Source of the DNA: Ferrimonas sp. YFM
GTDB lineage: Bacteria > Pseudomonadota > Gammaproteobacteria > Enterobacterales > Shewanellaceae
Direction: 5' to 3'
NCBI RefSeq assembly: GCF_030296015.1
Contig: NZ_AP027368.1
Span: 2,108,001-2,172,000 of the forward strand
DNA length: 64,000 bases
Notes under the pieces: generated by a model
Seen by the model: only the letters and a program-made list of their open reading frames with translations
The model's database searches: none
Told to the model about the DNA's origin: nothing
Program-made: the position numbers and the translations under genes
In this document: piece by piece, positions 1 through 64,000 of the stretch
How positions within the stretch are numbered: position 1 is the stretch's first letter
Layout of the letters: every line of letters starts with the position of its first letter

Positions 1-435
1 AAGACCGGCAAGTTTCTGCCCAAGGACCCCAAGGCGCGCTCCAGGGCCATTCAGTGGCTGATGTTCCAGATGGGGGGCGTGGGCCCCATGATGGGTCAGG
101 CCAATGTGTTCTATCGATACTTCCCTGAGAAGATCCCCGCTGCCATTGAACGCTACCAGAAAGAGGGCCGGCGCCTGTTTGAGGTGATGGACAGCCAACT
201 GGCCAAGACACGATATCTGACCGAAGAGTACTCCATTGCCGACATGGCCACCTGGCCCTGGGTGCGCATCCATGAATGGAGTGGTATCTCCATCGAAGGT
301 CTGCCAAACCTCAAGCGCTGGCTGGATGAACTGGCGGAGCGCCCCGCTTGTCAGAAGGGCATTCTGGTGCCTCCTCCGTCGGAGATGAGTGATGAGGAGC
401 GGGCGGAGGCGATCGCCAAGATGGTCACCAAGTAG
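1..435 (+). CDS. Nu-class glutathione S-transferase (YfcG/YghU-like), C-terminal part
   Basis: The reading frame is open from the first base, so the N-terminal thioredoxin-fold half lies outside the window; 144 residues are visible. These form the all-helical GST C-terminal domain. The stretch with [12 protein letters not shown] followed by [14 protein letters not shown] and the [14 protein letters not shown] motif are typical of the bacterial Nu class, glutathione-dependent disulfide-bond oxidoreductases such as E. coli YfcG and YghU. Members reduce disulfides or peroxides with glutathione in the cytoplasm. The class is clear from the sequence; the substrate cannot be told, nor which of the two E. 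coli proteins is the closer relative. Confidence 0.88.
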
Positions 436-491
436 ATCGATTTATGGGGTTTCTACGTATTGGGTAGACTGGCTCAGGATCAGGAGGCCCC

Positions 492-896
492 ATGCACATT
501 CACGCATACTGGCTCGGCGCCGCCGGGCTGATTCCCTTTATCGCCCTGCCAGTGATGATGGTGCTCGGTGCCATCTCTGCGGACACCGCCGTGATGGGAT
601 TTGCCCAGTACAGTGCCATCATTCTCTCTTTTTTGGGGGGCATTCACTGGTATCAGAGTGTCATCGCCCAGGCCCGGCCCTGGCAGACCTATCTGGCCAT
701 GGTGCCAAGCATTCTGGCTTGGGTAACCCTGGTGGGTCTGGGCCCGGTAAGTGCCTTACCCTGGCTGGCGGTGGGGTATTTGCTGATGCTGGTAAGCGAC
801 CGCTGGATTGAAGGCAAGCCCCAGGGATATGGCGGGTTGAGGCAGGGATTGACCGCCGTCGCCCTGATCATGCACCTGGCGTTCTGGCTGGCCTAA
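492..896 (+). CDS. DUF3429 family membrane protein
   Basis: A 134-residue hydrophobic protein with about four to five membrane segments. The central GGIHWYQSVIA and C-terminal GLRQGLTAVALIMHLAFWLA stretches fit the DUF3429 family of small inner-membrane proteins, whose function is unknown. Length is normal for the family. It starts 56 bases after the GST stop, in the same direction, so co-transcription is possible but not shown. A second reading frame that runs across the GST end and into this gene is a shadow and was not annotated. Confidence 0.8.
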   Translation: MHIHAYWLGAAGLIPFIALPVMMVLGAISADTAVMGFAQYSAIILSFLGGIHWYQSVIAQARPWQTYLAMVPSILAWVTLVGLGPVSALPWLAVGYLLMLVSDRWIEGKPQGYGGLRQGLTAVALIMHLAFWLA

Positions 897-980
897 TCAA
901 CCATTTGCTTCGGCATCGGTGCCCGGTCTGTGCTACCCTTCGCGCTCCCTGATTTGGGGTAGCGACATAGGAGATTGTCT

Positions 981-1526
981 GTGAAGGAGCACATTGCCCT
1001 GAGCCAGACCCGAGCCTGGGTAGAGCGGGTCATCATGAAGTACAACCTGTGCCCCTTTGCCCGTCGGGAGGTGGAGGCGGACAGCATACGTTACGCTGGG
1101 ATCGACGCGGCGGAGTTGCCCAGGGCACTGGAAGCGCTGTTTCTTGAGTGCCAATACCTGGATGGGCACCCGGAGGTGGCCACCACCCTCTGTGTTCTGA
1201 CCGGTGGCTTCAGCGAGTTTGACCACTACCTCGAATTGGTGGAACTGGCCACCTCTTTGCTGCAGATGCAGGGTTATGACGGCGTTTATCAGTTGGCGAG
1301 TTTTCATCCGGATTACTGCTTTGCCGGAGAGCCGGAAGACGACCCGGCAAACTTCACCAACCGTTCTCCCTGGCCGACGATCCATCTGATTCGGGAAGAG
1401 AGTATGGCCAGGGCATTGGCTGAGTATGAGGACCCTGAGGGGATTCCGGAGCGCAACGTGGCCTTTGCCCGTAAGCGCGGGTCGGAATTTTTCCTGTCTC
1501 TGCTGGCGGGAATCAAGAAGCAGTAA
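981..1526 (+). CDS. DUF1415 domain-containing protein
   Basis: A soluble protein of 181 residues if started at the GTG at 981. That GTG has AGGAG (969-973) seven bases upstream; an in-frame TTG at 975 is too close to the same ribosome site. The sequence carries the conserved features of DUF1415: an N-terminal WVERVIMKYNLCPFARRE block, the FSEFDHYLELVELATSLL middle, a YQLASFHPDYCFAGE block and a C-terminal HLIREESM...IPERN block. The conserved cysteine, histidine and acidic residues hint at an enzyme or metal site, but no function is established. A strong terminator follows directly. Confidence 0.82.
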   Translation: MKEHIALSQTRAWVERVIMKYNLCPFARREVEADSIRYAGIDAAELPRALEALFLECQYLDGHPEVATTLCVLTGGFSEFDHYLELVELATSLLQMQGYDGVYQLASFHPDYCFAGEPEDDPANFTNRSPWPTIHLIREESMARALAEYEDPEGIPERNVAFARKRGSEFFLSLLAGIKKQ

Positions 1527-1530
1527 AGAG

Positions 1531-1552
1531 AAGGGCGCCAGCAGGCGCCCTT
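1531..1552. terminator. Bidirectional hairpin between DUF1415 gene and ybaK-like gene
   Basis: AAGGGCGCC-AGCA-GGCGCCCTT forms a perfect nine-pair stem with a four-base loop between two convergent genes. The flanking T/A runs are short, so strength is uncertain. Confidence 0.65.
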
Positions 1553-1570
1553 GTTGATCGCGCTAAAGTG

Positions 1571-2083
1571 CTACTGCCAGTCCCAGGCGCGGCGGGGTTT
1601 CTCATTGGCAACCGAGGTGGCGCTGAAGTGGCCATGGGCCTGGTTGGCCATCAGGGCCTGCATGCCGTTGCGGCTGATGCGGATCAGGTGTTCATGATCG
1701 CCCGCTTCGAGATAGATGTGATCCTCTTTACACAGGTCATCCTCGTAAACGGCCATCAGGTTGTAGGGCTTGCCCACGGGGGGCACGGCGCCCAACTCGC
1801 AGTCGCTGAACTGACCCTTTAGTTTGGATTCGGGGATCAGATGCAGCTCCCGCTTGAGCTGATCACTGAGCTTTTGAATCACCACCCGATTGGCTGCTGG
1901 CACCACCGCCAGGATTCGCCGCCCTTCGTTGTCCTCGAGAACTACGGACTTGGCGGTTTGTCTGGCCGGGACGCCGGCGTTGGTGGCGGACTGGATGGAA
2001 GACTGGCTGTGTGCGTGGGGAACCAACTGGTACTGCACCCCAAGGGAATCAAGATAGTCAATGACTTTGATGGCGGCACCCAT
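1571..2083 (-). CDS. YbaK/EbsC-type aminoacyl-tRNA deacylase-like protein
   Basis: A 170-residue protein of the YbaK/ProX editing-domain family, which hydrolyses mischarged aminoacyl-tRNAs in the cytoplasm. Recognisable are the N-terminal YLDSLGVQYQLVPHAHS strand region, the ARQTAKSVVLEDNEGRRILAVVPA block containing the family's conserved lysine, and the ELGAVPPVGKPYNL segment matching the conserved G-x-x-P-P-x-G loop. The start has a near-perfect ribosome site, AAGGAGG five bases before ATG. It is longer than the minimal domain, with a C-terminal extension. The exact amino acid edited cannot be judged from sequence; free-standing members act on Ala-, Pro- or Cys-tRNA. Confidence 0.8.
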   Translation of the reverse strand: MGAAIKVIDYLDSLGVQYQLVPHAHSQSSIQSATNAGVPARQTAKSVVLEDNEGRRILAVVPAANRVVIQKLSDQLKRELHLIPESKLKGQFSDCELGAVPPVGKPYNLMAVYEDDLCKEDHIYLEAGDHEHLIRISRNGMQALMANQAHGHFSATSVANEKPRRAWDWQ

Positions 2084-2171
2084 AGGAACCTCCTTGGTAT
2101 TGGGTCTCCCCTAAAGTGTATACCAGAGGTTGCCGATGGGTGGATAAAGCTGATTAGACTTTATCCCTCTT

Positions 2172-2627
2172 TCAGTTAAGCGGGTTGGGGGTGGCCTCTT
2201 CCGACGGGGCGACTTTGCAGACATAGACATCGAAGATGACGGTCTTTCCCGCCAGGGGGTGGTTGGCGTCCAGGGTCAGGGTGTCGCCATCGATCTCGGT
2301 CAGCGTCAGCTCCATGGGACCGTGATCGGTTTCGGCGTGAATTTGCATGCCTACTTTGAGCTGCTCGGCGCCCTTGATGATGGAGGCGTCCACCTGCTTG
2401 ACCATCTCGGGGTCGTGGTCACCAAAGGCCAGATCCGGGGTCAGGGTGACGGTAAGGTGGTCGCCGGCCTTGTGGCCCAACAGCACCTCTTCCAGGCCCT
2501 CTGCCAGATCGCCCTTGCCATGGACATACACCAGGGGATCGTTGCGTGAGACCACGTCCACCTTCTCTCCGGTGACCAGTCTAAGTGTGTAAGCGATGGA
2601 TACTACGCAGTTGTTTTCAATATTCAC
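2172..2627 (-). CDS. FKBP-type peptidyl-prolyl cis-trans isomerase, SlyD-like
   Basis: A 151-residue protein that starts at GTG (2625-2627), with GGGAG upstream on the minus strand. The layout is FKBP with an inserted-in-flap domain: a GEKVDVVSRNDPLVYVHGKGDLAEGLEEVLLGHKAGD core, then the flap insertion containing LAFGDHDPEMV, then a HPLAGKTVIFDVYVCKV return strand. This is the SlyD/FkpB arrangement of prolyl isomerase plus chaperone. The His/Cys-rich metal-binding tail of E. coli SlyD is absent; the protein ends in a short acidic, proline-containing tail. It therefore probably folds proteins rather than donating nickel. It has its own terminator-separated unit. Confidence 0.85.
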   Translation of the reverse strand: MNIENNCVVSIAYTLRLVTGEKVDVVSRNDPLVYVHGKGDLAEGLEEVLLGHKAGDHLTVTLTPDLAFGDHDPEMVKQVDASIIKGAEQLKVGMQIHAETDHGPMELTLTEIDGDTLTLDANHPLAGKTVIFDVYVCKVAPSEEATPNPLN

Positions 2628-2683
2628 TTTCTGCTCCCGTGGAGGCTAGGGCTCCAGCATACTGCATCCCATCGGTTCGCGCA

Positions 2684-2712
2684 TAGAAAAAGGGTACCCA
2701 TGGGCACCCTTT
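2684..2712 (-). terminator. Terminator of the maoP-ATP-grasp-QEGLA operon
   Basis: On the minus strand AAAGGGT...ACCCTTT with an inner self-complementary CCCATGGG is followed by a T run. It lies 13 bases past the QEGLA gene stop and before the FKBP gene. Confidence 0.75.
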
Positions 2713-2724
2713 ATTGTTATCAGA

Positions 2725-4722
2725 TCAGTGAAGCAGACTTTTGACCAGATACTGGATAATTGGATCTTCGTTTCCTTCCGGGTGCAACGCCACCAGTGAG
2801 GTTGGCGCCGTGATCCAGTTTCGTTGGCAAAGCTCCTCAAGCAGGTCAAGGTTATCCACTGACGCCTTGCCCGCAAGCAAGGGCTCCAGAGCGCGGTTGC
2901 CGGAGAGCGTCAGAATATTCAGGAACCCCGTTAGGTACTGATAATCTTTGGTCAGACCGCCTGAACGGTACACCCTGACCGCGACGTCAAAGGCGCTGTC
3001 AGTGCTCAATCTGGCTTCTTCAATCAGCCTTTGCATGGTCAGATCGAAGTTATCGTCGACCAGCATCGAATCGACGGCGAGTACCCTGCTGGCCAGCATC
3101 TTAAGCCTGTCCAGAGTCAGGGTACCTCCGCAGTACTCGGCCATGATCGCCAAGCCCTCCTGAGTGTGGTTGCTGCCTGGGAGGCCCAGGTTCAGCACCT
3201 GTAAGGGCTGCCGGCGTCCGTTCAGGGTGGTCGCGACGTGGATGCCCAGCTCATGTAGCTCCAGTGCCGATAACTCCTGATCGGTATAGCTGCGATTCTT
3301 GTTGATCAGAAGTCTTGGTTTGCCCCGGCCCGATACCACCATCGCTTTGGCTGCCATGCGGCCGCTCAGTTGTACTTGACACTTCAATCCCCAGCTGTCG
3401 GCGCATAACTGAAGGCGATGCACCGCCTGTTCGGCATTGATCGCCGACTGTGGTTGCTCCTCCTTCAGGGGGGCAGCCTGGAGGAGAAATCGAGCCTTTT
3501 GCACCGCTTCAACATCCGGTCTGCCGTAATAGCGCAGACTGGCGTAGCGAAACTCCTCCTTGCCCACGTTGGTCAGCATATCCACCCTGCGGGACAGGTT
3601 GTCCGCAATCCCCTGATACAGGGTGCGAATCGCTGGGTCCGATATCCTGTCGAAGGGAAGCTGGTAGAGCTTCTCTTTAAACAGGAAAGGGTCGACGGCC
3701 AGAGGCTTGTACTTAAACCTGGGGCTGAAGCGACGGCAACCACCGCGAAAACGGCGCCGTTCCTGTTCGATATTCAGCGGAGTCAGGTAGGGCAGGGTTT
3801 CCAGTCCCTTTCCTATGGAAGCCAACTGCCTGTCCAACTCCAGCACATCTTGATCAATGACCTGGCTCAGCATCTGGTGCTTGCTTGCCTTGGACCTTTT
3901 GTTGTGGCGCCTTGCGAAGTAGGCCGCAGTCTGGGCGAAGGCTTCTTTCATACCCAGGCTCAGGTCCTGAACCACGAGCGGAAACATGGTGCCACTCTCT
4001 TCGTCCATATAGACCTTTTTAACCTCAGTGGGCAGCACCAGTGTGCGATCAAACCGAGCATTGGTGTGTGCTATCAGATATCCACGTCCCTGGAACACGT
4101 CATCAAGCTTTGATTCCACTTTGACATCGGACAGCTTAATCCGGTTGAGCTCACGGTTGAAACGCTCGACGACAGTCCCCCATCGCTCCATATCGATCTG
4201 GGCAGTACCCACATTGAACAGCGGCACCTGACGCTCAATGCGTTTGTGGTTGTAGCTGTGAATGTCAAATACCAGCACATTAGGGAACAGTGCCTCCAGC
4301 TTGGTCAACAAGGCATCGTATAATTTGTAGAAGCACTGGTGTTTCAGGTGACTCCGTTCCCTCTGCCTGCCGCTTAACGGCCTTTGCCACACCTGCCGGC
4401 TCCAGGCCGAGCGGTAGTAGGTGCTCAGGGCCCTGGGGCGGTTCAGGTCATACTCGAACCTCGAGTCTCGGCCCACCAGCGTGATGGGCTGAGACGAGAT
4501 GAACTGGTCAGTAGCCGGATCTTCCTCGTAGAATCTGTCTTTGTTGGACAGCAGACAGTTGTCCAGAAGATCCTGTCTCAATTGTCCTCCTGCGTGAATG
4601 GCTGCGGCCACCACGGGCATGTAGGCATCAATTTTGACTTCCAGGCATTCCTCCACCACTGCGGTGAAGGGCGTGGCGGCCTCGATTAAATCGATCGCTT
4701 CAGTCAGGGATAATGTTTGCAT
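2725..4722 (-). CDS. N-formylglutamate amidohydrolase-like / QEGLA-motif (DUF1704, MATCAP-like) metallopeptidase fusion
   Basis: A 665-residue two-part protein. Residues about 30-260 resemble N-formylglutamate amidohydrolases, with AAAIHAGGQ near 40 and VFDIHSYNHKR near 151-161 carrying likely metal and substrate residues. Residues about 310-665 match the family named 'flavohemoglobin expression-modulating QEGLA motif protein' (DUF1704), related to eukaryotic MATCAP tyrosine peptidases: HELGIH at 490-495 gives the HExxxH zinc motif and HTQEGLAIMAEY near 519-530 gives the third ligand and the name motif. The start overlaps the end of the upstream ATP-grasp gene by 23 bases, which indicates translational coupling. 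Substrate unknown; the pairing suggests removal and addition of an amino acid or peptide tag. Confidence 0.85.
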   Translation of the reverse strand: MQTLSLTEAIDLIEAATPFTAVVEECLEVKIDAYMPVVAAAIHAGGQLRQDLLDNCLLSNKDRFYEEDPATDQFISSQPITLVGRDSRFEYDLNRPRALSTYYRSAWSRQVWQRPLSGRQRERSHLKHQCFYKLYDALLTKLEALFPNVLVFDIHSYNHKRIERQVPLFNVGTAQIDMERWGTVVERFNRELNRIKLSDVKVESKLDDVFQGRGYLIAHTNARFDRTLVLPTEVKKVYMDEESGTMFPLVVQDLSLGMKEAFAQTAAYFARRHNKRSKASKHQMLSQVIDQDVLELDRQLASIGKGLETLPYLTPLNIEQERRRFRGGCRRFSPRFKYKPLAVDPFLFKEKLYQLPFDRISDPAIRTLYQGIADNLSRRVDMLTNVGKEEFRYASLRYYGRPDVEAVQKARFLLQAAPLKEEQPQSAINAEQAVHRLQLCADSWGLKCQVQLSGRMAAKAMVVSGRGKPRLLINKNRSYTDQELSALELHELGIHVATTLNGRRQPLQVLNLGLPGSNHTQEGLAIMAEYCGGTLTLDRLKMLASRVLAVDSMLVDDNFDLTMQRLIEEARLSTDSAFDVAVRVYRSGGLTKDYQYLTGFLNILTLSGNRALEPLLAGKASVDNLDLLEELCQRNWITAPTSLVALHPEGNEDPIIQYLVKSLLH

Positions 4723-5743
4723 CGAGGATCGCCTGACGGTAATCGGATTTGCGTTGCAGCAGCAGTTCGCGGCTGTTGATGATGTTTTCCACCCAGTCGA
4801 TCACCTGCCTCTGCAGCCGGGTGCGGTTGAGTTTGTTGATCCGGGTGATGCCACCGGGACTCAGGACATTGACTTCCAGGAGCTTGTCACCGATCACATC
4901 CAGGCCAACGAAGTAGAGGCCGTCACGAACCAGTTTGGGGCCCACAGTGGCGCACAGCTGTTTCTCCTGGCGTGTCAGGGTATGCTTGACCTCCTTGCCC
5001 CCGGCATGGATGTTTGAGCGTACATCCCCTTTGGCAGGAACCCTGCGCATGGCACCGATAGGTTCGCCATTAAGCATCAGGATCCGCTTATCGCCCTCTT
5101 CAGCGCCCTCAATGTAATCTTGCAGGATCACATAGTTACTCTTGTCGCCGCTTCCGATGTAGTAGTCCAACAGAGAGCTAACACTTTGTTGTGCGCTCTT
5201 CTCGATTACGATGACACCGTGTCCGCCATAGCCGTTCAGCGGCTTCAGGATCATCTTGCCTGCGTCGTTCTCTTCCAATACCTGCATCAGGTACTCCTTG
5301 TTCTTGGAGACATGGGTATTGGGAATGAACTGACTGGCAGGCCCGGACCAGCCAGCGGTGTACAGCTTGTTGTTGGCAATGCGCAGGCCCTCCAGATCAT
5401 TAATGATCAGAGTGTCCTGCTTAATGGAGTCCAGGAAGTTCAGTGCAAGGGTGTCCAGAGGCGGATTGGCTCGCATGAAGATGCAGTCAAATCCCGCCAT
5501 CGGCAGTTTTACCCGGCGCATCTCAGCGGTTGCGTAGAAACGCTCCGCTTTATCAGAGACCGCACGGCTTTTGATGATGACATCGCAAAAGCCATACACG
5601 GTAGAATCGCGCATGGTCAGGCTGTTGGGCGTGGTTATTGCTACGGTATGTCCCCGAATGGCGCACTCGTGGATGAGGCGCAGTGTGGAGTCAAAGGCAG
5701 GGTCGATACGCTGCCATGGGTACATGAGGAAACAGATGTTCAT
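4700..5743 (-). CDS. Glutathione synthetase-like / RimK-like ATP-grasp ligase
   Basis: A 347-residue ATP-grasp protein with a glutathione-synthetase-like plan. The N-terminal pre-ATP-grasp domain (MNICFLMYPWQRIDP) is followed by MILKPLNGYGGHGVIVI, the ATP-binding glycine loop, then RILMLNGEPIGAMRRVPAKGDVRSNIHAGG and LLEVNVLSPGGI, which carries the metal-binding N-x-x-S-P-G-G residues. Such enzymes join a carboxylate to an amine using ATP. The gene sits in the middle of an operon, 15 bases after maoP and overlapping the QEGLA peptidase. A true GshB is usually about 315 residues, so an amino-acid or peptide ligase acting on another substrate is as likely. The partner peptidase suggests an add/remove cycle. 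Confidence 0.82.
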   Translation of the reverse strand: MNICFLMYPWQRIDPAFDSTLRLIHECAIRGHTVAITTPNSLTMRDSTVYGFCDVIIKSRAVSDKAERFYATAEMRRVKLPMAGFDCIFMRANPPLDTLALNFLDSIKQDTLIINDLEGLRIANNKLYTAGWSGPASQFIPNTHVSKNKEYLMQVLEENDAGKMILKPLNGYGGHGVIVIEKSAQQSVSSLLDYYIGSGDKSNYVILQDYIEGAEEGDKRILMLNGEPIGAMRRVPAKGDVRSNIHAGGKEVKHTLTRQEKQLCATVGPKLVRDGLYFVGLDVIGDKLLEVNVLSPGGITRINKLNRTRLQRQVIDWVENIINSRELLLQRKSDYRQAILDANIIPD

Positions 5744-5758
5744 TAAGCCTGTCCAAAA

Positions 5759-6097
5759 TTAATCGTCATCAATTGGGCTGTTCAGATCGACGCTGACGTT
5801 ACTGTCGTGCAGCGTATAGATCTTTGGTTTGCCATTGGCCAACCTCTGGTATTTCAGCCATACACGTTCCAGAGGTGTTTCGGGATCTGCCTTGGCCTGA
5901 CACACCTGCTGAAAATGGTGCTCTGTGTCAGATTGAGGCTCAAGAAGACCAGTTGCTAACCCCTGCATGGTGGTACCAAAACTGGTGAGCAGATGGCTCT
6001 CTCCAATGGTGAAGTCACCGGAGCGATTAAATCCTCTGGCATATCTGTTGTTGTCCACAAACAGCTTGCTACCGAATCGAAAATCGACATCAGACAT
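5759..6097 (-). CDS. maoP: MaoP (DUF413/YifE) Ori-macrodomain organisation protein
   Basis: A 112-residue protein that matches E. coli YifE/MaoP in plan: FVDNNRYARGFNRSGDFTIGESHLL near the start, then ERVWLKYQRLANGKPKIYTL. In E. coli MaoP acts with the maoS DNA site to let distant regions interact within the Ori macrodomain. The gene is divergent from an hdfR-type LysR gene exactly as in enterobacteria, which supports the call. Unlike E. coli, the gene heads an operon with an ATP-grasp ligase and a QEGLA-motif peptidase downstream, with only a 15-base gap. Confidence 0.88.
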   Translation of the reverse strand: MSDVDFRFGSKLFVDNNRYARGFNRSGDFTIGESHLLTSFGTTMQGLATGLLEPQSDTEHHFQQVCQAKADPETPLERVWLKYQRLANGKPKIYTLHDSNVSVDLNSPIDDD

Positions 6098-6265
6098 AAC
6101 AAATCCCGATAAAGATTAAATATTTCAATGTATTGATGGTGTCTGCTCAAGGCATGAGATCGCGCGAAAGATAGATCTGAAACCCGATAAAGAAAAACGA
6201 TAAATTTCTATCGTCTCCACAAAAATTCGTTGTTAACATCGGCGCAGAAACCCGTTGGAGTCGCC
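6098..6265. promoter_or_regulatory. hdfR/maoP divergent control region with repeats
   Basis: This AT-rich spacer must hold promoters for both genes. CCCGATAAAGA occurs twice in direct orientation (about 6104-6115 and 6183-6193). CGATAAATTTCTATCG at 6198-6213 is an imperfect palindrome with five-base perfect arms (CGATA...TATCG), a plausible LysR-type operator for HdfR or a maoS-like site. I cannot tell which without comparing homologous spacers. Confidence 0.5.
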
Positions 6266-7156
6266 ATGGACGTCAAAGTCTTTAAAACCTTTCTGGAAGT
6301 GGCCAAAGAGCGTCACTTTGGCCGGGCCGCAAACAGCCTGAATATTACCCAGGCGGCTGTCAGTGCCCGAATAAAACAGCTGGAGGAGTTCTTCGATGCG
6401 ACTCTGTTTGTGCGCCAGCGCAACAACATCCGCCTCACCTCCACCGGTGAGCGGTTGGTGCGTTATGCCGAGGTGATGGTCAATACCCTGCAGCAGGCCA
6501 AGGATGATCTGAAGCTGGCTAAGGGGGAGCAGGCCCAGTTGACGTTAGCGGGCACCCCCAACATCTGGGATGCCTATCTTCAGCACTGCCTGGGGTTGAT
6601 CACAGAGTCGATGAGCGGTTACGCCTTCAGTGCCGATACCCTGAGTCAGGAGCAGGTGAACCGGGCGTTGCTGCAGCGCACCCTGGATATGGGGATCCTG
6701 TTTGAGCCGGTGAAGTCTGAGCTGCTGGAGTGCAAGGCGGTGGCCAGGCTGGAGTTGGTCCTGGTGAGTTCCCGTCAGGAGGCTGCGGAGCTGGCGCTCA
6801 GTGGGGAGTACATCTTTGTGGATTGGGGCGTGCAGTTTGCTCAGGCCCATGCTGAGGCGCATGCGGGTTCTGTGCCCCCGGCGATGCGGACCAGCAGTGC
6901 CCGCATCGCCCTGGACATACTATTGAAAAGGGGCGGCGCCGCCTATCTGCCACTCTCCATGGTGGAGCCTTTCCTGGAGAATGAGCAGCTGTTCAGGCTG
7001 AGTGAGGGCAGCCTGATTGAGCGGGAGATATACCTGGCCTACCGAAAGGACTCGCCATTGCTGGATGGCATCCTCAGAGTGCAGGCCAGGCTGTCTGCTA
7101 CCTCGCCGGCAGGGGGCTATACCCTGCAGGCCGCCGCCGACAACCTTCAGTCGTGA
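6266..7156 (+). CDS. hdfR: LysR-family regulator HdfR
   Basis: A 296-residue LysR-type transcription factor started at the ATG at 6266, which has TTGGAG five bases upstream. The HTH (KTFLEVAKERHFGRAANSLNITQAAVSARIKQLEE) and the following LFVRQRNNIRLTSTGERLVRYAE closely follow E. coli HdfR, a repressor of flhDC and activator of gltBD there. Divergence from maoP repeats the enterobacterial arrangement and strengthens the ortholog call. The C-terminal ligand domain is shorter on recognisable motifs. The regulon in this organism is not visible from the window beyond likely autoregulation and control of maoP. Confidence 0.87.
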   Translation: MDVKVFKTFLEVAKERHFGRAANSLNITQAAVSARIKQLEEFFDATLFVRQRNNIRLTSTGERLVRYAEVMVNTLQQAKDDLKLAKGEQAQLTLAGTPNIWDAYLQHCLGLITESMSGYAFSADTLSQEQVNRALLQRTLDMGILFEPVKSELLECKAVARLELVLVSSRQEAAELALSGEYIFVDWGVQFAQAHAEAHAGSVPPAMRTSSARIALDILLKRGGAAYLPLSMVEPFLENEQLFRLSEGSLIEREIYLAYRKDSPLLDGILRVQARLSATSPAGGYTLQAAADNLQS

Positions 7157-7356
7157 GCCTCGTGGCAGCTCAGACAGCTCATGCCTTCGGTGTCCATGTG
7201 TTCAGACTCGGCCATATCCTCTGAGGTATGGCAGCTCTGACACTCGGCATCATTGCCGAAGGCGGGCGGAACAGCGATAAGCGCCGCCAGCAGCAGGGGT
7301 ATCGACAGGACCACGGCCCAGGGGATAGGGCGGGGCATGTATCTGAGCTTACTCAT
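7147..7356 (-). CDS. Small membrane-anchored or secreted diheme c-type cytochrome
   Basis: A 69-residue protein started at the ATG at 7354-7356, which has AAGGAG five bases upstream on the minus strand; an upstream in-frame start lacks this. Residues about 8-32 form a signal or anchor helix (PIPWAVVLSIPLLLAALIAVPPAFG). The mature part holds two heme-binding motifs, CQSCH and CLSCHEAHD, within only about 37 residues. Such compact double-CXXCH proteins shuttle electrons in the periplasm of multiheme-rich genera like Shewanella and Ferrimonas. The stop overlaps the end of hdfR by ten bases, convergently. No partner oxidoreductase lies next to it. Confidence 0.75.
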   Translation of the reverse strand: MSKLRYMPRPIPWAVVLSIPLLLAALIAVPPAFGNDAECQSCHTSEDMAESEHMDTEGMSCLSCHEAHD

Positions 7357-7736
7357 GAGTACTCCTTGGCTTGGTGACGAAATCGGGACTGGCTTCAGCA
7401 TAACCAGCGGAACCCTGATGGACTCTGAACGAGCCGACGGTGTATTTATCGGTTATATCTTCAGCAGAACTCGCTGTAACTCCTTTCTATTCCTACTTTT
7501 TCTTTACATTTTCCCCTGGAGGATCCGGCGGTGAACATCAGTTCATTAACGCACAAATTTTCAACGGTGCGGGCAGCTCAGGATCCTCTGCTGCCAAATG
7601 GATGTTTATTTGGGAAATACCGCTGTTTATGACAGAAAGCCGCCGCCTTGAGCCCTGTGGAGGCTTGTTGCTAGTGTAGGGAGGACAAAACATACCGGGC
7701 CTGGAAACGGCCCCGAACAATAATAAGGAAATCGTT
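7357..7736. other. 380-base intergenic region before the symporter gene
   Basis: No convincing gene. It holds TGAAC-ATCA-GTTCA (7532-7545), a perfect five-base inverted repeat, and a short hairpin GGGCC...GGCCC (7697-7713) just before the symporter ribosome site. I looked for a glycine riboswitch, common before this transporter class, and saw none. Confidence 0.5.
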
Positions 7737-9425
7737 TTGCAGGCAATCAACAACTTCCTCCTGACCTTGGATGGGTTCCTCGGTTCCGCAGCCTGGTTCC
7801 CCTGGGTGCTGTTGGGTGTGGGTTTGTTCTTCACCCTCTATCTTGGCTTCCCCCAGATCCGTTACTTCAACCGAGCCTGGAGTATCGTTCGGGGTAAGCA
7901 CGACCACTCCAAAATGGCCGGTGATACCAGCCACTTCCAGGCACTGGCCACCGCACTGTCCGGGACCGTGGGTACGGGCAACATCGGTGGTGTGGGTCTG
8001 GCCATCTTCCTTGGCGGTCCGGCCGCCCTGTTCTGGATGTGGATGACCGCATTTCTGGGTATGACCACCAAGTTCGTGGAAGTGACCCTGTCCCACAAGT
8101 ACCGGGAGAAGACCGACGACGGCACCATGGCCGGTGGTCCCATGTACTTTATGGACAAGGCGCTGAACATGAAGTGGCTGGCGGTGATCTTTGCCCTGGC
8201 CACCATCGTCAGCTCCTTCGGTACCGGCAACATGCCCCAGGTGAACAACATCGCCGTCTCCATGGAAGCCACCTTCGGCATCGCCCCCGTGGTTACAGGT
8301 GGTGTGCTCTCCATCCTGCTGGCGCTGGTGATCCTGGGCGGCATCAGCCGCATCGCCAAGGTGACCTCCACCCTGGTGCCCTTCATGTCCGTGGTGTACG
8401 TCATCGGCGCGCTGGCGGTGATCTTCTACAACCTGGACAACCTGGTACCTTCATTTGTGTCCGTGTTCAAAGACGCCTTCACCGGCTCTGCGGCCACCGG
8501 CGGCTTCCTGGGTGCCACCTTTGCCTACGCCTTTAACCGCGGTGTGAACCGGGGCCTGTTCTCCAACGAAGCGGGGCAGGGTAGTGCGCCCATCGCGCAC
8601 GCTGCCGCCCGTGCCGACGAGCCGGTGTCCGAAGGCATGGTGTCCATCCTCGAGCCTTTCATCGATACCATCATCGTCTGTACCCTGACCGGCATGGTGA
8701 TCCTCTCCTCCGGGGTGTGGACCGAGAAGCACCACAACAGCTTCCAGACCGCGGACATCGAGTATGTTCAGGGCCACTACAGCGACAGCGTCGACAGCGA
8801 TAAGAGTGAGCTGTTCCATTATCTGACCGGGCAGGACTCCAAGGTCAGCGCCTACAACGGCGTCATTGTCATTCGTGACGGCGAGGCGGTGAATCAGGAC
8901 TTTACCCTGATTGCGGCCCGCTCTGTGGCCGAGGATGTGCGTTACACGGTGAAAGGCTTCCCCTTCAGCGGTAACCTGGAGATCGCCAAGGGGAAACCCA
9001 TGGATCTGGACGTGACCATCGAGGGTCGCTCGCTGATCCACTCGGCGGAGCTCACCACCAAGGCCTTTACCCGGGGTTACTTCGGCGAGTATGGCCAGTA
9101 CGTGGTCTCCATCGGCCTGCTGCTGTTCGCCTTCTCTACAGCCATCGCCTGGTCCTACTACGGTGACCGTGCGGTGACCTACCTGTTTGGTAGCCGCTGG
9201 ATCCTCACCTACAGGGTGTTCTACGTGGCCGGCTTTATGATTGCCGCGGTGGCCGACACCACCATCGTCTGGAACCTGGCGGCGGTCTCCATTGTGCTGA
9301 TGACCCTGCCCAACCTGTTCGGCATCTTGCTGCTCTCCAGGGAGATGAAGCAGACGGTGGCCAGCTACTGGTCAACCTCACCCGATGTGAAGGGTAAAAG
9401 CCAGGAGCAGACCTCCTCCGAGTAA
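7737..9425 (+). CDS. Alanine/glycine:cation symporter family (AGCS) transporter with enlarged loop
   Basis: A 562-residue inner-membrane transporter started at TTG (7737) with AAGGAA six bases upstream. AGCS signatures are plain: [32 protein letters not shown] near residues 62-100, and [26 protein letters not shown] near 265-290. It would import alanine or glycine with sodium. Usual family length is about 450-490; the excess is an insert at residues about 330-440 (from [10 protein letters not shown] to [13 protein letters not shown]) between two membrane segments, which looks like a small folded soluble beta-rich domain. The gene stands alone and is closed by a strong terminator. Confidence 0.9.
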
Positions 9426-9449
9426 GCTGATTTGCTCTTAACCCAACCG

Positions 9450-9474
9450 CGCCGCCCCTGTGGGCGGCGTTTTT
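9450..9474 (+). terminator. Terminator after symporter gene
   Basis: CGCCGCCC-CTGT-GGGCGGCG with a T5 run directly after, 25 bases past the stop. Confidence 0.85.
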
Positions 9475-9588
9475 GCGTGCCCCGAACACCAAGTTTGCCC
9501 TTTACCTTGGCGGTGGCCTCTGTAATAGTGGGCGGCGCAAGACAGCCCGGACCTTCGCCGGTCGGGGCACAGACGACAAGGAGTGGAA

Positions 9589-9909
9589 ATGGCGTTAATC
9601 GATTGCCCCGCCTGTGGCAAACGCATCTCGGACAAGGCGAAGACCTGCAGCCACTGTAAGGTGGTGCTGGATGGCGACAGCGATAAGATTGAATCTGCCC
9701 AGCGCATCGCGTCCATCAACAAGAAAACCCAATTGATGAACCACAGTTTCCTGGCCTTGCTGGCGTTTGTCGGCGGCTTTGCCCTTTGGTTCTGGGGCGG
9801 CGAGCAGGCGGAGAACTGGCGAAAGCCCGCGGGCATCGGCATGATGGCCGTCGGTTTTGTGGGCTACCTGGTGACCCGGGTGCGAATTGCGCTGAACAAA
9901 AGGGGATAG
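9589..9909 (+). CDS. Zinc-ribbon small membrane protein
   Basis: A 106-residue protein begun at the ATG at 9589 (AAGGAG at 9578-9583, five-base spacer). An N-terminal zinc ribbon CPACGKRISDKAKTCSHC (two CxxC pairs) is followed by a linker and two membrane helices (LALLAFVGGFALWFW and GIGMMAVGFVGYLVTRV). Small zinc-ribbon membrane proteins of this kind are common and uncharacterised. It is the first gene of a tight three-gene operon with a YeaC-like gene (2-base gap) and creA, which suggests shared expression only. Confidence 0.72.
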   Translation: MALIDCPACGKRISDKAKTCSHCKVVLDGDSDKIESAQRIASINKKTQLMNHSFLALLAFVGGFALWFWGGEQAENWRKPAGIGMMAVGFVGYLVTRVRIALNKRG

Positions 9910-9911
9910 GC

Positions 9912-10184
9912 ATGGAATGGCAAAAACTGGCAGCGAACATGGACGCAGAACTGGCGCAGAAGCTTCAGACTGCGGTTGAGATTGGCAAATGGCCCGATGG
10001 CACCCTGGTGACCGATGAGCAGAGAGAGTCCGCCATGCAGGCGCTGATTGTCTGGCAGTCCAATCACAACAACGAGAATCAGCACCTGACCGTGGGCAAA
10101 GATGGCGAGATCAATCATCTGTCCAAGGATGTGCTGAAACATCAGTTCGACGAGAATCAGATCACCCGTCTTAAGCCGGAGTAA
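9912..10184 (+). CDS. DUF1315 (YeaC-like) protein
   Basis: A 90-residue soluble protein beginning MEWQKLAANM. It matches E. coli YeaC along its length: AVEIGKWPDGTLVTDEQRESAMQALIVWQSNHNNENQHLTVGKDGEI. The ribosome site AGGGGAT overlaps the end of the zinc-ribbon gene, whose stop is 2 bases away. The function of DUF1315 proteins is unknown. An upstream extension of the same frame overlaps the previous gene and was not used. Confidence 0.83.
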   Translation: MEWQKLAANMDAELAQKLQTAVEIGKWPDGTLVTDEQRESAMQALIVWQSNHNNENQHLTVGKDGEINHLSKDVLKHQFDENQITRLKPE

Positions 10185-10187
10185 CTC

Positions 10188-10652
10188 ATGAGAGCCTGGA
10201 TTCTGGCCCTGGCGGCCCTGGCCCTGTCGGGCTGCGACAACAACGAAGTGGGGGATGTCTCCCTGGGATTGTTCACCACCAAGGACATCAAGGTCGAGGT
10301 GTTGCAGGACCCCATAGTGACCGGCGTGACCTGTCACATCTCCAACATCGAAGCGGACCTGGATTTTGCCGATCCCAGTGACATGGGGATCGCTTGTCGC
10401 CAGACCGGTGAGATCACCCCGGCGATGATCGCCGCCATCGACACCGGCAAGTCCGGTGAGGTGGTGTTCAAAAAGTCCAAGAGCGTATTGTTCAAAAGCC
10501 TGAAGATCAGACGAATCCTGGATCAGAAGACCCAGACTCTGCTCTACATCGCTTACAGCACCAAGGAGACCAAGGGCAGCTACAAGCATTCGCTCTCCAC
10601 TGTGCCTCTGTGGGGCACTCAGGCGTTTACATCCAGGCCAAGCCAGGATTGA
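10188..10652 (+). CDS. creA: CreA family lipoprotein
   Basis: A 154-residue protein with a lipoprotein signal: LALAALALSGC gives a lipobox with the acylated cysteine near residue 16. The body matches CreA: VGDVSLGLFTTKDIKVEVLQDPIVTGVTCHISN, IACRQTGEI, and GEVVFKKSKSVLFKSLKIRRI. CreA is a conserved periplasmic protein of unknown role that in E. coli neighbours creBCD. No creB, creC or creD gene is seen here; instead it closes the zinc-ribbon/YeaC operon with a three-base gap. The GGAG ribosome site sits six bases before the ATG. Confidence 0.88.
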   Translation: MRAWILALAALALSGCDNNEVGDVSLGLFTTKDIKVEVLQDPIVTGVTCHISNIEADLDFADPSDMGIACRQTGEITPAMIAAIDTGKSGEVVFKKSKSVLFKSLKIRRILDQKTQTLLYIAYSTKETKGSYKHSLSTVPLWGTQAFTSRPSQD

Positions 10653-10658
10653 TGTTAC

Positions 10659-10682
10659 AAGGGGCCACAAGGGGCCCTTTTT
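10659..10682 (+). terminator. Terminator after creA
   Basis: AAGGGGCC-ACAAGG-GGCCCTT, a hairpin with one unpaired G, ends in a T run shortly after the creA stop. Confidence 0.7.
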
Positions 10683-10984
10683 AATGGATGCCCGACAGAC
10701 TGAATCTGAACCCTGTTTGTGCCCTTCGGTGGGTAATAATGGGGAATATTATCCACTTGGCGACTTTTTATATTAGTTTGGGCTAAAACTGAGATCTCCG
10801 TACTTTCGATTGCAGAATTCAGAAATTAGAGTTTCACCAGTGCCCAGCAGAGCAGCCAGCAACTCATTGAAGTTGTGAAGGATAAGTAACAAAAGTTTGC
10901 GCTCTTAGGGACCGATGCCAGGGATATTGGGCATAGCAACAAGATTCGTTCTGTTTTCTTTGTCACCAACAATCGGACATCTCT
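10683..10984. other. Intergenic region before EAL-CZB gene
   Basis: About 300 bases without a supported gene. It is AT-rich around 10745-10790, which likely includes the promoter of the EAL gene. I see no defined operator. Confidence 0.4.
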
Positions 10985-12193
10985 ATGAGCGCCAGGGCAA
11001 CAACAAGACGGGATCTGGAAAGCGCACTGCACAGGCGTGAATTTGAGTTCTTCTATCAGCCTAAAGTCTCCATGGTCACCGGAGAGATCTGCGGCGCCGA
11101 AGCGCTGATTCGTTGGATTAAGGCGGACGGTACCGTCATTCTTCCCGGCGCCTTCATTCCCCAGGCCGAGTCCAATGGCTTCATCAATCGTTTGACCCTG
11201 TGCATGGTCAAGCGCCTCATCGCAGACATTGGTCAGATCAACAAGGAAAACCAACCGCTCCCCATCTCTTTCAATGTGTCTGCCCATGACTTCCAGAACC
11301 GGAAATTGGTCAAGGTATTGCTGGAGGGGATCGAGCGGGGAGAGATCATCCCGGATCAACTGGAGATTGAGCTGACCGAGACCGTGGTACTCAATGAGTG
11401 CCCGGTGGTGATCGAAAATCTGAACAAGCTCAAGAGCATGGGCATTCGCCTGGTGATGGACGACTACTGCCGCGGATTCTCCAACCTGGGCACCCTGGCG
11501 CGCTGGCCGTTCAGCACCATTAAGATAGACAAGTCGATCATCAGCCAGGTGGAAGCGTCGGAAAAGGAGTTGTCCATCGTCCAGTCCAGCATTCAGATGG
11601 CCCATAACATGGACCTGGAGATCGTTGCAGAAGGGGTGGAAACGGAGTCTTGCTATCGCCTCCTGCAAAACACCGGCTGCAGTGTGGCCCAGGGTTATTG
11701 GATCAGTCCGCCGCTGCCCCTGAACAACTTTCTTAAATTCTTGCAGGAGGGTCGGAGCTGGCCCTCTCAACTGCTGGGCATGTTGCACATGGCTCAGCTC
11801 GATCACATCCAGTGGCGTAAGGCGGTCATCGACAGCGTCTACAACCTGGACTTTATCAGCGACGCCAATGCGCTGGGCTGGCCCGAAGCCCATCACTCCC
11901 AGTGCCGCCTGGGTAAGTGGCTCTATGGGCCGGGTCGTTGCTTCTCAAACACCATCTGGTTCAGCAAGCTTCATCAGAGTCACAAAGAGTTGCATCAGAT
12001 ACTGGGCGAGCTGATGGTGGCCGTGGACGCCGGACAAACCGGCAAGCCGCTGGTTGAATTGATGAGGAAGCTCTCGCGCCAGTCGGATCTGGTGATGCAG
12101 ATGCTGCATGAGCTTGAGCACTACCTGGTGGAGCAGAGGTTATTCAGAGGGGAGCAATGCAGTACCCGAGAGGATAAGGCCGTGGGGGAGTAG
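10985..12193 (+). CDS. EAL-domain c-di-GMP phosphodiesterase with C-terminal CZB zinc-binding sensor
   Basis: A 402-residue cytoplasmic protein. Residues about 8-255 form an EAL domain: EALIRW, FNVSAHDF, LEIELTET, VMDDYCRGFSNL, IKIDKSI, EIVAEGVE and AQGYW. The metal and general-base residues expected of active enzymes (E, N, E, D-D, K, E) are present, but the usual DDFGTG loop reads DDYCRG, a change in loop 6 that may lower or alter activity. Residues about 265-390 are a CZB domain (DHIQWRKAV, HHSQCRLGKWLYGPG, HQSHKELH), a zinc site of His/Cys residues that senses zinc or hypochlorous acid. It would degrade c-di-GMP in response to metal or oxidant. There are no membrane segments and no GGDEF domain. 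Confidence 0.88.
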   Translation: MSARATTRRDLESALHRREFEFFYQPKVSMVTGEICGAEALIRWIKADGTVILPGAFIPQAESNGFINRLTLCMVKRLIADIGQINKENQPLPISFNVSAHDFQNRKLVKVLLEGIERGEIIPDQLEIELTETVVLNECPVVIENLNKLKSMGIRLVMDDYCRGFSNLGTLARWPFSTIKIDKSIISQVEASEKELSIVQSSIQMAHNMDLEIVAEGVETESCYRLLQNTGCSVAQGYWISPPLPLNNFLKFLQEGRSWPSQLLGMLHMAQLDHIQWRKAVIDSVYNLDFISDANALGWPEAHHSQCRLGKWLYGPGRCFSNTIWFSKLHQSHKELHQILGELMVAVDAGQTGKPLVELMRKLSRQSDLVMQMLHELEHYLVEQRLFRGEQCSTREDKAVGE

Positions 12194-12299
12194 CGCAGCG
12201 GCCAGTCAGTGAACCGCGGCGACCCGGCGTGTACGCAGGCGGCTCAGGTTGTGAGCAGCCGTCGCTGCCCCTCTTTTCCTGGTGATTAATACTCCTTAC

Positions 12300-12322
12300 A
12301 ATCAATCGGTAATGCATTGATT
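12300..12322. promoter_or_regulatory. Inverted repeat upstream of DUF1963 gene
   Basis: AATCAAT-(9 bases)-ATTGATT is a perfect seven-base inverted repeat that ends 13 bases before the ATG at 12336. It could be an operator; the regulator is unknown. Confidence 0.35.
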
Positions 12323-12335
12323 ATTAGGAAGCAAA

Positions 12336-13457
12336 ATGAGCGCAGTCTGGTTTCAGAGCCTAAAGCGGGTGAAGAGCGATGCCACTTTCCTGGATCTGGT
12401 GGAGACCTTAGAGGCCGAGTTGGAGCAGGGGACCGGGGTGGATGCCACCGATCCTCAGGGACGCACTGCCCTGGAGCTGCTGATGGCCAAACCGGCTCCC
12501 AGCGCTCTGGCGGTCCGCTGGTTGCTGGACCGTGGCGCGGACCCGTCCTCCTGTGCCGATGTCAGGTGGCAGATCGGCGATCTTTACCCTGAGGCTACCG
12601 ACAGCAGCGCGGAGCTGCTGAATAAGCAGTACCGTGCCGCCCCCTACCTGATGCTGCTGGCGGCCGACGAGGCGCGCCATGGGGTGGAGGAGGGGGTTGC
12701 CGACAGTGGCCACTATGCCGACAAGTTCGCCGCGGCCCTGGCGACGCGTCGCCGCATCGATGCCCTGAAAAGCGGCTGCCACGATCTCTGCTGCGGGTTC
12801 CGCGCCCACTCCCAGCCGCTGCTGCACCCCTGGCAGAGCCACTGGGGTGGTCTTCCGTGGCTGCCGCAGGCCTCACTGCCGGCGCCATTGGCGGCGGATC
12901 CCAGGTTGGTTCTGGCGGTGCAGATCAATTTCGATGAGCTTATCCAGGGCGAACTGCCTCATCCGCTGCCAAGCCATGGCTTGTTGCAGATTTACGTGAC
13001 CCAACCCGACGAGGATTTAGGAGAGGAACCCGGCGGCGAGCCGGTGGCCCTGTTCTGGCCCGAGGTCCCGGCCGATGCGGCGGCGTGGCGAGTGTTGCCA
13101 GAGAGGCGGCTGACGGCGCTGAGTCTGAAGGTTACCGATCAGGGGCGTGCCCTGTCCTGGCGTCCCTACCGCAAACTGCCTGAGGCGGAAGAGCAGCTGG
13201 CCAAGGCGATGGAGCGGTTGCCGACTGAGCTACGGCCAAGGCAGAGGGATCTGGAGCAGGAGAGGGCGAGCTACGACTTTGGCCTGCTGCCACGGCTGTA
13301 CGGTTACGAGCGGGAGATGTTGCCCGAGGGGCACCAGCCGCTGTTGCACATGATGCACACCGAGCACGGTGGTAGCCTGTTCAGCCTGCCGACCTCGGCC
13401 CTGGCGGGTAACGCGACCGATTGGCAGCAACTGACCCATACCTATTACTACGACTGA
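12336..13457 (+). CDS. Ankyrin-like repeat plus DUF1963 (YwqG-like) protein
   Basis: A 373-residue cytoplasmic protein. Residues about 30-70 read like one ankyrin repeat pair (VDATDPQGRTALELLMAK and VRWLLDRGADPS). From about residue 165 the protein matches DUF1963/YwqG: GGLPWLPQASLPAPLA, LVLAVQINFDELIQGELPHPLPSHGLLQIYV, and a C-terminal end HTEHGGSLFSLPTSALA equivalent to the family's conserved closing strand. DUF1963 proteins have no known activity; the ankyrin part suggests protein binding. AGGAAG lies five bases before the ATG, which also supports the start. Confidence 0.7.
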   Translation: MSAVWFQSLKRVKSDATFLDLVETLEAELEQGTGVDATDPQGRTALELLMAKPAPSALAVRWLLDRGADPSSCADVRWQIGDLYPEATDSSAELLNKQYRAAPYLMLLAADEARHGVEEGVADSGHYADKFAAALATRRRIDALKSGCHDLCCGFRAHSQPLLHPWQSHWGGLPWLPQASLPAPLAADPRLVLAVQINFDELIQGELPHPLPSHGLLQIYVTQPDEDLGEEPGGEPVALFWPEVPADAAAWRVLPERRLTALSLKVTDQGRALSWRPYRKLPEAEEQLAKAMERLPTELRPRQRDLEQERASYDFGLLPRLYGYEREMLPEGHQPLLHMMHTEHGGSLFSLPTSALAGNATDWQQLTHTYYYD

Positions 13458-13769
13458 CGCGTTGCCACCGACTCAGACTCGTAAGGGATCAAAAAAGCTG
13501 AGGCGGAGGCCGCGCACCCTGGGTGCCCACTTGAAGGTAACGGCAAAGTTCCAGGTCCAGTGGTTGCCTCAAACAGGTTGCAGTGTAAAGGTAGAGTCTG
13601 AATTTCCCACTGTCGTAAAGCACAATAATTTTGCCGCAAGGCTGCGAGTGTCAAACCACTCGAGAATCAGGTTCAGGTGGCATTGGCGTTCAAATCAGGC
13701 GCGACCTCAGCGGTTCTGAAAATGGAATGAACACTGACCTGAAAACCCCTTACCAGACAGGACGTCGAT
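13458..13769. other. Intergenic region without a supported gene
   Basis: Overlapping short open frames here lack ribosome sites and family features. GCACCCTGGGTGC at 13514-13526 is a short perfect inverted repeat that could help end the DUF1963 transcript, but it has no T run. Confidence 0.4.
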
Positions 13770-14207
13770 ATGAGTCAATATTCTCCTTTGCTGGGTCCGC
13801 TCCTGGCCCTGATCCTCTGGTCTTTGGTGATGTGGCTGTGGATGTACGCCACCCGAATTCCCGCCATTCTTAAGTCCGGCATGTCACTGGACCCCAATGC
13901 GCTCCGGGGCGAGCAGATGGACCAACTGCCTGCGAAGGTGCGTTGGAAAGCCGACAACTTCAATCACCTGATGGAGCAGCCTACGCTGTTTTACCCGCTG
14001 CTCATCGTCCTGGTTCTGTTGGAGGAGCAGGGCAGTGCTGTCCAGGTTCTCGCCTGGAGCTACGTGCTGCTGAGGGTGGCCCACAGCCTGGTGCAGGCCC
14101 TGATCAACAAGATTGAACTCAGGTTTGCGGTCTATCTGCTGTCCAACATTCCCCTGTTTGCCCTGACGGCCATTGCCACCCTGTCGTTCATGCGTCAAAT
14201 GCACTGA
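13770..14207 (+). CDS. MAPEG family membrane protein
   Basis: A 145-residue protein with four membrane helices. MAPEG features include the KADNFNHLMEQPTLFYPLLIVLV block, in which the N-H-x-x-E-x-P motif lies at the cytoplasmic end of helix 2, and RVAHSLVQALIN. The family covers membrane-associated enzymes of eicosanoid and glutathione metabolism; bacterial members are mostly uncharacterised and may be glutathione transferases or peroxidases. AGGACG precedes the ATG. Not obviously in an operon. Confidence 0.82.
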   Translation: MSQYSPLLGPLLALILWSLVMWLWMYATRIPAILKSGMSLDPNALRGEQMDQLPAKVRWKADNFNHLMEQPTLFYPLLIVLVLLEEQGSAVQVLAWSYVLLRVAHSLVQALINKIELRFAVYLLSNIPLFALTAIATLSFMRQMH

Positions 14208-14318
14208 TTTAATTAGATAAACTGAGAACACGCCCCTTTATCTCACTAGTGGATGCAGGTAGATTAGGGCGCAGAATTTTTTGTCTCCGCCTATTGGAGA
14301 AGGGATACGAGAGGACAG

Positions 14319-15524
14319 ATGGAACCTAACTACGAGAACTACAGCCTGACAGAGCTGGTGGATGCCCTGGCCCAGGTGGATGAACGCGCGTTTCCAGAGC
14401 GCGCTGCCCGCCTCAAACAGCTGATTGCCGAGAAACATCAGCAGGAGGCTCAGGTAACGGCGGAGAGGGAGGCCATTTTCAGTAAGGAGGCCAGGAAGGC
14501 CCCCTTCGAGTTCACCGGCAGCGGCGGCGACTACTTCAAACTGTGGATCGTCAACCTGCTGCTGAGCATCGTCACTCTCGGCATCTACAGTGCCTGGGCC
14601 AAGGTGCGCAACAATCAGTATCTGCTGGGCCACACCAAACTGGAAGGCCACAGCTTCCGTTACCTGGCTAAGCCGATGCAGATTCTCAAAGGGCGGATAA
14701 TTGCCGTCGCCGTGTTGATTGGCTTCACGGTGCTGTCTCAGCTGTCACCCCTTGCCGGCATGCTCTTCAGTTTAGGCCTGCTGGTCGCGACCCCCTGGCT
14801 GATTCTCCAGGGAATGCGCTTCTCCATGCGGATGACCGCCTATAAGAACGTGCGTTTCTCCTTCGAAGGCAGCTACTTCGGTCTGCTAGCGACCTTTGTG
14901 CTGCTGCCTATTGTCGGCGCCTTCACCCTGTATCTGGCGATGCCCTGGGTGTTTAAGAAGATGGATCAATACCTCTACAGCCACACCACCTATGGTGGCA
15001 AGCGCTTCGAAGTGAACACCTCGAGCGGCAGCTACTACAAAGCCTCCTTCGCCGGTCTGGGGTTGGGCTTCGTGCTGTTTATTGCCCTGTTTACCGTGCT
15101 GGGAGTGGGCGAGGGTATTGCAAGCTTCAACGCCGAAGGCGAGCCAGACTTCCAACTGATACCCATTCTGATGTTTTACGCCGGCGCCTTCCTGGTCAGC
15201 TTTATGGTGCGTGCCCTGTATCAGAGCATTGTGCTGAACCACCTGATTGGCGAGACTCAGATTGAGGGTGTGTTCTCCTTTAAGCCCGAGATCAAAACCG
15301 GCAGCTTCATGAGAATGATGACCATCAATGCAGTGATGCTGGCCTGCACCCTGGGGCTGGCCTATCCGGTTACCCAGGTGCGCAAACTCAAGTACATGAC
15401 CAACGCCATCGGCGTCATGCTGCTGCCCGGTGCCGATGCCCTTACCAACACCGTTGGCGAAGGGGACTCCGCCTTCGGTGAAGAGGCGGCGGGTCTGTTC
15501 GATCTTGATCTGTCCATCACCTGA
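14319..15524 (+). CDS. DUF898 (YjgN-like) inner-membrane protein
   Basis: A 401-residue protein. A soluble coiled-coil-prone N-terminus (residues 1-65) precedes the DUF898 core: FEFTGSGGDYFKLWIVNLLLSIVTLGIYSAWAKVRNNQYLLGHTKLEGHSFRYLA is a near-diagnostic entry. About six to eight membrane helices follow, with a second copy of the TLGIY-like motif as TLGLAYPVTQVRKLKYM near the end. Function is unknown. The M48 metallopeptidase gene follows after 12 bases, a conserved pairing in which the YjgN protein probably presents or holds the peptidase at the membrane. Confidence 0.87.
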   Translation: MEPNYENYSLTELVDALAQVDERAFPERAARLKQLIAEKHQQEAQVTAEREAIFSKEARKAPFEFTGSGGDYFKLWIVNLLLSIVTLGIYSAWAKVRNNQYLLGHTKLEGHSFRYLAKPMQILKGRIIAVAVLIGFTVLSQLSPLAGMLFSLGLLVATPWLILQGMRFSMRMTAYKNVRFSFEGSYFGLLATFVLLPIVGAFTLYLAMPWVFKKMDQYLYSHTTYGGKRFEVNTSSGSYYKASFAGLGLGFVLFIALFTVLGVGEGIASFNAEGEPDFQLIPILMFYAGAFLVSFMVRALYQSIVLNHLIGETQIEGVFSFKPEIKTGSFMRMMTINAVMLACTLGLAYPVTQVRKLKYMTNAIGVMLLPGADALTNTVGEGDSAFGEEAAGLFDLDLSIT

Positions 15525-15536
15525 TAGGCTTGGTCA

Positions 15537-16592
15537 ATGAGTCTTCAGATAGAGGGGGTCTACCTGGCCCCCGGAAGCAGTCAAAGCCAGAAGGGGCGGG
15601 TCGAACTGGTTCAGGAAGAGCTGAGCCTCTACCTGGAGGGCAGCAATGCCCCACACAGGTGCTGCGACTTCGGTGATTGTGAGCAGGGGGAGGTGCTGGC
15701 CGGGCTGGCGGTGGAGTTGCGCTTTGGCGACGGTGGCCTGTTTACCCCGGACGACGTCCGTTTTCGCTGGCCACAAACCTCCGGCGGTCAGCGAGCCTTG
15801 CATTGGCTGGAGGGACACTGGAGCGCGGTGTTGGCCGGGGTACTGGTGGTGCCCCTGTTTTTGTGGGTGATGGTCACCAAGGCTCTTCCGGCCGCGGCCG
15901 ATGCCTCGGTGTCGCTGTTGCCCGATGCGGTGCCGCGCCAGCTTGGCGAGCAGACGCTCTATCTGCTGGACAAGACCCTGATGGATCCCAGTGAGCTCAG
16001 TGAGACCCAACAAGAACGGGTACGAGGTCAGTGGCAACACTCGCTGCAGCACCTGTCGCTGGACAGCAACCACTATCAGCTGTTATTTCGCAGCAGCAAA
16101 ATGGGCGCCAACGCCTTTGCCTTGCCCGACGGCACAGTGGTGCTCACCGATGAGATAGTCACTCTGATGGAGAATGAACCCAATGCCCTGACGGCGGTGC
16201 TGCTCCATGAGATAGGCCATGTCGAGCATCAACACGGCCTGAAACAATTGGCCCGGGCCACCGCCAACAGTGTGCTGTTTGCCATGCTGCTGGGGGACAT
16301 CGAGGGGGCCGGTGAGGTGATCATCGGCGCCGGCAGCAGCCTTATCAACAGCGTGTTTTCCAGAGAGATGGAGTCCGAAGCGGACCACTTTGCTCACCAG
16401 CAGCTAAAGCGGCTGGGGTTGTCACCGATTCATTTTGCCACCGCCATGCGCCTGTTGGCCGAGTCCAGTCACCAGTCACTGGATGAGGAGAGCTCGGGGC
16501 ACTGGACTCAGTACCTGAGCACTCACCCCGAGACTCGGGAACGCATTCATGCGGCAGAGGATGCCGTCAATCCTGAAGAGGGCGAGCAGTAA
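15537..16592 (+). CDS. M48 family metallopeptidase
   Basis: A 351-residue protein. A beta-rich N-terminal domain (1-95) is followed by one membrane helix (AVLAGVLVVPLFLWVMV, about 99-116) and then an M48/Oma1-like zinc peptidase: LLHEIGHVEHQHG carries HExxH, and ESEADHFAHQQL downstream carries the third ligand glutamate. DGTVVLTDEIV, the usual strand before the active site, is also present. It likely acts on the periplasmic side in membrane-protein or lipoprotein quality control, as YcaL and LoiP do. It is the second gene of a two-gene unit with the DUF898 gene. Confidence 0.88.
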   Translation: MSLQIEGVYLAPGSSQSQKGRVELVQEELSLYLEGSNAPHRCCDFGDCEQGEVLAGLAVELRFGDGGLFTPDDVRFRWPQTSGGQRALHWLEGHWSAVLAGVLVVPLFLWVMVTKALPAAADASVSLLPDAVPRQLGEQTLYLLDKTLMDPSELSETQQERVRGQWQHSLQHLSLDSNHYQLLFRSSKMGANAFALPDGTVVLTDEIVTLMENEPNALTAVLLHEIGHVEHQHGLKQLARATANSVLFAMLLGDIEGAGEVIIGAGSSLINSVFSREMESEADHFAHQQLKRLGLSPIHFATAMRLLAESSHQSLDEESSGHWTQYLSTHPETRERIHAAEDAVNPEEGEQ

Positions 16593-16633
16593 GAGTTCGC
16601 CCAACTCATCACAAACCAAGGAGAGGTATTGAT

Positions 16634-16975
16634 ATGGCACAGACTGTTTTTGTTGCCAGCGAATTTCGTGTTGAGAATAGAAGTCGCAGAGCGACGCCGG
16701 AGGATGCTGATGCCCTATGGAGCGGCAGACACATTCCCAAAAGCCAGGTCAGGCATGAGACCAAAGAGGAGCGCTCGGACTGCCGTATAGACGGTGACGC
16801 CCTGGCGCAGCGGGTCAACGAAGCCATCGAATCCCTGTTGGCCAAGGGGTTGACCATAGTCTCGGTCACGCCGGTGATCTCAGGCCGACACGATGTTCAG
16901 ACAAGTCTGCTGCCTACCGACGTCGCCGGCTACGGATTCAGCTACACCGAAGGCATGTTGATAGTGGCGGTCTGA
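16634..16975 (+). CDS. Hypothetical protein, 113 aa
   Basis: Not recognised. AAGGAG about 11 bases before the ATG and a GC-rich third position support it as real. It begins with a basic, disordered stretch rich in R, E and D (residues 1-50), then an amphipathic helix (DALAQRVNEAIESLLAKG) and two beta strands (TIVSVTPVISG, FSYTEGMLIVAV). The last part, a helix followed by 'ITPVISG' and 'YTEGMLI', resembles short domains that bind small ligands or partner proteins, but I cannot name a family. It is followed 38 bases later by a DUF2059 gene. Confidence 0.6.
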   Translation: MAQTVFVASEFRVENRSRRATPEDADALWSGRHIPKSQVRHETKEERSDCRIDGDALAQRVNEAIESLLAKGLTIVSVTPVISGRHDVQTSLLPTDVAGYGFSYTEGMLIVAV

Positions 16976-17012
16976 GCCTCATGCCAAACACACCAGAATT
17001 ATTGGAGATATG

Positions 17013-17474
17013 ATGTCCCGTGCCTTGTTCACCAGCCTGTTGGCTGTCGTCTTGCTGACAGCCTTGCCGGTCTGGGCCAACTCCCACCTGCAGGTGGCCT
17101 ATGAGATGCTGGAAGCCATGGGAGCGGAGCGCCTCACCAATGAAAGCCTGGAGGTGGTTCTGGATCACCAGGTCCGAGCCAATTCTGAGATGGAGCCCTT
17201 CAGGCAGACGCTCAAGGTGTTCTACTTCAAGCACGCCGGCTGGGACAGCGTCAAAGAGGATTACGCTGCCCTGTATCAGGAAGCTTTTAGCGAAGAGGAA
17301 CTTAGGCAACTGACCGAGTTCTACCGTACCCAGGTCGGCCAGAAGATGTTGCGATTGCAACCTCAACTGATGGAGGAGGCGATGATGATCGGCGAGCGGC
17401 GACTGGATGAGAACATCCAGGAGCTGCAGCAGATGGTTCGCGAAAGAGAAGAGTTTTTGAGCCGGTCCCATTGA
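17013..17474 (+). CDS. DUF2059 periplasmic protein
   Basis: A 153-residue secreted protein. The signal peptide is RALFTSLLAVVLLTALPVWA with cleavage before NSHLQ. The helical body with FRQTLKVFYFKHAGWDSVKEDYAALYQEAFSEEELRQLTEFYRTQVGQKML is the DUF2059 core. Two ATGs stand in tandem at 17010 and 17013; TTGGAG spacing favours the second. The role is unknown, though homologues sit in the periplasm. It ends in a basic, glutamate-rich helix. Confidence 0.8.
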   Translation: MSRALFTSLLAVVLLTALPVWANSHLQVAYEMLEAMGAERLTNESLEVVLDHQVRANSEMEPFRQTLKVFYFKHAGWDSVKEDYAALYQEAFSEEELRQLTEFYRTQVGQKMLRLQPQLMEEAMMIGERRLDENIQELQQMVREREEFLSRSH

Positions 17475-17636
17475 GTAAGACACCCCAATCAGCCGCTTTT
17501 TACGTATAAACGCCAGACTGTCCAATTTGATGTGGATAATTACGCAGAGGCTGAAAAAAGATGTTTTACTTATAGTTAGCGTAATGGGGCAGTCACGCTG
17601 ACCGAGTCACGCCTGAAGAGATAGAGGGAGGGTGCT

Positions 17637-18587
17637 ATGGATAAACAGACCGCACGTCAGATGGTTCACAGTGCGATGTTGGCGCCCTCCAGCCACAACA
17701 GCCAGCCCTGGCGGTTTCGGCTTCAGGATCACAGTATCGAACTGCTGGCGGATAGCTCCCGTGCTCTGCCTGTCAATGATCCCAATGATCGTGAGCTTCA
17801 CATCAGTTGCGGTTGTGCCCTGATGAACATGAGGCTGGCCGCCGCCAAGGCACAGCTCGGCATTGAGGTACAACTGCTGCCGGATGCGGACAATCCGGAG
17901 CTGCTGGCCAGAGTGGTGGAGTGCCCGCAAGCGGCCGAACAGCCGGCCCTGGCTCAATTGGCCGACCTTATCCCCAATCGCCATACGGTACGCAGCGAGT
18001 ATGAAGCCGGGTTTGACGACGGCGATCTCATCAGTGAGCTGCGTCAGTGGACCAAGCTGGAGAGCGTACAGCTGGCGGCGGTCTCCAGCGAAGCCCAGCG
18101 CAGCCGCATCGCCGATCTGATTGCCCGCGGGGACAAAGCACTTTGGGCAGACCGTGCCTGGCGCCGGGAGTTGGCCCGATGGATGTTGCCTGCGAACCGG
18201 GGTGAGGGGCTGGCGGTGTCCGCCCTGTGGTCGCCATTTATCCGGGCGATGATTCGCTGGTTTAACCTGGGCACCATGATGGCGCGCAAAAACACCCGGC
18301 TGGCGGAGAAGGCCCCCCTGTTGCTGGTGCTGTCCAGTTGTGGTGACGGACCCAGGCAGTGGCTGGAAACCGGTCAGGCTTTGCAGAGGGTACTACTTGG
18401 GTGCTGTCAGCGGGGATATCAGGGCTCCTTCCTCAACCAGCCCATACAGGTGAGCCGTTTGAGGACCCGGCTGGCTAAGGTCACCGGACTGGCTCACCCT
18501 CAGGTGCTGCTCAGGGTCGGCCGACCCATAGAACAGGCGGTGGCATCTGCCAGGCGTCCACTCTCGGGTATGTTGGACCCGGTTTAA
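17637..18587 (+). CDS. Acg-like FMN-binding nitroreductase family protein
   Basis: A 316-residue protein of the nitroreductase fold, nearest to the Acg (Rv2032) group. SAMLAPSSHNSQPWRFRLQDHSIELLADSSRALPVNDPNDRELHISCGCALMNMRLAA carries the S-H-N-S-Q-P-W flavin-binding entry; the C-terminal NQPIQVSRLRTRLAKVTGLAHPQVLLRVGRP is the usual Acg ending. Acg proteins may bind or store FMN rather than reduce nitro compounds, because a lid covers the active site. GGAGGG precedes the ATG. It is convergent with ansA through a shared terminator. Confidence 0.82.
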   Translation: MDKQTARQMVHSAMLAPSSHNSQPWRFRLQDHSIELLADSSRALPVNDPNDRELHISCGCALMNMRLAAAKAQLGIEVQLLPDADNPELLARVVECPQAAEQPALAQLADLIPNRHTVRSEYEAGFDDGDLISELRQWTKLESVQLAAVSSEAQRSRIADLIARGDKALWADRAWRRELARWMLPANRGEGLAVSALWSPFIRAMIRWFNLGTMMARKNTRLAEKAPLLLVLSSCGDGPRQWLETGQALQRVLLGCCQRGYQGSFLNQPIQVSRLRTRLAKVTGLAHPQVLLRVGRPIEQAVASARRPLSGMLDPV

Positions 18588-18592
18588 CAAAA

Positions 18593-18614
18593 ACAGCCCT
18601 CGATTGAGGGCTGT
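18593..18614. terminator. Bidirectional terminator between nitroreductase and ansA
   Basis: ACAGCCCTC-GATT-GAGGGCTGT, a perfect nine-pair stem, flanked by A-rich (left) and T-containing (right) sequence. Confidence 0.75.
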
Positions 18615-18635
18615 CCTTTACTCTATCAACACGTC

Positions 18636-19646
18636 CTATCGACTGAGTTCACCGCGCAGGCTTTGCTCCATGGCATCCAGCCGTTCATCGAAGGTCATGG
18701 GCTGACTCAGCAGGAAGTGCAGCTTGGCCAGAGCCGCTTCTGTCGTCATGTCAAAGCCGCTGATCACCCCCGCCTGAGACAGGGCATTGCCTGTGGCATA
18801 GCCGCTCATGTTCACCTTGCCCTGAAGACACTGGGTCAGATTGACGATGATTACCTCCCGCTTACGGGCATCTTTGAACAGATCCAGCAGTTCCGGACGC
18901 TGAGGGGCATTGCCCACGCCAAAGGAGAGCAGGATGAGCGCCTTGACCGGCTGCAGCAGGATGTTGCGAATCACCTCTGAGGAGATCCCCGGGTAGAGGG
19001 TGACCACCCCAATGGGCTGCGGGGTGATGGGATGCACCTTAAGGGGCCCTTCGGACTCAAGCAGGGTCACGCCCGGCCCAGACTGGATGTGGATGCCCGC
19101 TTCCAGCAAGGGCGGCAGGTTGGGGCTGGCAAAGGCATCGAAACCGTCGGCGTGCACCTTGGTGGTGCGGTTACCGCGGAACAGCTTGTTGTTGAAGAAC
19201 AGACACACTTCGCCCACCGGGTGGCTGGCCGCCAGGAACAGGGCGTTCAGCAGGTTGTGCTGACCGTCGGAGCGCAGCTCGGCAAAGGGGATCTGGGAGC
19301 CGGTCACCACCACGGGCTTGGTCAGCCCCTCCAGCATGAAGGAGAGGGCGGAGGCGGTAAACGCCATGGTGTCGGTGCCGTGGAGGATGACGAAGCCGTC
19401 AAACTCGTCGTAGCGGGCCTGAATATCGTCGGCGATGTGCTGCCAGTCTTCCGGGGTCATGTTGGCGGAGTCCATCAGATCGGCGTATTCGTAGATCTCA
19501 AACTCCGGCATCTCCGCCCGCTGGAACTCGGGATTGGCCTTGACCCGCTCGGTGAGAAAGCCGGCGGTGGGGGCGTAGCCCTGATCGGTTTTCTGCATAC
19601 CGATGGTGCCGCCGGTGTAGGCGATGTAGATCCGTTTTTTTGTCAT
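18636..19646 (-). CDS. ansA: Type I (cytoplasmic) L-asparaginase
   Basis: A 336-residue protein, close to the 338 of E. coli AnsA. It begins MTKKRIYIAYTGGTIGM with the catalytic threonine in TGGTIG (T14); the second catalytic threonine-aspartate pair is in VILHGTDTMAFTASALSFML. FRGNRTTKVHADGFDAFASPN and VNLTQCLQGKVNMSGYATG are typical of the type I enzyme. No signal peptide is present, so it acts in the cytoplasm to turn asparagine into aspartate and ammonia. A longer in-frame start exists upstream but gives a non-conserved tail. It follows sppA on the same strand, separated by a terminator. Confidence 0.93.
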   Translation of the reverse strand: MTKKRIYIAYTGGTIGMQKTDQGYAPTAGFLTERVKANPEFQRAEMPEFEIYEYADLMDSANMTPEDWQHIADDIQARYDEFDGFVILHGTDTMAFTASALSFMLEGLTKPVVVTGSQIPFAELRSDGQHNLLNALFLAASHPVGEVCLFFNNKLFRGNRTTKVHADGFDAFASPNLPPLLEAGIHIQSGPGVTLLESEGPLKVHPITPQPIGVVTLYPGISSEVIRNILLQPVKALILLSFGVGNAPQRPELLDLFKDARKREVIIVNLTQCLQGKVNMSGYATGNALSQAGVISGFDMTTEAALAKLHFLLSQPMTFDERLDAMEQSLRGELSR

Positions 19647-19704
19647 TGTGCTCAAAGGGGTAGGCCAGGATGGCCGGATTATAGGATGTGGGGCGGTTGA
19701 GTGC

Positions 19705-19729
19705 AAAAAGGCCTCCCGAAGGAGGCCTT
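19705..19729 (-). terminator. Terminator of sppA
   Basis: On the minus strand AAGGCCTCC-TTCG-GGAGGCCTT ends in TTTTT. It lies 33 bases past the sppA stop. Confidence 0.88.
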
Positions 19730-19761
19730 ATCGTCTGCGTTTAGAAAGCAGTGGAGCGGGC

Positions 19762-21594
19762 TTACAGTTCGCTGCACTCCAGGCACAGCATGTAGGCGTT
19801 CTGTGGATCAGACAGCTTCAGCTGCTGTTCCAGCGGCCCCAGCAGAGTCTGTTTCACCATGCCCATCAGCTTGCTGCTTTCGGACTGAGGCAGTTCAACA
19901 GAGGCGTTTTTCAGGATTTCCTGAATGATCTGCTGCTCCGGGCTGAGCTCTTTCTCGATCAGCACGGTGTCGTAGTCGGTGATGCCGGCAATTTCGGCGG
20001 CACCGGCGACGGCGTCATCCAGGCTGCCCAGCTCGTCCACCAGACCCAGCTCTTTGGCGGCGGCGCCACTCCAGACACGACCTTGAGCCATTTCGTCCAC
20101 CTTCTCGACCGGGATGTCACGGGCGGTGGCCACCAGGTTGATGAAGTCGGCGTAGCCCTTGTTGAGGTTCATCTGCATGATGCGCTTGAAGGAGTCGGGC
20201 AGGGGCTTGAATACATTCAGGCCGGCCATCTCAGTGGTGCCCACACCGTCCATGTTCACGCCCACGGTCTTGGCAGTCTCTTCAAAGGTTTGAATCATGC
20301 CGATGATGCCGATGGAACCGGTAATGGTGTTGGGCTGAGCGTAGATGCGGTCGGCGTTGGCGGAGATCCAGTAGCCGCCGGAGGCCGCCAAAGAGCTCAT
20401 GGAGGAGACCACGGTTTTACCCGCGTCCTTCAGTGCCAGAATCTCCTGACGGATCTGCTCGGAGGCGTACACACTGCCGCCGGGGCTGTCGACGCGGATC
20501 ACCACGGCTTTCACCTGGTCATCTTCGCGGGCCTGACGCAGCAGCTTGGACATGGAGTAGCCACCAATGGTGCCGGCAGGCTGGTCGCCGGGGACGATGG
20601 GGCCCTGGGCAACAATCACCGCCACTTGGTCGCGACCGGGCAGATTGATCTCAGGGGTCATCTGGGCAGCATAGTCCTGCCAAGAGACACCGTTGAATTT
20701 GCTCTTGTCATCGGCTTTGGCACCGAAGCGCTCAAACATCTGGTCGCGCATCTCCACCGAGGTCAGCACGCTGTCCACCAGGCCGTTGTCCAGGGCGTAC
20801 TGGCTGAAGTCGCCATCCACCTGCTCCAGGCCGGCTTCCAGCTGGTCCAGGTTGCGGTCCAGCAGACCCTCGGTCAGGGTGCGGTTGCTGGTCACCGTTG
20901 TTTTGTACTGGCCCCAGATGTCGTCAAGCAGAGACTGATTGGCCTCCTTGGCAGGCTCGGACATCTCGTTGAGGTAGTAGCTTTCGGCGAAGGACTTGTA
21001 CTTGCCGACACGGAACAGGTGGGTCTTCACCCCAACCTTATCCAGCAGATCTTTGTAGAACAGGCGATACATGCCCATGCCTTCAATGGCAACGGTACCG
21101 GACGCATTCAACTGAATCTCATCGGCGTAAGTGGCCAGCAGGTAGGGACCCTGGGTGTACCAGCCGGACTGGGCGATCACAGGCTTGCCGCTGTCGCGGA
21201 ATCGGCTCAGCGCCTGGCCCACCAGCTCCAGCTTGGCGGTGCCGCCATAGACGCCACCCGGGCGCAGCACGATGCCTGAGATGCGGTCATCCAGGGCGGC
21301 GCTCTCGATCACCTCGATCAGATCTTCCAGAACGATCTCCTGTTCCTTGTCGCCGCTGCCGGCAATCATCTCGAAGGGATCCATCTCCCTGGGCTGCTCA
21401 ACCAGCTTGCCTTCCAGGTTCAACACCAGGGCGGCGCCTTGGGGAACCTGAGGGATCTGGTCCTGACTGAGTCCCACCAGCAGGAGGGCGAGGAAGCCGA
21501 AGAACACCAGGTTCAGTATCAGCCGTCTGAAGACGTTAATTACTTTCCAAGTAAAGCCGACAAATCGAATCGGCCATGCGCGTTTCTCAGACAT
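19762..21594 (-). CDS. sppA: Signal peptide peptidase SppA, 67K type
   Basis: A 610-residue protein, near the 618 of E. coli SppA, with the same duplicated long form. One N-terminal membrane helix (about 24-42) anchors it so that the body faces the periplasm. The catalytic lysine is K200 in FRVGKYKSFAE within the first repeat, and the nucleophile serine is S405 in SLAASGGYWISA in the second; the enzyme forms a tetramer whose sites span repeats. It degrades signal peptides left in the membrane. It is divergent from fadH across a 170-base spacer. Confidence 0.94.
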   Translation of the reverse strand: MSEKRAWPIRFVGFTWKVINVFRRLILNLVFFGFLALLLVGLSQDQIPQVPQGAALVLNLEGKLVEQPREMDPFEMIAGSGDKEQEIVLEDLIEVIESAALDDRISGIVLRPGGVYGGTAKLELVGQALSRFRDSGKPVIAQSGWYTQGPYLLATYADEIQLNASGTVAIEGMGMYRLFYKDLLDKVGVKTHLFRVGKYKSFAESYYLNEMSEPAKEANQSLLDDIWGQYKTTVTSNRTLTEGLLDRNLDQLEAGLEQVDGDFSQYALDNGLVDSVLTSVEMRDQMFERFGAKADDKSKFNGVSWQDYAAQMTPEINLPGRDQVAVIVAQGPIVPGDQPAGTIGGYSMSKLLRQAREDDQVKAVVIRVDSPGGSVYASEQIRQEILALKDAGKTVVSSMSSLAASGGYWISANADRIYAQPNTITGSIGIIGMIQTFEETAKTVGVNMDGVGTTEMAGLNVFKPLPDSFKRIMQMNLNKGYADFINLVATARDIPVEKVDEMAQGRVWSGAAAKELGLVDELGSLDDAVAGAAEIAGITDYDTVLIEKELSPEQQIIQEILKNASVELPQSESSKLMGMVKQTLLGPLEQQLKLSDPQNAYMLCLECSEL

Positions 21595-21699
21595 GCGTAT
21601 CTCTATCCTTAAACTATTGACCTACTTATATTACAGATGCGCTGCATCCATGTCAGACTGCAATTGTAAGGCTTTTTAATTCGCCTCCCACAACGTGGT

Positions 21700-23786
<2,087 letters not shown>

Positions 23787-23792
23787 CCTGAG

Positions 23793-25391
23793 TTAGAAGT
23801 AGGCGCGCACCTGCAGGCGCCACTCGAGGTTGTCCACCCCTTGCTGATCGGTGATGGGGTGGGACAGGTCCATATGGATGACGTTGTTGCTGGAGTGTGA
23901 GGCGTACAGGCGCAGGCCCAAGCCCACACTCTGCAGCAACTCGTCATTGTCTTCCTGATAGGGCGTCTCTCCGTAGGTTTTGCCCAGATCCCAGAACGCC
24001 ACGCCCCCCACTTCCAGAATTTGATACCAGGTGAGCCCCGGGTAGTAGCGCAGCTCATTGCTCATCAGCAGGCTGTGCTCGCCGTGCTGAAACTGCACCG
24101 GATAGCCGCGCATGTCGGTGTCGCCCCCCAGGGCCACGGGCTGGTCCAGATACTGGTTGTGGCTCGCCACCGCGTCCACCTTGTTGTACCAGCGCCAGCG
24201 TCCGTTGATGTCGACGAACAGTTCATTGCGGATATTCAGCAGGTAGCGGTAGCTGTCCTCGTCCACCGGTTCACTGTCGAGCACCATGCGGTAGAACCAG
24301 CGAGAGTGATCGGTCAGATGGTGCCCCTGGGTAAAGGCACCGGCGAGCACCAGCCCCTGATTTTCAAAGTCCCAGCCGGCGCGCAGCCAGGCGGCGGCAC
24401 CGAAGTTAACGTCCTCCACCTTGTTGATCAGATAGAGGTTGAACACCTCGGAGTAGTGATCCTCGAGGTACTCCACCTGAAACCAGCCCTGTTGGTGCTT
24501 GCGATTCTCCGGCAGCAGGGTGGTTTCGGGGATGGCACTGAACTGGCGATCTTCATAGGTGAGGCCCACCCGGTATCTCAGCACTTTTTCCCCCTGCAGC
24601 CCGTTGGACCAGCCCCAGGAGGCGAGGAAGGCTTGCAGATCTACGCCGAACTCGTTGATGTCTTCGCCCCCCTGTTTCACCGTGTCTTCCCGGGTCTCGT
24701 TGTCCCAGTCCATGTAGGTGGCCCAGCGGGTATTGAGGGAGTAGAAGGGACGTTCGATGCGCAGCCGGGTGCGTTCACCGTCGTCGGAGTCCACCAGGGT
24801 GATGCGCCCGGTCAGGTGCTTGCCCTGAAACAGGCCGGTTTCCAGGTCGAACACATAGCCGGTTCGGTCGGTCTCGTTGAAATAGGCCAGTTCGGTGTGG
24901 GCACCGTAGCCCAGCAGGTTGCCCTCGATGATGCCGATGCCGAACTTGGATTCGCCCCCCTGACGGCTGAAGTCGAACTTGGGCAACAGGGTCCAGGTGT
25001 CCCAGGTCTCCACCTGCACCACCCGCTCTTCGCTGTCGGCGGTTTCATCCTTGACGCTCACCCGGGCGCTGCGGATGTAGGGCAGCTCTCTCAGGTGACG
25101 CTCCACCTCGTAGAGGCCATAGGGGTCGCCGCACAGATCAAAACCCTGAATCTGATCCTCAATGGTTACCGGTTTGGTGATGATGTGGAACTTGTTGGCC
25201 CACTCGTGCAGCCAGGTGAAGCCGGGCTCATCGGGGGAGAAGACGTTGTACTGAATGGTTTCGACCCGGGCCGGGTGGCACTGGTGCTCGCGCGCTGGCT
25301 CCGCCTTCTGATTTTCTGATGGCGCGGCAACGGCCCCCTGGCCAAGGAGGGCCAGAAACAACAGGTGGGTGGGCACAGGGCGCAGCGTCAA
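23793..25391 (-). CDS. Omp85/BamA-like outer-membrane barrel protein
   Basis: A 532-residue protein with an N-terminal signal peptide (LLFLALLGQGAVAA). Residues about 85-165 look like one POTRA-type domain (YEVERHLRELPYIRSARVSVKDE...VQVETWDTWTLLPK). The rest alternates polar and hydrophobic residues as in a beta barrel, with GGDTDMRGYPVQFQHGEHSLLMSNELRYYP near 435-465 bearing the Omp85 RGY/F motif, and ends in phenylalanine (RAYF) as barrels do. It is shorter than BamA or TamA (one POTRA), so it may be a patatin-like/surface antigen type channel of unknown substrate. Confidence 0.8.
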   Translation of the reverse strand: MTLRPVPTHLLFLALLGQGAVAAPSENQKAEPAREHQCHPARVETIQYNVFSPDEPGFTWLHEWANKFHIITKPVTIEDQIQGFDLCGDPYGLYEVERHLRELPYIRSARVSVKDETADSEERVVQVETWDTWTLLPKFDFSRQGGESKFGIGIIEGNLLGYGAHTELAYFNETDRTGYVFDLETGLFQGKHLTGRITLVDSDDGERTRLRIERPFYSLNTRWATYMDWDNETREDTVKQGGEDINEFGVDLQAFLASWGWSNGLQGEKVLRYRVGLTYEDRQFSAIPETTLLPENRKHQQGWFQVEYLEDHYSEVFNLYLINKVEDVNFGAAAWLRAGWDFENQGLVLAGAFTQGHHLTDHSRWFYRMVLDSEPVDEDSYRYLLNIRNELFVDINGRWRWYNKVDAVASHNQYLDQPVALGGDTDMRGYPVQFQHGEHSLLMSNELRYYPGLTWYQILEVGGVAFWDLGKTYGETPYQEDNDELLQSVGLGLRLYASHSSNNVIHMDLSHPITDQQGVDNLEWRLQVRAYF

Positions 25392-25617
25392 AGGCGTGTT
25401 CTCCTTGGAGAGTCATGGAATAACTATCGGCTTAAATCGCAGAAATTGCCAAATTTCAGTAGCTTTGTTGGACGCTTTAGCGCATCTTCACAGGCATGCC
25501 CCATCAGCCTTGGATGGCAGTGCCAATGCCTGCTGCAGCGCTGAATGGGCAGAATTTGCACTGACAGAGTCGCTGGATTTCGATACCCTTGAAGGGTTAT
25601 AACGCCAATCGGATTTT

Positions 25618-26706
25618 TTGGGACCGGATTTGAAAACCCTCTTTTGTGTGAAAGGGCAAGATAGCCCCCTACGCTTTGCTGCCATTCTCGGCATGTCGCT
25701 GGCCGGCAGTGCCGCCGTCACCAGCCTGTTCCTCGGGGCGCCTGTGGTGGCCCGCTACCTGGCCCTGGTGCTGGCCCTGCTGCTCTATCCGGTGATTCGC
25801 GCCGCCACGGTGCGCCGGGCGCAGGAGAGTGGCGCCAAAGGCTGGCCGCTGGTGCTGCCTGTGGCCATGACTCTGGTGTTCATCGCGGCCATTCCCTATC
25901 TCACCAGTGGCGCGGCCATGTTGTTGCTGGTGTTGTGGGCCGGCGCCGTGGCACAGTTGGCGCTCAGGCCCGCCAGTCGTGCCCTGGACAGCGTTCAGGT
26001 CAATGGCTATCGCGGCCCCATGGTGCATTCGGTGACCACTTCGGTAAACCGTAATCGGGTTGAGCCTTCTCTGGCCGGCGATGCGGCCCCCGCCGCCCAG
26101 GAGCCGGCAGCGGCGGAGGAGAGCGAGGACCTGCCGGACAGCGTCAGCCTCTACCTGGCTCTGTGGCGTGACAGTGTGAACCTCTCATCCATGCCGGTGG
26201 CGGCCAAGGGCGCCCTGGTGCTGGTGTTTGTCTCCGCCCTGGTGGCACCGGTTGCCCCAGACCTGATCGATGGCCTGATGGCCCCAGAGCCTCAAGTGGT
26301 GGAAGCCGAGAAACCTGCTCAGGTGGCGCCGGAACGCCCCCGCGCCGAAGCGATTCTGAAGATGCCCGACAGCTACTGGCTGTGGATGACCAAGGGGGCC
26401 CTGACCATTCGCTGGCAGGGGGATGAAACCGCCGCCGGTCAGGTATGGGATTTCGCCAAGGCCGAAGGCGACGCCAGCTGCGCCGAGCTGGTGTTCAACG
26501 ATGACAGTGCCTATCGCCCCTACAGCGTCGAGGTGGAGGCAGACAGCTACTTCATGGCCAACTTCTCGCCCCTGGACACCGAGATCATCATCAAGCAGCT
26601 GGCCCGTCGCGGTAGCTTCACCCTGTGTGGCTATGACTTTAGCCTCAAGGGGTCGACCAAGGCCCTGAAGAGCCAGAGCTACTTCGAGTGGTACCTGAAC
26701 CAGTAA
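25618..26706 (+). CDS. Hypothetical membrane protein with soluble C-terminal domain
   Basis: A 362-residue protein, or 358 if translation begins at the TTG at 25630. The N-terminus (KTLFCVKGQDSPLRFAAILGMSL then a helix hairpin, then RRAQESGAKGWPLVLPVAM) faintly recalls DUF805 membrane proteins. There are about four helices in residues 20-125, an Ala/Pro/Glu-rich cytoplasmic linker (145-175), another helix (about 195-212), and a soluble C-terminal domain (240-362) with two cysteines (ASCAELVF and FTLCGYDF) that could form a disulfide. No family is certain. A clear terminator follows. Confidence 0.62.
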   Translation: MGPDLKTLFCVKGQDSPLRFAAILGMSLAGSAAVTSLFLGAPVVARYLALVLALLLYPVIRAATVRRAQESGAKGWPLVLPVAMTLVFIAAIPYLTSGAAMLLLVLWAGAVAQLALRPASRALDSVQVNGYRGPMVHSVTTSVNRNRVEPSLAGDAAPAAQEPAAAEESEDLPDSVSLYLALWRDSVNLSSMPVAAKGALVLVFVSALVAPVAPDLIDGLMAPEPQVVEAEKPAQVAPERPRAEAILKMPDSYWLWMTKGALTIRWQGDETAAGQVWDFAKAEGDASCAELVFNDDSAYRPYSVEVEADSYFMANFSPLDTEIIIKQLARRGSFTLCGYDFSLKGSTKALKSQSYFEWYLNQ

Positions 26707-26722
26707 CCCAGCGAAGATGCAG

Positions 26723-26749
26723 AAAAAGGCGCCGATTGGCGCCTTTTTT
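26723..26749 (+). terminator. Terminator after DUF805-like gene
   Basis: AAAAAGGCGCC-GATT-GGCGCCTTTTTT, a six-pair GC stem extended by A-T pairs with a T6 run, 17 bases after the stop. Confidence 0.92.
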
Positions 26750-26812
26750 GTCGGCAAAATCGTCCGACCTTTGCCTTTGACTGAGATCACGGAAATCCTG
26801 CCCTGATAAAAA

Positions 26813-26828
26813 TAGAGTATATACTCTA
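26813..26828. promoter_or_regulatory. Perfect 16-bp palindrome upstream of first alpha/beta hydrolase
   Basis: TAGAGTATATACTCTA reads the same on both strands and lies 22 bases before the ATG at 26851. It looks like an operator for a dimeric repressor; no regulator gene is adjacent. Confidence 0.5.
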
Positions 26829-26850
26829 ATTAATGCTGGGGGCACGGAAG

Positions 26851-27669
26851 ATGACTGAGGTAGTTAAGGTAAACGAGATAGAGGTGCATCTGGAAGGGGA
26901 GGGCGATGAAACCATAGTGATGATTCACGGCTGGCCCGACACCCACAGGCTCTGGGATGGTCAGGTGGCGGCGCTCAAACATCAGTTTCGTTGCGCCCGC
27001 TTTACCCTGCCGGGCTACGACCCGGCCCACACCCGCAAGCTCTATACCCTGGAAGACCTGGTGGCCCAGATTGCCGCCATCGTCGACAAGGTAAGCCCGA
27101 ACAAGCCGGTGACCCTGATGATCCACGACTGGGGCTGCATCTGGGGCTATCAGTACTACCTGCGCCATCAGCACCGGGTGCGGCGCATCGTATCGGTGGA
27201 CATTGGGGATGCAGGCTCCAAGGACCATCAGTTGCCCACCAAAGCCAAGTTGTTCGCCTTTGGCTATCAGATCTTCCTGGCCATGGCCTGGCTCATTGGC
27301 GGCACCACAGGGGATGCCATGACCCGTAAGATGGCTCATTGGCTGAAGGCGCCCGGCGACCCAAAGTCGATTCATAGCGGCATGACTTATTCATACTGGT
27401 GGAAGTGGGGCCGCACCTTTCGCAACATCCCTCTGGGGAACCTTCCGCTCAAAATAGAGTGTCCGCTGCTGTTTCTCTATGGCGCCAACAAATCGGTGAG
27501 CTTCCACTCCGAGAGTTGGGAAAAGCAGATGGCCGCCAGACCGGAAAACCGCATCGAGGCGTTGCCCACGGGACACTGGGTGATGACCGAACAGCCTGAG
27601 CGCTTTAACAAGACAGTGGTGGAGTGGCTGTCTGAGGACAGGCCGGTGAGCGAAAAAAGCGCGGCCTGA
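26851..27669 (+). CDS. Alpha/beta hydrolase, epoxide hydrolase/dehalogenase-like (copy 1)
   Basis: A 272-residue hydrolase. HGWPD at residues 26-30 is the HGxP oxyanion motif; IHDWGC at 91-96 carries aspartate D93 as the likely nucleophile, the pattern of soluble epoxide hydrolases and haloalkane dehalogenases rather than serine esterases. The acid residue should lie near FLYGANKSVSF and the catalytic histidine is in LPTGHWVMTEQPERF. Start chosen at the ATG of MTEVVKVNEI, since the upstream ATG has no ribosome site. The next gene is a paralog, about half identical over the first 100 residues without gaps. Substrate unknown. Confidence 0.82.
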   Translation: MTEVVKVNEIEVHLEGEGDETIVMIHGWPDTHRLWDGQVAALKHQFRCARFTLPGYDPAHTRKLYTLEDLVAQIAAIVDKVSPNKPVTLMIHDWGCIWGYQYYLRHQHRVRRIVSVDIGDAGSKDHQLPTKAKLFAFGYQIFLAMAWLIGGTTGDAMTRKMAHWLKAPGDPKSIHSGMTYSYWWKWGRTFRNIPLGNLPLKIECPLLFLYGANKSVSFHSESWEKQMAARPENRIEALPTGHWVMTEQPERFNKTVVEWLSEDRPVSEKSAA

Positions 27670-27684
27670 TTGAAAACAGCACAG

Positions 27685-27700
27685 GGGCACTTCAGTGCCC
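27685..27700. terminator. Weak hairpin between the two hydrolase genes
   Basis: GGGCAC-TTCA-GTGCCC with no T run. It may attenuate read-through from the first hydrolase gene. Confidence 0.45.
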
Positions 27701-27710
27701 TTGAGTTCGA

Positions 27711-27726
27711 TGTGAGCTCTGTCACA
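27711..27726. promoter_or_regulatory. Perfect CRP consensus site upstream of second hydrolase
   Basis: TGTGA-GCTCTG-TCACA matches the CRP consensus at all ten conserved positions. It lies 48 bases before the ATG at 27774 and could act as a class II activating site for that gene. Confidence 0.7.
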
Positions 27727-27773
27727 ATAGTGGTCCAATCAGAACAGGCTGAAAAAGAGCTGAAAGACAGAGT

Positions 27774-28583
27774 ATGGAAACAATAATCGGCAAGGATGGC
27801 ATGGAGTTGCACCTGGAGGGTCATGGCGACCAGACCCTGGTGATGATCCATGGTTGGCCCGACAACTATCGGCTGTGGGACGCCCAGGTGTCTGCGTTTA
27901 AGACTCACTATCGCTGTGCACGATTTTCGCTGCCCGGCTTCGAACGTGGTCAGCAGAGTCAGCTGCTTAACATGGAGCAGATGATGCAGGCGCTGGATAC
28001 CGCCATCAATCTGGCGTCGCCCAAAGCACCGGTGACCCTGCTGCTGCACGATTGGGGTTGCTTCTACGGCTATCAGTACGCCATGCGTCACCTGGAACGG
28101 GTCAGTCGCATCATTGCCGTAGATGTGGGCGACTCAGGCTCGAAAGACCACAAGCTGACCACAGGCGCCAAACTGATGGCGGCCAGCTATCAGCTTTATC
28201 TGGCCCTGTGCTGGAAACTGGGACGTTTTCTGGGCAACCCAATGACCCGGTTTATCGCCAAGGCGATGGGCGCGCCGGCGCCTCGGGGCGACATTCACAG
28301 CGGCATGAACTTTCCCTATTACTGGCTGTGGAAGGGGCTTCTGACCAAGCAAAGGCTGGGGATCAAGCCGGTGGTCATCGACCACCCCATGTTATTCATC
28401 TACGGCAGCAACAAACCCTTCAACTTCCACTCCCAGGCCTGGATAGACAAGCTTAACAGTACCGACAGCAGCGCCGCCCGCTCCCTGGAGACCGGCCACT
28501 GGGTGATGGTGGAGCAAGCCGAGGCTTTCAATCAGATGGTGCTAGAGTGGCTGGACGCAAAGAGGAGCGACAAGGTCGCTTAG
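27774..28583 (+). CDS. Alpha/beta hydrolase, epoxide hydrolase/dehalogenase-like (copy 2)
   Basis: A 269-residue paralog of the preceding gene, with the same elements in the same places: HGWPD at 26-30, LHDWGC at 91-96 with D93 as nucleophile, FIYGSNKPFNF near the acid position, and ETGHWVMVEQAEAF carrying the histidine. Upstream control differs: this copy has a perfect CRP-like site, while copy 1 has a 16-bp palindrome, so the two may serve the same chemistry under different conditions. Its stop overlaps the rhomboid gene by four bases, convergently. Confidence 0.82.
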   Translation: METIIGKDGMELHLEGHGDQTLVMIHGWPDNYRLWDAQVSAFKTHYRCARFSLPGFERGQQSQLLNMEQMMQALDTAINLASPKAPVTLLLHDWGCFYGYQYAMRHLERVSRIIAVDVGDSGSKDHKLTTGAKLMAASYQLYLALCWKLGRFLGNPMTRFIAKAMGAPAPRGDIHSGMNFPYYWLWKGLLTKQRLGIKPVVIDHPMLFIYGSNKPFNFHSQAWIDKLNSTDSSAARSLETGHWVMVEQAEAFNQMVLEWLDAKRSDKVA

Positions 28584-29248
28584 TCCCAATGACGCCGTGA
28601 GGTCTCCGGCGGCGGCTGTTGCCACAGATCGCCGATGGCGTCGTCCTCTTCCTCCTGGACCCGTTCGTAGTCGTACACCTTACGCCTGGGCAAGGGGTCC
28701 CAGTTTCGGAACATGAAGGCGCTGACCAATCCGGCGGCGCCGCCGAACAGGTGATACTCGAAGGAGATCTGCGGATCTCTGGGGAAGATGCCCATCAGCA
28801 TGCCGCCGTACATGAAGAAGGCGATCATCATCAGGGCGATGGAGCGCTTGTCCCGCCTGAGCAGGCTGATAAAGAACAGATAGAAGAACAGGCCATGGGT
28901 GATGCCACTGGCGCCGATGTGGAAACTGGCGCGGCCAAACAGCCAGACCCCGGCCCCGGAGGCCAGCCAGATGATGATCAGCACCGGCCAGCGGGAGCGG
29001 GGATAGCCGTACAGCAGGGCTGAGCCCAGAATCAGCAGGGCCAGGCTGTTGGCGGCCAGGTGTTCGGCGGAGCCATGAAGAAAGGGGGCGAACAGTATGC
29101 CCAGGGCGCCAAAGCTCTCTCTGGGGTAGATGCCGAAGTGAAACAGGTTCCAGCCGGTAAAGGCTTCAAACACCATCACCATCCACAAAAAGGCGACAAA
29201 TAAGGCACTGAGTTTCAGGCTCTGCCAGATGGAATAGTCTTTACCCAT
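28580..29248 (-). CDS. Rhomboid family intramembrane serine protease
   Basis: A 222-residue protein with about six membrane helices. HIGASGITHGLFFYLFF carries the nucleophile serine in the GxSG motif of helix 4, and FEYHLFGGAAGLVSAFMF carries the catalytic histidine of helix 6. HLAANSLALLILGSALLYGY is the usual helix 2 entry. It cleaves membrane-spanning substrates. The cytoplasmic tail is acidic and proline-rich (RVQEEEDDAIGDLWQQPPPE). Gene order is convergent with the second hydrolase. Confidence 0.88.
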   Translation of the reverse strand: MGKDYSIWQSLKLSALFVAFLWMVMVFEAFTGWNLFHFGIYPRESFGALGILFAPFLHGSAEHLAANSLALLILGSALLYGYPRSRWPVLIIIWLASGAGVWLFGRASFHIGASGITHGLFFYLFFISLLRRDKRSIALMMIAFFMYGGMLMGIFPRDPQISFEYHLFGGAAGLVSAFMFRNWDPLPRRKVYDYERVQEEEDDAIGDLWQQPPPETSRRHWD

Positions 29249-29419
29249 GTCACCTCCCTTACGACGTCGGCCTACTTATGAGACCGGAAATCGATTGCGC
29301 CTATTTCAGACAAGCCTGTCACCTTAAGTGTAGACTTGGGGGTTATACTTAGTTAAATCAATGCTTTTATACGCAACTTCCATGAATTCGATCATTTCGG
29401 CTTCGCGCAGGCCCGCCCC

Positions 29420-30202
29420 ATGAACCAGGTGGTGGACATTCCCTGGTGGCAACTGACGCTGTTTCTTAGCGTTTTGGCTGTGCCTCTCTACATCAATCAC
29501 AAGTTTAAATTGGGCCTGGGCAAAGAGGGCGGGCTGGCCGTTGGCCGCATGCTGCTGCAACTGACCCTGGTGGGGGTCTACCTCAATTCCCTGTTTGCCC
29601 TGGACAGCCTGTGGCTCAACCTTGGCTGGATACTGCTGATGGTGGTGGTGGGCGCCCATTCTGTAACCGGCAAGAGCCAGATGCCGCTTAAGCGGGTGAT
29701 GCTGCCGGTGGCCACCGGCTTGGCGCTGGTGGTGGTGCCGCTATTGGCATTAATGCTGATGGCGCTGATTCGCCCTGAGCCCATATTGGGCGCTCGATAC
29801 ATGATCCCACTGGCTGGCATGCTGCTGGGTAACAGCCTGGGGGCCAACGTCATCGCCCTGCAGCGACTGGGCGCGTCGTTTAAGGAGCGGGCAGGGGAGT
29901 ATGAGGGTGCGCTGGCCTTGGGCGCCAGGCCCACCACAGCGGCGGCGGACTTTGTCAGAGAGTCTCTGGCGGCGGCCCAGGGGCCCATTTTGGCCACAAC
30001 CGCCACCACAGGTTTAGTAACCCTGCCGGGGATGATGACCGGTCAGATCCTCGGCGGCGCCGACCCCATAGTGGCCATCAAGTATCAGATGGTGATCATG
30101 GTGGCGGTACTGGTGATGACCAGCGTTTCTGCCGCGGTCACCCTCAGCCTGGCGCTGCCGAGACTGGTGACCGCCACCGGTCGGGTTAACCTTTGTTCTT
30201 AG
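29420..30202 (+). CDS. FetB-like (UPF0014) ABC iron exporter permease
   Basis: A 260-residue inner-membrane permease with about seven helices. The UPF0014/FetB signature is clear: LQLTLVGVYLNSLFALDS, MIPLAGMLLGNSLGANVIALQRLGASFKERAGEYEGALALGARPTTAA, and TTGLVTLPGMMTGQILGGADPIVAIKYQMVIMV. In E. coli FetAB exports iron and protects from peroxide. The ATPase partner FetA is not adjacent on either side here, so it must lie elsewhere or be lost. The 3' end overlaps yajD by 17 bases, convergently. Confidence 0.88.
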   Translation: MNQVVDIPWWQLTLFLSVLAVPLYINHKFKLGLGKEGGLAVGRMLLQLTLVGVYLNSLFALDSLWLNLGWILLMVVVGAHSVTGKSQMPLKRVMLPVATGLALVVVPLLALMLMALIRPEPILGARYMIPLAGMLLGNSLGANVIALQRLGASFKERAGEYEGALALGARPTTAAADFVRESLAAAQGPILATTATTGLVTLPGMMTGQILGGADPIVAIKYQMVIMVAVLVMTSVSAAVTLSLALPRLVTATGRVNLCS

Positions 30203-30533
30203 CGTCCATCATCGCCTTGAGGTTGGCGAAGGGGTTGCTGGTGGCCAGATCCTGCTTGAGATCTTCACCGGCTTCCACCGTGGTGCCGTATTGCGCTGCC
30301 TGAGTGTACTTTTCGTGCTCATTGTCGTGGCAGTAGAGACACAGCAGTTCCCAGTTGGAGCCGTCGTTGGGGTTGTTGGTGTGGTCGTGGTCGATGTGGT
30401 GAACCGTCAGTTCACGCAGGTTGGAGTATTGGAACTCGCGGGCGCAGCGGCCACAGACCCAGGGGAACAGCTTCAGCGCCTTGTCACGGTAGCCTTGCTC
30501 AAGCTGTGAATAGTTCTTTGGAATGATCGCCAT
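30186..30533 (-). CDS. yajD: YajD-like HNH nuclease family protein
   Basis: A 115-residue protein nearly identical in plan to E. coli YajD: MAIIPKNYSQLEQGYRDKALKLFPWVCGRCAREF, then LRELTVHHIDHDHTNNPNDGSNWELLCLYCHDNEH. CxxC...CxxC zinc ligands frame the HNH core (HHIDHDH, then N and H). Function in the cell is unknown, though the fold is that of a small endonuclease. ATG at 30531-30533. Confidence 0.92.
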   Translation of the reverse strand: MAIIPKNYSQLEQGYRDKALKLFPWVCGRCAREFQYSNLRELTVHHIDHDHTNNPNDGSNWELLCLYCHDNEHEKYTQAAQYGTTVEAGEDLKQDLATSNPFANLKAMMDAKNKG

Positions 30534-30825
30534 CTTAACTCTCTCCGGGTATGGCTTGTCATGGTGCTAAGCCCGGATAGTAGCACCCAGCCCCCCCTCA
30601 AAGAAGAGATACCGCCGACAAAGCGCATCTTGTCGGCGACATTTTAATCCGCGTCAACACCGGCTCATCGCAGATGTTGGCTGCATTGATTCTGGCGCCA
30701 GAACACCATTAGGTGGCAGCAAAGGGCAATGTCCCTAGAGATTGCGCGAGAATCGCTATTGAGGGTGAAAGCGTCTGCCTCTAGCTTGGTGTATCGACCT
30801 TCAACATCACTAAAAGGACTTAGAG
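30534..30825. other. Spacer between yajD and outer-membrane gene
   Basis: No gene supported. It must hold promoters for both divergent genes; AAAGGACTTAGAG just before 30826 is the ribosome site of the right-hand gene. Confidence 0.4.
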
Positions 30826-31677
30826 ATGAAAACGATCACCACTGCACTGCTGTGCGCCATGAGCTTTGGCGCATTTGCCGCCGACCCGTTTACCAGCGTG
30901 TATCAACAGAGCACCAAGGACACCTCTGCATTTGATAAGAGCCTAGCCGGCTCTGACATCGCCCAGGGACGCTGGGCATTCTTTGAATTTGCTGAGACCG
31001 ATTCCTTGTTCGGTAGCCTGTCTGCCGGGCAGGCCGGAGACAGCCAACAGCTAAAATTCAATGCCATCAACTATTACCTGTGGTTTGGCGGCAGACACAA
31101 ACTGCCTTTCCAGCTCTACTACAGCGACGTGGTGTCCGATGACTCCAACAAGGACGCCAACACCGTTAAGCTGCTCGACCCCGAGTCAGGCTTGGCCATC
31201 AAGTTTCCCCTGCTTTGGACCTATCAGAGTGCGGGCGATGAGTTCTGCGCCTTCTTAAGTGACACCAACTCCATTGGTCACTGTTCATTGGGCGGTGACA
31301 TCACCTTGAGCTTTAAAGACCTTAAAGAGGTGGATGGCAACTCGGAAACGGCCTTTGGTGCCACCGTGAGGCTAGGGGCCGCGGTGTTGTTCCCGGTATT
31401 GGCCGCAGACACCGGAGAGGCCAGCGGCTATCTGTCGACGTCAGTGAAACTGGTGTTTGCCCATACCGACGTCGACGATTCCACTCAGCTGTTCGCCCCG
31501 GTTCTGGACGAGAACGGCGACCCGGTGGCTTTCGATAACGACATCTTCTCCGCCGAAGCGGAGATCAAATGGGCCTTTACCAACAGATTGGCCATATCCG
31601 CACGCTGGCTGGCGCCTCTGGATGATCATGACTACATCGATGACATCTTCAAGCTGTCGTTAGAGACGCAGTTTTAG
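30826..31677 (+). CDS. Outer-membrane beta-barrel protein of unknown function
   Basis: A 283-residue secreted protein. The signal peptide MKTITTALLCAMSFGAFAA is followed by mature DPFTSVYQQ. The body alternates in short strands with aromatic girdles and ends in phenylalanine (LSLETQF), as for barrel assembly. Two cysteines (EFCAFLS and GHCSLGG) lie about 15 residues apart and may pair. The YYLWFGGRHKLPFQLYYSD and SVKLVFAHTDVDD parts give no family I can name. Strong AAAGGA ribosome site. Confidence 0.65.
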   Translation: MKTITTALLCAMSFGAFAADPFTSVYQQSTKDTSAFDKSLAGSDIAQGRWAFFEFAETDSLFGSLSAGQAGDSQQLKFNAINYYLWFGGRHKLPFQLYYSDVVSDDSNKDANTVKLLDPESGLAIKFPLLWTYQSAGDEFCAFLSDTNSIGHCSLGGDITLSFKDLKEVDGNSETAFGATVRLGAAVLFPVLAADTGEASGYLSTSVKLVFAHTDVDDSTQLFAPVLDENGDPVAFDNDIFSAEAEIKWAFTNRLAISARWLAPLDDHDYIDDIFKLSLETQF

Positions 31678-31686
31678 CAGGGAAAT

Positions 31687-31708
31687 GGGCCTGCACTTAG
31701 GCAGGCCC
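31687..31708 (+). terminator. Hairpin after outer-membrane protein gene
   Basis: GGGCCTGC...GCAGGCCC, eight pairs, 9 bases after the stop. The T run is poor, so this is only a likely terminator. Confidence 0.55.
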
Positions 31709-31752
31709 TCATAATGCTTTACGTGCCAACGGTTTCTCTGTCGAGAACTGGG

Positions 31753-32703
31753 CTAGATTGACCAGCGCAAGGAAGTCTCTTTCTCGGAGAGCGCCCACAG
31801 TTTTGTCAGCACCTCTTTATCTAAGACGAAGGGTTCAAGCCGGCATTCGCCCACCGGGCCGCCAAAGTTCATTCGCCCGGTCGGGCCATAATATGCACGC
31901 TGTTTCAGGTTATCTTCGGTTGCACACATGACCTCTGGGTAGGCGCCTCTTTCAGCGGTCTGAGCCAGTCCCATTTTCACCATCAACGACCAGGTAAGCC
32001 GTGTAGCTAAGCTGGCGTTGTCGCGGATTAGCGAGGTGTTGGACGCGCCCGGGTGGCATACGTAAACCTCTACCTCCGAGTTTGCCTGCTGAATTTTGTC
32101 CTGCAGTTCATAGGCAAACATCATCTGCGCTAGTTTGCTGTGGCAGTAGGTCTTGTTGGGGTCGTAGTTCCTATCCCAGTTCATGTCGTCAAACTGGATG
32201 GTTTTCAGGCCCATCTTGTAGCCTTCGCTGGCGACAACCACGATGCGGCCCTTTGATTGTTCGAGTCTCTCAAACAGCAAGCCACATAGCAGGAAGTGGC
32301 CGTAGTGGTTTACTCCCAGGTGGCTTTCGAAACCATCTGCCGTGAAGGCCTGTTTGGCTAATTGAGCGATGGCGCCGTTGCATATGAGCGCATCGATGTG
32401 GGAAACCTGATGCAGCAGCTCTGCTGCCCCGTATCGAACGGAGTCGAGCTCTGCCAAATCCATGCGCACAAAGCTCACTTTGGCGTTGCTGCCAAACTCC
32501 TGCTTCAGTGCCGCAATGGCGACGGCGGACTTATCCGGGTTTCGGTTAAGCATCACCACCTTTGCGCCTTTGGACAGCAGCACACGTGCGGCTTCGAAGC
32601 CTGTGCCTGTATTGGCACCGGTAATGACATAGGTTTTGCCGGTCAGATTGCCGAGACGCTCGGGAGTCCAGCCTCCGGGGCCAAACTGTGTTTCTAGGTT
32701 CAT
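31753..32703 (-). CDS. Short-chain dehydrogenase/reductase (retinol-dehydrogenase-like)
   Basis: A 316-residue SDR started at the ATG that gives MNLETQFGPGGWTPERL, preceded by AGGAATTTGGAAT on the minus strand. TYVITGANTGTGFEAARVLLSKGAKVVMLNRN is the TGxxxGxG NAD(P) motif; LICNGA replaces NNAG; the tyrosine-lysine catalytic pair is in KTYCHSKLAQMMFAYEL. The long C-terminal part and the plan resemble retinol/light-dependent protochlorophyllide reductase-like SDRs. It is divergent from an AraC gene that may control it. GC content is lower than the core genes. Confidence 0.85.
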   Translation of the reverse strand: MNLETQFGPGGWTPERLGNLTGKTYVITGANTGTGFEAARVLLSKGAKVVMLNRNPDKSAVAIAALKQEFGSNAKVSFVRMDLAELDSVRYGAAELLHQVSHIDALICNGAIAQLAKQAFTADGFESHLGVNHYGHFLLCGLLFERLEQSKGRIVVVASEGYKMGLKTIQFDDMNWDRNYDPNKTYCHSKLAQMMFAYELQDKIQQANSEVEVYVCHPGASNTSLIRDNASLATRLTWSLMVKMGLAQTAERGAYPEVMCATEDNLKQRAYYGPTGRMNFGGPVGECRLEPFVLDKEVLTKLWALSEKETSLRWSI

Positions 32704-32931
32704 ATTCCAAATTCCTGATGTCGAATCATTGTTTCTCGAGCAGCCGGAAGCGATCTGCTTTTCACACTGTCGTTTAGCCCTGCGCAAATCGGTTGCCAGG
32801 GCGACCGTTGTTACCAGTGGATAAGACTATATGTCTCAGGAATGGGGCTCACTAGACGATATGGTCGCGAAAGAGTGCCTATTCGTATCATTGGGGTTGG
32901 GGCGGGCGTTTCATGGTGTTAGTTTGAAGGC

Positions 32932-33822
32932 ATGAGCAGAGACTTAATCAAAAAGATCATCGAAGACAGTGTCAGTGAAGACGGCCTGGTGGACTTCGGT
33001 ATAAAGGGGGTGCAACTCTTCCGGGTGACCGAGCCGATTCGCTGCGCGCCTGCGGTGTATGAGCCTTGCGTCATTGCCATAGTCAGTGGTGCCAAGAAAG
33101 CCATATTGGATGGCAATGCCTTTGAGTACGATAGCAACCACTATCTGTGTTGCACCATGTCCATGCCTGTGGAGGCAGGGAGCCACCAGGCGTCCCCTGA
33201 CGAGCCTCTCCTGGGGGTGTACATCTCTCTGGATACGCGCGTATTAACCGAGTTGGCCATTGAGATGGAAAGTGCCACCGGGGCATTCCGACCACCCAAA
33301 GGGGACTCACAACCCAAGGGCCTGTCACTGGCAGGGTGGGATGATGCCTTTACCGACGCCTTGTTACGACTGCTGCAACTCGGGGACAGCCCCTTGGATA
33401 TCGCGGTGCTTGGCAGGAGTCGGCTTCGGGAAATCTACTACGCGATACTGAAAGGGGAGGCTGGCGACTCAGCCAGACGTGCATTTGGTGTTGGCAATGC
33501 CATTGCGCGGGCCATTGAATACGTCTCTTCACGCTTAACCGAGTCCGTCACCACTGAGGAGATGGCGTCCCAGGTGGGGATGAGCCGCGCCGTGTTCCAC
33601 CGCAAGTTTAAGTCAGCGACCACCATGTCGCCCATTCAGTACGTGAAGTCGATGCGCCTGAACAGCGCCGCAATGAAGATAGCCGGTGGCATGAACGTCA
33701 ACCAGGCAGCGCTGGAAGTAGGGTACCTGAGCACCTCACAATTCAGCCGGGAGTTTAAAAGACTTTACGGGCAGTCTCCAAAGCAGTGGACTACATCTCA
33801 GAGATCATTGGGCGAGAAATGA
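32932..33822 (+). CDS. AraC family transcriptional regulator
   Basis: A 296-residue regulator. Residues 20-190 form the AraC N-terminal type 2 ligand domain found in regulators of aldehyde/alcohol genes (VYEPCVIAIVSGAKKAILDG, HYLCCTMSMPVEAG). Two helix-turn-helix motifs follow: SVTTEEMASQVGMSRAVFHRKFKSATTMSPIQYVKSMRL and MNVNQAALEVGYLSTSQFSREFKRLYGQSPKQW. It is divergent from the SDR gene, a standard local-regulator arrangement. It marks the last clearly core-like gene before the AT-rich islet. Confidence 0.87.
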   Translation: MSRDLIKKIIEDSVSEDGLVDFGIKGVQLFRVTEPIRCAPAVYEPCVIAIVSGAKKAILDGNAFEYDSNHYLCCTMSMPVEAGSHQASPDEPLLGVYISLDTRVLTELAIEMESATGAFRPPKGDSQPKGLSLAGWDDAFTDALLRLLQLGDSPLDIAVLGRSRLREIYYAILKGEAGDSARRAFGVGNAIARAIEYVSSRLTESVTTEEMASQVGMSRAVFHRKFKSATTMSPIQYVKSMRLNSAAMKIAGGMNVNQAALEVGYLSTSQFSREFKRLYGQSPKQWTTSQRSLGEK

Positions 33823-34190
33823 GCCGTGTTTGCTGTGCCGTCAATAGCGGTGTTTGAAGTAATCGTTCATTGTGTTGCTGGTTCAACATACCCGGGTTCA
33901 TCATTTCAATGGGCTCAACAAAGCACATCCCTAGGTTGATGGCCCTACAGAGCGATGCCTGTGTCTGGGTCCAGAAAACGGTCGTTTGTTAGACCCAGGC
34001 TTTTGGCGCTATGTTTTTTCTACTAATGCATACGCTTGGAAATCATGTTCATCAAATGTTGATTCTTGGGTTCATCAAATATGGATTAGCATTTATAAGT
34101 AGAAGCGTCGGGCTATTCTTAATTACCCTTTAAAAACCGATAATTACGTGTATGATGGCCGATTGAAGATAACTGGTATGGCGAGACGAT
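33823..34190. other. Islet left edge: non-coding, AT-rich, with direct repeats
   Basis: No gene. CTGGGTC (33965-33971) pairs with GACCCAG (33992-33998), followed by TTTT, a loose terminator-like stem. GTTCATCAAATGTTGATT (34047-34064) and GTTCATCAAATATGGATT (34070-34087) form a direct repeat with a 23-base period, 16 of 18 bases identical; GTTCATCA also occurs at 33896. Possible operator of the operon at 34191. Confidence 0.5.
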
Positions 34191-35378
34191 ATGACGGCGG
34201 AACAGACAAAGCCCTGTATAGCATGTGGACACATTATCAGCACGAAGGATTTGGTATGTACGCATGATGGTTGTGGAGCGGCACAGCTTCAACCACATTC
34301 GTGTCCGATGACAATTTGTTCTGCAATTGCTGGCGCTTTAACCAAGGAAAGATCAGCTTCCTTTAGTTGTCGAGTCGGTGATGAATGGCCTGTCAGCCAG
34401 TCAGATGCTTCAAGCAGATTCGTTGTTGAGGTCGAGCAAAAATTTAGTCGAAAGAATAAATTCCATAGCCACTTTGCTGATGATTGCGGTGAAGCAAACT
34501 CATTTCCTCGTATATTGAAAAGATATCTTCAGGGTGATCTTGACGTCCAACAACTTACCTCACAGTTAATGTTCAAACTGCGGTCTGCGGCTCTTGATAC
34601 ATCAGGCTCTAAGCCTACGGGTGGCAACGTAGTGGTAACGCACTACAAAAAGTCAAATGATATAGATGATGCTGGCAGATTACTTATTGTAATGGTTACC
34701 CAGACTGATGGCTTTAAGCTTGACCCTACAACCATTATCCCTCAAGAAATAGATCATATTGACCTGAAGGCTCTTAGACAGGCTGCAATGATTGATCTTA
34801 CACAGTTTGATGCTGTATACCCAGAAAAGCCGGCGGATGAAACTTATTTGCACTTCATTCAAGGGCATTCTAGTGCTGAATTTTTTAAGGCTGCTCTAGG
34901 CTGTGATGTGGATGCAAACAATAAAACATCGATTAAAAATTTCTTTGAAGCTCTTCATGATTTTTGTAAGTCCGCTGACTTGGAAACAGACCTGACCGAT
35001 CAACTTTTTGATTGCGTCGAACACGCTATGGTAAATTTGCCTAAAGATCGAGACTTTATCACAAAGGATGAGCTTGTAAGGGTTGTAGAGAGTGAACTTA
35101 GAGAAGGTGGTTATAGCGCAGAAGGAGCTTTTTCATCTTACCTTGAAGTTGGAGATTATAAGGTCAATGACTACATCGAACCGACAAATTTAGGTGTAAA
35201 GAAAGGGCAGGAGATCAACATTAAGGGAGTTAATGGAATCGGTGTTCAGATAAAGATGAATTTGATTGGAGGAAAGGACTCTGATAAGGCTTTCTGCTTT
35301 AACCCCGATACAAAAGAAGCAACCCTTACTTTTACTGTCGATGAAGCTGATGTTGAGCAATTAAATGAGTTGATTTAG
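34191..35378 (+). CDS. Zinc-ribbon NdpA/YejK-like nucleoid-associated protein
   Basis: A 395-residue protein. An N-terminal zinc-ribbon-like stretch has C9, C12, C23 and C28 (CIACG...CTHDGCG), with C38 and C43 after it. From about residue 70 the sequence resembles the 37-kDa nucleoid-associated family (PF04245, E. coli YejK): a QEIDHIDLKALRQAAMIDLTQFDAV region, YLHFIQGHSSAEFFKAALGCDVDANNKTSIKNFFEALHDF, and FITKDELVRVVESE. The similarity is by eye and moderate. YejK binds DNA and RNA polymerase. The gene is AT-rich and is followed after two bases by a membrane-protein gene. In this context a DNA-sensing part of a defence module is possible but unproved. Confidence 0.65.
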   Translation: MTAEQTKPCIACGHIISTKDLVCTHDGCGAAQLQPHSCPMTICSAIAGALTKERSASFSCRVGDEWPVSQSDASSRFVVEVEQKFSRKNKFHSHFADDCGEANSFPRILKRYLQGDLDVQQLTSQLMFKLRSAALDTSGSKPTGGNVVVTHYKKSNDIDDAGRLLIVMVTQTDGFKLDPTTIIPQEIDHIDLKALRQAAMIDLTQFDAVYPEKPADETYLHFIQGHSSAEFFKAALGCDVDANNKTSIKNFFEALHDFCKSADLETDLTDQLFDCVEHAMVNLPKDRDFITKDELVRVVESELREGGYSAEGAFSSYLEVGDYKVNDYIEPTNLGVKKGQEINIKGVNGIGVQIKMNLIGGKDSDKAFCFNPDTKEATLTFTVDEADVEQLNELI

Positions 35379-35380
35379 GA

Positions 35381-36652
35381 ATGATTCAACTAAACCACAA
35401 ACTCGTCGAGCTATTAGAAAGTTCTAAATCAGTGAGTAGAACTGATTCAGGAAGGATTGAGTTTTCAATCGCTAAAGGTGATAGAGAGGTAGTTTCGGAT
35501 TTATTGAGTCGAAGTGGCTACTCAGCTAATCTGCGCACCTACAGGGAGCATGGGGATACTATCACTGTCTCGATCAATGAGGCACAATGGGATTGGGCAG
35601 TTGGAAAGGTATTTTGGTCTATACAATCATTTATAAATGATGTCAGAAATATAAAATGTATACCTGATTGCTTTTACATAAATGACCGAAGAGAAAACTT
35701 AATATGTACCAATAGTTGCGATCCGAATGGAGAAGTGCTGTCAATTTCGTGCGCTTTAACTTTGTGGGATATCTTATCTAGTGTTTCTGAGCATAACTAC
35801 CCAGAGTCAGGGGCGGCTGCGGGAAAAGATGGAATGGTCTTCTTTATCAAAAATAAAGAAGGAGATTCAAAGAAGTTTAAATTAGAGCCTGTATTTACTG
35901 CGTCTTCAATTAAAGAAATAGATGGTCAAGATGAAATTAAGTCAGCCTTAGATAAGCTTAAGCGAAAGGTTTTGGTTGGTGACGCTCAGGATGATGAAAG
36001 AAAAAAGGTTTTGTTATCCGCATTGCAAGATATTTTGCAAGAGACAATATGTGATAAGAACCTATTTATAAAGGTTCTCAATAAATCAAAAGCTTTACTT
36101 GAGAAATACGAAGACCACCATGATGTTTTTGTAAAGCGATTTTCTGTTAATAAAACGTTGAGTGAAATAAACTCCCAAAACCTTGATTATGTCGAAAAAA
36201 TTAATGGAATTGTAGTTTCCGGTCAATTAAGAATATATGCAGTCCCTACATTTGCTATGGTCTTGGCGGCTTTGAGGTTCAAATTTGGTGTTGAGAACTT
36301 GTTACTTGTGTTGTTTGGATTGGCTTGCATAGTTTTTCTTGCGTGGGAGGGTTTACGTGTGCATGATCGCCATTTTGAATACATAGAAAGGCGAATAGAA
36401 CATGATTTTAAACCGTATAATACTATTGCCGAAAAATCATCAGTTAGGGAGCAGGCAAAGTTAACTATAGGCGAGCTTAAAGGTTTAGTTGATTCGGCGA
36501 GAAAATCAATTAGTAAAGCTAGAAAGGTACTAATTGTCGTAACAGTAGCCATCGTAAGCTTTTTGATATATGGAACTGTTCTTGCTAAAAAAGCGCACCC
36601 TATAGCGTTCAACATCGAATCTATTATGACAACTTGTCGATGTGTTAGTTAA
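35381..36652 (+). CDS. Unknown protein with C-terminal membrane segments, partner of NdpA-like gene
   Basis: A 423-residue protein not recognised. The first 200 residues look soluble, with a mixed alpha/beta start and several cysteines (IKCIPDCF, LICTNSC). Residues about 200-270 are charged and probably coiled or helical (KLKRKVLVGDAQDDERKK...). Three hydrophobic segments follow at about 283-299, 304-322 and 382-402, with a basic/acidic linker (AWEGLRVHDRHFEYIERRIEHDF) between the second and third. It ends with a Cys-containing tail. It begins two bases after the NdpA-like stop and shares low GC, so the pair are translated together. A membrane effector is one possible role. Confidence 0.6.
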   Translation: MIQLNHKLVELLESSKSVSRTDSGRIEFSIAKGDREVVSDLLSRSGYSANLRTYREHGDTITVSINEAQWDWAVGKVFWSIQSFINDVRNIKCIPDCFYINDRRENLICTNSCDPNGEVLSISCALTLWDILSSVSEHNYPESGAAAGKDGMVFFIKNKEGDSKKFKLEPVFTASSIKEIDGQDEIKSALDKLKRKVLVGDAQDDERKKVLLSALQDILQETICDKNLFIKVLNKSKALLEKYEDHHDVFVKRFSVNKTLSEINSQNLDYVEKINGIVVSGQLRIYAVPTFAMVLAALRFKFGVENLLLVLFGLACIVFLAWEGLRVHDRHFEYIERRIEHDFKPYNTIAEKSSVREQAKLTIGELKGLVDSARKSISKARKVLIVVTVAIVSFLIYGTVLAKKAHPIAFNIESIMTTCRCVS

Positions 36653-36803
36653 TTTCAGGGTTAGGATATCTCTCATGGACTCGAGCAAGGCAGGTGAAGT
36701 TGATTGGGATAGTGCAGACACTACTAACGATACGTAATCTAACTATTACGGTGTGATATCAGTTATGCCAGGATTTACTACTTTGTGTGATGGAGTATAA
36801 TCA

Positions 36804-37925
36804 ATGACTGAGAGAACTGAAAAGGAATATGGAGCGGTTTTAGTCGACACATCAATCTTTGATGGTAATGGTTTACGATTAGAGAAAGGCCTAATAAGCA
36901 AATTATCTCAATTCAAAAATAGTCCAATAGAATATCTGTTTCCGGATGTAATAAAAAATGAAGTTGAAAAACATCTGAAAAACAAAATGAAGATTTCGAT
37001 GGCTTCATTAGAAAAGGCACTCAATGATGCCGGAGATCACTTATTTTTGGAAGGTGGAGAGTTTACGGACGCTAGGCAGCTTCTTATTGAAAATAGGGAG
37101 GTCGAAGGACTTGCAGAACGCAGAATCCAAAGATTTATTGAATCTACAGGTGCCCTTGTTCTAAGTAGTGGAGATTACGTATCAGTCTCAGGGCTTTTAA
37201 CTAGCTATTTCTCTAATCATCCTCCATTTGCAGAAACCGGCAAAAAGAAAAATGAATTTCCCGATGCAATCGTTCTAATGGCTGCTGAAGCTTGGGCTAA
37301 ACAAAATGGAATTAGTGTATTAGCTATTGCTAAAGATGGAGATTGGAAAAACTATTGCCACTCAAGTGAATACATTGATTATGAGGAAGATTTGTCACAG
37401 GGCTTAGCCAGTTTCAACAGGGAAAATGCGCCATATGCGATGCTGTCAAAATTACAAAAGGCGTTAGCTGAAGATACCGCAGATAATTTCTTAGCAGCGA
37501 TCGAGTCTGAATTAGAGTTTGTTTTTGATGGCTTTACCCCAGATCAAGAGGCTGATTCTTTTCTCTATTGGGAACCAGATGGCTGCCATGGATGGTTCAA
37601 GAGTTTTGAGTTGGTAAGTAATGAATTAAGAATAATTGATAAAAATGGTGATTGGATAGTTCTTGAGGCCCTCGCCAATATCACTGTAGAGGCAGAAGGT
37701 GATTTCTCGCTTTCAGTATATGACTCAATTGATCGAGACCATGTATATATGGGTGGAGTAACGGTTACGGCTGTTGAAGAGTTTGAGTCTGAAATCTTGA
37801 TCACTGTCTCCGGTGACTTTGATGGCTCTATAGATGAGCTAGAGGTAGAGGAAGTGGAGGTTGTAAACCCGATCGGAATAGTTGATTTTGGTACGATTGA
37901 GCCTGATTATGGTGAGCATGACTAA
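36804..37925 (+). CDS. DUF4935 PIN-domain nuclease-like protein
   Basis: A 373-residue protein. Residues 10-185 match the PIN-like DUF4935 family: VLVDTSIF with D15, IKNEVEKH with E53, NEFPDAIVL with D154 and IAKDGDW with D178/D180, which together supply the four acidic residues that bind metal in RNA-cutting PIN domains. The second half (about 235-373) is acidic and beta-rich (VTVTAVEEFESEILITVSGDFDGS). No antitoxin gene is adjacent in an obvious operon. GGAG eight bases before ATG supports the start. It is AT-rich like its neighbours, so it is probably part of the same accessory region. Confidence 0.72.
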   Translation: MTERTEKEYGAVLVDTSIFDGNGLRLEKGLISKLSQFKNSPIEYLFPDVIKNEVEKHLKNKMKISMASLEKALNDAGDHLFLEGGEFTDARQLLIENREVEGLAERRIQRFIESTGALVLSSGDYVSVSGLLTSYFSNHPPFAETGKKKNEFPDAIVLMAAEAWAKQNGISVLAIAKDGDWKNYCHSSEYIDYEEDLSQGLASFNRENAPYAMLSKLQKALAEDTADNFLAAIESELEFVFDGFTPDQEADSFLYWEPDGCHGWFKSFELVSNELRIIDKNGDWIVLEALANITVEAEGDFSLSVYDSIDRDHVYMGGVTVTAVEEFESEILITVSGDFDGSIDELEVEEVEVVNPIGIVDFGTIEPDYGEHD

Positions 37926-38028
37926 AAGTCATAATAGGATGCTGCTCGTAAAGTCAAAGGGGGTAACAACTATCGACATCAATGCTAAGAGTGGCGTCAT
38001 CTTTTTTATAGGGCATGATAAGCATTAG
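37918..38028 (+). pseudogene. Short leftover frames after the PIN gene
   Basis: A frame of 36 residues (from ATG at 37918, overlapping the PIN stop) ends at TAG near 38028. Farther on, frames with SVWSAIGTFDWTSYVW-like aromatic text (about 38060-38195) are broken by stops. They look like decayed pieces rather than working genes. Confidence 0.3.
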
Positions 38029-38579
38029 GATAATATGGCAAAAACTGACGAGACTTGGGGGCTGATTCGTTTGAAAATCTGTTTTCGATTAGTGTTTGGT
38101 CGGCAATAGGCACATTTGATTGGACGAGCTACGTGTGGTCAACAGGTGGCGTGGGTTTGCTTTATTGGCGTCAGTCTAGAATTTCTTGGCATTAGTTGAC
38201 CCTCGTATTCGGCTGTGTCTATTAGCCTTTTGGCACTAGGCATGTTGCGTACTGTGCTTGTTAGGTTATGGAATTGATCACTGCAACTGTCTTCCTTGTT
38301 GGCTTTTTGGGTGTTAAATTCGTTTAGTCGGTATATAGCAATTGATGTCTCTCAATCGTTGATTGTACCGTTTTACTTACTAGTCCACTCAGTGCGATTT
38401 GCAGCTTTCCATACCTTCATGCACTTCTAGAACTTAAAAACGACAAGTGACAGCGTTGCCAGTGAATAGCCGATGCAGTGTATTGAAGTCGCAACACAAA
38501 GTTAAGAGTAATTTGTTTAACTTACTGAAAAGCATGGTAATATGTGTGAAGTTACGTTGTGTTTAGTCAAGGTCGCTTC
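38029..38579. other. AT-rich stretch without a supported gene
   Basis: Mostly stops in all frames. It contains the broken aromatic-rich frames noted in the preceding entry and, close to 38580, the presumed promoter and the ribosome site (AAGG 38569-38572) of the PD-(D/E)XK gene. No integron attC-like structure or terminator stands out. Confidence 0.4.
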
Positions 38580-40580
38580 ATGGATTTACTACTCTCAGCC
38601 CTAGAAAACCCTCAGAGTGATTGGTGTATAAAACCGGACAAGTTAATACATAATATGCCAAACAGTCTGAAGGAGGAGATTAAAAGCCTTCTACAGGGAA
38701 ATGAAATTACTCCAGACGATTTCTTAACGATCCAGGAACATCTTAAGTTAAGCTTTTATTCTGGTAATGCAGGTATTGTTGACGCTAAGCGAGTAATTGA
38801 ATGCATCAGTTACATTGGCCTACATCGTAGTTCACTCACTAATTCTCCAAGTCGCTGGTTACAAGCAAGGCCTTTGTTACGTCAAGTGTCCGGTTGGGAA
38901 CACCGTTTACAGTCTGAACAAGATATTCATATGAACGGTAGATGTCGAGCCTTAAGTAAGGCAAGGGAGTTCCTAGCTAAGAAGGGCTTCGAGTCACAGT
39001 TGGTACGCGGGCGAATCAACTGGTCAGATGAAGTGGCTCAGCGCCTAAACGCTGCTATTGACTGCAGACTCAATTCGTCAGTGGCTATTCATGTGTTGCA
39101 AAATCAGCTGGCTAATATCCGTTCAGATACCGATGGTCGGTACCGCTTCCGATCTGCGCCAAATATAGATTGGTATGATGAACCTCCCGTCCCTTGGGGG
39201 TATCTTTTTTCACTGACTCTTAAACACACCTCACCCCAAAAAGTCTCTGGTGCTGCCAAGCGCAAGGCTATTCGCCGGGTCGGAGAGGCTATAGAACTGG
39301 CCAGAAATTACTGCTGCACATTTAACCTGCTTCCAGAGAAGTACGCAATGTTGGGGTCAACTTCCCAACGGAATCTGGAGTCAATTCAAGAAGATATCCT
39401 AGCTGACCAGATCTATGGATTAGATCAATTCGACCCACATCATTTATATCAGCTTACATCAGATACTTTCACAAACCCAAAACTTAAGATTAGCTCAGAG
39501 AAGGTTGAAATTTATTTAGCCTTGATGCAATTTTGCTTTAGCCAAGTCTCGCCCAAAAATGGTTTGCTTTTTCAAGTAGAGGATGCCTATACATATTTCA
39601 CTGGGCGTTTTTCCCGTCAAGCGATACAGCAAGCGCTATGTGAACTTTCGTTTTCTCCTAAAGAAATCAACTCTCAATTCATGAGTCCGTTTTGCAAACG
39701 GAATGCTCATGAAAAGCCCCTTATTAAGCATAAAGAAGGATACTTATTCGTTAATCAGCAGTTGAGTAGCTTTGGATTTTATCATCAACTTTATTTGGCG
39801 ACCGAAAACAAGCCAGAAGTTGGCTTTGCATCTGAGCGGGTACTTACAAACGCTTGTCAGACTTCGGGTATGAAGATCATGGCCAGTAAAAGTTATAAAC
39901 TCGAATCCTCAACACGACAGGCTTTCAAGATTAAGGAAAAAAAGGCTCGTTATGAATGTGATTTTATAGTGGAAACAAACGATAAAATCTACTTTATTGA
40001 GTTGAAAAGGAAAACACTATCAAGCCCATCCCGTCAAGGTGTTTTGGTTGATGGGCTTAGTGATTTAGCCGACTCGGTCTTCCATGCCTTAAAACAAACA
40101 GGGTTTCATGAAGCAGTCCTTCGTCATCAGAAGATTATCTCATTTTTGGATGGTACACAATTAGATCTAAATGGCCGTGATATTGAACGAATTGCGGTTA
40201 GCGTATTCGATTTTAATTCAATGCAAGATTCAATTAGCACATCAACAAGGTTGAGATACTTTTTAGGACGAGAATTCAATACGGAAGATCCTGATCAACA
40301 ATACAAATTGTCAAAATTAAACTCTTTACTCCAGGATCTCAATGACCAGTATATGAAGCTGGGTTTACATGATACATATCAACACCCAAACTTAGGCATC
40401 GCCCTAAACAATTGCCGTTTTTTCAGTGTGATGCAACTTCTTAAATTGCTGCAAGATGTAACTGGTAATGAAGACTTTGGCAGACGAATAGATTTAACTC
40501 GTAACATTACGACTGGCTCAAAGGATTGGTATGCCGAATATGACTGGGCGGTAAGAAATTTCTTAAAGTTAAAGAGGTAA
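38580..40580 (+). CDS. Large protein with PD-(D/E)XK nuclease core
   Basis: A 666-residue protein from the ATG at 38580, which has AAGG seven bases upstream; an in-frame GTG at 38559 lacks this. The first 380 residues are mostly helical, with no family I can name. From about residue 410 a restriction-endonuclease-like core appears: E419 in GFASERVLTNA, then D461 in KARYECDFIVE, then E474 and K476 in KIYFIELKRKT. This spacing and D...ExK order fit PD-(D/E)XK nucleases such as Mrr/RecB-like domains. No methylase or helicase gene is beside it. The gene is AT-rich. It is probably a single-gene nuclease effector. Confidence 0.68.
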   Translation: MDLLLSALENPQSDWCIKPDKLIHNMPNSLKEEIKSLLQGNEITPDDFLTIQEHLKLSFYSGNAGIVDAKRVIECISYIGLHRSSLTNSPSRWLQARPLLRQVSGWEHRLQSEQDIHMNGRCRALSKAREFLAKKGFESQLVRGRINWSDEVAQRLNAAIDCRLNSSVAIHVLQNQLANIRSDTDGRYRFRSAPNIDWYDEPPVPWGYLFSLTLKHTSPQKVSGAAKRKAIRRVGEAIELARNYCCTFNLLPEKYAMLGSTSQRNLESIQEDILADQIYGLDQFDPHHLYQLTSDTFTNPKLKISSEKVEIYLALMQFCFSQVSPKNGLLFQVEDAYTYFTGRFSRQAIQQALCELSFSPKEINSQFMSPFCKRNAHEKPLIKHKEGYLFVNQQLSSFGFYHQLYLATENKPEVGFASERVLTNACQTSGMKIMASKSYKLESSTRQAFKIKEKKARYECDFIVETNDKIYFIELKRKTLSSPSRQGVLVDGLSDLADSVFHALKQTGFHEAVLRHQKIISFLDGTQLDLNGRDIERIAVSVFDFNSMQDSISTSTRLRYFLGREFNTEDPDQQYKLSKLNSLLQDLNDQYMKLGLHDTYQHPNLGIALNNCRFFSVMQLLKLLQDVTGNEDFGRRIDLTRNITTGSKDWYAEYDWAVRNFLKLKR

Positions 40581-40694
40581 ATAGCCCTTTGAAATCCCTT
40601 TTTCTGATATTCAAGTCCACTTATTGTAACTTTCAGTACTTATAAAGATTTTCGATTTACCGATGGTTACAGGGGAGTGCCCCAAGGGACTTGG

Positions 40695-40913
40695 ATGTAT
40701 TCAGGTGGCGGCATGTCGGCATTTGAGTTAATACGTATGCTCCTGCTTGGTAGTTTCTTTGTGATGCAGTTTCAGCTATCTCTAATGTACGATGTGATGT
40801 TTGATAGTCACCTTAACCCGATGATAGCTGCAGACAATCTACTGGTCCTAATTGTTGCCCAATGTCTGTCTTTAGCAGTGATCATTTGGCACGTGCTGCG
40901 GTCGCCAGGGTAA
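40695..40913 (+). CDS. Small putative membrane protein
   Basis: A 72-residue protein read from the ATG at 40695, which has AAGGGA five bases upstream; ATG 40713 is a possible later start. It has two hydrophobic segments (MLLLGSFFVMQFQLSLMY and LLVLIVAQCLSLAVIIWHVL), giving a helix-hairpin membrane protein. No family recognised. It lies 114 bases after the nuclease gene in the same direction and could be a small partner or just a neighbour. Confidence 0.4.
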   Translation: MYSGGGMSAFELIRMLLLGSFFVMQFQLSLMYDVMFDSHLNPMIAADNLLVLIVAQCLSLAVIIWHVLRSPG

Positions 40914-41118
40914 GTCGGCTGATGACGAGAGTAGGGAAGCGGAAACAACGTGTTGATTATCCCCATGTTTTCCTATTTTTTCGTTCAAAATCGCGAGTAT
41001 CTGATTTAAGTCGTTGTATATAATGACTAAATATAGGATTTAAAAGCACCTTGCTCAGTAGGCTTTCCTATCAGCTTTTTGTTGTACAAATGGAGGGCTA
41101 GTTCTGCCCTCCGAGCCT
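40914..41118. other. Short non-coding spacer with terminator hairpin
   Basis: No gene seen. GGAGGGC (41092-41098) pairs with GCCCTCC (41106-41112); on the minus strand this perfect seven-pair hairpin lies just past the small gene that ends at 41119 and probably ends its transcript. Confidence 0.5.
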
Positions 41119-41235
41119 TTACTTGCCTTTAGCCGGGGCGTTTCCCCTTCCTCCTCTGGACGGTCTTCCGGTTGAACTAGGCCAGTTACCTCCTGGCCTT
41201 GATGGGCTGACTGGACCACGACTAGATTTTCCCAT
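41119..41235 (-). CDS. Very small basic Gly/Pro/Ser/Arg-rich protein, 38 aa
   Basis: A 38-residue frame on the minus strand that starts MGKSSRGPVSPSRPGG and contains NWPSSTGRPSRGGRGNAP before AKGK and the stop. AGAGGA lies seven bases upstream of the ATG on that strand, and a hairpin follows the stop, so a real transcription unit is likely. It is highly charged, has no predicted fold and no cysteine. I have a general impression of similar tiny proteins in proteobacterial genomic islands but cannot name a family or function. Confidence 0.5.
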   Translation of the reverse strand: MGKSSRGPVSPSRPGGNWPSSTGRPSRGGRGNAPAKGK

Positions 41236-41833
41236 GCTCGTGTCCTCTAGAATGCTAAGCAACAATGCCTAGCCTAGTTAGTGTAGTGCCCACATTGAAG
41301 CGATCTAGTCGTTTGCTCGCCTGTAGTGTAAGACTTTCTACAGTCACATCGTGGCGATCGATAACCGCAGGAATATGCAGGTTCTTTTCTAGCTCAAAGT
41401 ATGAATAAGGTGACAGCCTTAATTACTCTGATGTCTCTGCACTCGATTGCTCAAGAGATTGCTCTGTGCAAGTGCCGTGTTAGAAGGAGAGGTGGGGACA
41501 GTTACGGGGACAGTGGTGGTCGCTTGTGTCTTCAAAATTGATTCGTTGAGTTCTGGCTCCTTGCATCGCTGGGCTTACTACGGATATACATGAAGGGGAT
41601 ATCACTGTGCCACGACTGTCTACCTAACATATTGATTGTATGTGAGTTAGGCTCGGACTGCCTTTGCGAAAGAGTGGCTCCTTAGCCAAATGAAAGGTTG
41701 GCACTGTTCTCTAAATTCGTGACGATTTCCTTGTCTAAATTCTGGGCCGTCGACAGTAAACTTTTTCAAAAACTCAAACTGATTTCAGCAAAAAGTGGCC
41801 TATAAGGTGATCCTAAATCGGTTTCCTGGCCAA
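41236..41833. other. Long non-coding stretch before nrfA with GGGGACAG repeat
   Basis: About 600 bases with stops in all frames. At 41494-41513 stands GGGGACAG-TTAC-GGGGACAG, a direct repeat with a four-base spacer, a pattern I associate with remnants of IS200-type/REP-associated transposases. No transposase frame is intact. Near 41760 the sequence returns to promoter-like AT content before nrfA. Confidence 0.45.
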
Positions 41834-41849
41834 TACCCCCAAAGGGGTA
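41834..41849. promoter_or_regulatory. NarP/NarL-type 7-2-7 site upstream of nrfA
   Basis: TACCCCC-AA-AGGGGTA is an inverted pair of heptamers spaced by two bases. The right half fits the NarL/NarP consensus fully and the left differs at one position. It lies 67 bases before the nrfA ATG, so nitrate/nitrite control through NarQ-NarP is plausible. Confidence 0.6.
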
Positions 41850-41916
41850 TGCCTGCAGTTTTCCCACCTCCCTATGATTTCTCCCGAGAGATAAGAAAAA
41901 CCTCGGAGAGGATGAT

Positions 41917-43281
41917 ATGAAACACCTAAACAAACTCGCTGTAGCCGTTGCCATTGCCGTGATCAGCGGCTCTGCTTTGGCGAAGAACGCGCCAGAAGAC
42001 GCCAACAACATCACCTGGAAAGACAAGTACCCTGAGCAGTACGCTTCCTGGGCCTCCACCATTGAGTCCACTGAGCAGGGCGACATTCTGGAGCACGATC
42101 CTATGATCGTGATTCTGTATGGCGGCTATGGTTTTGCCAAAGACTACAACAAGCCTCGCGGTCACCAGTTCGCGGTTGCTGATTTGACTCGCAGCCTGCG
42201 TACCGGCGGTCCAATGACCGATTCCGAAGGCCCAATGCCGGCCTCTTGCTGGGGTTGTAAGACTCCGGACCTGGGTCGCATGTACGACAAGATTGGCGAG
42301 GCCAACTTCTCCGACAAGAAGTGGGGCGCCACCGGTCATGAGATTGGCAACAACGTAGGCTGTGCCGACTGTCACGACGCCGAAACCGGCAAGCCCACTC
42401 CGGCCCGTCCTTTCGCCATGCGTGGTTTTGCTGCCGCCGGTCAGAAGTTTGAAGACCAGGAAGCGAACATTCAAGCTGCCATGACCTGTGCCCAGTGCCA
42501 CGTGGAATACTACTTCGACGGTACCGACCACAAGAAAGTGAAGTTCCCCTGGAACGGCGGTCAGAACCCAGATGCCATGCTGGCCTACTACGACGCCCTG
42601 AACTTCAAAGACTGGACTCACAAGATCTCCAAGGCCCCCATGCTGAAAGCTCAGCACCCAGAGTGGGAAACCTGGCAGCCTACAGTACACGCCGAGATGG
42701 ACGTGACCTGTATCGATTGTCACATGCCTAAGGTTGAAAGCGCGTCCGGCAAAGAGTTCACCAAGCACAACGTTGGCAACGCCATCGACAACTTCGACCA
42801 GACCTGCTCCAACTGCCACGACACCAAGGCCGAGCTGGTTGACACTATCGCCATGAACAAGAAAGCGATTCACAAGGCTCAGCTGGCTGCTGAAGATGTC
42901 ATCGTGAAGGCGCACTTCGAAGCGGGTGAAGCCTGGAAAGCCGGTGCCACCGAAGCGGAAATGAAGGATGCGCTCAAGCTTATCCGTCACGCTCAGTGGT
43001 ACTGGGATTACGCCATTGCCTCTCACGGCATCCACGCTCACAACCCAGAGCTTGCCCTGGAAGAGCTGGCCAAAGCCAAGAAGATTGGTAAAGACGCCCG
43101 CGCCAAGCTGAAGACCATCCTGTCCAAGCACGGCGTAGCCAAAGTGAGCTTCCCTGACTACTCCACCAAGGCCAAAGCCCAGGTTCTGGTTGGCCTGGAC
43201 AAAGCCAAGCTGGACGCGCAGAAGAAGAAATTCCTGGAAGAGCGCGTACAGAAAGAGTGGCCCATCAAGGTTCAGTTTTAA
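41917..43281 (+). CDS. nrfA: Ammonia-forming cytochrome c552 nitrite reductase NrfA
   Basis: A 454-residue periplasmic pentaheme enzyme that reduces nitrite to ammonium with six electrons. The signal peptide ends near residue 22 (SGSALA). The hemes are bound by CWGCK at 111-115, the lysine-ligated catalytic heme, and by CADCH 149-153, CAQCH 191-195, CIDCH 265-269 and CSNCH 297-301. GGAGAGGATGAT precedes the ATG. No nrfB, nrfC, nrfD or nrfH is present next to it, so electrons would come from a general donor such as a CymA-type quinol oxidase, as in Shewanella. It has its own terminator. Confidence 0.96.
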   Translation: MKHLNKLAVAVAIAVISGSALAKNAPEDANNITWKDKYPEQYASWASTIESTEQGDILEHDPMIVILYGGYGFAKDYNKPRGHQFAVADLTRSLRTGGPMTDSEGPMPASCWGCKTPDLGRMYDKIGEANFSDKKWGATGHEIGNNVGCADCHDAETGKPTPARPFAMRGFAAAGQKFEDQEANIQAAMTCAQCHVEYYFDGTDHKKVKFPWNGGQNPDAMLAYYDALNFKDWTHKISKAPMLKAQHPEWETWQPTVHAEMDVTCIDCHMPKVESASGKEFTKHNVGNAIDNFDQTCSNCHDTKAELVDTIAMNKKAIHKAQLAAEDVIVKAHFEAGEAWKAGATEAEMKDALKLIRHAQWYWDYAIASHGIHAHNPELALEELAKAKKIGKDARAKLKTILSKHGVAKVSFPDYSTKAKAQVLVGLDKAKLDAQKKKFLEERVQKEWPIKVQF

Positions 43282-43326
43282 TCTTTCCCTCTGAAAGCAC
43301 GTAACGCCCTTTAAGGGCAGTGAGCC

Positions 43327-43357
43327 AAAGGACGACCCCATCGGGTCGTCCTTTTTT
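43327..43357. terminator. Terminator after nrfA (bidirectional)
   Basis: AAAGGACGACCC-CATC-GGGTCGTCCTTTTTT: nine GC-rich pairs, a T6 run, 49 bases past the nrfA stop. The opposite strand also carries a T-rich end for the regulator gene. Confidence 0.92.
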
Positions 43358-43359
43358 GT

Positions 43360-44775
43360 TTAGGTTGCCAGCATGCCTCTGATGAGTTCGCCCAAGATCT
43401 TGATGGCGTTCATCCTGGCGGCGGTGAGCTCGAACGACACATTCAGGCGAAAACAGTGATTGTGAAAATCGCCCGCAGAGAACATTTCGCCGGGAGTAAT
43501 GCAGATGTTTTCTTGCAGAGCCCGCCGGTAGAGCTCGGTGGCATCGAGGCCCCTAGGCAGCTCCAGCCATAAGAAGTAGCCGCCTTCAGTGCAGTTGATG
43601 CTGACCTCGGCGGGCAGGTGATTGCGCAGCGCCTGCCAAGTGGCGAATTTTCTCTGTTCCAGAGTTCTGCGCAGTTGGCGCAGGTGGCGCTCGTAGTTGC
43701 GGGTAGACAGGTAGGAGGCCAGGGTCATCTGGATGGGGGCACTGGTGGAGAGGGTGCTCATCATCTGCAGCTTCTGAATGGGTACCGCCATCTTTCCCGC
43801 CGCCACCCAGCCAATACGAAACCCCGCCACCAAGGACTTGGAAAACGACGAGCAGTGCAGCGCCTTGCCGTGACTGTCAAAGGCCTTGGCGGGCAGTGGC
43901 TTGTCACTGCCAAAATAGAGCTCGTTGTAGACATCGTCCTCAATCAGGTAGACATCGTACTTGGCCAGCAGCGCCATCAAGCGTTTCTTCTTCTCCACCG
44001 ACAGGGTAAAGCCCATGGGATTCTGGTGGTTGGTCATCAGCCAGCACGCTTTCACCTGATGGGTCTGCAGGGCGTCTTCCAGGGACTCCAGATCGATGCC
44101 GTCGGAGGGGTGGGTTCTGATGGACAGTGCCCTTAGGTTTAGCCGTTGCAATGACTGAAGCGCGCCGTAGAAGGTGGGGGACTCGATCACCACCCAGTCA
44201 CCCGGTTGGGTGACCGACTGCAGGCTCAGGTTCAGCGCCTCAAGGGCGCCTGTGGTGATCACAATCTCATCCGGGTGCACCGCCAGGCCCTGGGCGGCAT
44301 AGCGCTTGGCGATGTGCTGCCTCAGTTCCAGGTTACCCGGGGGCAGGTTATCCATGGCGCTGGAGGTCGACAGGGTACGGGCGGTATTGATCAGCGACTT
44401 GTTGACGTGCTGGCGAGGGTAGAGGGTCGGGTCCGGGTACACCTTGCCAAAATCGATGATGTTGGGGCTGCGACTGGCTTGCAGCACCTCGAAAACAAAG
44501 TCGTTGATGTCCACCGACTCGGTCTTCTGTACCGGCTCATGGGAAGGCGCCGACTCGCTGCTTTCAATCTTGGGGGCAACCACATAGCCTGATCGCGCCC
44601 GGGACACGATCCACCCCTGACTCTCCAGCACCTGATAGGCGTGCACCACCGTCATCAGGCTCACCCCTGACAGCTCGGCCTGCTTCCTCAGGGAAGGGAG
44701 TTTCTCTCCGGTTTGCCAGATCTCATTTTGGATCTGAGTGCGGATCTGCTCTATGAGCTCCTCGTACTTTTTCAC
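43360..44775 (-). CDS. MocR-type regulator: GntR HTH fused to aminotransferase domain
   Basis: A 471-residue protein. Residues 1-75 form a GntR winged helix (YEELIEQIRTQIQNEIWQTGEKLPSLRKQAELSGVSLMTVVHAYQVLESQGWIVSRARSGYVV). The rest is a fold-type I aminotransferase domain; CSSFSKSLVAGFRIGWV carries the lysine that binds pyridoxal phosphate. MocR/PdxR/GabR proteins are regulators rather than enzymes. The divergent neighbour is a peroxiredoxin-like gene, and three direct repeats lie in the spacer, so that gene and itself are probable targets. The effector is not known. Confidence 0.88.
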   Translation of the reverse strand: MKKYEELIEQIRTQIQNEIWQTGEKLPSLRKQAELSGVSLMTVVHAYQVLESQGWIVSRARSGYVVAPKIESSESAPSHEPVQKTESVDINDFVFEVLQASRSPNIIDFGKVYPDPTLYPRQHVNKSLINTARTLSTSSAMDNLPPGNLELRQHIAKRYAAQGLAVHPDEIVITTGALEALNLSLQSVTQPGDWVVIESPTFYGALQSLQRLNLRALSIRTHPSDGIDLESLEDALQTHQVKACWLMTNHQNPMGFTLSVEKKKRLMALLAKYDVYLIEDDVYNELYFGSDKPLPAKAFDSHGKALHCSSFSKSLVAGFRIGWVAAGKMAVPIQKLQMMSTLSTSAPIQMTLASYLSTRNYERHLRQLRRTLEQRKFATWQALRNHLPAEVSINCTEGGYFLWLELPRGLDATELYRRALQENICITPGEMFSAGDFHNHCFRLNVSFELTAARMNAIKILGELIRGMLAT

Positions 44776-45094
44776 TGACGCCGGTCTCTCATCATCACTC
44801 TCAAGCGGGTAGTCGGAATCATACCAGTTCAGACGTCATCTGTTATGCATAAACGCGCCACTTTTGTATCTATTATGGTTTCTGTTATGCCCCTAGAATC
44901 CAAACTGTTTCCTCTCCAGGCCGGGTGTAGCTCTTGCATTGGGTGCACGTTCATCAGGTCTAGGAGACGGAAGGCTCGCACATCCGCCGGCGTTGGTACC
45001 CTGAGTGGCGATGTCTGGGTGTTGCGAGCGTATGACGAGTGAAAAAACCGATCTGATTTCATGCGTGATGAGTCAGGGGGACGACAAGGTGATG
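44776..45094. promoter_or_regulatory. MocR/peroxiredoxin divergent control region with three direct repeats
   Basis: TCTGTTATGC occurs at 44839-44848 and again at 44881-44890, with a variant TCTATTATGG at 44869-44878. The unit starts are spaced 30 and 12 bases. Direct repeats of this kind are the usual targets of MocR-type dimers. No gene of its own in this stretch. Confidence 0.55.
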
Positions 45095-45619
45095 ATGTCA
45101 AAGAAGGTCAAAGGCGGGTCTCAGTTTCCCTCTATCGAACTGCCTAAATTGGGCGGCGGTAGAATCAATCTAGGTGTACCGGAAAAGAGGACCAACTGGA
45201 AAATGGTGGTGGTGTATCGCGGTGGTCATTGCCCGATGTGCACCCGCTATTTGAAGAAGTTGGGCGAGGCTAAGCCAGATTTCGCCAAGCTGGGCGTGGA
45301 CATTGTGGCGGCCTCTGCCGACAACGAGTCGCAGGCGCTGGAGCACTTCATGGAGCTTAAGGTGAACTACCCGGTGACCTACGGCTTAACCGTCGACATG
45401 ATGCGTGAGCTGGGCCTGTACATCTCCCGGCCCCTCTCCACGGGGGAGACCAACCACTTCTATTCCGAGCCCGGTGTGTTCGTGATTAACGATCGCAACG
45501 AGGTTCAGATACTCGACATCTCCAATGGTCCCTTCGCCCGGCCTGAGATTGATGTGCTGCTAAGTGGCATCGATTTTATCCGCGATAAAAACTACCCGGT
45601 TCGGGGCACCTTCGACTGA
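45095..45619 (+). CDS. Peroxiredoxin-like (AhpC/TSA redoxin) protein
   Basis: A 174-residue thioredoxin-fold protein. VVVYRGGHCPMCTRYLKKLGEAKPDFAKLGVDIVAASAD carries a CPMC pair in the place of the peroxidatic cysteine. It resembles a subgroup annotated as peroxiredoxin-like or redoxin. SEPGVFVINDRNEVQILDIS is the conserved later strand. The ATG at 45095 has AAGG five bases upstream; longer in-frame starts at 45005 or 45068 exist and would add unconserved residues. It is probably controlled by the divergent MocR-type protein, for oxidant defence. Confidence 0.75.
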   Translation: MSKKVKGGSQFPSIELPKLGGGRINLGVPEKRTNWKMVVVYRGGHCPMCTRYLKKLGEAKPDFAKLGVDIVAASADNESQALEHFMELKVNYPVTYGLTVDMMRELGLYISRPLSTGETNHFYSEPGVFVINDRNEVQILDISNGPFARPEIDVLLSGIDFIRDKNYPVRGTFD

Positions 45620-45666
45620 CATCAGGTCGGCTCACTGGGCACTTAATGTTGTGCCCGAGACTGACA

Positions 45667-45688
45667 GGCCGCAGCTAGAGCTGCGGCC
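45667..45688. terminator. Inverted repeat between convergent genes
   Basis: GGCCGCAGCT-AG-AGCTGCGGCC, a near-perfect ten-pair stem without a T run, between the peroxiredoxin and HAD-hydrolase genes. It is probably a bidirectional terminator. Confidence 0.6.
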
Positions 45689-45719
45689 CCCCTCAACCAG
45701 ACATTCACACTAAAGTGCC

Positions 45720-46361
45720 TTAGCGCAATGACTCCAGCACCTGCACCATGGACGGCATTACTCTGTGGCCCAGGGCTCGCACTTCATCGTCGGGCTGCAC
45801 CAGGTCGGGGATCTGGTAGGTGATCATATTGGCCGCCACCGCAGAACGCACACCGTTGTTGGAGTCTTCGAAGGCCAGACAGCTGGCCGGGTTCACCGCC
45901 AGGCGGTCAGCGGCCAGCAGGAAGATCTCCGGGTCGGGTTTGCCGTTCTTCACTTCACAGCCGGTGGCCAGCGCGTCGAAATACTTGTCCAGCCCGGCCA
46001 ACTCCAGCTTGCGCCTGGCTACGTCGTTCACCGTTGAGGTGGCCACGGCGGTGGGGATGTCGTTGGATTTGAGCCAGCTCAGCAACTCCACCACGCCCTC
46101 CTTGATGGGGATGGGTTCATTTCTGACCACGCCGTGGTATCGCACCCGCCACTCTGCATCCAGTCTGTCCAGGTCATCGCCATAGGCTTTGCGAAAGATG
46201 CGCTCAATGCCTACGGAGTTGCGCCCAATGATGGACAGGTATACATCTTCAAAAAAGGGCAGGTTTTGGACGGCACAGGCTTCCTTAAAGATGCGCATAC
46301 ACAGGCGCTCGGTATCCAGAAGCAGACCATCCATATCAAATATGGCGGCTTGAAAAGTCAT
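45720..46361 (-). CDS. HAD-superfamily phosphatase (phosphoglycolate-phosphatase/beta-PGM-like)
   Basis: A 213-residue protein whose preferred start gives MTFQAAIFDMDGLLLDTERL; the aspartate pair in DMDG are the nucleophile and acid/base. IPTAVATSTVNDVARRKLELAGL is motif II with threonine, EVKNGKPDPEIFLLAADRL is motif III, and CLAFEDSNNGVRSAVAANM is motif IV. A cap domain of C1 type fits the variable middle. It belongs with sugar-phosphate or nucleotide phosphatases of the YcjU/YfbT type, but substrate is unknown. Gene lies convergent to the peroxiredoxin gene. Confidence 0.85.
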   Translation of the reverse strand: MTFQAAIFDMDGLLLDTERLCMRIFKEACAVQNLPFFEDVYLSIIGRNSVGIERIFRKAYGDDLDRLDAEWRVRYHGVVRNEPIPIKEGVVELLSWLKSNDIPTAVATSTVNDVARRKLELAGLDKYFDALATGCEVKNGKPDPEIFLLAADRLAVNPASCLAFEDSNNGVRSAVAANMITYQIPDLVQPDDEVRALGHRVMPSMVQVLESLR

Positions 46362-46627
46362 GGTGGGGTACAGCACAGATTGTTCGAAGGGCGGCACTAT
46401 GCCACAGCTTATGGCATCGACCCCGCGCCGTTTTTGAAAAGCTTGCAGTGAGGCGGGCTTTATTTGGGTTGAAGCCTTTGTTTGCCAGTGTCGCCTTTTT
46501 TGACCTGGGCAAAGCTTTTTCGCAGGCGACTGGATTATGGTGAGTCCATCCGCCGCGCACTGTCCTATGCCAGCCTGCGTGGCTACCCTTACTCAGTACC
46601 TCTATTTCCAAGGATTGGAGCCAGACT

Positions 46628-48460
46628 ATGTCCAGACAATACCCCATTCTCAATGCCATCGCCGATGCACCGGATCTGCGCGATCGCTACTACGAACCCA
46701 GCCTGCAACCCATCAAACCCGTGATGCCGCCACCTAAGGAGCTGACCATCCTGGCTCAAGGGGAGGAGGGCGCCTGCACCGGTTACGGCCTGGCGTCCAC
46801 CATCAATCTGCTCTATCGCCAGCAGCAGAAAAGCGACAGGGTCAGCCCCGCCATGCTCTATCACCTGGCCCGGCGCTTCGACCGCTGGCCCGGCGAGGAT
46901 TACCTGGGCTCAAGCTGCCGAGGGGCCATCAAGGGCTGGAAGAACTCCGGGGTCTGCCTTGAAGAGTTGGACATTAACATGACGGGCGCACAGGGCCCGG
47001 ATTTTGACCGCTATGAGTTTGATGCACCTATGCTGGAAGATGCCCGCAAACGTACCCTGGGCGCTTATTACCGGCTGAGGCCGGTGATCAGTGATTTCCA
47101 TGCGGCATTGAACGAGATTGGGGTGATCTTCGCCTCTGCTCGGGTCCACCCGGGCTGGCTCGCTCCGGTGCGGGACGAAGACGACGAGATGGTGATACCC
47201 GACACCAATCTCACGCAATCCGGCGGTCACGCCTTTGCCATCGTCGGGTATAACGCCAAGGGGTTCTGGATTCAGAACTCCTGGGGCGAGACGGGCTGGG
47301 GGCAGGGCGGCCTTGCCCTGTGGAAGTATGAGGATTGGGCCCAGAATCTGATGGATGCCTGGGTGGTGCAGCTTGCCTTGCCGACTCCTCAGCTGTTTGG
47401 CCTGCGCAACCAGACCGGCACCAGTTCTCGGGCGGATCGCCGTGCCACCCTGGGCAGTGTGGCCAGGCAGGAGATTGAAAATCACTTCATCCACTTCGAC
47501 GATGGCAGCTACGACCAGGAGGGCCGCTACTGGAGCAACGCCAACCATGTTGAGCTTATCGGCCAGTCGCTGCGCCGCAGCCAGCAGCCGCATCTGCTGT
47601 TGTACGCCCACGGTGGCCTGAACAGCACCAAGGCCTCTGCCCGGCGGGTGGCGGCGATGCAGCACACCTGGATGGCTAACGGCATCTATCCCATCCACTT
47701 CATGTACGACACCGGTCTGATGGAGGAGATCAAGGATGTGGTGCTGGGCAAGCAGGAGCGCACAGACAAGGTGGCCTCAGGGTTCAGCGACTGGCTGGAT
47801 AAGCGCATCGAACGGCTGACGCGGCGTCCGGGGCGGGCGCTGTGGCGGGAGATGAAAGCCGGTGCGTTCGCTCCCTTCATTGACGATGAGGCCGATGGCA
47901 GCGGCGCACTTGAGACGCTGCTGCATCACATCAACCAACTGCCGGTGCGCCCCAAGATTCATGTCATCGGCCACTCCACCGGGGCGATACTCCACAGCCA
48001 TCTGCTGCCGCGGCTGTGTCAGCTGTCTGACGAGCTGGAGATCGCCAGCTGCAGCCTGATGGCGCCGGCGGCGACCCAGGCGTTGTTTAAGCAGAACCTG
48101 ATGCCCCTGGTGAACCGGGACAAGGTTCGGGAGCTGACGGTGTACAACCTCAGCGAGCAACTGGAGCTGGATGACAACGTGGCCCTGGTGTATCGAAAGT
48201 CCTTGCTGTACTTGGTGTCCCGCGCCTTCGAACCTGTGCAGTGCGCCAAACTGCTCGGCATGACCCGTTATCAAAGCGAACTTGAGCTTGAGAGCGACAG
48301 GGTTGAGTTTGTCATCAGCCAGGGACAATCCGCGGGGCGCAGCGCCAGCACCAGCCACGGCGGCTTCGATAACGATCCCAACACCATGAACGACATACTG
48401 CAGAGGATTCTGGGCCAGGCCCCCGAGCCCCCCTTCACCAAAGAGAGCCTGGATTACTGA
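46628..48460 (+). CDS. Papain-like (C1) peptidase fused to alpha/beta-hydrolase domain
   Basis: A 610-residue cytoplasmic protein without a signal peptide. Residues about 35-250 are a C1 peptidase: AQGEEGACTGYG with Q44 and nucleophile C50, SGGHAFAIVGY with H201, and IQNSWGETGWGQGG with N217. From about residue 320 an alpha/beta hydrolase-like domain follows: LLLYAHGGLNS (oxyanion loop) and HVIGHSTGAILHSHLLP with the serine S450 elbow. It ends in a Gln/Ser-rich, acidic tail. TTGGAG seven bases before ATG. A double-enzyme design of this kind looks like a secreted-effector or lipase/peptidase hybrid; no partner is adjacent. Confidence 0.78.
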   Translation: MSRQYPILNAIADAPDLRDRYYEPSLQPIKPVMPPPKELTILAQGEEGACTGYGLASTINLLYRQQQKSDRVSPAMLYHLARRFDRWPGEDYLGSSCRGAIKGWKNSGVCLEELDINMTGAQGPDFDRYEFDAPMLEDARKRTLGAYYRLRPVISDFHAALNEIGVIFASARVHPGWLAPVRDEDDEMVIPDTNLTQSGGHAFAIVGYNAKGFWIQNSWGETGWGQGGLALWKYEDWAQNLMDAWVVQLALPTPQLFGLRNQTGTSSRADRRATLGSVARQEIENHFIHFDDGSYDQEGRYWSNANHVELIGQSLRRSQQPHLLLYAHGGLNSTKASARRVAAMQHTWMANGIYPIHFMYDTGLMEEIKDVVLGKQERTDKVASGFSDWLDKRIERLTRRPGRALWREMKAGAFAPFIDDEADGSGALETLLHHINQLPVRPKIHVIGHSTGAILHSHLLPRLCQLSDELEIASCSLMAPAATQALFKQNLMPLVNRDKVRELTVYNLSEQLELDDNVALVYRKSLLYLVSRAFEPVQCAKLLGMTRYQSELELESDRVEFVISQGQSAGRSASTSHGGFDNDPNTMNDILQRILGQAPEPPFTKESLDY

Positions 48461-48522
48461 AGGGCTCTTGTGGCCGCCGGGCGGACCGGCGGCTGATACA
48501 ACCTGAGTCTGCTAACGGGCTG

Positions 48523-49731
48523 TCAGAGCTTCTCCAGGGCGCCGGTTGAGGTCAGTTGAGCCACCGGAGTGGTAAAACCGCGACGAATGTTCAGCAGGTT
48601 AATGCCGGCGAACACCACCATCACCAGTGACAGGTGCCAGGCCTGACTGAGGCCCATCTGCACCAGCGTCAGGCTGACGATGGAGGAGACCACCATCTGA
48701 CCGCCTCCGGACAGGGCGGCGGCGGTGCCGGCCTGGTGGCGGTAGGGCTGCATCACCATCGCCTGGGCACAGGGGAAGGAGATGCCGTTCCCCAGGATCA
48801 TCAGAAACTGCCCCAGCATCAGGTACAGCGGCTCCACCGGGCAGAAGAACAGCCAGATGGCCGAGACCCCGTGCAGGGCCGGGCCCCACATCAGCATTCT
48901 GCGGGTGCCGATGACCGGACGCAGCCGGTTGCACAGGCTGGTGCCCGCCAGCATCCCTAATGCCGGGATCAGCGCCCACATGGCGTACTCATCCGAGTGC
49001 ATGCCAATCTGGTTCTGCATGATGAAGGGCATGATGGATACCGTGGTGATCATCATGCTGAAGTTCAGCCAGCCGATGCTGGCAAAGCTCATGAAGTATC
49101 GGGAACCCAGCAGCTCACGGTATTGCTTCACCATGGTCCTGGCAGAGGGGACCGCCGAGCGCTGCTCTACCGTTTCGGTGAACCTCAGGGCGACAACTGC
49201 CCAGGCCAGGGACACGTAGCCGAGCAGGGAGATGAACACCATGCTCCAGCCGAAATGAACATTGATGAAGCCGCCCAGTACCGGCGCAATCAATGGGGTA
49301 ATGGACGCCACCATGGCGATGTAGGACAGGGCCACAGGCAACTGGTCGGCATCGAAGCGGTCGGTGGTGGTGGCTCGGGCCAGCACCGCGCAACAGCCGG
49401 TGCCCAGGCCCTGAAGCAGGCGCCCCGCCAGCATGGCGCTGAAGGAGTGGCCGAAAAAGACGATGATCAGCAGGCCGAGTATGGCGATAAACAGCCCGGT
49501 GAGCAGCACCTTCTTGCGCCCCAGGGCGTCGGAGATGGGGCCGTAGAGGAACTGTGACGGGCCAAAGCCCAGCAGGTAGAAGCTGACCAGCAGTTGGGCC
49601 TGTTCCAGGGAGACGTCGAAGTCTTTGGCTATCCAGGGCAGGGAGGGGAACACCAGGCCCATGCTGAGTTGGCCCACGCTGATGATCAGGCAGGCAAGGA
49701 GAATGGTTCGGAACTTAAAGGGTTGTCTCAA
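48523..49731 (-). CDS. Bcr/CflA-type MFS multidrug exporter
   Basis: A 402-residue, 12-helix major-facilitator protein. YLLGFGPSQFLYGPISDALGRKKVLLTGLFIAILGLL is the Bcr/CflA motif A region with the G-P-I-S-D-x-x-G-R-K sequence. LLQGLGTGCCAVLARATTTDRF is the motif C/D region. It would export drugs or metabolites by proton exchange; EmrD is one well-studied relative. The gene is leftward; a serine recombinase-like gene lies just upstream of it with a 14-base gap. Confidence 0.88.
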   Translation of the reverse strand: MRQPFKFRTILLACLIISVGQLSMGLVFPSLPWIAKDFDVSLEQAQLLVSFYLLGFGPSQFLYGPISDALGRKKVLLTGLFIAILGLLIIVFFGHSFSAMLAGRLLQGLGTGCCAVLARATTTDRFDADQLPVALSYIAMVASITPLIAPVLGGFINVHFGWSMVFISLLGYVSLAWAVVALRFTETVEQRSAVPSARTMVKQYRELLGSRYFMSFASIGWLNFSMMITTVSIMPFIMQNQIGMHSDEYAMWALIPALGMLAGTSLCNRLRPVIGTRRMLMWGPALHGVSAIWLFFCPVEPLYLMLGQFLMILGNGISFPCAQAMVMQPYRHQAGTAAALSGGGQMVVSSIVSLTLVQMGLSQAWHLSLVMVVFAGINLLNIRRGFTTPVAQLTSTGALEKL

Positions 49732-49745
49732 TATCGGTCTCCGGT

Positions 49746-50372
49746 TTATTGGGGAGATTTACCACGCCGTCTCAGGCCGCCGTCATCGTCTATGTCACTC
49801 AGTTTGGCTTTTACCCGCTTGACGGTCGACAGGCTGACATCGCACTGCTTTGCCACGCTCTGCAGGGTGTGGCCTTCCAGCAGCAGGGCCGCGATGGCCT
49901 GATGCTTCGCCTTGTCGGCGGGACGGCCGCGAAACTTCTGTTGCCACAGCTCGGGCTCCTCCTTGATGGCGGTGCGCGCCTGTTCGGCGGCAAACAGCCT
50001 GTGCTGGGTCTGCACCTGGTCATAGCCGGTCAACAACGCCAGCAGGGTCTGAGTTTGCTGGCTGCCGGGCTCGAAGCGCAGGGGCTGACAATGCAGCTCC
50101 AGGGTGACCCCTTTCTCCAGCAACCGGTTGACTGTGCTCAGTACCTGGCAGAAGTCACGGCCAAATACGGTCAGCCACCAGATGGCCAGGGTGTCGCCGC
50201 TGTTAAGCCTGTTAAACAGCTCACTGAACTGTGTCCGCTCAAAGGGGGGCACGAAGCCTTTGACTTCATCGGCCCGATGTTCGGCGCCAGGGTGGGCCGC
50301 GGTCAGGGCGTCCAGGTGTTCCTGATAGGCGCGGTTTTTGGGAGAGAAGCGGGTGTAGAGATAGACGGTCAT
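49746..50372 (-). CDS. Serine recombinase (resolvase/invertase) family, probably inactive variant
   Basis: A 208-residue protein of resolvase plan. R8 and S10 of TRFSP match the active-site arginine and nucleophile serine; the R in PPFERTQFSEL matches a third; the E-helix QTQHRLFAAEQARTAI is normal; the C-terminal FRGRPADKAKHQAIAALLLEGHTLQSVAKQCDVSLSTVKRV is the DNA-binding HTH. The usual LDRLGRD reads LTVFGRD, so the conserved Asp-Arg pair is replaced by Thr-Val and a catalytic arginine is missing. The protein may bind DNA without recombining it. The gene lies just upstream of the MFS gene on the same strand, with no flanking inverted repeats seen. Confidence 0.72.
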   Translation of the reverse strand: MTVYLYTRFSPKNRAYQEHLDALTAAHPGAEHRADEVKGFVPPFERTQFSELFNRLNSGDTLAIWWLTVFGRDFCQVLSTVNRLLEKGVTLELHCQPLRFEPGSQQTQTLLALLTGYDQVQTQHRLFAAEQARTAIKEEPELWQQKFRGRPADKAKHQAIAALLLEGHTLQSVAKQCDVSLSTVKRVKAKLSDIDDDGGLRRRGKSPQ

Positions 50373-50673
50373 GGTCTCTCAGGGTTGGCTCATAAAGTGT
50401 ATTGGGTCATAAATATACGCCGGTTCATTAATCTTTTCAACACCAAATGAGCCATTGAGTTAACGCTGAAGTGTAACGGTTTGAATTATTGGGCAATCAG
50501 ATTTTCGGGTTAGGAGTACTCGGTGCAGGGCAGGTCATTGGCCCGCAAGGTTCGGTGGGATAAGAGGCCCTATTATTCCAACAGGGAAACAGTCATTTGC
50601 TTATTGGCCGGATTATCAAATGCATTGGTGGCAATACACTGTGCTCCTTTCGAGGATTGAAGGGGTCAAAGAG
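50373..50673. other. 300-base spacer between recombinase and SMR genes
   Basis: No gene and no clear operator seen. AT-rich around 50400-50460, as in a promoter zone for the divergent pair. Confidence 0.4.
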
Positions 50674-51000
50674 ATGCACTGGCTGTTTTTGTTTTTGGGG
50701 GTGGCCGCAGAGGCGCTGTCCCATGTGGCGCTGAAAGCCACCGATGGTTTCAGCAAACCGAGCGCCATTGCCCTGGTGGGGTTAGGTCACCTGTGCGCTT
50801 TTGTGGCGCTCTCGTTCGCTATGAAAGGGGTGCCAGTAGGGATTGTCCATGGCCTGTGGGCGGCGCTGGCGATCCTTGGGGTTAACCTGCTCTCCATGCT
50901 GGTGTATCAGGAGCACCTGGATTTGACCACCTGGATTGGGATGGGGTTGATCGTCGCCGGTGTCTTGGTGGTCAACCTGGGGCAGGGCCATGCTCACTAG
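50674..51000 (+). CDS. Small multidrug resistance (SMR) family exporter
   Basis: A 108-residue protein with four membrane helices. WLFLFLGVAAEALSHVALKATDGFSKPS carries the essential membrane glutamate of helix 1 (E14-equivalent), and YQEHLDLTTWIGMGLIVAGVLVVNL is the helix 4 ending. SMR proteins export cationic drugs, guanidinium or polyamines as dual-topology dimers. The ATG at 50674 gives the usual short N-terminus; an earlier frame extends upstream without support. It is a singleton gene here. Confidence 0.82.
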   Translation: MHWLFLFLGVAAEALSHVALKATDGFSKPSAIALVGLGHLCAFVALSFAMKGVPVGIVHGLWAALAILGVNLLSMLVYQEHLDLTTWIGMGLIVAGVLVVNLGQGHAH

Positions 51001-51139
51001 GGGCAGGGCAGCGAGGGTCGTCCGGGCGGTGATCCCCCCGTGCCGCTATCAACCGGGTTGACGTTTAAGCCAAACGCCCACTATGTTGGCTTTTGGCAGC
51101 TGCCTAGGGTTTGAGGCGGCGACTTTCCTTGGAGCCGAC

Positions 51140-51445
51140 ATGGATTCGTTACTTTTTCTGATGTTGATGTTGCCCTTCGCCGAACCGAAGAGCTCTTTGA
51201 TACTGGCCGCTGTGGGCATGGTGTCGGGCGCCCTGGTCGGGGCCTTCATCAAGACGCGAATCGCCTATCTGGTTGCCATGGGCGCCTCATGTGCGCTGTT
51301 CATGTTCAATCTGCTGGTTTTGACCGAACCGGATGTGCTCAATGGCATCGCGCTGCTATGGATTCCCTATCTCTGCCTGATGAGTGCCCTGGGCACCGCC
51401 TTGGCCCACCATAACTATGGATTCGGGAAAGCGAGGAAGGTGTAG
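51140..51445 (+). CDS. Unknown four-helix inner-membrane protein
   Basis: A 101-residue hydrophobic protein started at the ATG at 51140, which has GGAG five bases upstream. About four helices (LLFLMLMLPFAE, LILAAVGMVSGALVGAFI, YLVAMGASCALFMFNLLVL, LLWIPYLCLMSALGTALA). No family recognised. It ends one base before the LysR gene on the other strand, so the two are tightly packed tail to tail. Confidence 0.55.
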   Translation: MDSLLFLMLMLPFAEPKSSLILAAVGMVSGALVGAFIKTRIAYLVAMGASCALFMFNLLVLTEPDVLNGIALLWIPYLCLMSALGTALAHHNYGFGKARKV

Positions 51446-51446
51446 C

Positions 51447-52400
51447 TTAAGGTGACGAAGCGCTTATCTGCGAGTGGGGGGCCAGATAGTCATTGCCCAG
51501 ATAGTCGATAAAGGCGCGGGCCACGATGGAGGTGTTTCTGTGTTGTGGCCAGACGAAGTGCCAGTGGGTGACTATGGGCAGCTCGTTGACCGGCAGGATC
51601 TTTAGCCTGTCGTCGCTCCCCAGTTTGAGCGCATGCTCAGACAGTATGGACACCCCCAGCCCGGCTGCCACACACTCCCGGATCGCTTCATTGCTCTCTA
51701 TCACCATCCTTATGTTGAGCTGGACACCCAGTTCCTTGAGGGTCTTCTCCAACGCCAGGCGTGTACCTGACCCAGGCTCCCGCAGGATAAAGGGCTCGTT
51801 GGCGATGTCCTTGAGTTTCAAGTTGGGATGAGCCATCAAGGGGTGATGGGCTTCGGCCACCAGATAGAGCGGGTTTTCTAAAAATTCCTGGCTGTGAATG
51901 GGTGGAGACTCGGGCAGGTGACTGACCACATAGATGTCGTCTAGCCCCCGGTTGAGACGCTCAAGAATCTGCTGGCGGTTCACCACGGTCAACTGCATAT
52001 CCACGAAGGGGTGTTGCTGCAGAAAGGGCCCGACTATGTGGGGAATGAAATATTGGGCTGTGGTAACCACGGCAATTTTCAGTGTGCCGGATTTCAGCTC
52101 CCTCAGGTTGGCCAGCTCCATCTCCAGCAATTCAGCATTTCGCAGCATTTCACCGGCATAATTGGCGAGGATGGCCGCACTTTCGGTGAACACCATCTTC
52201 TTGTGATGTACCTGATACAGAGGGGTCCTCAGCTGTTCGCTGAGCTTCTTCAGCTGAATGGAGACCGTCGGCTGGGTCAGATGCAGGCGCTTGGCGGCCT
52301 CGGTGATGGAGTGGTGCTGGTACACCGCCAAAAACACCTGCAGTTGACGCAGGCTGACGCCGCGGATCATCAACTGTTGACTCAGTTCCAGTTTTGGCAT
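51447..52400 (-). CDS. LysR-family regulator, CbbR-like
   Basis: A 317-residue LysR protein from the ATG that gives MPKLELSQQLMIRGVSLRQLQVFLAVYQHHSITEAAKRLHLTQPTVSIQLKKLSEQL. The effector domain starts at LKSGTLKIAVVTTAQYFIPHIVGPF, which is the layout of the CbbR/CysL group. It is divergent from the USP gene across a 97-base spacer, which holds an AT-rich inverted repeat suited to LysR binding. A frame reading farther upstream crosses this promoter and is not used. The trigger is unknown. Confidence 0.86.
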   Translation of the reverse strand: MPKLELSQQLMIRGVSLRQLQVFLAVYQHHSITEAAKRLHLTQPTVSIQLKKLSEQLRTPLYQVHHKKMVFTESAAILANYAGEMLRNAELLEMELANLRELKSGTLKIAVVTTAQYFIPHIVGPFLQQHPFVDMQLTVVNRQQILERLNRGLDDIYVVSHLPESPPIHSQEFLENPLYLVAEAHHPLMAHPNLKLKDIANEPFILREPGSGTRLALEKTLKELGVQLNIRMVIESNEAIRECVAAGLGVSILSEHALKLGSDDRLKILPVNELPIVTHWHFVWPQHRNTSIVARAFIDYLGNDYLAPHSQISASSP

Positions 52401-52426
52401 TGATAAACGCCTATGTTCGGCATGTA

Positions 52427-52450
52427 AAACATTTAGTTTAGTTAATGTTT
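52427..52450. promoter_or_regulatory. Inverted repeat between LysR and USP genes
   Basis: AAACATT-(10 bases)-AATGTTT is a perfect seven-base inverted repeat in the middle of the 97-base divergent spacer, as expected for a LysR operator. Confidence 0.55.
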
Positions 52451-52497
52451 GAGCCGGTGCATAGTGACCTCCAGTTAGGCGCAACCTGGAGAGAACC

Positions 52498-53433
52498 ATG
52501 GCACGAACCAATATTCTTATCCCCATCGCCCCTGGCCAGACCCCCAGCCCAGCGCTGGATGAACTGGTGTCCTTTGCCGACAAGACAGGCGAAACAGTCC
52601 GGCTGCTGTCGGTGGTTGAACAGTTCCAGATGCTGGGTGTGGGCAACATCTCACTGCTGGATCTGCTCAAGCGCTCCATTGAGGAGCAGCGCAAACAGCT
52701 GATCGATATCGCCAGTTCCCTGACCGCCAAGCACCCCAAGCTTCGGGTCCACATTGAGGTGCTCAGTGGCAAGCCCTTCATCGAAATCATCAAGTATGCG
52801 TCCAGCATCAACGCCAGTGTTATCGGTCTGGATGCCTCTCGCAGTCACAAAGCGTCGACCTGCCAGTACGGCAGTACCACCCGGCACCTGATGCGTAAAT
52901 CGGATGTGCCTGTGTGGGTGGCTAGGCCCTGCCTGTGTCAGGGGGTCAGGCGCATTGCCGCGGCAGTGGATGTGGTCAGCAGCGATCTTGAGGTGGTGCA
53001 TCTGAATGAGCGCATCATCTCCAAGGCCAAGGAGCTGGCGGAACACTATGACGCCGAACTTCGTATTTGCCACGCCTGGAAGCTGGATGCGGAGGGTTAC
53101 CTGAGAAGCTGGGCCAGGTACAACGACACGGAGATCGCCAAGGTGGCTCAGGAGGAGGAGTACCAGAGACGGCTGAGGCTGGAGGCGCTGACCGAGCGAC
53201 TGGGCCTGAGCCTCAACAAGGTAAGCCTGGCGCTGCCCGAGGGGGATGCCCAAAGCCAGATCCCCAGCCTGGTGGAGCGGGAGAAGGTGGAACTTCTGGT
53301 GATGGGCACCCTGTGCCGCAGCAATCTCTCCGGTTTCATCATGGGCAACACCGCCGAACGGATGCTGGACAACGTTCGTTGCTCGGTGCTCACCATCAAG
53401 CCTGAGGGGTTCCACTCTCCGGTGTTGGAGTAA
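52498..53433 (+). CDS. Tandem universal stress protein (UspE-like)
   Basis: A 311-residue protein made of two USP domains. The first (residues 1-150) starts ARTNILIPIAPGQTPSPALDELVSFADKTGETVRLLSVV; the second (about 155-305) ends ELLVMGTLCRSNLSGFIMGNTAERMLDNVRCSVLTIKPEG, which has the G-2x-G-9x-G-(S/T)-like nucleotide-binding loop. A two-domain USP of this size matches UspE. TGGAGAG precedes the ATG. It likely works with the following PsiE gene (12-base gap to its start) under the divergent LysR protein. Confidence 0.88.
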   Translation: MARTNILIPIAPGQTPSPALDELVSFADKTGETVRLLSVVEQFQMLGVGNISLLDLLKRSIEEQRKQLIDIASSLTAKHPKLRVHIEVLSGKPFIEIIKYASSINASVIGLDASRSHKASTCQYGSTTRHLMRKSDVPVWVARPCLCQGVRRIAAAVDVVSSDLEVVHLNERIISKAKELAEHYDAELRICHAWKLDAEGYLRSWARYNDTEIAKVAQEEEYQRRLRLEALTERLGLSLNKVSLALPEGDAQSQIPSLVEREKVELLVMGTLCRSNLSGFIMGNTAERMLDNVRCSVLTIKPEGFHSPVLE

Positions 53434-53445
53434 CAGGAGATGCAG

Positions 53446-53889
53446 ATGCAGATCGATCCCCAGGACAGGATGCAGTTTGAACTGCAACGGATCATCCACT
53501 GGTCGGTACGAGCCCTGTCGATTCTGATGGTGTTTGTGATTGTCATGGGGGTGATCGACGTTGGCTGGACTCTGTATGAGAAGCTGATGGCGCCGCCATA
53601 CTTCATCCTGACCATCTCAGACATGCTGGCCACCTTCGGTGCCTTTATGGCGGTGCTGATTGCCATAGAGATCTTCATCAACATCACCATCTACCTGAGG
53701 GAGAACGTGATACACGTGAAGATTGTCATGGCCACGGCGCTGATGGCCATCGCCCGTAAGGTAATCATCATCGATATGGAGCAGACCGACGTCATGTACG
53801 TGTTTGCCATCGGTGTGGTGGTGCTGGGCATGAGCGTCGCCTACTGGCTGATTCATCAACTGCCCCGCAAGCAGCATCTGGAGGAGTAG
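53446..53889 (+). CDS. PsiE-family membrane protein
   Basis: A 147-residue protein with four helices, matching the phosphate-starvation-inducible PsiE family: FELQRIIHWSVRALSILMVFVIVMGVIDV and ILTISDMLATFGAFMAVLIAIEIFINITIYLRENVIHVKIVMATALMAIARKVIIID. The role is unknown. AGGAG directly abuts the ATG at 53440, so the second ATG at 53446 with a six-base gap is the better start. It follows the USP gene in an apparent operon. Confidence 0.8.
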   Translation: MQIDPQDRMQFELQRIIHWSVRALSILMVFVIVMGVIDVGWTLYEKLMAPPYFILTISDMLATFGAFMAVLIAIEIFINITIYLRENVIHVKIVMATALMAIARKVIIIDMEQTDVMYVFAIGVVVLGMSVAYWLIHQLPRKQHLEE

Positions 53890-53943
53890 GGGGCGCCGAA
53901 CTCTATACTTATCGGGTCAGCCGTTGGCAACAACAGAGGTGTT

Positions 53944-54714
53944 ATGGCAACGACAGAGCCGACCCGACCCGGTGCACAGCATCAGCCATGGCGGCTCGGG
54001 GTATTGGCCGCCGTGATGCTGGTCCCCCTTGTGCTGTTGGTGGCACTGGCGCCGATTCAGCAGGACCGGGCTTATCACAACTTTGCCGATACCCGAGTGA
54101 TGCTCGGGGTGCCCCATGGCCTCGACGTTCTGTCCAGCCTGGCGTTTTCCCTGGTTGGCGTCCTCGGCCTGGCTCACTGCATCCGAGCCCGGTTGGGGGC
54201 AAGCCATGCAGCCTGGTCCATCATGTTTGCGGCCTTGGTGCTGGTGGGTTTAGGGTCGGGCTATTACCACTGGCAGCCCACCAATGATTCTCTGGTGTGG
54301 GATCGTCTGCCCATGGCTGTGGGGTTTATGGGGCTGTTTACCACCCTGATGACGGAGCACCTGCATGGGCGTTTGAGCGCCCTTCTGGTCCCGGCAATAT
54401 TGCTGGGGGTGGTGTCGGTTGGCTACTGGCACTGGTGGGGGGATCTCTGGCTCTATATCTGGATTCAGCTGCTGCCCCTGCTCATCATTCCTGTGCTGGT
54501 GGCACTGTTTCCCAGCGGCCACTCCCATCAGTGGCTGCTGCTGGCCGCACTCGGCTGTTACCTGGCAGCCAAGGTGACTGAACTCTATGACCTGGAGATC
54601 TTCCGGGTCACAGCAGGCGGGATCAGCGGCCACACGCTGAAGCACCTGCTGGCGGCCTTGGGCGGGTACTTCATTTTGCTGATGCTCAGGCTCAGGCGGT
54701 CCAGACAGGCATAA
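53944..54714 (+). CDS. CREST-superfamily membrane hydrolase (alkaline ceramidase-like)
   Basis: A 256-residue, about seven-helix protein. GLGSGYYHWQPTNDSLVWDRLPMAVGFMGL supplies the H, D and later H ligands of the ceramidase fold (G-x-G-S-x-x-x-H-x...D-x-x-P-M), and ISGHTLKHLLAALGGYFILLML gives the C-terminal histidines that would hold zinc. Family members hydrolyse ceramide or related lipid amides; the bacterial substrate is unknown. AGAGG precedes the ATG. Its 3' end shares a terminator with the pot operon. Confidence 0.8.
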   Translation: MATTEPTRPGAQHQPWRLGVLAAVMLVPLVLLVALAPIQQDRAYHNFADTRVMLGVPHGLDVLSSLAFSLVGVLGLAHCIRARLGASHAAWSIMFAALVLVGLGSGYYHWQPTNDSLVWDRLPMAVGFMGLFTTLMTEHLHGRLSALLVPAILLGVVSVGYWHWWGDLWLYIWIQLLPLLIIPVLVALFPSGHSHQWLLLAALGCYLAAKVTELYDLEIFRVTAGGISGHTLKHLLAALGGYFILLMLRLRRSRQA

Positions 54715-54717
54715 AAA

Positions 54718-54739
54718 AACGCCGCTGAACAGCGGCGTT
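54718..54739 (-). terminator. Terminator of pot operon
   Basis: On the minus strand AACGCCGCTG-TT-CAGCGGCGTT ends in a T7 run, 24 bases after potD. It is also between the CREST gene and potD. Confidence 0.93.
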
Positions 54740-54762
54740 GTCTTGTGCAGAGGGCGAGCGGC

Positions 54763-55806
54763 TTAGTTGCCGGTACGCAGCTTCTGCCAGTACTTGTCGT
54801 AGATGCGCACCGCTTCGCCTACATCAGATTGGAACTCACCGGCTTTAATGACCTCCTCTGGTGGGTAGACGATGGGGTTGTTGGCAAACTCTGGGTCCAG
54901 CATCCCTTTGGCGGTCTTGTTGGGGGTGGGGTAGCCCACCTCTTCACACACCTTGGCGGCCACGTCGGGGCGCAGCAGGAAGTTGATCAGCTTGTGGGCC
55001 GCGTCCACGTTCTCGGCGCCGGCAGGAATGGACAGGTTATCCATCCAGAAGATGGCGCCTTCCTTGGGGTAGATCATGGTGATGGCCGGGTCGTTCTTGT
55101 TGGCCTCGAACGCAGAGCCGTTCCAGATCATCCCCAGGGACACTTCACCGGCCATGTAGGGCAGGGAAGGGGTGTCGGAGTTGAACACCAGGGCGTTGGG
55201 CATCAGTTTCTTCAGGTACTGGTAGGCTTCCTCCAGCTCCTTGGGATCGGTGGAGTTGGCGGAGTAACCCAGGATGCGCAGGGCCATGTGGAACACTTCA
55301 CGCTGGTCGTTCATCAGCATCAGCTGACCTTTCCACTTGGGATCCCACAGATCTTTCCAGCCGGTGATGGTGGCAGGATCGACGAAGTCGGTGTTGATGC
55401 CGATGCCGGTGGCGCCCCACACGTAGGGGATGGAGTACTGGTTGCCGGGATCGTATGCCTTGTCCAGCATCACCGGGTCCAGATGCTTGAAGTTGCTCAG
55501 CTTGGTCTGGTCGATGGGCTGCAGCAGGCCTTCATCGCGCATCTTGGCCACGAAGTAGGTGGAGGGCACCACGATGTCGTAGCCCTTGGCGCCGGTCAGC
55601 TTCAACTTGGCGTGCATCGCTTCGTTGGAGTCGTAGGTGGTGTAGATCACCTTGATGCCGGTTTCTTTCTCGAATTCGGTCAGCAGACCCTCTGGAATGT
55701 ATTCGGACCAGTTGTAGAAGTAGACAACGTCGTTGGCCGCCTGGGAGGCGAAGCTGCACAGGGCGATAAGCGCAGCAGACGCGGATTTAGCCAGGGTGCG
55801 GATCAT
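54763..55806 (-). CDS. potD: Spermidine/putrescine-binding periplasmic protein PotD
   Basis: A 347-residue solute-binding protein. The signal peptide is AKSASAALIALCSFASQA, mature start near ANDVVYFYNWSEYIPEGLLTEFEKETGIKVIYTTYDSNE, which is a standard PotD/PotF opening. YDIVVPSTYFVAKMRDEGLLQPID, PYVWGATGIGIN and MIWNGSAFEANKNDPAITMIYPKEG give the polyamine-binding pocket with aromatic and acidic residues. It is the last gene of the leftward potABCD operon, 52 bases after potC. Confidence 0.93.
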   Translation of the reverse strand: MIRTLAKSASAALIALCSFASQAANDVVYFYNWSEYIPEGLLTEFEKETGIKVIYTTYDSNEAMHAKLKLTGAKGYDIVVPSTYFVAKMRDEGLLQPIDQTKLSNFKHLDPVMLDKAYDPGNQYSIPYVWGATGIGINTDFVDPATITGWKDLWDPKWKGQLMLMNDQREVFHMALRILGYSANSTDPKELEEAYQYLKKLMPNALVFNSDTPSLPYMAGEVSLGMIWNGSAFEANKNDPAITMIYPKEGAIFWMDNLSIPAGAENVDAAHKLINFLLRPDVAAKVCEEVGYPTPNKTAKGMLDPEFANNPIVYPPEEVIKAGEFQSDVGEAVRIYDKYWQKLRTGN

Positions 55807-55858
55807 TGTTTTTGTTTCCTCAAATCAACGGTGTTGGTAAATATTACGCAAGCGAAGC

Positions 55859-56629
55859 TTACGCCGTTTTTCTTTTCAGTATCAACTGCGCCACCGCAAC
55901 CAGCAGCAGCGACAGGATGAGCATCAGGGTGGCCAGGGCATTCACCTCGGGGGAGACGCCCACCTTCACCATGGAGTAGATCTTCAGCGGCAGAATTTCG
56001 TAGGCCGGGCCGGTCACGAAGGAGCTGATGATCACGTCATCCAGGGAGAGGGTGAAGCTTAGCAGCCAACCGGCGAAGATGGCCGGGGCCGCCAGGGGCA
56101 GAATGATCTTGCGGAAGATGCGCCACTCGCTGGCGCCCAGATCCCGGGCCGCCTCGAGGATGGCGTTGTCGAACCCCTTGAGCCGGGCAAACACGGTCAC
56201 CACCACGAAGGGCAGGCAGAAGGTGATGTGGGCCATCAACAGGGACCAGAACCCCAGGGCAACGCCGAAGCTGACGAACAGCGCCAGCAGGGAGACCGCC
56301 ATGACGATGTCCGGGGAGGTCATCACCACAAACAGCATGCCATTGAGGGCCATCTTGCCGCGAAAGCGGTAGCGGAACAGGGCTACCGCGGCCAGGGTGC
56401 CGATGGCGGTGGCCAAGGTGGCGGAGAACACGGCGATGGTCAGGGAGTGACGGGCCGCTTCCATCAGGCCGGCATTGTCGATCAGCGCCTGATACCACTT
56501 GCCGGTCAGCCCCATCCACTTGATGCCGTACTTGTGGGCATTAAAGGAGTTGGCCACCAGCACCGCGATGGGCGCATACAGGTAGGTGAACAGCAGGCCG
56601 AGGAAGCCCCATTTCAGAAACTTAGACAT
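55859..56629 (-). CDS. potC: Polyamine ABC permease PotC
   Basis: A 256-residue permease, six helices, started at [79 protein letters not shown] is the EAA loop that contacts PotA and the conserved permease end. Its start overlaps the potB stop by eight bases, so the two are coupled. A longer in-frame start exists but would run into potB. Part of the potABCD importer. Confidence 0.94.
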   Translation of the reverse strand: MSKFLKWGFLGLLFTYLYAPIAVLVANSFNAHKYGIKWMGLTGKWYQALIDNAGLMEAARHSLTIAVFSATLATAIGTLAAVALFRYRFRGKMALNGMLFVVMTSPDIVMAVSLLALFVSFGVALGFWSLLMAHITFCLPFVVVTVFARLKGFDNAILEAARDLGASEWRIFRKIILPLAAPAIFAGWLLSFTLSLDDVIISSFVTGPAYEILPLKIYSMVKVGVSPEVNALATLMLILSLLLVAVAQLILKRKTA

Positions 56630-57482
56630 CGAGTTCCTCCTTGCGGCGCAGCATCTGACCCACCTTATGGTAGACAAACAGCATCACCGCCATCATCGCC
56701 AGCAGGGCCACACTCAAAGAGGCGCCGAAGGGCCAGTTCTGGGCCACCAGGATCTGGTCTTTAATCAGGTTGCCGATCAGCGGGTTCTTCGCCCCCTCCA
56801 GCAGATCCGAGATGTAGAACATCCCCATGGCGGGCAGGAACACCATCAGGCTGCCGGCAATCATCCCAGGCAGGGTCAGGGGCAGCACTATGGTGCGGAA
56901 GATGCGCAGCTTGCCGGCACCGAGATCCCGCGCCGCCTCAATGTAGCTGCCGGGCAGCTTCTCGATGCTGGAGAACAGCGGCAGAATCATAAAGGGCAGC
57001 AGGATGTAGACCATGCCAATGAGCACCGCCGTCTGGGTGTACATCAGACGCATCGGTGTGTCGATGATCCCCAGCTCCAGCAGACCCCAGTTGAGGACGC
57101 CGCGGGTGCCCAGGATGATCTTGATGGCGTAGGTGCGGATCAGTGAGTTGGTCCAGAAGGGCACAATCACCATAAACAGTAGAATGCCACGCACCCTGGG
57201 ACTGAACTGGGCGATAAACCAGGCCGCCGGGTAGCCGATCAGCAGGCACAAAAGGGTGGTGATGCCCGCAAGATAGACGGAGTAGCCCACCACTTTGGCG
57301 TAGATGGGGTCAATCAGCTGGGCGTAGTTCTCCCAGGTGAACTGGAAGATCACCAGTTCGTGAATGTCGGACGTAAGGAAACTGGCGACCAGCACCATCA
57401 GGTTGGGGACCAATACGAAGCTCACCAGCCACAGGCTGATGAGTCCGATGGAGAACCACTTGAACTTGTTACTGGCCGTCAT
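56622..57482 (-). CDS. potB: Polyamine ABC permease PotB
   Basis: A 286-residue permease with six helices. The EAA loop is [80 protein letters not shown] near the front is the usual periplasmic stretch. It overlaps potA by 14 bases upstream and potC by eight bases downstream, so the operon is translationally coupled. Confidence 0.94.
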
Positions 57483-58581
57483 AGGGCAGGACCACCTCCC
57501 AGCTGGGTACCCAGGTCACGGCGACCCGCTGGCCCAGGCTATGGTCGACGTCGGGGTCGTCCTCATTGAAGAATTCGGACACCTGAATCTGCTGGCCATT
57601 CTCCAGGGCGATCACCGAATCCAGAGTCATGCCTTTATAGGTACGCTCGGTGACGGTGCCGGTGAGGTACTGGCTGTCGCCGCCGGCCGGGATCTCCTCC
57701 AGGCGCAGATCTTCCGGGCGCAGCAGCACGTTGATCATGCTGCCCACATCCAGGGGCTGTTCACTGTAGACAGGGTAGATCTTGCCGCTGATGTCGCAGC
57801 GGTAGTGGCGCTCATCCATGGGCTCCAGCACCTTGGCCGGAAACAGGTTGGACTCGCCGATGAACTCCGCCACGAAGCGGTTGGCCGGGGTCTCGTAGAT
57901 CTCCTTCGGGGTGCCGGTTTGCACCACTTCTCCTTCACGCATCACCAGGATGCGGTCTGACATGGAGAGCGCCTCTTCCTGATCGTGGGTGACGAAGATA
58001 AAGGTGATCCCCAGCTTGCGCTGCAGCTGCTTGAGCTCGATCTGCATCTGCTTGCGCAGTTTGTAGTCCAGGGCACTGAGACTTTCGTCCAGCAGCAATA
58101 CTTTGGGGCGATTGACCACGGCGCGGGCGATGGCGATGCGCTGCTGCTGACCGCCGGAGAGCTGATCCGGCTTGCGCGGTGCCATGGCATCGAGCTGCAC
58201 CATCTTCAGGGCGTCGATGACCCGCTCTTTGATCTCCGCTTCCGCCACCTTGGCGGTGCGCAGGCCAAAGGCGACGTTGTCGAATACCGTCATATGGGGG
58301 AAGAGGGCGTAGCTCTGGAATACGGTATTGACGTTGCGCTGTTCCGGGCCCAGATGGGTAATCTCCTGACCACCGAGCAGAATGCGGCCAATGCTGCACT
58401 CTTCCAGGCCAGCGATCAGTCTCAGCACTGTGGTTTTGCCGCAGCCGGAGGGGCCCAGCAGAGTAACGAACTCGCCGTCAAAAATGTCCAGGGACAGGTT
58501 ATCTATGATGGTTCTGTTGCCGTCGTAGGACTTGGTAACAGAGTCCAGGCGGACCAGGGTCTCTTGAGTGGAGTGACTCAT
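57469..58581 (-). CDS. potA: Polyamine ABC ATPase PotA
   Basis: A 370-residue ATPase. The Walker A is in [23 protein letters not shown], the Q-loop in [16 protein letters not shown], the signature motif in [33 protein letters not shown] (signature then Walker B), and the switch histidine in [16 protein letters not shown]-terminal TOBE/regulatory domain follows (about 260-370). It drives PotBC import of spermidine/putrescine bound by PotD. It is first in a leftward operon. Confidence 0.95.
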
Positions 58582-58719
58582 GGGCGATTCCAGTTCAAGG
58601 CGCCAGTGCGGCTTGGGTTAAAAAAGCAAATTAAGGCGGCGAATTCTAGTGGTTCAAAGGCAAAACGCCAAGTAATGTTTTCACTGTAAAACCAAGGTAT
58701 TTTACGTGTATTGTCACGA

Positions 58720-58735
58720 TGTGCGTCAGATCACA
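58720..58735. promoter_or_regulatory. CRP-like site between potA and the divergent membrane gene
   Basis: TGTGC-GTCAGA-TCACA fits the CRP consensus at nine of ten positions. It lies 139 bases upstream of potA and 175 bases before the other gene, so either could be the target. Confidence 0.5.
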
Positions 58736-58837
58736 CTGTGCAATAAACCCCTCTGGAAACAGCCCGGTTGCCGGGGAGATCTGAGGATGGTTACTGAACC
58801 TTGGCTTACAGGGATTGCAACTTTGCTGTAACAGGGA

Positions 58838-58866
58838 TTACGCCGGCGGGTATTCCCGGGTATAAT
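58838..58866 (+). promoter_or_regulatory. Candidate sigma70 promoter of the 58910 gene
   Basis: TATAAT at 58861-58866 is an exact -10 box, with a poor -35 (TTACGC at 58838) 17 bases away. The gene starts at 58910. Sequence-only call. Confidence 0.4.
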
Positions 58867-58909
58867 GTTGGTTTAACCTGTTGTTTTTAGCGAGCTACGC
58901 CCGTTTTTA

Positions 58910-59704
58910 ATGCAATCTTTGAATTTAGTTTCCGTCCTGCGTGAGACCTTTTCCCTGGTCCGGCAAGACATTCGCCCCCTTCTGTACGCCACCGTCGCCA
59001 GTGGCATCGCAATGGCCCTGGTGTTCTTCATGTTCCGCTGGATCATCGAAAACCTCATGGGCATGCCGGTGACCATCAGTGTGGAGGACGCGTCCGCCTC
59101 TGAAGGCTTTATGATGCTGCAACTGGTAATGGTGGTGATCACCGCGCCGGTTGAAGCTGGCTTGGCTTTTATCGGTCTGCAGCGCGCCCTGGGCCGCCCC
59201 TCCAGTGCGTCTGATCTGCTCCGGGTTTTGCCCCTGACTGCACCGCTGCTGCTGATCAGCTTGCTGACCGGCATGGTGAGCCAGCTGGGCTTTGCCCTGT
59301 TCTTTATGCTGGGACTGGGTCTGATGGTGCTGCTCAGCCAGTCAAACCTCTACTATGTAATGAATCGAAGCAACCCGATACGCGCCATCATCGACAGTGG
59401 CAGAGTGATGCTCAAACATCTGCTGCCTGCCTTCGGTGCCTACTCCCTGGCGGTGCTGGGACTGGTAACCGCCTTCTGGCCTTTGGCCATGGTGATGGGC
59501 GGTCAGGCGCAGGGTGAAGCCGTCGATGGGATGACTCAACTGCTGGCCGCCGTGGTGACTCTGGTGGCGCTGTGTTGGATGATCCCCTTCTTCTTCCAGC
59601 TCAAGGGTGTGCTCTACAAACACCTGTTTGTCCCCGATGGTGAGTCTGAGGTTAAATCCGATACCACCACCGACGGTGACGGCAAGGGCCACTTCGAGGC
59701 CTAA
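58910..59704 (+). CDS. Hypothetical inner-membrane protein, Bax-cluster partner
   Basis: A 264-residue protein with about six hydrophobic helices, of which LLISLLTGMVSQLGFALFFMLGLGLMVLLSQSNLYYVMNRSN is the most conserved-looking middle part. The plan recalls YciC/GlpM-like membrane proteins but no family is certain. It ends in an acidic, Asp/Thr-rich tail (EVKSDTTTDGDGKGHFEA). The next gene starts 11 bases later, so it forms an operon with the Bax-like and DUF2987 genes. No ribosome site precedes the ATG clearly. Confidence 0.6.
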   Translation: MQSLNLVSVLRETFSLVRQDIRPLLYATVASGIAMALVFFMFRWIIENLMGMPVTISVEDASASEGFMMLQLVMVVITAPVEAGLAFIGLQRALGRPSSASDLLRVLPLTAPLLLISLLTGMVSQLGFALFFMLGLGLMVLLSQSNLYYVMNRSNPIRAIIDSGRVMLKHLLPAFGAYSLAVLGLVTAFWPLAMVMGGQAQGEAVDGMTQLLAAVVTLVALCWMIPFFFQLKGVLYKHLFVPDGESEVKSDTTTDGDGKGHFEA

Positions 59705-59715
59705 GGAGATTTCCT

Positions 59716-60498
59716 ATGAGACCCTTAGCTGGTGTCATTATCGCATTGGGACTGGTTGCCCTCACCATGCTGTGGATTGAAACCCAGGTGGAGGAGGAGC
59801 GGCCTCAGGTTGCCAGTTTGCCCGTTCAGGCCAACAAGCCGGTGAGCGATCTGCCGGACTTTGCCGAGATCAGTGACGTGAAACAGAAGAAGCGTGCCTT
59901 CTTCAGTTATCTGCGTCCGACTGTGGAGCAGGTGAATCGTGAAATTAATGGTCAGCGACAATTTCTGCTGCAGCTGAAGCAGCGGCTGGATAAGGACCTG
60001 ACCGTCAGCGGTGCCCAGGCGGCCAAGGCGGAGCGCATTGCCCAGCAGTATGGCTATGAGCTGCGCCAGATCTCTTCAGAGACCCTGGAGCCCCTGCTGG
60101 CCCGGGTCGATACGGTTCCCGTTGAGATGGTGCTGGTTCAGGCCGCCAACGAAACCGGCTGGGGCAGCTCCCGCTTTGCCCGCGAGGGACTGAACTTCTT
60201 TGGCCAGTGGTGTTTCCGCGCCGGTTGTGGCCTGGTGCCTCTGGGACGGGACGATGGCCGCAACCACGAGGTGGCCAAATTTGACTCCGTGGAGGAGTCG
60301 GTCAGCTCCTACCTGAATAACCTCAACACCAACCCGGCTTACCTGGAGCTGCGTCAAATCCGCTCTCAGCTGCGCGACGCTGAGATGGAGGTCACCGCGG
60401 CCAGTCTGATCCCCGGACTGATTCGCTACTCCGAGCGCAAAGAAGCCTATGTGGATGAGCTGTTGAGCATGCTGGAAACCAATAAAAGGTATATGTAA
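59716..60498 (+). CDS. Bax-like glucosaminidase domain protein
   Basis: A 260-residue protein with an N-terminal membrane anchor (LAGVIIALGLVALTMLWI). The C-terminal domain matches Bax, a peptidoglycan N-acetylglucosaminidase relative: MVLVQAANETGWGSSRFAREGLNFFGQWCFRAGCGLVPL holds the catalytic glutamate in the N-E-T-G-W motif, and VAKFDSVEESVSSYLNNLNTNPAYLELRQIR is the usual second half. It would act on cell wall in the periplasm. AAGGAG precedes the ATG. The next gene overlaps its stop by one base. Confidence 0.85.
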   Translation: MRPLAGVIIALGLVALTMLWIETQVEEERPQVASLPVQANKPVSDLPDFAEISDVKQKKRAFFSYLRPTVEQVNREINGQRQFLLQLKQRLDKDLTVSGAQAAKAERIAQQYGYELRQISSETLEPLLARVDTVPVEMVLVQAANETGWGSSRFAREGLNFFGQWCFRAGCGLVPLGRDDGRNHEVAKFDSVEESVSSYLNNLNTNPAYLELRQIRSQLRDAEMEVTAASLIPGLIRYSERKEAYVDELLSMLETNKRYM

Positions 60499-61127
60499 TG
60501 AAACCGATTACAGGGATGTTGTTGGCCGCCACCCTGGCGCTGCCATTCTCTGCCGGGGCGCTGACCCTGGACTACAAGGGCTTTTTCGACCGGATGGATA
60601 AGCTGTACCAGCCGGAGATCAACAAGCTCAAGCTGGTGTTTTACTTCAACAACCGCGAGCAGGGCACCCCCTGCAAGGTGCTGGACGGTCGCATCCTTCG
60701 CCATGAGAAGGCGCTGCCTCTGCTGGTGGGCCCGGATCAGCAGCTGTTGCTGCCCTTTGACCGGGATCTTCGCGAGAAAGCCGCCCTGATCCAGCTGGAG
60801 CTGGAGAATGAGCAGCAGTGTGATTTCGCCATGCAGATTCAGGCGGAAGTGTTGGAGCAGACCCAATTCACTGCCGCTGAGCTGGCGGAGATCCGCGATC
60901 AGATGAACGCCCTGATGCGCGCCTACGCCGGCGTGGGCTTTGGCTGGCTGCAGCCTGAAGTCAAGGGGGTCACCCTGACGTTGGATGAGGGCACAGAGGC
61001 TTCGGTGAAAGGCAAGGGCACCCTGCCACAAATTGTGGACGGCAAACTGATGTTGACGCCGGAGCAGCTGGGGGAGGCCACATTGGTGCTCAGCCAGGCT
61101 CCCCACAGCGTCTCTCCGCTGATGTAA
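60498..61127 (+). CDS. DUF2987 periplasmic protein
   Basis: A 209-residue secreted protein. Signal peptide GMLLAATLALPFSAGA, then TLDYKGFFDRMDKLYQPEINKLKLVFYFNNREQGTPCKVLDGRI, a DUF2987 entry common in Shewanella and relatives. Two cysteines (PCKV and QCDF) may pair. The role is unknown. ATG overlaps the Bax-like stop (TAATG), AAAGG lies eight bases before it. Ends the three-gene unit. Confidence 0.8.
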   Translation: MKPITGMLLAATLALPFSAGALTLDYKGFFDRMDKLYQPEINKLKLVFYFNNREQGTPCKVLDGRILRHEKALPLLVGPDQQLLLPFDRDLREKAALIQLELENEQQCDFAMQIQAEVLEQTQFTAAELAEIRDQMNALMRAYAGVGFGWLQPEVKGVTLTLDEGTEASVKGKGTLPQIVDGKLMLTPEQLGEATLVLSQAPHSVSPLM

Positions 61128-61133
61128 GTTCCT

Positions 61134-62255
61134 CTACTGTTCCAGCAGGCACTTGGCGATGATCTCGTTCATGATCTCCCGGGTGCCTCCTCCTATGGAG
61201 AGCAGTCTGCCGTCCCGGGCCAGCCTCTCCATCCCCGCTTCCCGCATGTAACCCAGTCCACCCAGTATCTGTACTCCCTGATGGGTGATGAAGTCACAGC
61301 TGTCAGTGGCCATGTTCTTGGCCATGGCACTCTCCATGGCGCAGTTGTCGCCGGATTCCAGCTTGCGGGCGGCTTTCTCGGTCAGACAGATGCTGGCTTC
61401 CAGCCGGGTGGCCATCTCCGCTAGCTTGTGGCGGATCACCGCTTTGTCGATAAGCGGCGAGCCGAAGGTGTTGCGGATGCTGGCGTAGGCCGCGGCTTTC
61501 TCCAGCGCCAGCTCCGAGGTGGTGTTGGCCATCACCGCCAGGTTTAGTCGTTCCCGGACGAAGTTGGCCATCAGCAGGGCAAACCCCTGGCCCTCTTCCC
61601 CCACCAGCCGGTTGGCGGGCACCTTGATGTGGTCTAAATAGATCTCGGCGGTGTCACTGGCGTGCCAGCCCATCTTCTGCAGCGGACTGCTGCGGGAGAG
61701 CCCAGGGGTATCGGCGTCCACCATCAGCAGGGATACCCCGCCGGCCCCTTCGCCCCCGGTGCGCACCGCCAGGGTGAAGAGATCTGCCTGGCAGCCACTG
61801 GTGATGAAGGTCTTGGCGCCGGTGACCACGTAGTGATCGCTGCACAGCTCTGCCCGGGTGGTGATGGCGGCGACGTCGCTGCCCCCGCCGGGTTCGGTGA
61901 CCGCCAGGGCGGCGATGCGCTCTCCGCGCAGTACCGGTGGGATCAGTTCACCCTTGAGCTCCTCCGAGCCGCCCGACACCAGCGGGGGCAGGGCGATGCT
62001 GTGACTCATCAGGCCGGCCACCAGACCACCGGACCCGGTACGCATCAGCTCCCGGGTCAGGGCCAGGGGCTCCTCCACCGAGGCGGGCGTGCCGCCAAAC
62101 TCTTCCGGATAGCCCAGGCCCAGCAGGCCGGCTTCGGCTGCCAGCTGATACAGCTCTCTGGGCAACTGTCCCTGTTGCTCCCACTTCTCCAGGTTGGGGC
62201 TGATGTGGCGATCGACGAAACGGAACACGCTTTGGGCTATCTGTTCTTTGCTCAT
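61134..62255 (-). CDS. Acyl-CoA dehydrogenase
   Basis: A 373-residue flavoenzyme that oxidises an acyl-CoA to the 2,3-enoyl-CoA. IAALAVTEPGGGSDVAAITTRAEL is the FAD/substrate signature, YVVTGAKTFITSGCQADLFTLAVRT is the central strand, and HQGVQILGGLGYMREAGMERLARDGRLLSIGGGTREIMNEIIAK is the conserved C-terminal segment with the G-G-x-G-Y and R-D motifs. Overlap of four bases with the SDR gene (ATGA) couples it to the operon. In this setting it may act in branched-chain, terpenoid or propionate-type acyl-CoA breakdown. Confidence 0.88.
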   Translation of the reverse strand: MSKEQIAQSVFRFVDRHISPNLEKWEQQGQLPRELYQLAAEAGLLGLGYPEEFGGTPASVEEPLALTRELMRTGSGGLVAGLMSHSIALPPLVSGGSEELKGELIPPVLRGERIAALAVTEPGGGSDVAAITTRAELCSDHYVVTGAKTFITSGCQADLFTLAVRTGGEGAGGVSLLMVDADTPGLSRSSPLQKMGWHASDTAEIYLDHIKVPANRLVGEEGQGFALLMANFVRERLNLAVMANTTSELALEKAAAYASIRNTFGSPLIDKAVIRHKLAEMATRLEASICLTEKAARKLESGDNCAMESAMAKNMATDSCDFITHQGVQILGGLGYMREAGMERLARDGRLLSIGGGTREIMNEIIAKCLLEQ

Positions 62256-63085
62256 GACTCATCCAGAAACAGGTCGGTGAAAAATTCGGTGGCGCCCTCC
62301 TGATAGGCGTAGTGGTCAAACTGGGTCTGGCCAAAACGCCGCAGCAGATCCTCGTCCACCAGCAGCTCACCGGTGAGCTCCTGGGGTGGCTGACTCAAAA
62401 TGGTGTAGGCGGCGTCCGCCATGATCTGCGGGGTGCGGCTGACGGGAAACAGCTGCTCACCACCGGCCTCATACTTCACCGCGTCGGTTGCGATGGTGGT
62501 TCTGGGCCACAGGGAGTTCACGGCGATTGTGTCCGGGCGAAACTCTTCGGCCATGCCCAGGGTCAGCATCGACATGCCGTACTTGGTGGTGGTGTAGGGG
62601 CCGTAATCCTTGAACCACTTGGGATCCAGGTTGATCGGCGGAGAGAGGTTGAGGATATGACCGCCGCCGCTCTTGCGCATCAGGGGGACCAGGTACTGGG
62701 CGCAAAGCAGTACCGCGCGGTTGTTGACCTGGAACATCAGATCGTATTTGCGAGCCGGGGTGCGCTCCACATTGGTCAGGCGGATGGCGCCGGCGTTGTT
62801 GATCAGTCCATCGAGCCGACCAAACTCTGCCTCGACCCGTTCGGCCAACTGCTGCACCGAGGCTTCCTGGCGAACATCCAGTTGCACGGCAATGGCCTTC
62901 TGGTCCATGGCCAGAATCTCATCGCAGACGCTGTGGATGGTGCCGGGGAGCTTAGGATGGGGTTTGTCCGACTTGGCGGCCACCACGATGGTGGCGCCAT
63001 GGGAGGCGAGTTTGAGGGCCATGGCCCGGCCAATGCCTCGGCTGGCGCCGGTGATCACATAGACTTTTCCTTGCAGGTTTAACAT
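62252..63085 (-). CDS. HSDL2/AtuG-like short-chain dehydrogenase
   Basis: A 277-residue SDR. VYVITGASRGIGRAMALKLASHGATIVVAAKSDKPHPKLPGTIHS holds the TGxxxGIG motif and the K-x-x-x-P-H-P-K-L-P-G-T-I-H segment that marks the HSDL2 / AtuG group. LINNAGAI and YTTTKYGMSMLTLGMAEEF give the catalytic residues (tyrosine and lysine). The group includes citronellol-pathway AtuG. AGGGAG five to seven bases before the ATG. It sits between a biotin carboxylase subunit and an acyl-CoA dehydrogenase. Confidence 0.85.
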   Translation of the reverse strand: MLNLQGKVYVITGASRGIGRAMALKLASHGATIVVAAKSDKPHPKLPGTIHSVCDEILAMDQKAIAVQLDVRQEASVQQLAERVEAEFGRLDGLINNAGAIRLTNVERTPARKYDLMFQVNNRAVLLCAQYLVPLMRKSGGGHILNLSPPINLDPKWFKDYGPYTTTKYGMSMLTLGMAEEFRPDTIAVNSLWPRTTIATDAVKYEAGGEQLFPVSRTPQIMADAAYTILSQPPQELTGELLVDEDLLRRFGQTQFDHYAYQEGATEFFTDLFLDES

Positions 63086-63094
63086 GGTTTCTCC

Positions 63095-64000
63095 CTAATC
63101 CTCGATGGTGATCAATAACTGGTTGGTTTTTACCTGGTCGCCGGTCTCTACCGTCAACTGAGTGACTCTGCCTGCGCGGCCTGCGGTTAGAGGCAGCTCC
63201 ATCTTCATCGCCTCCAGGGTCAGCAGGGGCTGCTCCGCTTCGACCCGGTCTCCCTGTTTCACCAACACCGACTGGATGCAGCCATCCATCAGGGCGCGAA
63301 CCTGACCGTCGTGGCTCTCGTTGGCGTTGTCCGGTGCCGCCAGGGTCTGGTCGTGGAACCGGTAGTTTTGCCCGCGCCACCCCAGGGTGACCCCATGAGT
63401 GTGGCGGCTGAACGCCAGGGTACGGCGATGCTCATCTATCTGGCAGATCAGGGTATGGGGGTGACCATGTTCAACCCTGACGGCGTAGTCTTCCTCGGAC
63501 AGTTGGACCCTGGTGCCCTGGCCCTCCGGACGCAGAGATAAGCTGTTGCTCTCCTTACCATAGTCCAGTCTCAGAGAGAGGGGGCGACAAGCTGGGCTGT
63601 TGCCGCACAGCACCACAGATGCCAGGGCCCAAAGCCAGGGGGGCGGCGCCGGAATGGCGCAGGGGTGGGGGTGGCGATCCAGCCAGGTGGTGTCCGCTTC
63701 CCCAGACTGGATTACCGGCTCTGCCAGCAGTCGTGTCAGGTAGCCCTGATTGGTGGTGATGCCCATCAGCCGGGTTTGCTCCAGGGCACGCTTCAGCCGG
63801 CGAAGGGCGGTGGGCCGGTCCGGGCCCCAGGCGATGAGTTTGGCCAGCATGGGATCGTAATGGCGGCTGACGCTGATGCCCTCGGCCAAGGCGTGATCCA
63901 CTCTGATACCGTCACCCTGAGGGGGCTGCCAGTGCTCTATGGTGCCGGTGGCCGGCAAAAAGCTTTGGCTGGGGTCTTCCGCGTAGAGGCGCGCTTCCAC
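63095..64000 (-). CDS. Biotin-dependent acyl-CoA carboxylase alpha subunit, C-terminal part
   Basis: The reading frame is open to the right edge, so about 301 residues of the C-terminal end are visible. EARLYAEDPSQSFLPATGTIEHWQPPQG and SRHYDPMLAKLIAWGPDRPTALRRLKRALEQTRLMGITTNQGYL are the biotin-carboxylase C-terminal parts; the last 70 residues are a biotin-carrier domain with the lysine of LTLEAMKMELPLTAGRAG. Methylcrotonyl-, geranyl- and propionyl-CoA carboxylases share this plan. A geranyl/methylcrotonyl role fits its SDR and dehydrogenase neighbours, but is not decided. Nine-base gap to the SDR gene. Confidence 0.88.
   Translation of the reverse strand: MEARLYAEDPSQSFLPATGTIEHWQPPQGDGIRVDHALAEGISVSRHYDPMLAKLIAWGPDRPTALRRLKRALEQTRLMGITTNQGYLTRLLAEPVIQSGEADTTWLDRHPHPCAIPAPPPWLWALASVVLCGNSPACRPLSLRLDYGKESNSLSLRPEGQGTRVQLSEEDYAVRVEHGHPHTLICQIDEHRRTLAFSRHTHGVTLGWRGQNYRFHDQTLAAPDNANESHDGQVRALMDGCIQSVLVKQGDRVEAEQPLLTLEAMKMELPLTAGRAGRVTQLTVETGDQVKTNQLLITIED

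What the first reader, a model, noticed from the sequence alone, without database searches (positions are those of the whole stretch)
34191..36652. Candidate undescribed two-gene system: zinc-ribbon NdpA-like protein plus triple-TM protein
Two AT-rich genes are separated by two bases. The first joins a CxxC...C zinc ribbon to an NdpA/YejK-like nucleoid-protein fold; the second has an unrecognised soluble front and three C-terminal membrane segments. A DNA-associated sensor coupled to a membrane part is a common layout of phage-defence systems (Kiwa is an analogy only). I know of no named system with this pair.
Basis: partly seen in the sequence, partly recalled or inferred. Interest (0 to 1): 0.75.

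Follow-up and report, generated by a model that had tools for sequence, protein, structure and literature searches.

The report
Divergent DS-1-type two-gene phage defence
Two neighbouring bacterial genes, one related to a DNA-coating protein and one coding for a membrane protein, form a distant version of a recently named anti-phage system called DS-1, and they belong to a wider set of such pairs that hints at how the system may work.

Summary
Two intact genes (34191-35378, 35381-36652, + strand, 2 bases apart) lie in an AT-rich insertion. The first joins a CX2C-X10-CX4C zinc-ribbon-like motif to a YejK/NA37 fold; the second has an unrecognised soluble front and three C-terminal hydrophobic segments. 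"Undescribed" does not hold: both match NCBIfam's DS-1 anti-phage families (E 2e-92, 2e-66), which I take to be the DefensePredictor system DS-1 (Science 2026). Both score under NCBI's cut-offs, so this is a divergent variant; trees put both proteins inside the DS-1 clade.

What I add: (1) All 19 genomes with the membrane gene among 394 of the order, and 5 of 6 among 329 of the phylum, have a YejK-like gene beside it, including pairs too distant to be named DS-1. (2) DS-1 and one distant pair occupy the same prophage slot, between Q and lysis genes. (3) In two Pseudomonas loci the DS-1 first gene is followed instead by an ATPase gene, and in one by an HNH-like gene too. I infer that the YejK-like protein senses and its partner is the effector, here at the inner membrane. 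The mechanism is untested.

The parts
34191..35378 (+). Gene A, DS-1A-like: zinc-ribbon-like N-terminus plus NA37/YejK domain (395 aa)
   Evidence: (NF053868 309.9 bits, E 2e-92, cut-off 330)
34215..34274 (+). Zinc-ribbon-like motif C9-X2-C12-X10-C23-X4-C28
   Evidence: read in the sequence; such a pattern found in the first 60 residues of 16 of 21 DS-1-clade A proteins and 0 of 24 other NA37 rows (L172 and L173 of the 24 were read from a late start)
34392..35312 (+). NA37 (YejK) domain, residues 68-374
   Evidence: Pfam PF04245; Foldseek to 9be2
35381..36652 (+). Gene B, DS-1B-like: soluble front, long helices, three C-terminal hydrophobic segments (423 aa)
   Evidence: (NF053869 224.3 bits, E 2e-66, cut-off 315)
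36134..36259 (+). Most conserved stretch of B (KRFSVNK to M293, residues 252-293) running into the first hydrophobic segment
   Evidence: alignments; by my reading the window copy departs at 5 of the 11 nearly invariant positions (V279, R284, I285, T290, M293)
36209..36265 (+). Hydrophobic segment 1 (residues 277-295)
36299..36355 (+). Hydrophobic segment 2 (residues 307-325)
36527..36583 (+). Hydrophobic segment 3 (residues 383-401)
34001..41729 (.). AT-rich part of the insertion that carries the pair; no blastn match in five same-genus loci beside the conserved flank

Best explanation
The pair is a divergent, horizontally acquired DS-1-type anti-phage system. Shown here: relationship of both proteins to DS-1, operon layout, YejK fold, hydrophobic segments, correlated divergence, variable site. 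Inferred: A is a cytosolic, DNA-associated sensor (YejK relatives bind the nucleoid and act on topoisomerases) that holds B inactive through B's cytoplasmic front and stalk until phage DNA or its altered topology is met; B is the effector, and its membrane part then disturbs the inner membrane so that infection is aborted. The partner swap in Pseudomonas (a DS-1-type A with an ATPase and an HNH-like protein in place of B) is the main reason to put sensing in A and execution in the partner. My probabilities: DS-1-type pair 0.95; anti-phage role 0.8; A-senses/B-executes 0.5.
For: Both proteins match the NCBIfam DS-1 models. DefensePredictor tested 94 units in E. coli MG1655 against 24 phages, 42 protected, and a YejK nucleoid-associated domain is among the newly validated domains (PMC13092281, section read). 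Both proteins fall in the DS-1 clades (A: 90/84, unstarred; B: 99/98 starred). Pairing: 19 of 19 genomes with B among 394 of the order have NA37 beside it, one of these NA37 genes partial; 5 of 6 among 329 of the phylum; in E. coli 106 of 106 places, in 105 of 5426 genomes, cover at least 80% of the two-gene query. Short or overlapping junctions. YejK fold. Swap: A followed by an ATPase (PADLOC PDC-M62A, E 2e-38) and an HNH-like protein (PDC-M62B, E 8e-26) in L024, and by an ATPase that looks the same by eye in L015, nested inside the DS-1 clade. YejK relatives associate with the nucleoid and act on gyrase, topo IV or topo I (passages of PMC10053502 and PMC9927451). Same Q/lysis slot for DS-1 in E. 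coli and Klebsiella records and for a distant pair in Klebsiella phage Kp4865-4.
Against: Both window proteins score below NCBI's equivalog cut-offs (309.9 of 330; 224.3 of 315). Window B departs from the family at five nearly invariant positions around the first hydrophobic segment, so it may work differently or be failing. The hydropathy scan shows only one or two C-terminal segments in 7 of 18 B proteins, among them the copy that matches E. coli. Nothing here tests protection or membrane damage. B has no fold match, so its effector role is inference. The swap rests on two closely related loci (A proteins 89.7% identical). The DefensePredictor sections that I read do not describe DS-1 by name; the link runs through NCBIfam's names and is my inference.
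Confidence: 0.55

Rival explanations
1. Kiwa-like order of events: B senses injection or membrane disturbance, and A is the effector that binds the incoming phage DNA and blocks its replication or late transcription, without killing the cell.
For: Same broad layout, a membrane protein plus a DNA-associated protein. In Kiwa, KwaA senses at the membrane and KwaB binds the injected DNA without cutting it (passages of PMC12904381). YejK is a DNA-associated topoisomerase modulator (passages).
Against: No detectable homology of A with one KwaB or of B with one KwaA. A's alternative partners match ATPase and HNH families, which fits A as sensor better; whether they have a membrane part was not tested.
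Confidence: 0.3
2. The pair serves its mobile element rather than defence: a nucleoid-associated silencer or a transfer or lysogeny regulator with a membrane anchor.
For: NdpA2 of the PAPI-1 element regulates its conjugative transfer (passage of PMC9927451). E. coli DS-1 sits between Q and holin in a prophage. Solo yejK genes sit on two Pseudomonas megaplasmids.
Against: NCBIfam and RefSeq name the E. coli pair anti-phage. The two megaplasmid yejK genes checked lack B. Two distant pairs lie beside genes that match defence families (L149 MkoA E 2e-52; L152 HEC-06 E 1e-44).
Confidence: 0.12
3. The window copy is a decayed or non-functional relative of DS-1.
For: Below both cut-offs; atypical conserved motif in B; no relative closer than about 36% was found. 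Copies in which A or B appears broken were seen in prophage loci.
Against: Both ORFs are full length, with the family's layout and short junction.
Confidence: 0.15

Closest known systems
DS-1 (NCBIfam NF053868 and NF053869; taken to be the DefensePredictor system DS-1)
   Same: Two genes in the same order; zinc-ribbon-like plus NA37 first protein; second protein with a soluble front and C-terminal hydrophobic segments; 2-base junction as in the E. coli and Klebsiella copies; both proteins inside the DS-1 clades.
   Different: 32-33% (A) and 21-22% (B) identity to the E. coli and Klebsiella pairs; below NCBI cut-offs; altered B motif; in an AT-rich insertion of the chromosome rather than a prophage late region.
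E. coli YejK / NA37 housekeeping family
   Same: Same fold (9be2) and Pfam family NA37.
   Different: No zinc-ribbon pattern and no B in the roughly 1.5 kb of flank at the eight solo YejK-like loci checked; window A scores 81.3 bits on the YejK model, cut-off 341.
Kiwa (KwaAB)
   Same: A membrane protein plus a DNA-associated protein; possibly similar in action.
   Different: No detectable homology of either protein to one KwaA and one KwaB.
PADLOC candidate PDC-M62 / Septu-like ATPase plus HNH
   Same: Takes B's place after a DS-1-type A protein in Pseudomonas.
   Different: Not related to B; not next to the window pair.

Membership tests
DS-1 | First protein related to DS1_1_antiphage over its length | tested here: met
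   E 2e-92, residues 23-377 on profile 11-365 of 369
DS-1 | Second protein related to DS1_2_antiphage over its length | tested here: met
   E 2e-66, residues 42-390 on profile 1-333 of 337
DS-1 | Scores above NCBI's equivalog cut-offs | tested here: not met
   309.9 of 330 and 224.3 of 315; another clade member, L162, also fails both (310.8 and 259.5). Hence 'variant', not a named equivalog
DS-1 | A and B adjacent, same strand, A first | tested here: met
DS-1 | Falls inside the DS-1 clade | tested here: met
   B: starred clade 99/98. A: first branch of the 21-row clade, 90/84, unstarred
DS-1 | Protects against phage | not testable with these tools
   needs plating
Kiwa | KwaB (PF16162) homology of the DNA-associated protein | tested here: not met
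   not among the Pfam hits listed up to E 10; hhalign probability 0.2% to one KwaB
Kiwa | KwaA homology of the membrane protein | tested here: not met
   hhalign probability 0.2% to one KwaA
YejK housekeeping equivalog | Score over the YejK cut-off | tested here: not met
   81.3 of 341 bits

The most novel reading that the evidence does not exclude
NA37/YejK proteins are at root a portable phage-DNA or DNA-topology sensor of defence systems. They plug into a recurring membrane effector family (B) across Proteobacteria, or into an ATPase plus HNH nuclease, and the textbook nucleoid protein YejK is a solo, perhaps domesticated, branch of that family. The window pair is an early-branching form of the zinc-ribbon kind.
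Probability: 0.3. Interest if true: 0.75.

Novelty: new variant of a known kind. Interest (0 to 1): 0.45.

Why it matters
The window pair itself only widens DS-1 to a divergent form. The wider pattern matters more: genes that look like 'nucleoid-associated protein YejK' can travel, on phages, plasmids and in chromosomes, with one membrane-protein family, so some could be defence components missed by current models (five distant pairs scanned score 53-133 bits on DS1_1, cut-off 330). The swap of the partner gives a direct way to ask which half senses. The place of solo YejK among paired forms on the unrooted tree makes its unclear role testable.

Tried and rejected
Tried without result: the search for related loci with the single protein P0001 in genome contigs and viral contigs gave no relatives; alignments were needed. 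A viral-contig scan with the Pseudomonas A protein found none. PADLOC 2023 has no hit for either protein. Promoter-like sites in 33800-36900 are no more than in shuffles (6 against a mean of 7.7) and no terminator-like site was found. No Rfam family at gathering score in 30-43 kb. The repeat search gave no convincing boundary repeat. A paper search for PDC-M62 listed one paper, which I did not open.

Considered and rejected: Kiwa membership; a fixed link of the PIN gene 36804-37925 or the 673-aa gene 38559-40580 to the pair: I noticed neither beside the pairs listed (by eye, not searched), and PIN relatives occur in 70 plasmid records of which none is among the plasmid records with the pair that are named, as far as the 12 rows shown tell. 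Weak likenesses of B to helical pore-forming toxins and ExbB (best E 0.22) were not used as evidence.

Dropped or uncertain rows: the trees used chosen representatives (45 A and 33 B rows), not all loci; both left out L148 (partial A); the B tree also left out L025 (short B), L173 (B in two pieces), L174 (fragment) and the two swap loci, which have no B. L172 and L173 A proteins were read from a late start. L174 counts as a miss in the phylum survey. L019 and L020 come from one strain. Many loci are the same contigs or near-copies, so their counts are not independent.

Full report
Observation. They open an AT-rich stretch (G+C 0.35-0.42 in 1-kb bins from 34 to 41 kb). Five same-genus loci were fetched beside the conserved gene at 41917. 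None had a blastn match to the window between 30.59 and 41.72 kb. In L167 the flank ending at window 30586 and the flank starting at 41730 lie 642 bp apart. In L165 positions 30118 and 41756 lie 294 bp apart, while the stretch 30186-30534 is found elsewhere in that locus, so the site is also rearranged. The pair lies in a variable insertion.

Protein A. Pfam NA37 matches residues 68-374 at E 6e-25; the zinc-ribbon hit at residues 6-25 is below its cut-off, but four cysteines stand in CX2C-X10-CX4C spacing. AlphaFold on 19 aligned sequences gave pLDDT 83.7. Foldseek found one PDB match at E <= 0.001, E. coli YejK 9be2 (E 7e-15, TM-score 0.47/0.54, rmsd 8.1); the A profile finds 9be2 by sequence too (E 2e-16). 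A CX2C...C...C pattern is present in 16 of 21 A proteins of the DS-1 clade and in 0 of 24 other NA37 rows of the tree, so it is typical but dispensable.

Protein B. No Pfam family passes and there is no significant PDB match by sequence or fold. The model (pLDDT 80.5) has a mixed soluble front and very long C-terminal helices. Hydrophobic segments lie at 277-295, 307-325 and 383-401; the same scan shows three C-terminal segments in 11 of 18 B proteins and one or two in the other 7, one only in the copy that matches E. coli (L027). Over those 18 sequences, window included, 12 of 14 invariant residues lie between D201 and P289. The window copy departs there from five of eleven nearly invariant positions, by my reading of that alignment.

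Identity. NCBIfam gives A as DS1_1_antiphage (E 2e-92) and B as DS1_2_antiphage (E 2e-66), both under the curated cut-offs (309.9 of 330; 224.3 of 315 bits). L027, a viral contig whose A and B end in the same 200 residues as the E. coli pair, passes them (451 and 375 bits). RefSeq names the pair of E. coli TUM1226 'nucleoid-associated anti-phage protein' and 'anti-phage protein'. I take the name to be that of DefensePredictor (DeWeirdt, Mahoney and Laub, Science 2026, PMC13092281). I read its outline with abstract, the sections on validation and on domains, the discussion and the figure legends, and passages. They report 42 of 94 tested units as protective and list a YejK nucleoid-associated domain among newly validated domains; the legend of Fig. 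3 explains ZF and TM. They do not discuss DS-1 itself or how it works, so the identification with DS-1 is an inference from NCBI's names. A Providencia survey lists a DS-1, presumably the same (one passage of PMC12935923). My searches for more in print listed no study of its mechanism. A is 32-33% and B 21-22% identical to the E. coli and Klebsiella proteins. The A tree puts the window protein as the first branch of the 21-row DS-1 clade (90/84, below the starred level). The B tree puts it in a starred marine subclade (97/88) of a starred DS-1 clade (99/98); so the trees agree on the family, not on the exact place. I call it a divergent variant of DS-1.

Pairing. In loci found through A, 7 of 9 genome-contig loci and 32 of 33 viral-contig loci have B beside it; the misses are two contig ends (L022, L048) and the Pseudomonas swap L024. 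In loci found through B, 51 of 52 have A; the miss, L091, starts inside B. These sets overlap and hold near-copies. In E. coli all 106 places, in 105 of 5426 genomes, cover at least 80% of the two-gene query. In the class survey B's family model matched 1 of 369 genomes, the window's own. In the order survey 19 of 394 genomes had B at E 1e-10 or better, and all 19 have an NA37 gene directly before it: 6 of DS-1 type, the window's included, 12 seen by the A profile, one of them partial (L148), and one, L157, missed by that profile but shown by Pfam at E 8e-52. In the phylum survey 6 of 329 genomes had B, the window's included, and 5 of these have NA37 beside it; the sixth is a fragment. Of seven weak NA37 hits inspected in phages and plasmids (all 3, both short hits, 2 of the 9 Pseudomonas yejK records), four carry B beside NA37 (L177, L179, L180, L182) and three do not (L175, L176, L181). 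Eight solo YejK-like genes, the window genome's second copy and seven of the class survey (8 of 369 genomes matched there), show no B in about 1.5 kb of flank. So B was not found whole without an NA37 gene, while NA37 genes do occur alone.

Wider family. The distant pairs are too far from DS-1 for NCBI's names: five that I scanned score 53-133 bits on DS1_1 and 64-83 on DS1_2. On the unrooted A tree 14 of 16 of them lie on the YejK side, where the eight solo genes form one starred group (96/86), and two lie beside DS-1. A and B distances correlate over 33 pairs (Spearman 0.79, 0 of 1000 permutations as high; 0.81 among 18 DS-1 pairs). One distant pair, in Klebsiella phage Kp4865-4, lies between phage lysozyme on one side and Q antiterminator and DUF968 on the other, the slot that DS-1 fills in E. 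coli and Klebsiella records. Two distant pairs adjoin genes that match defence families (L149, L152).

Partner swap. In P. hunanensis L024 an A protein without zinc-ribbon pattern, which passes the DS1_1 cut-off (412.7 bits), is followed by an ATPase (PDC-M62A, E 2e-38) and an HNH-like protein (PDC-M62B, E 8e-26), not by B. The P. aeruginosa record L015 has the same kind of A and the first part of an ATPase that looks the same by eye. The two A proteins are 89.7% identical, so this may be one event seen twice; it nests inside the DS-1 clade next to Pseudomonas A proteins that keep B (94/93, unstarred).

Mechanism. Shown: folds, segments, pairing and variable context as above. From passages of papers: YejK-family proteins associate with the nucleoid and act on gyrase, topo IV or topo I (PMC10053502, PMC9927451). 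Inferred: A is the DNA-bound sensor and its partner the effector, here a membrane protein that would abort infection at the inner membrane. The swap favours this over the Kiwa-like order, in which the membrane protein senses and the DNA-binding protein acts (Kiwa passages, PMC12904381). I give the first 0.5 and the second 0.3. Kiwa itself is no relative as far as one KwaA and one KwaB can tell.

Verdict. As a finding of an undescribed system it fails, since DS-1 is named. As a divergent DS-1 variant within a wider, mostly unnamed family of YejK-plus-membrane pairs it is of moderate interest.

Noticed in passing
window 36804-37925: PIN_12 protein (Pfam E 2e-31, residues 12-181) with an unrecognised C-terminal part; 67.8% identical to proteins on three Providencia plasmids, relatives in 70 plasmid records. 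Possibly a stand-alone defence or toxin gene of the same insertion.
   Followed up: partly
window 38559-40580: 673-aa protein with only weak family hits; a stretch near residues 459-488 looks by eye like a PD-(D/E)XK nuclease core and weakly matches PADLOC PDC-M29B and HEC-02B (E about 0.002); full-length relatives on Alteromonas plasmids at 30.5%.
   Followed up: partly
L024 5941-9986 and L015 373-2711: DS-1-type A protein followed by a Septu-like/PDC-M62-like ATPase (plus an HNH-like protein in L024) instead of DS-1B.
   Followed up: partly
L145-L157, L170-L173, L177, L179, L180, L182: Unnamed NA37-plus-membrane-protein pairs, far from DS-1, in the window's order, other classes of the phylum, plasmids and phages.
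   Followed up: partly
L025, L042, L047, L055, L056, L101, L107: Viral-contig copies of the DS-1 pair in which A or B appears broken or shortened; sequencing errors not excluded.
   Followed up: no
L181 3324-4361: Phage scaffold with a solo NA37 gene and no B beside it.
   Followed up: no
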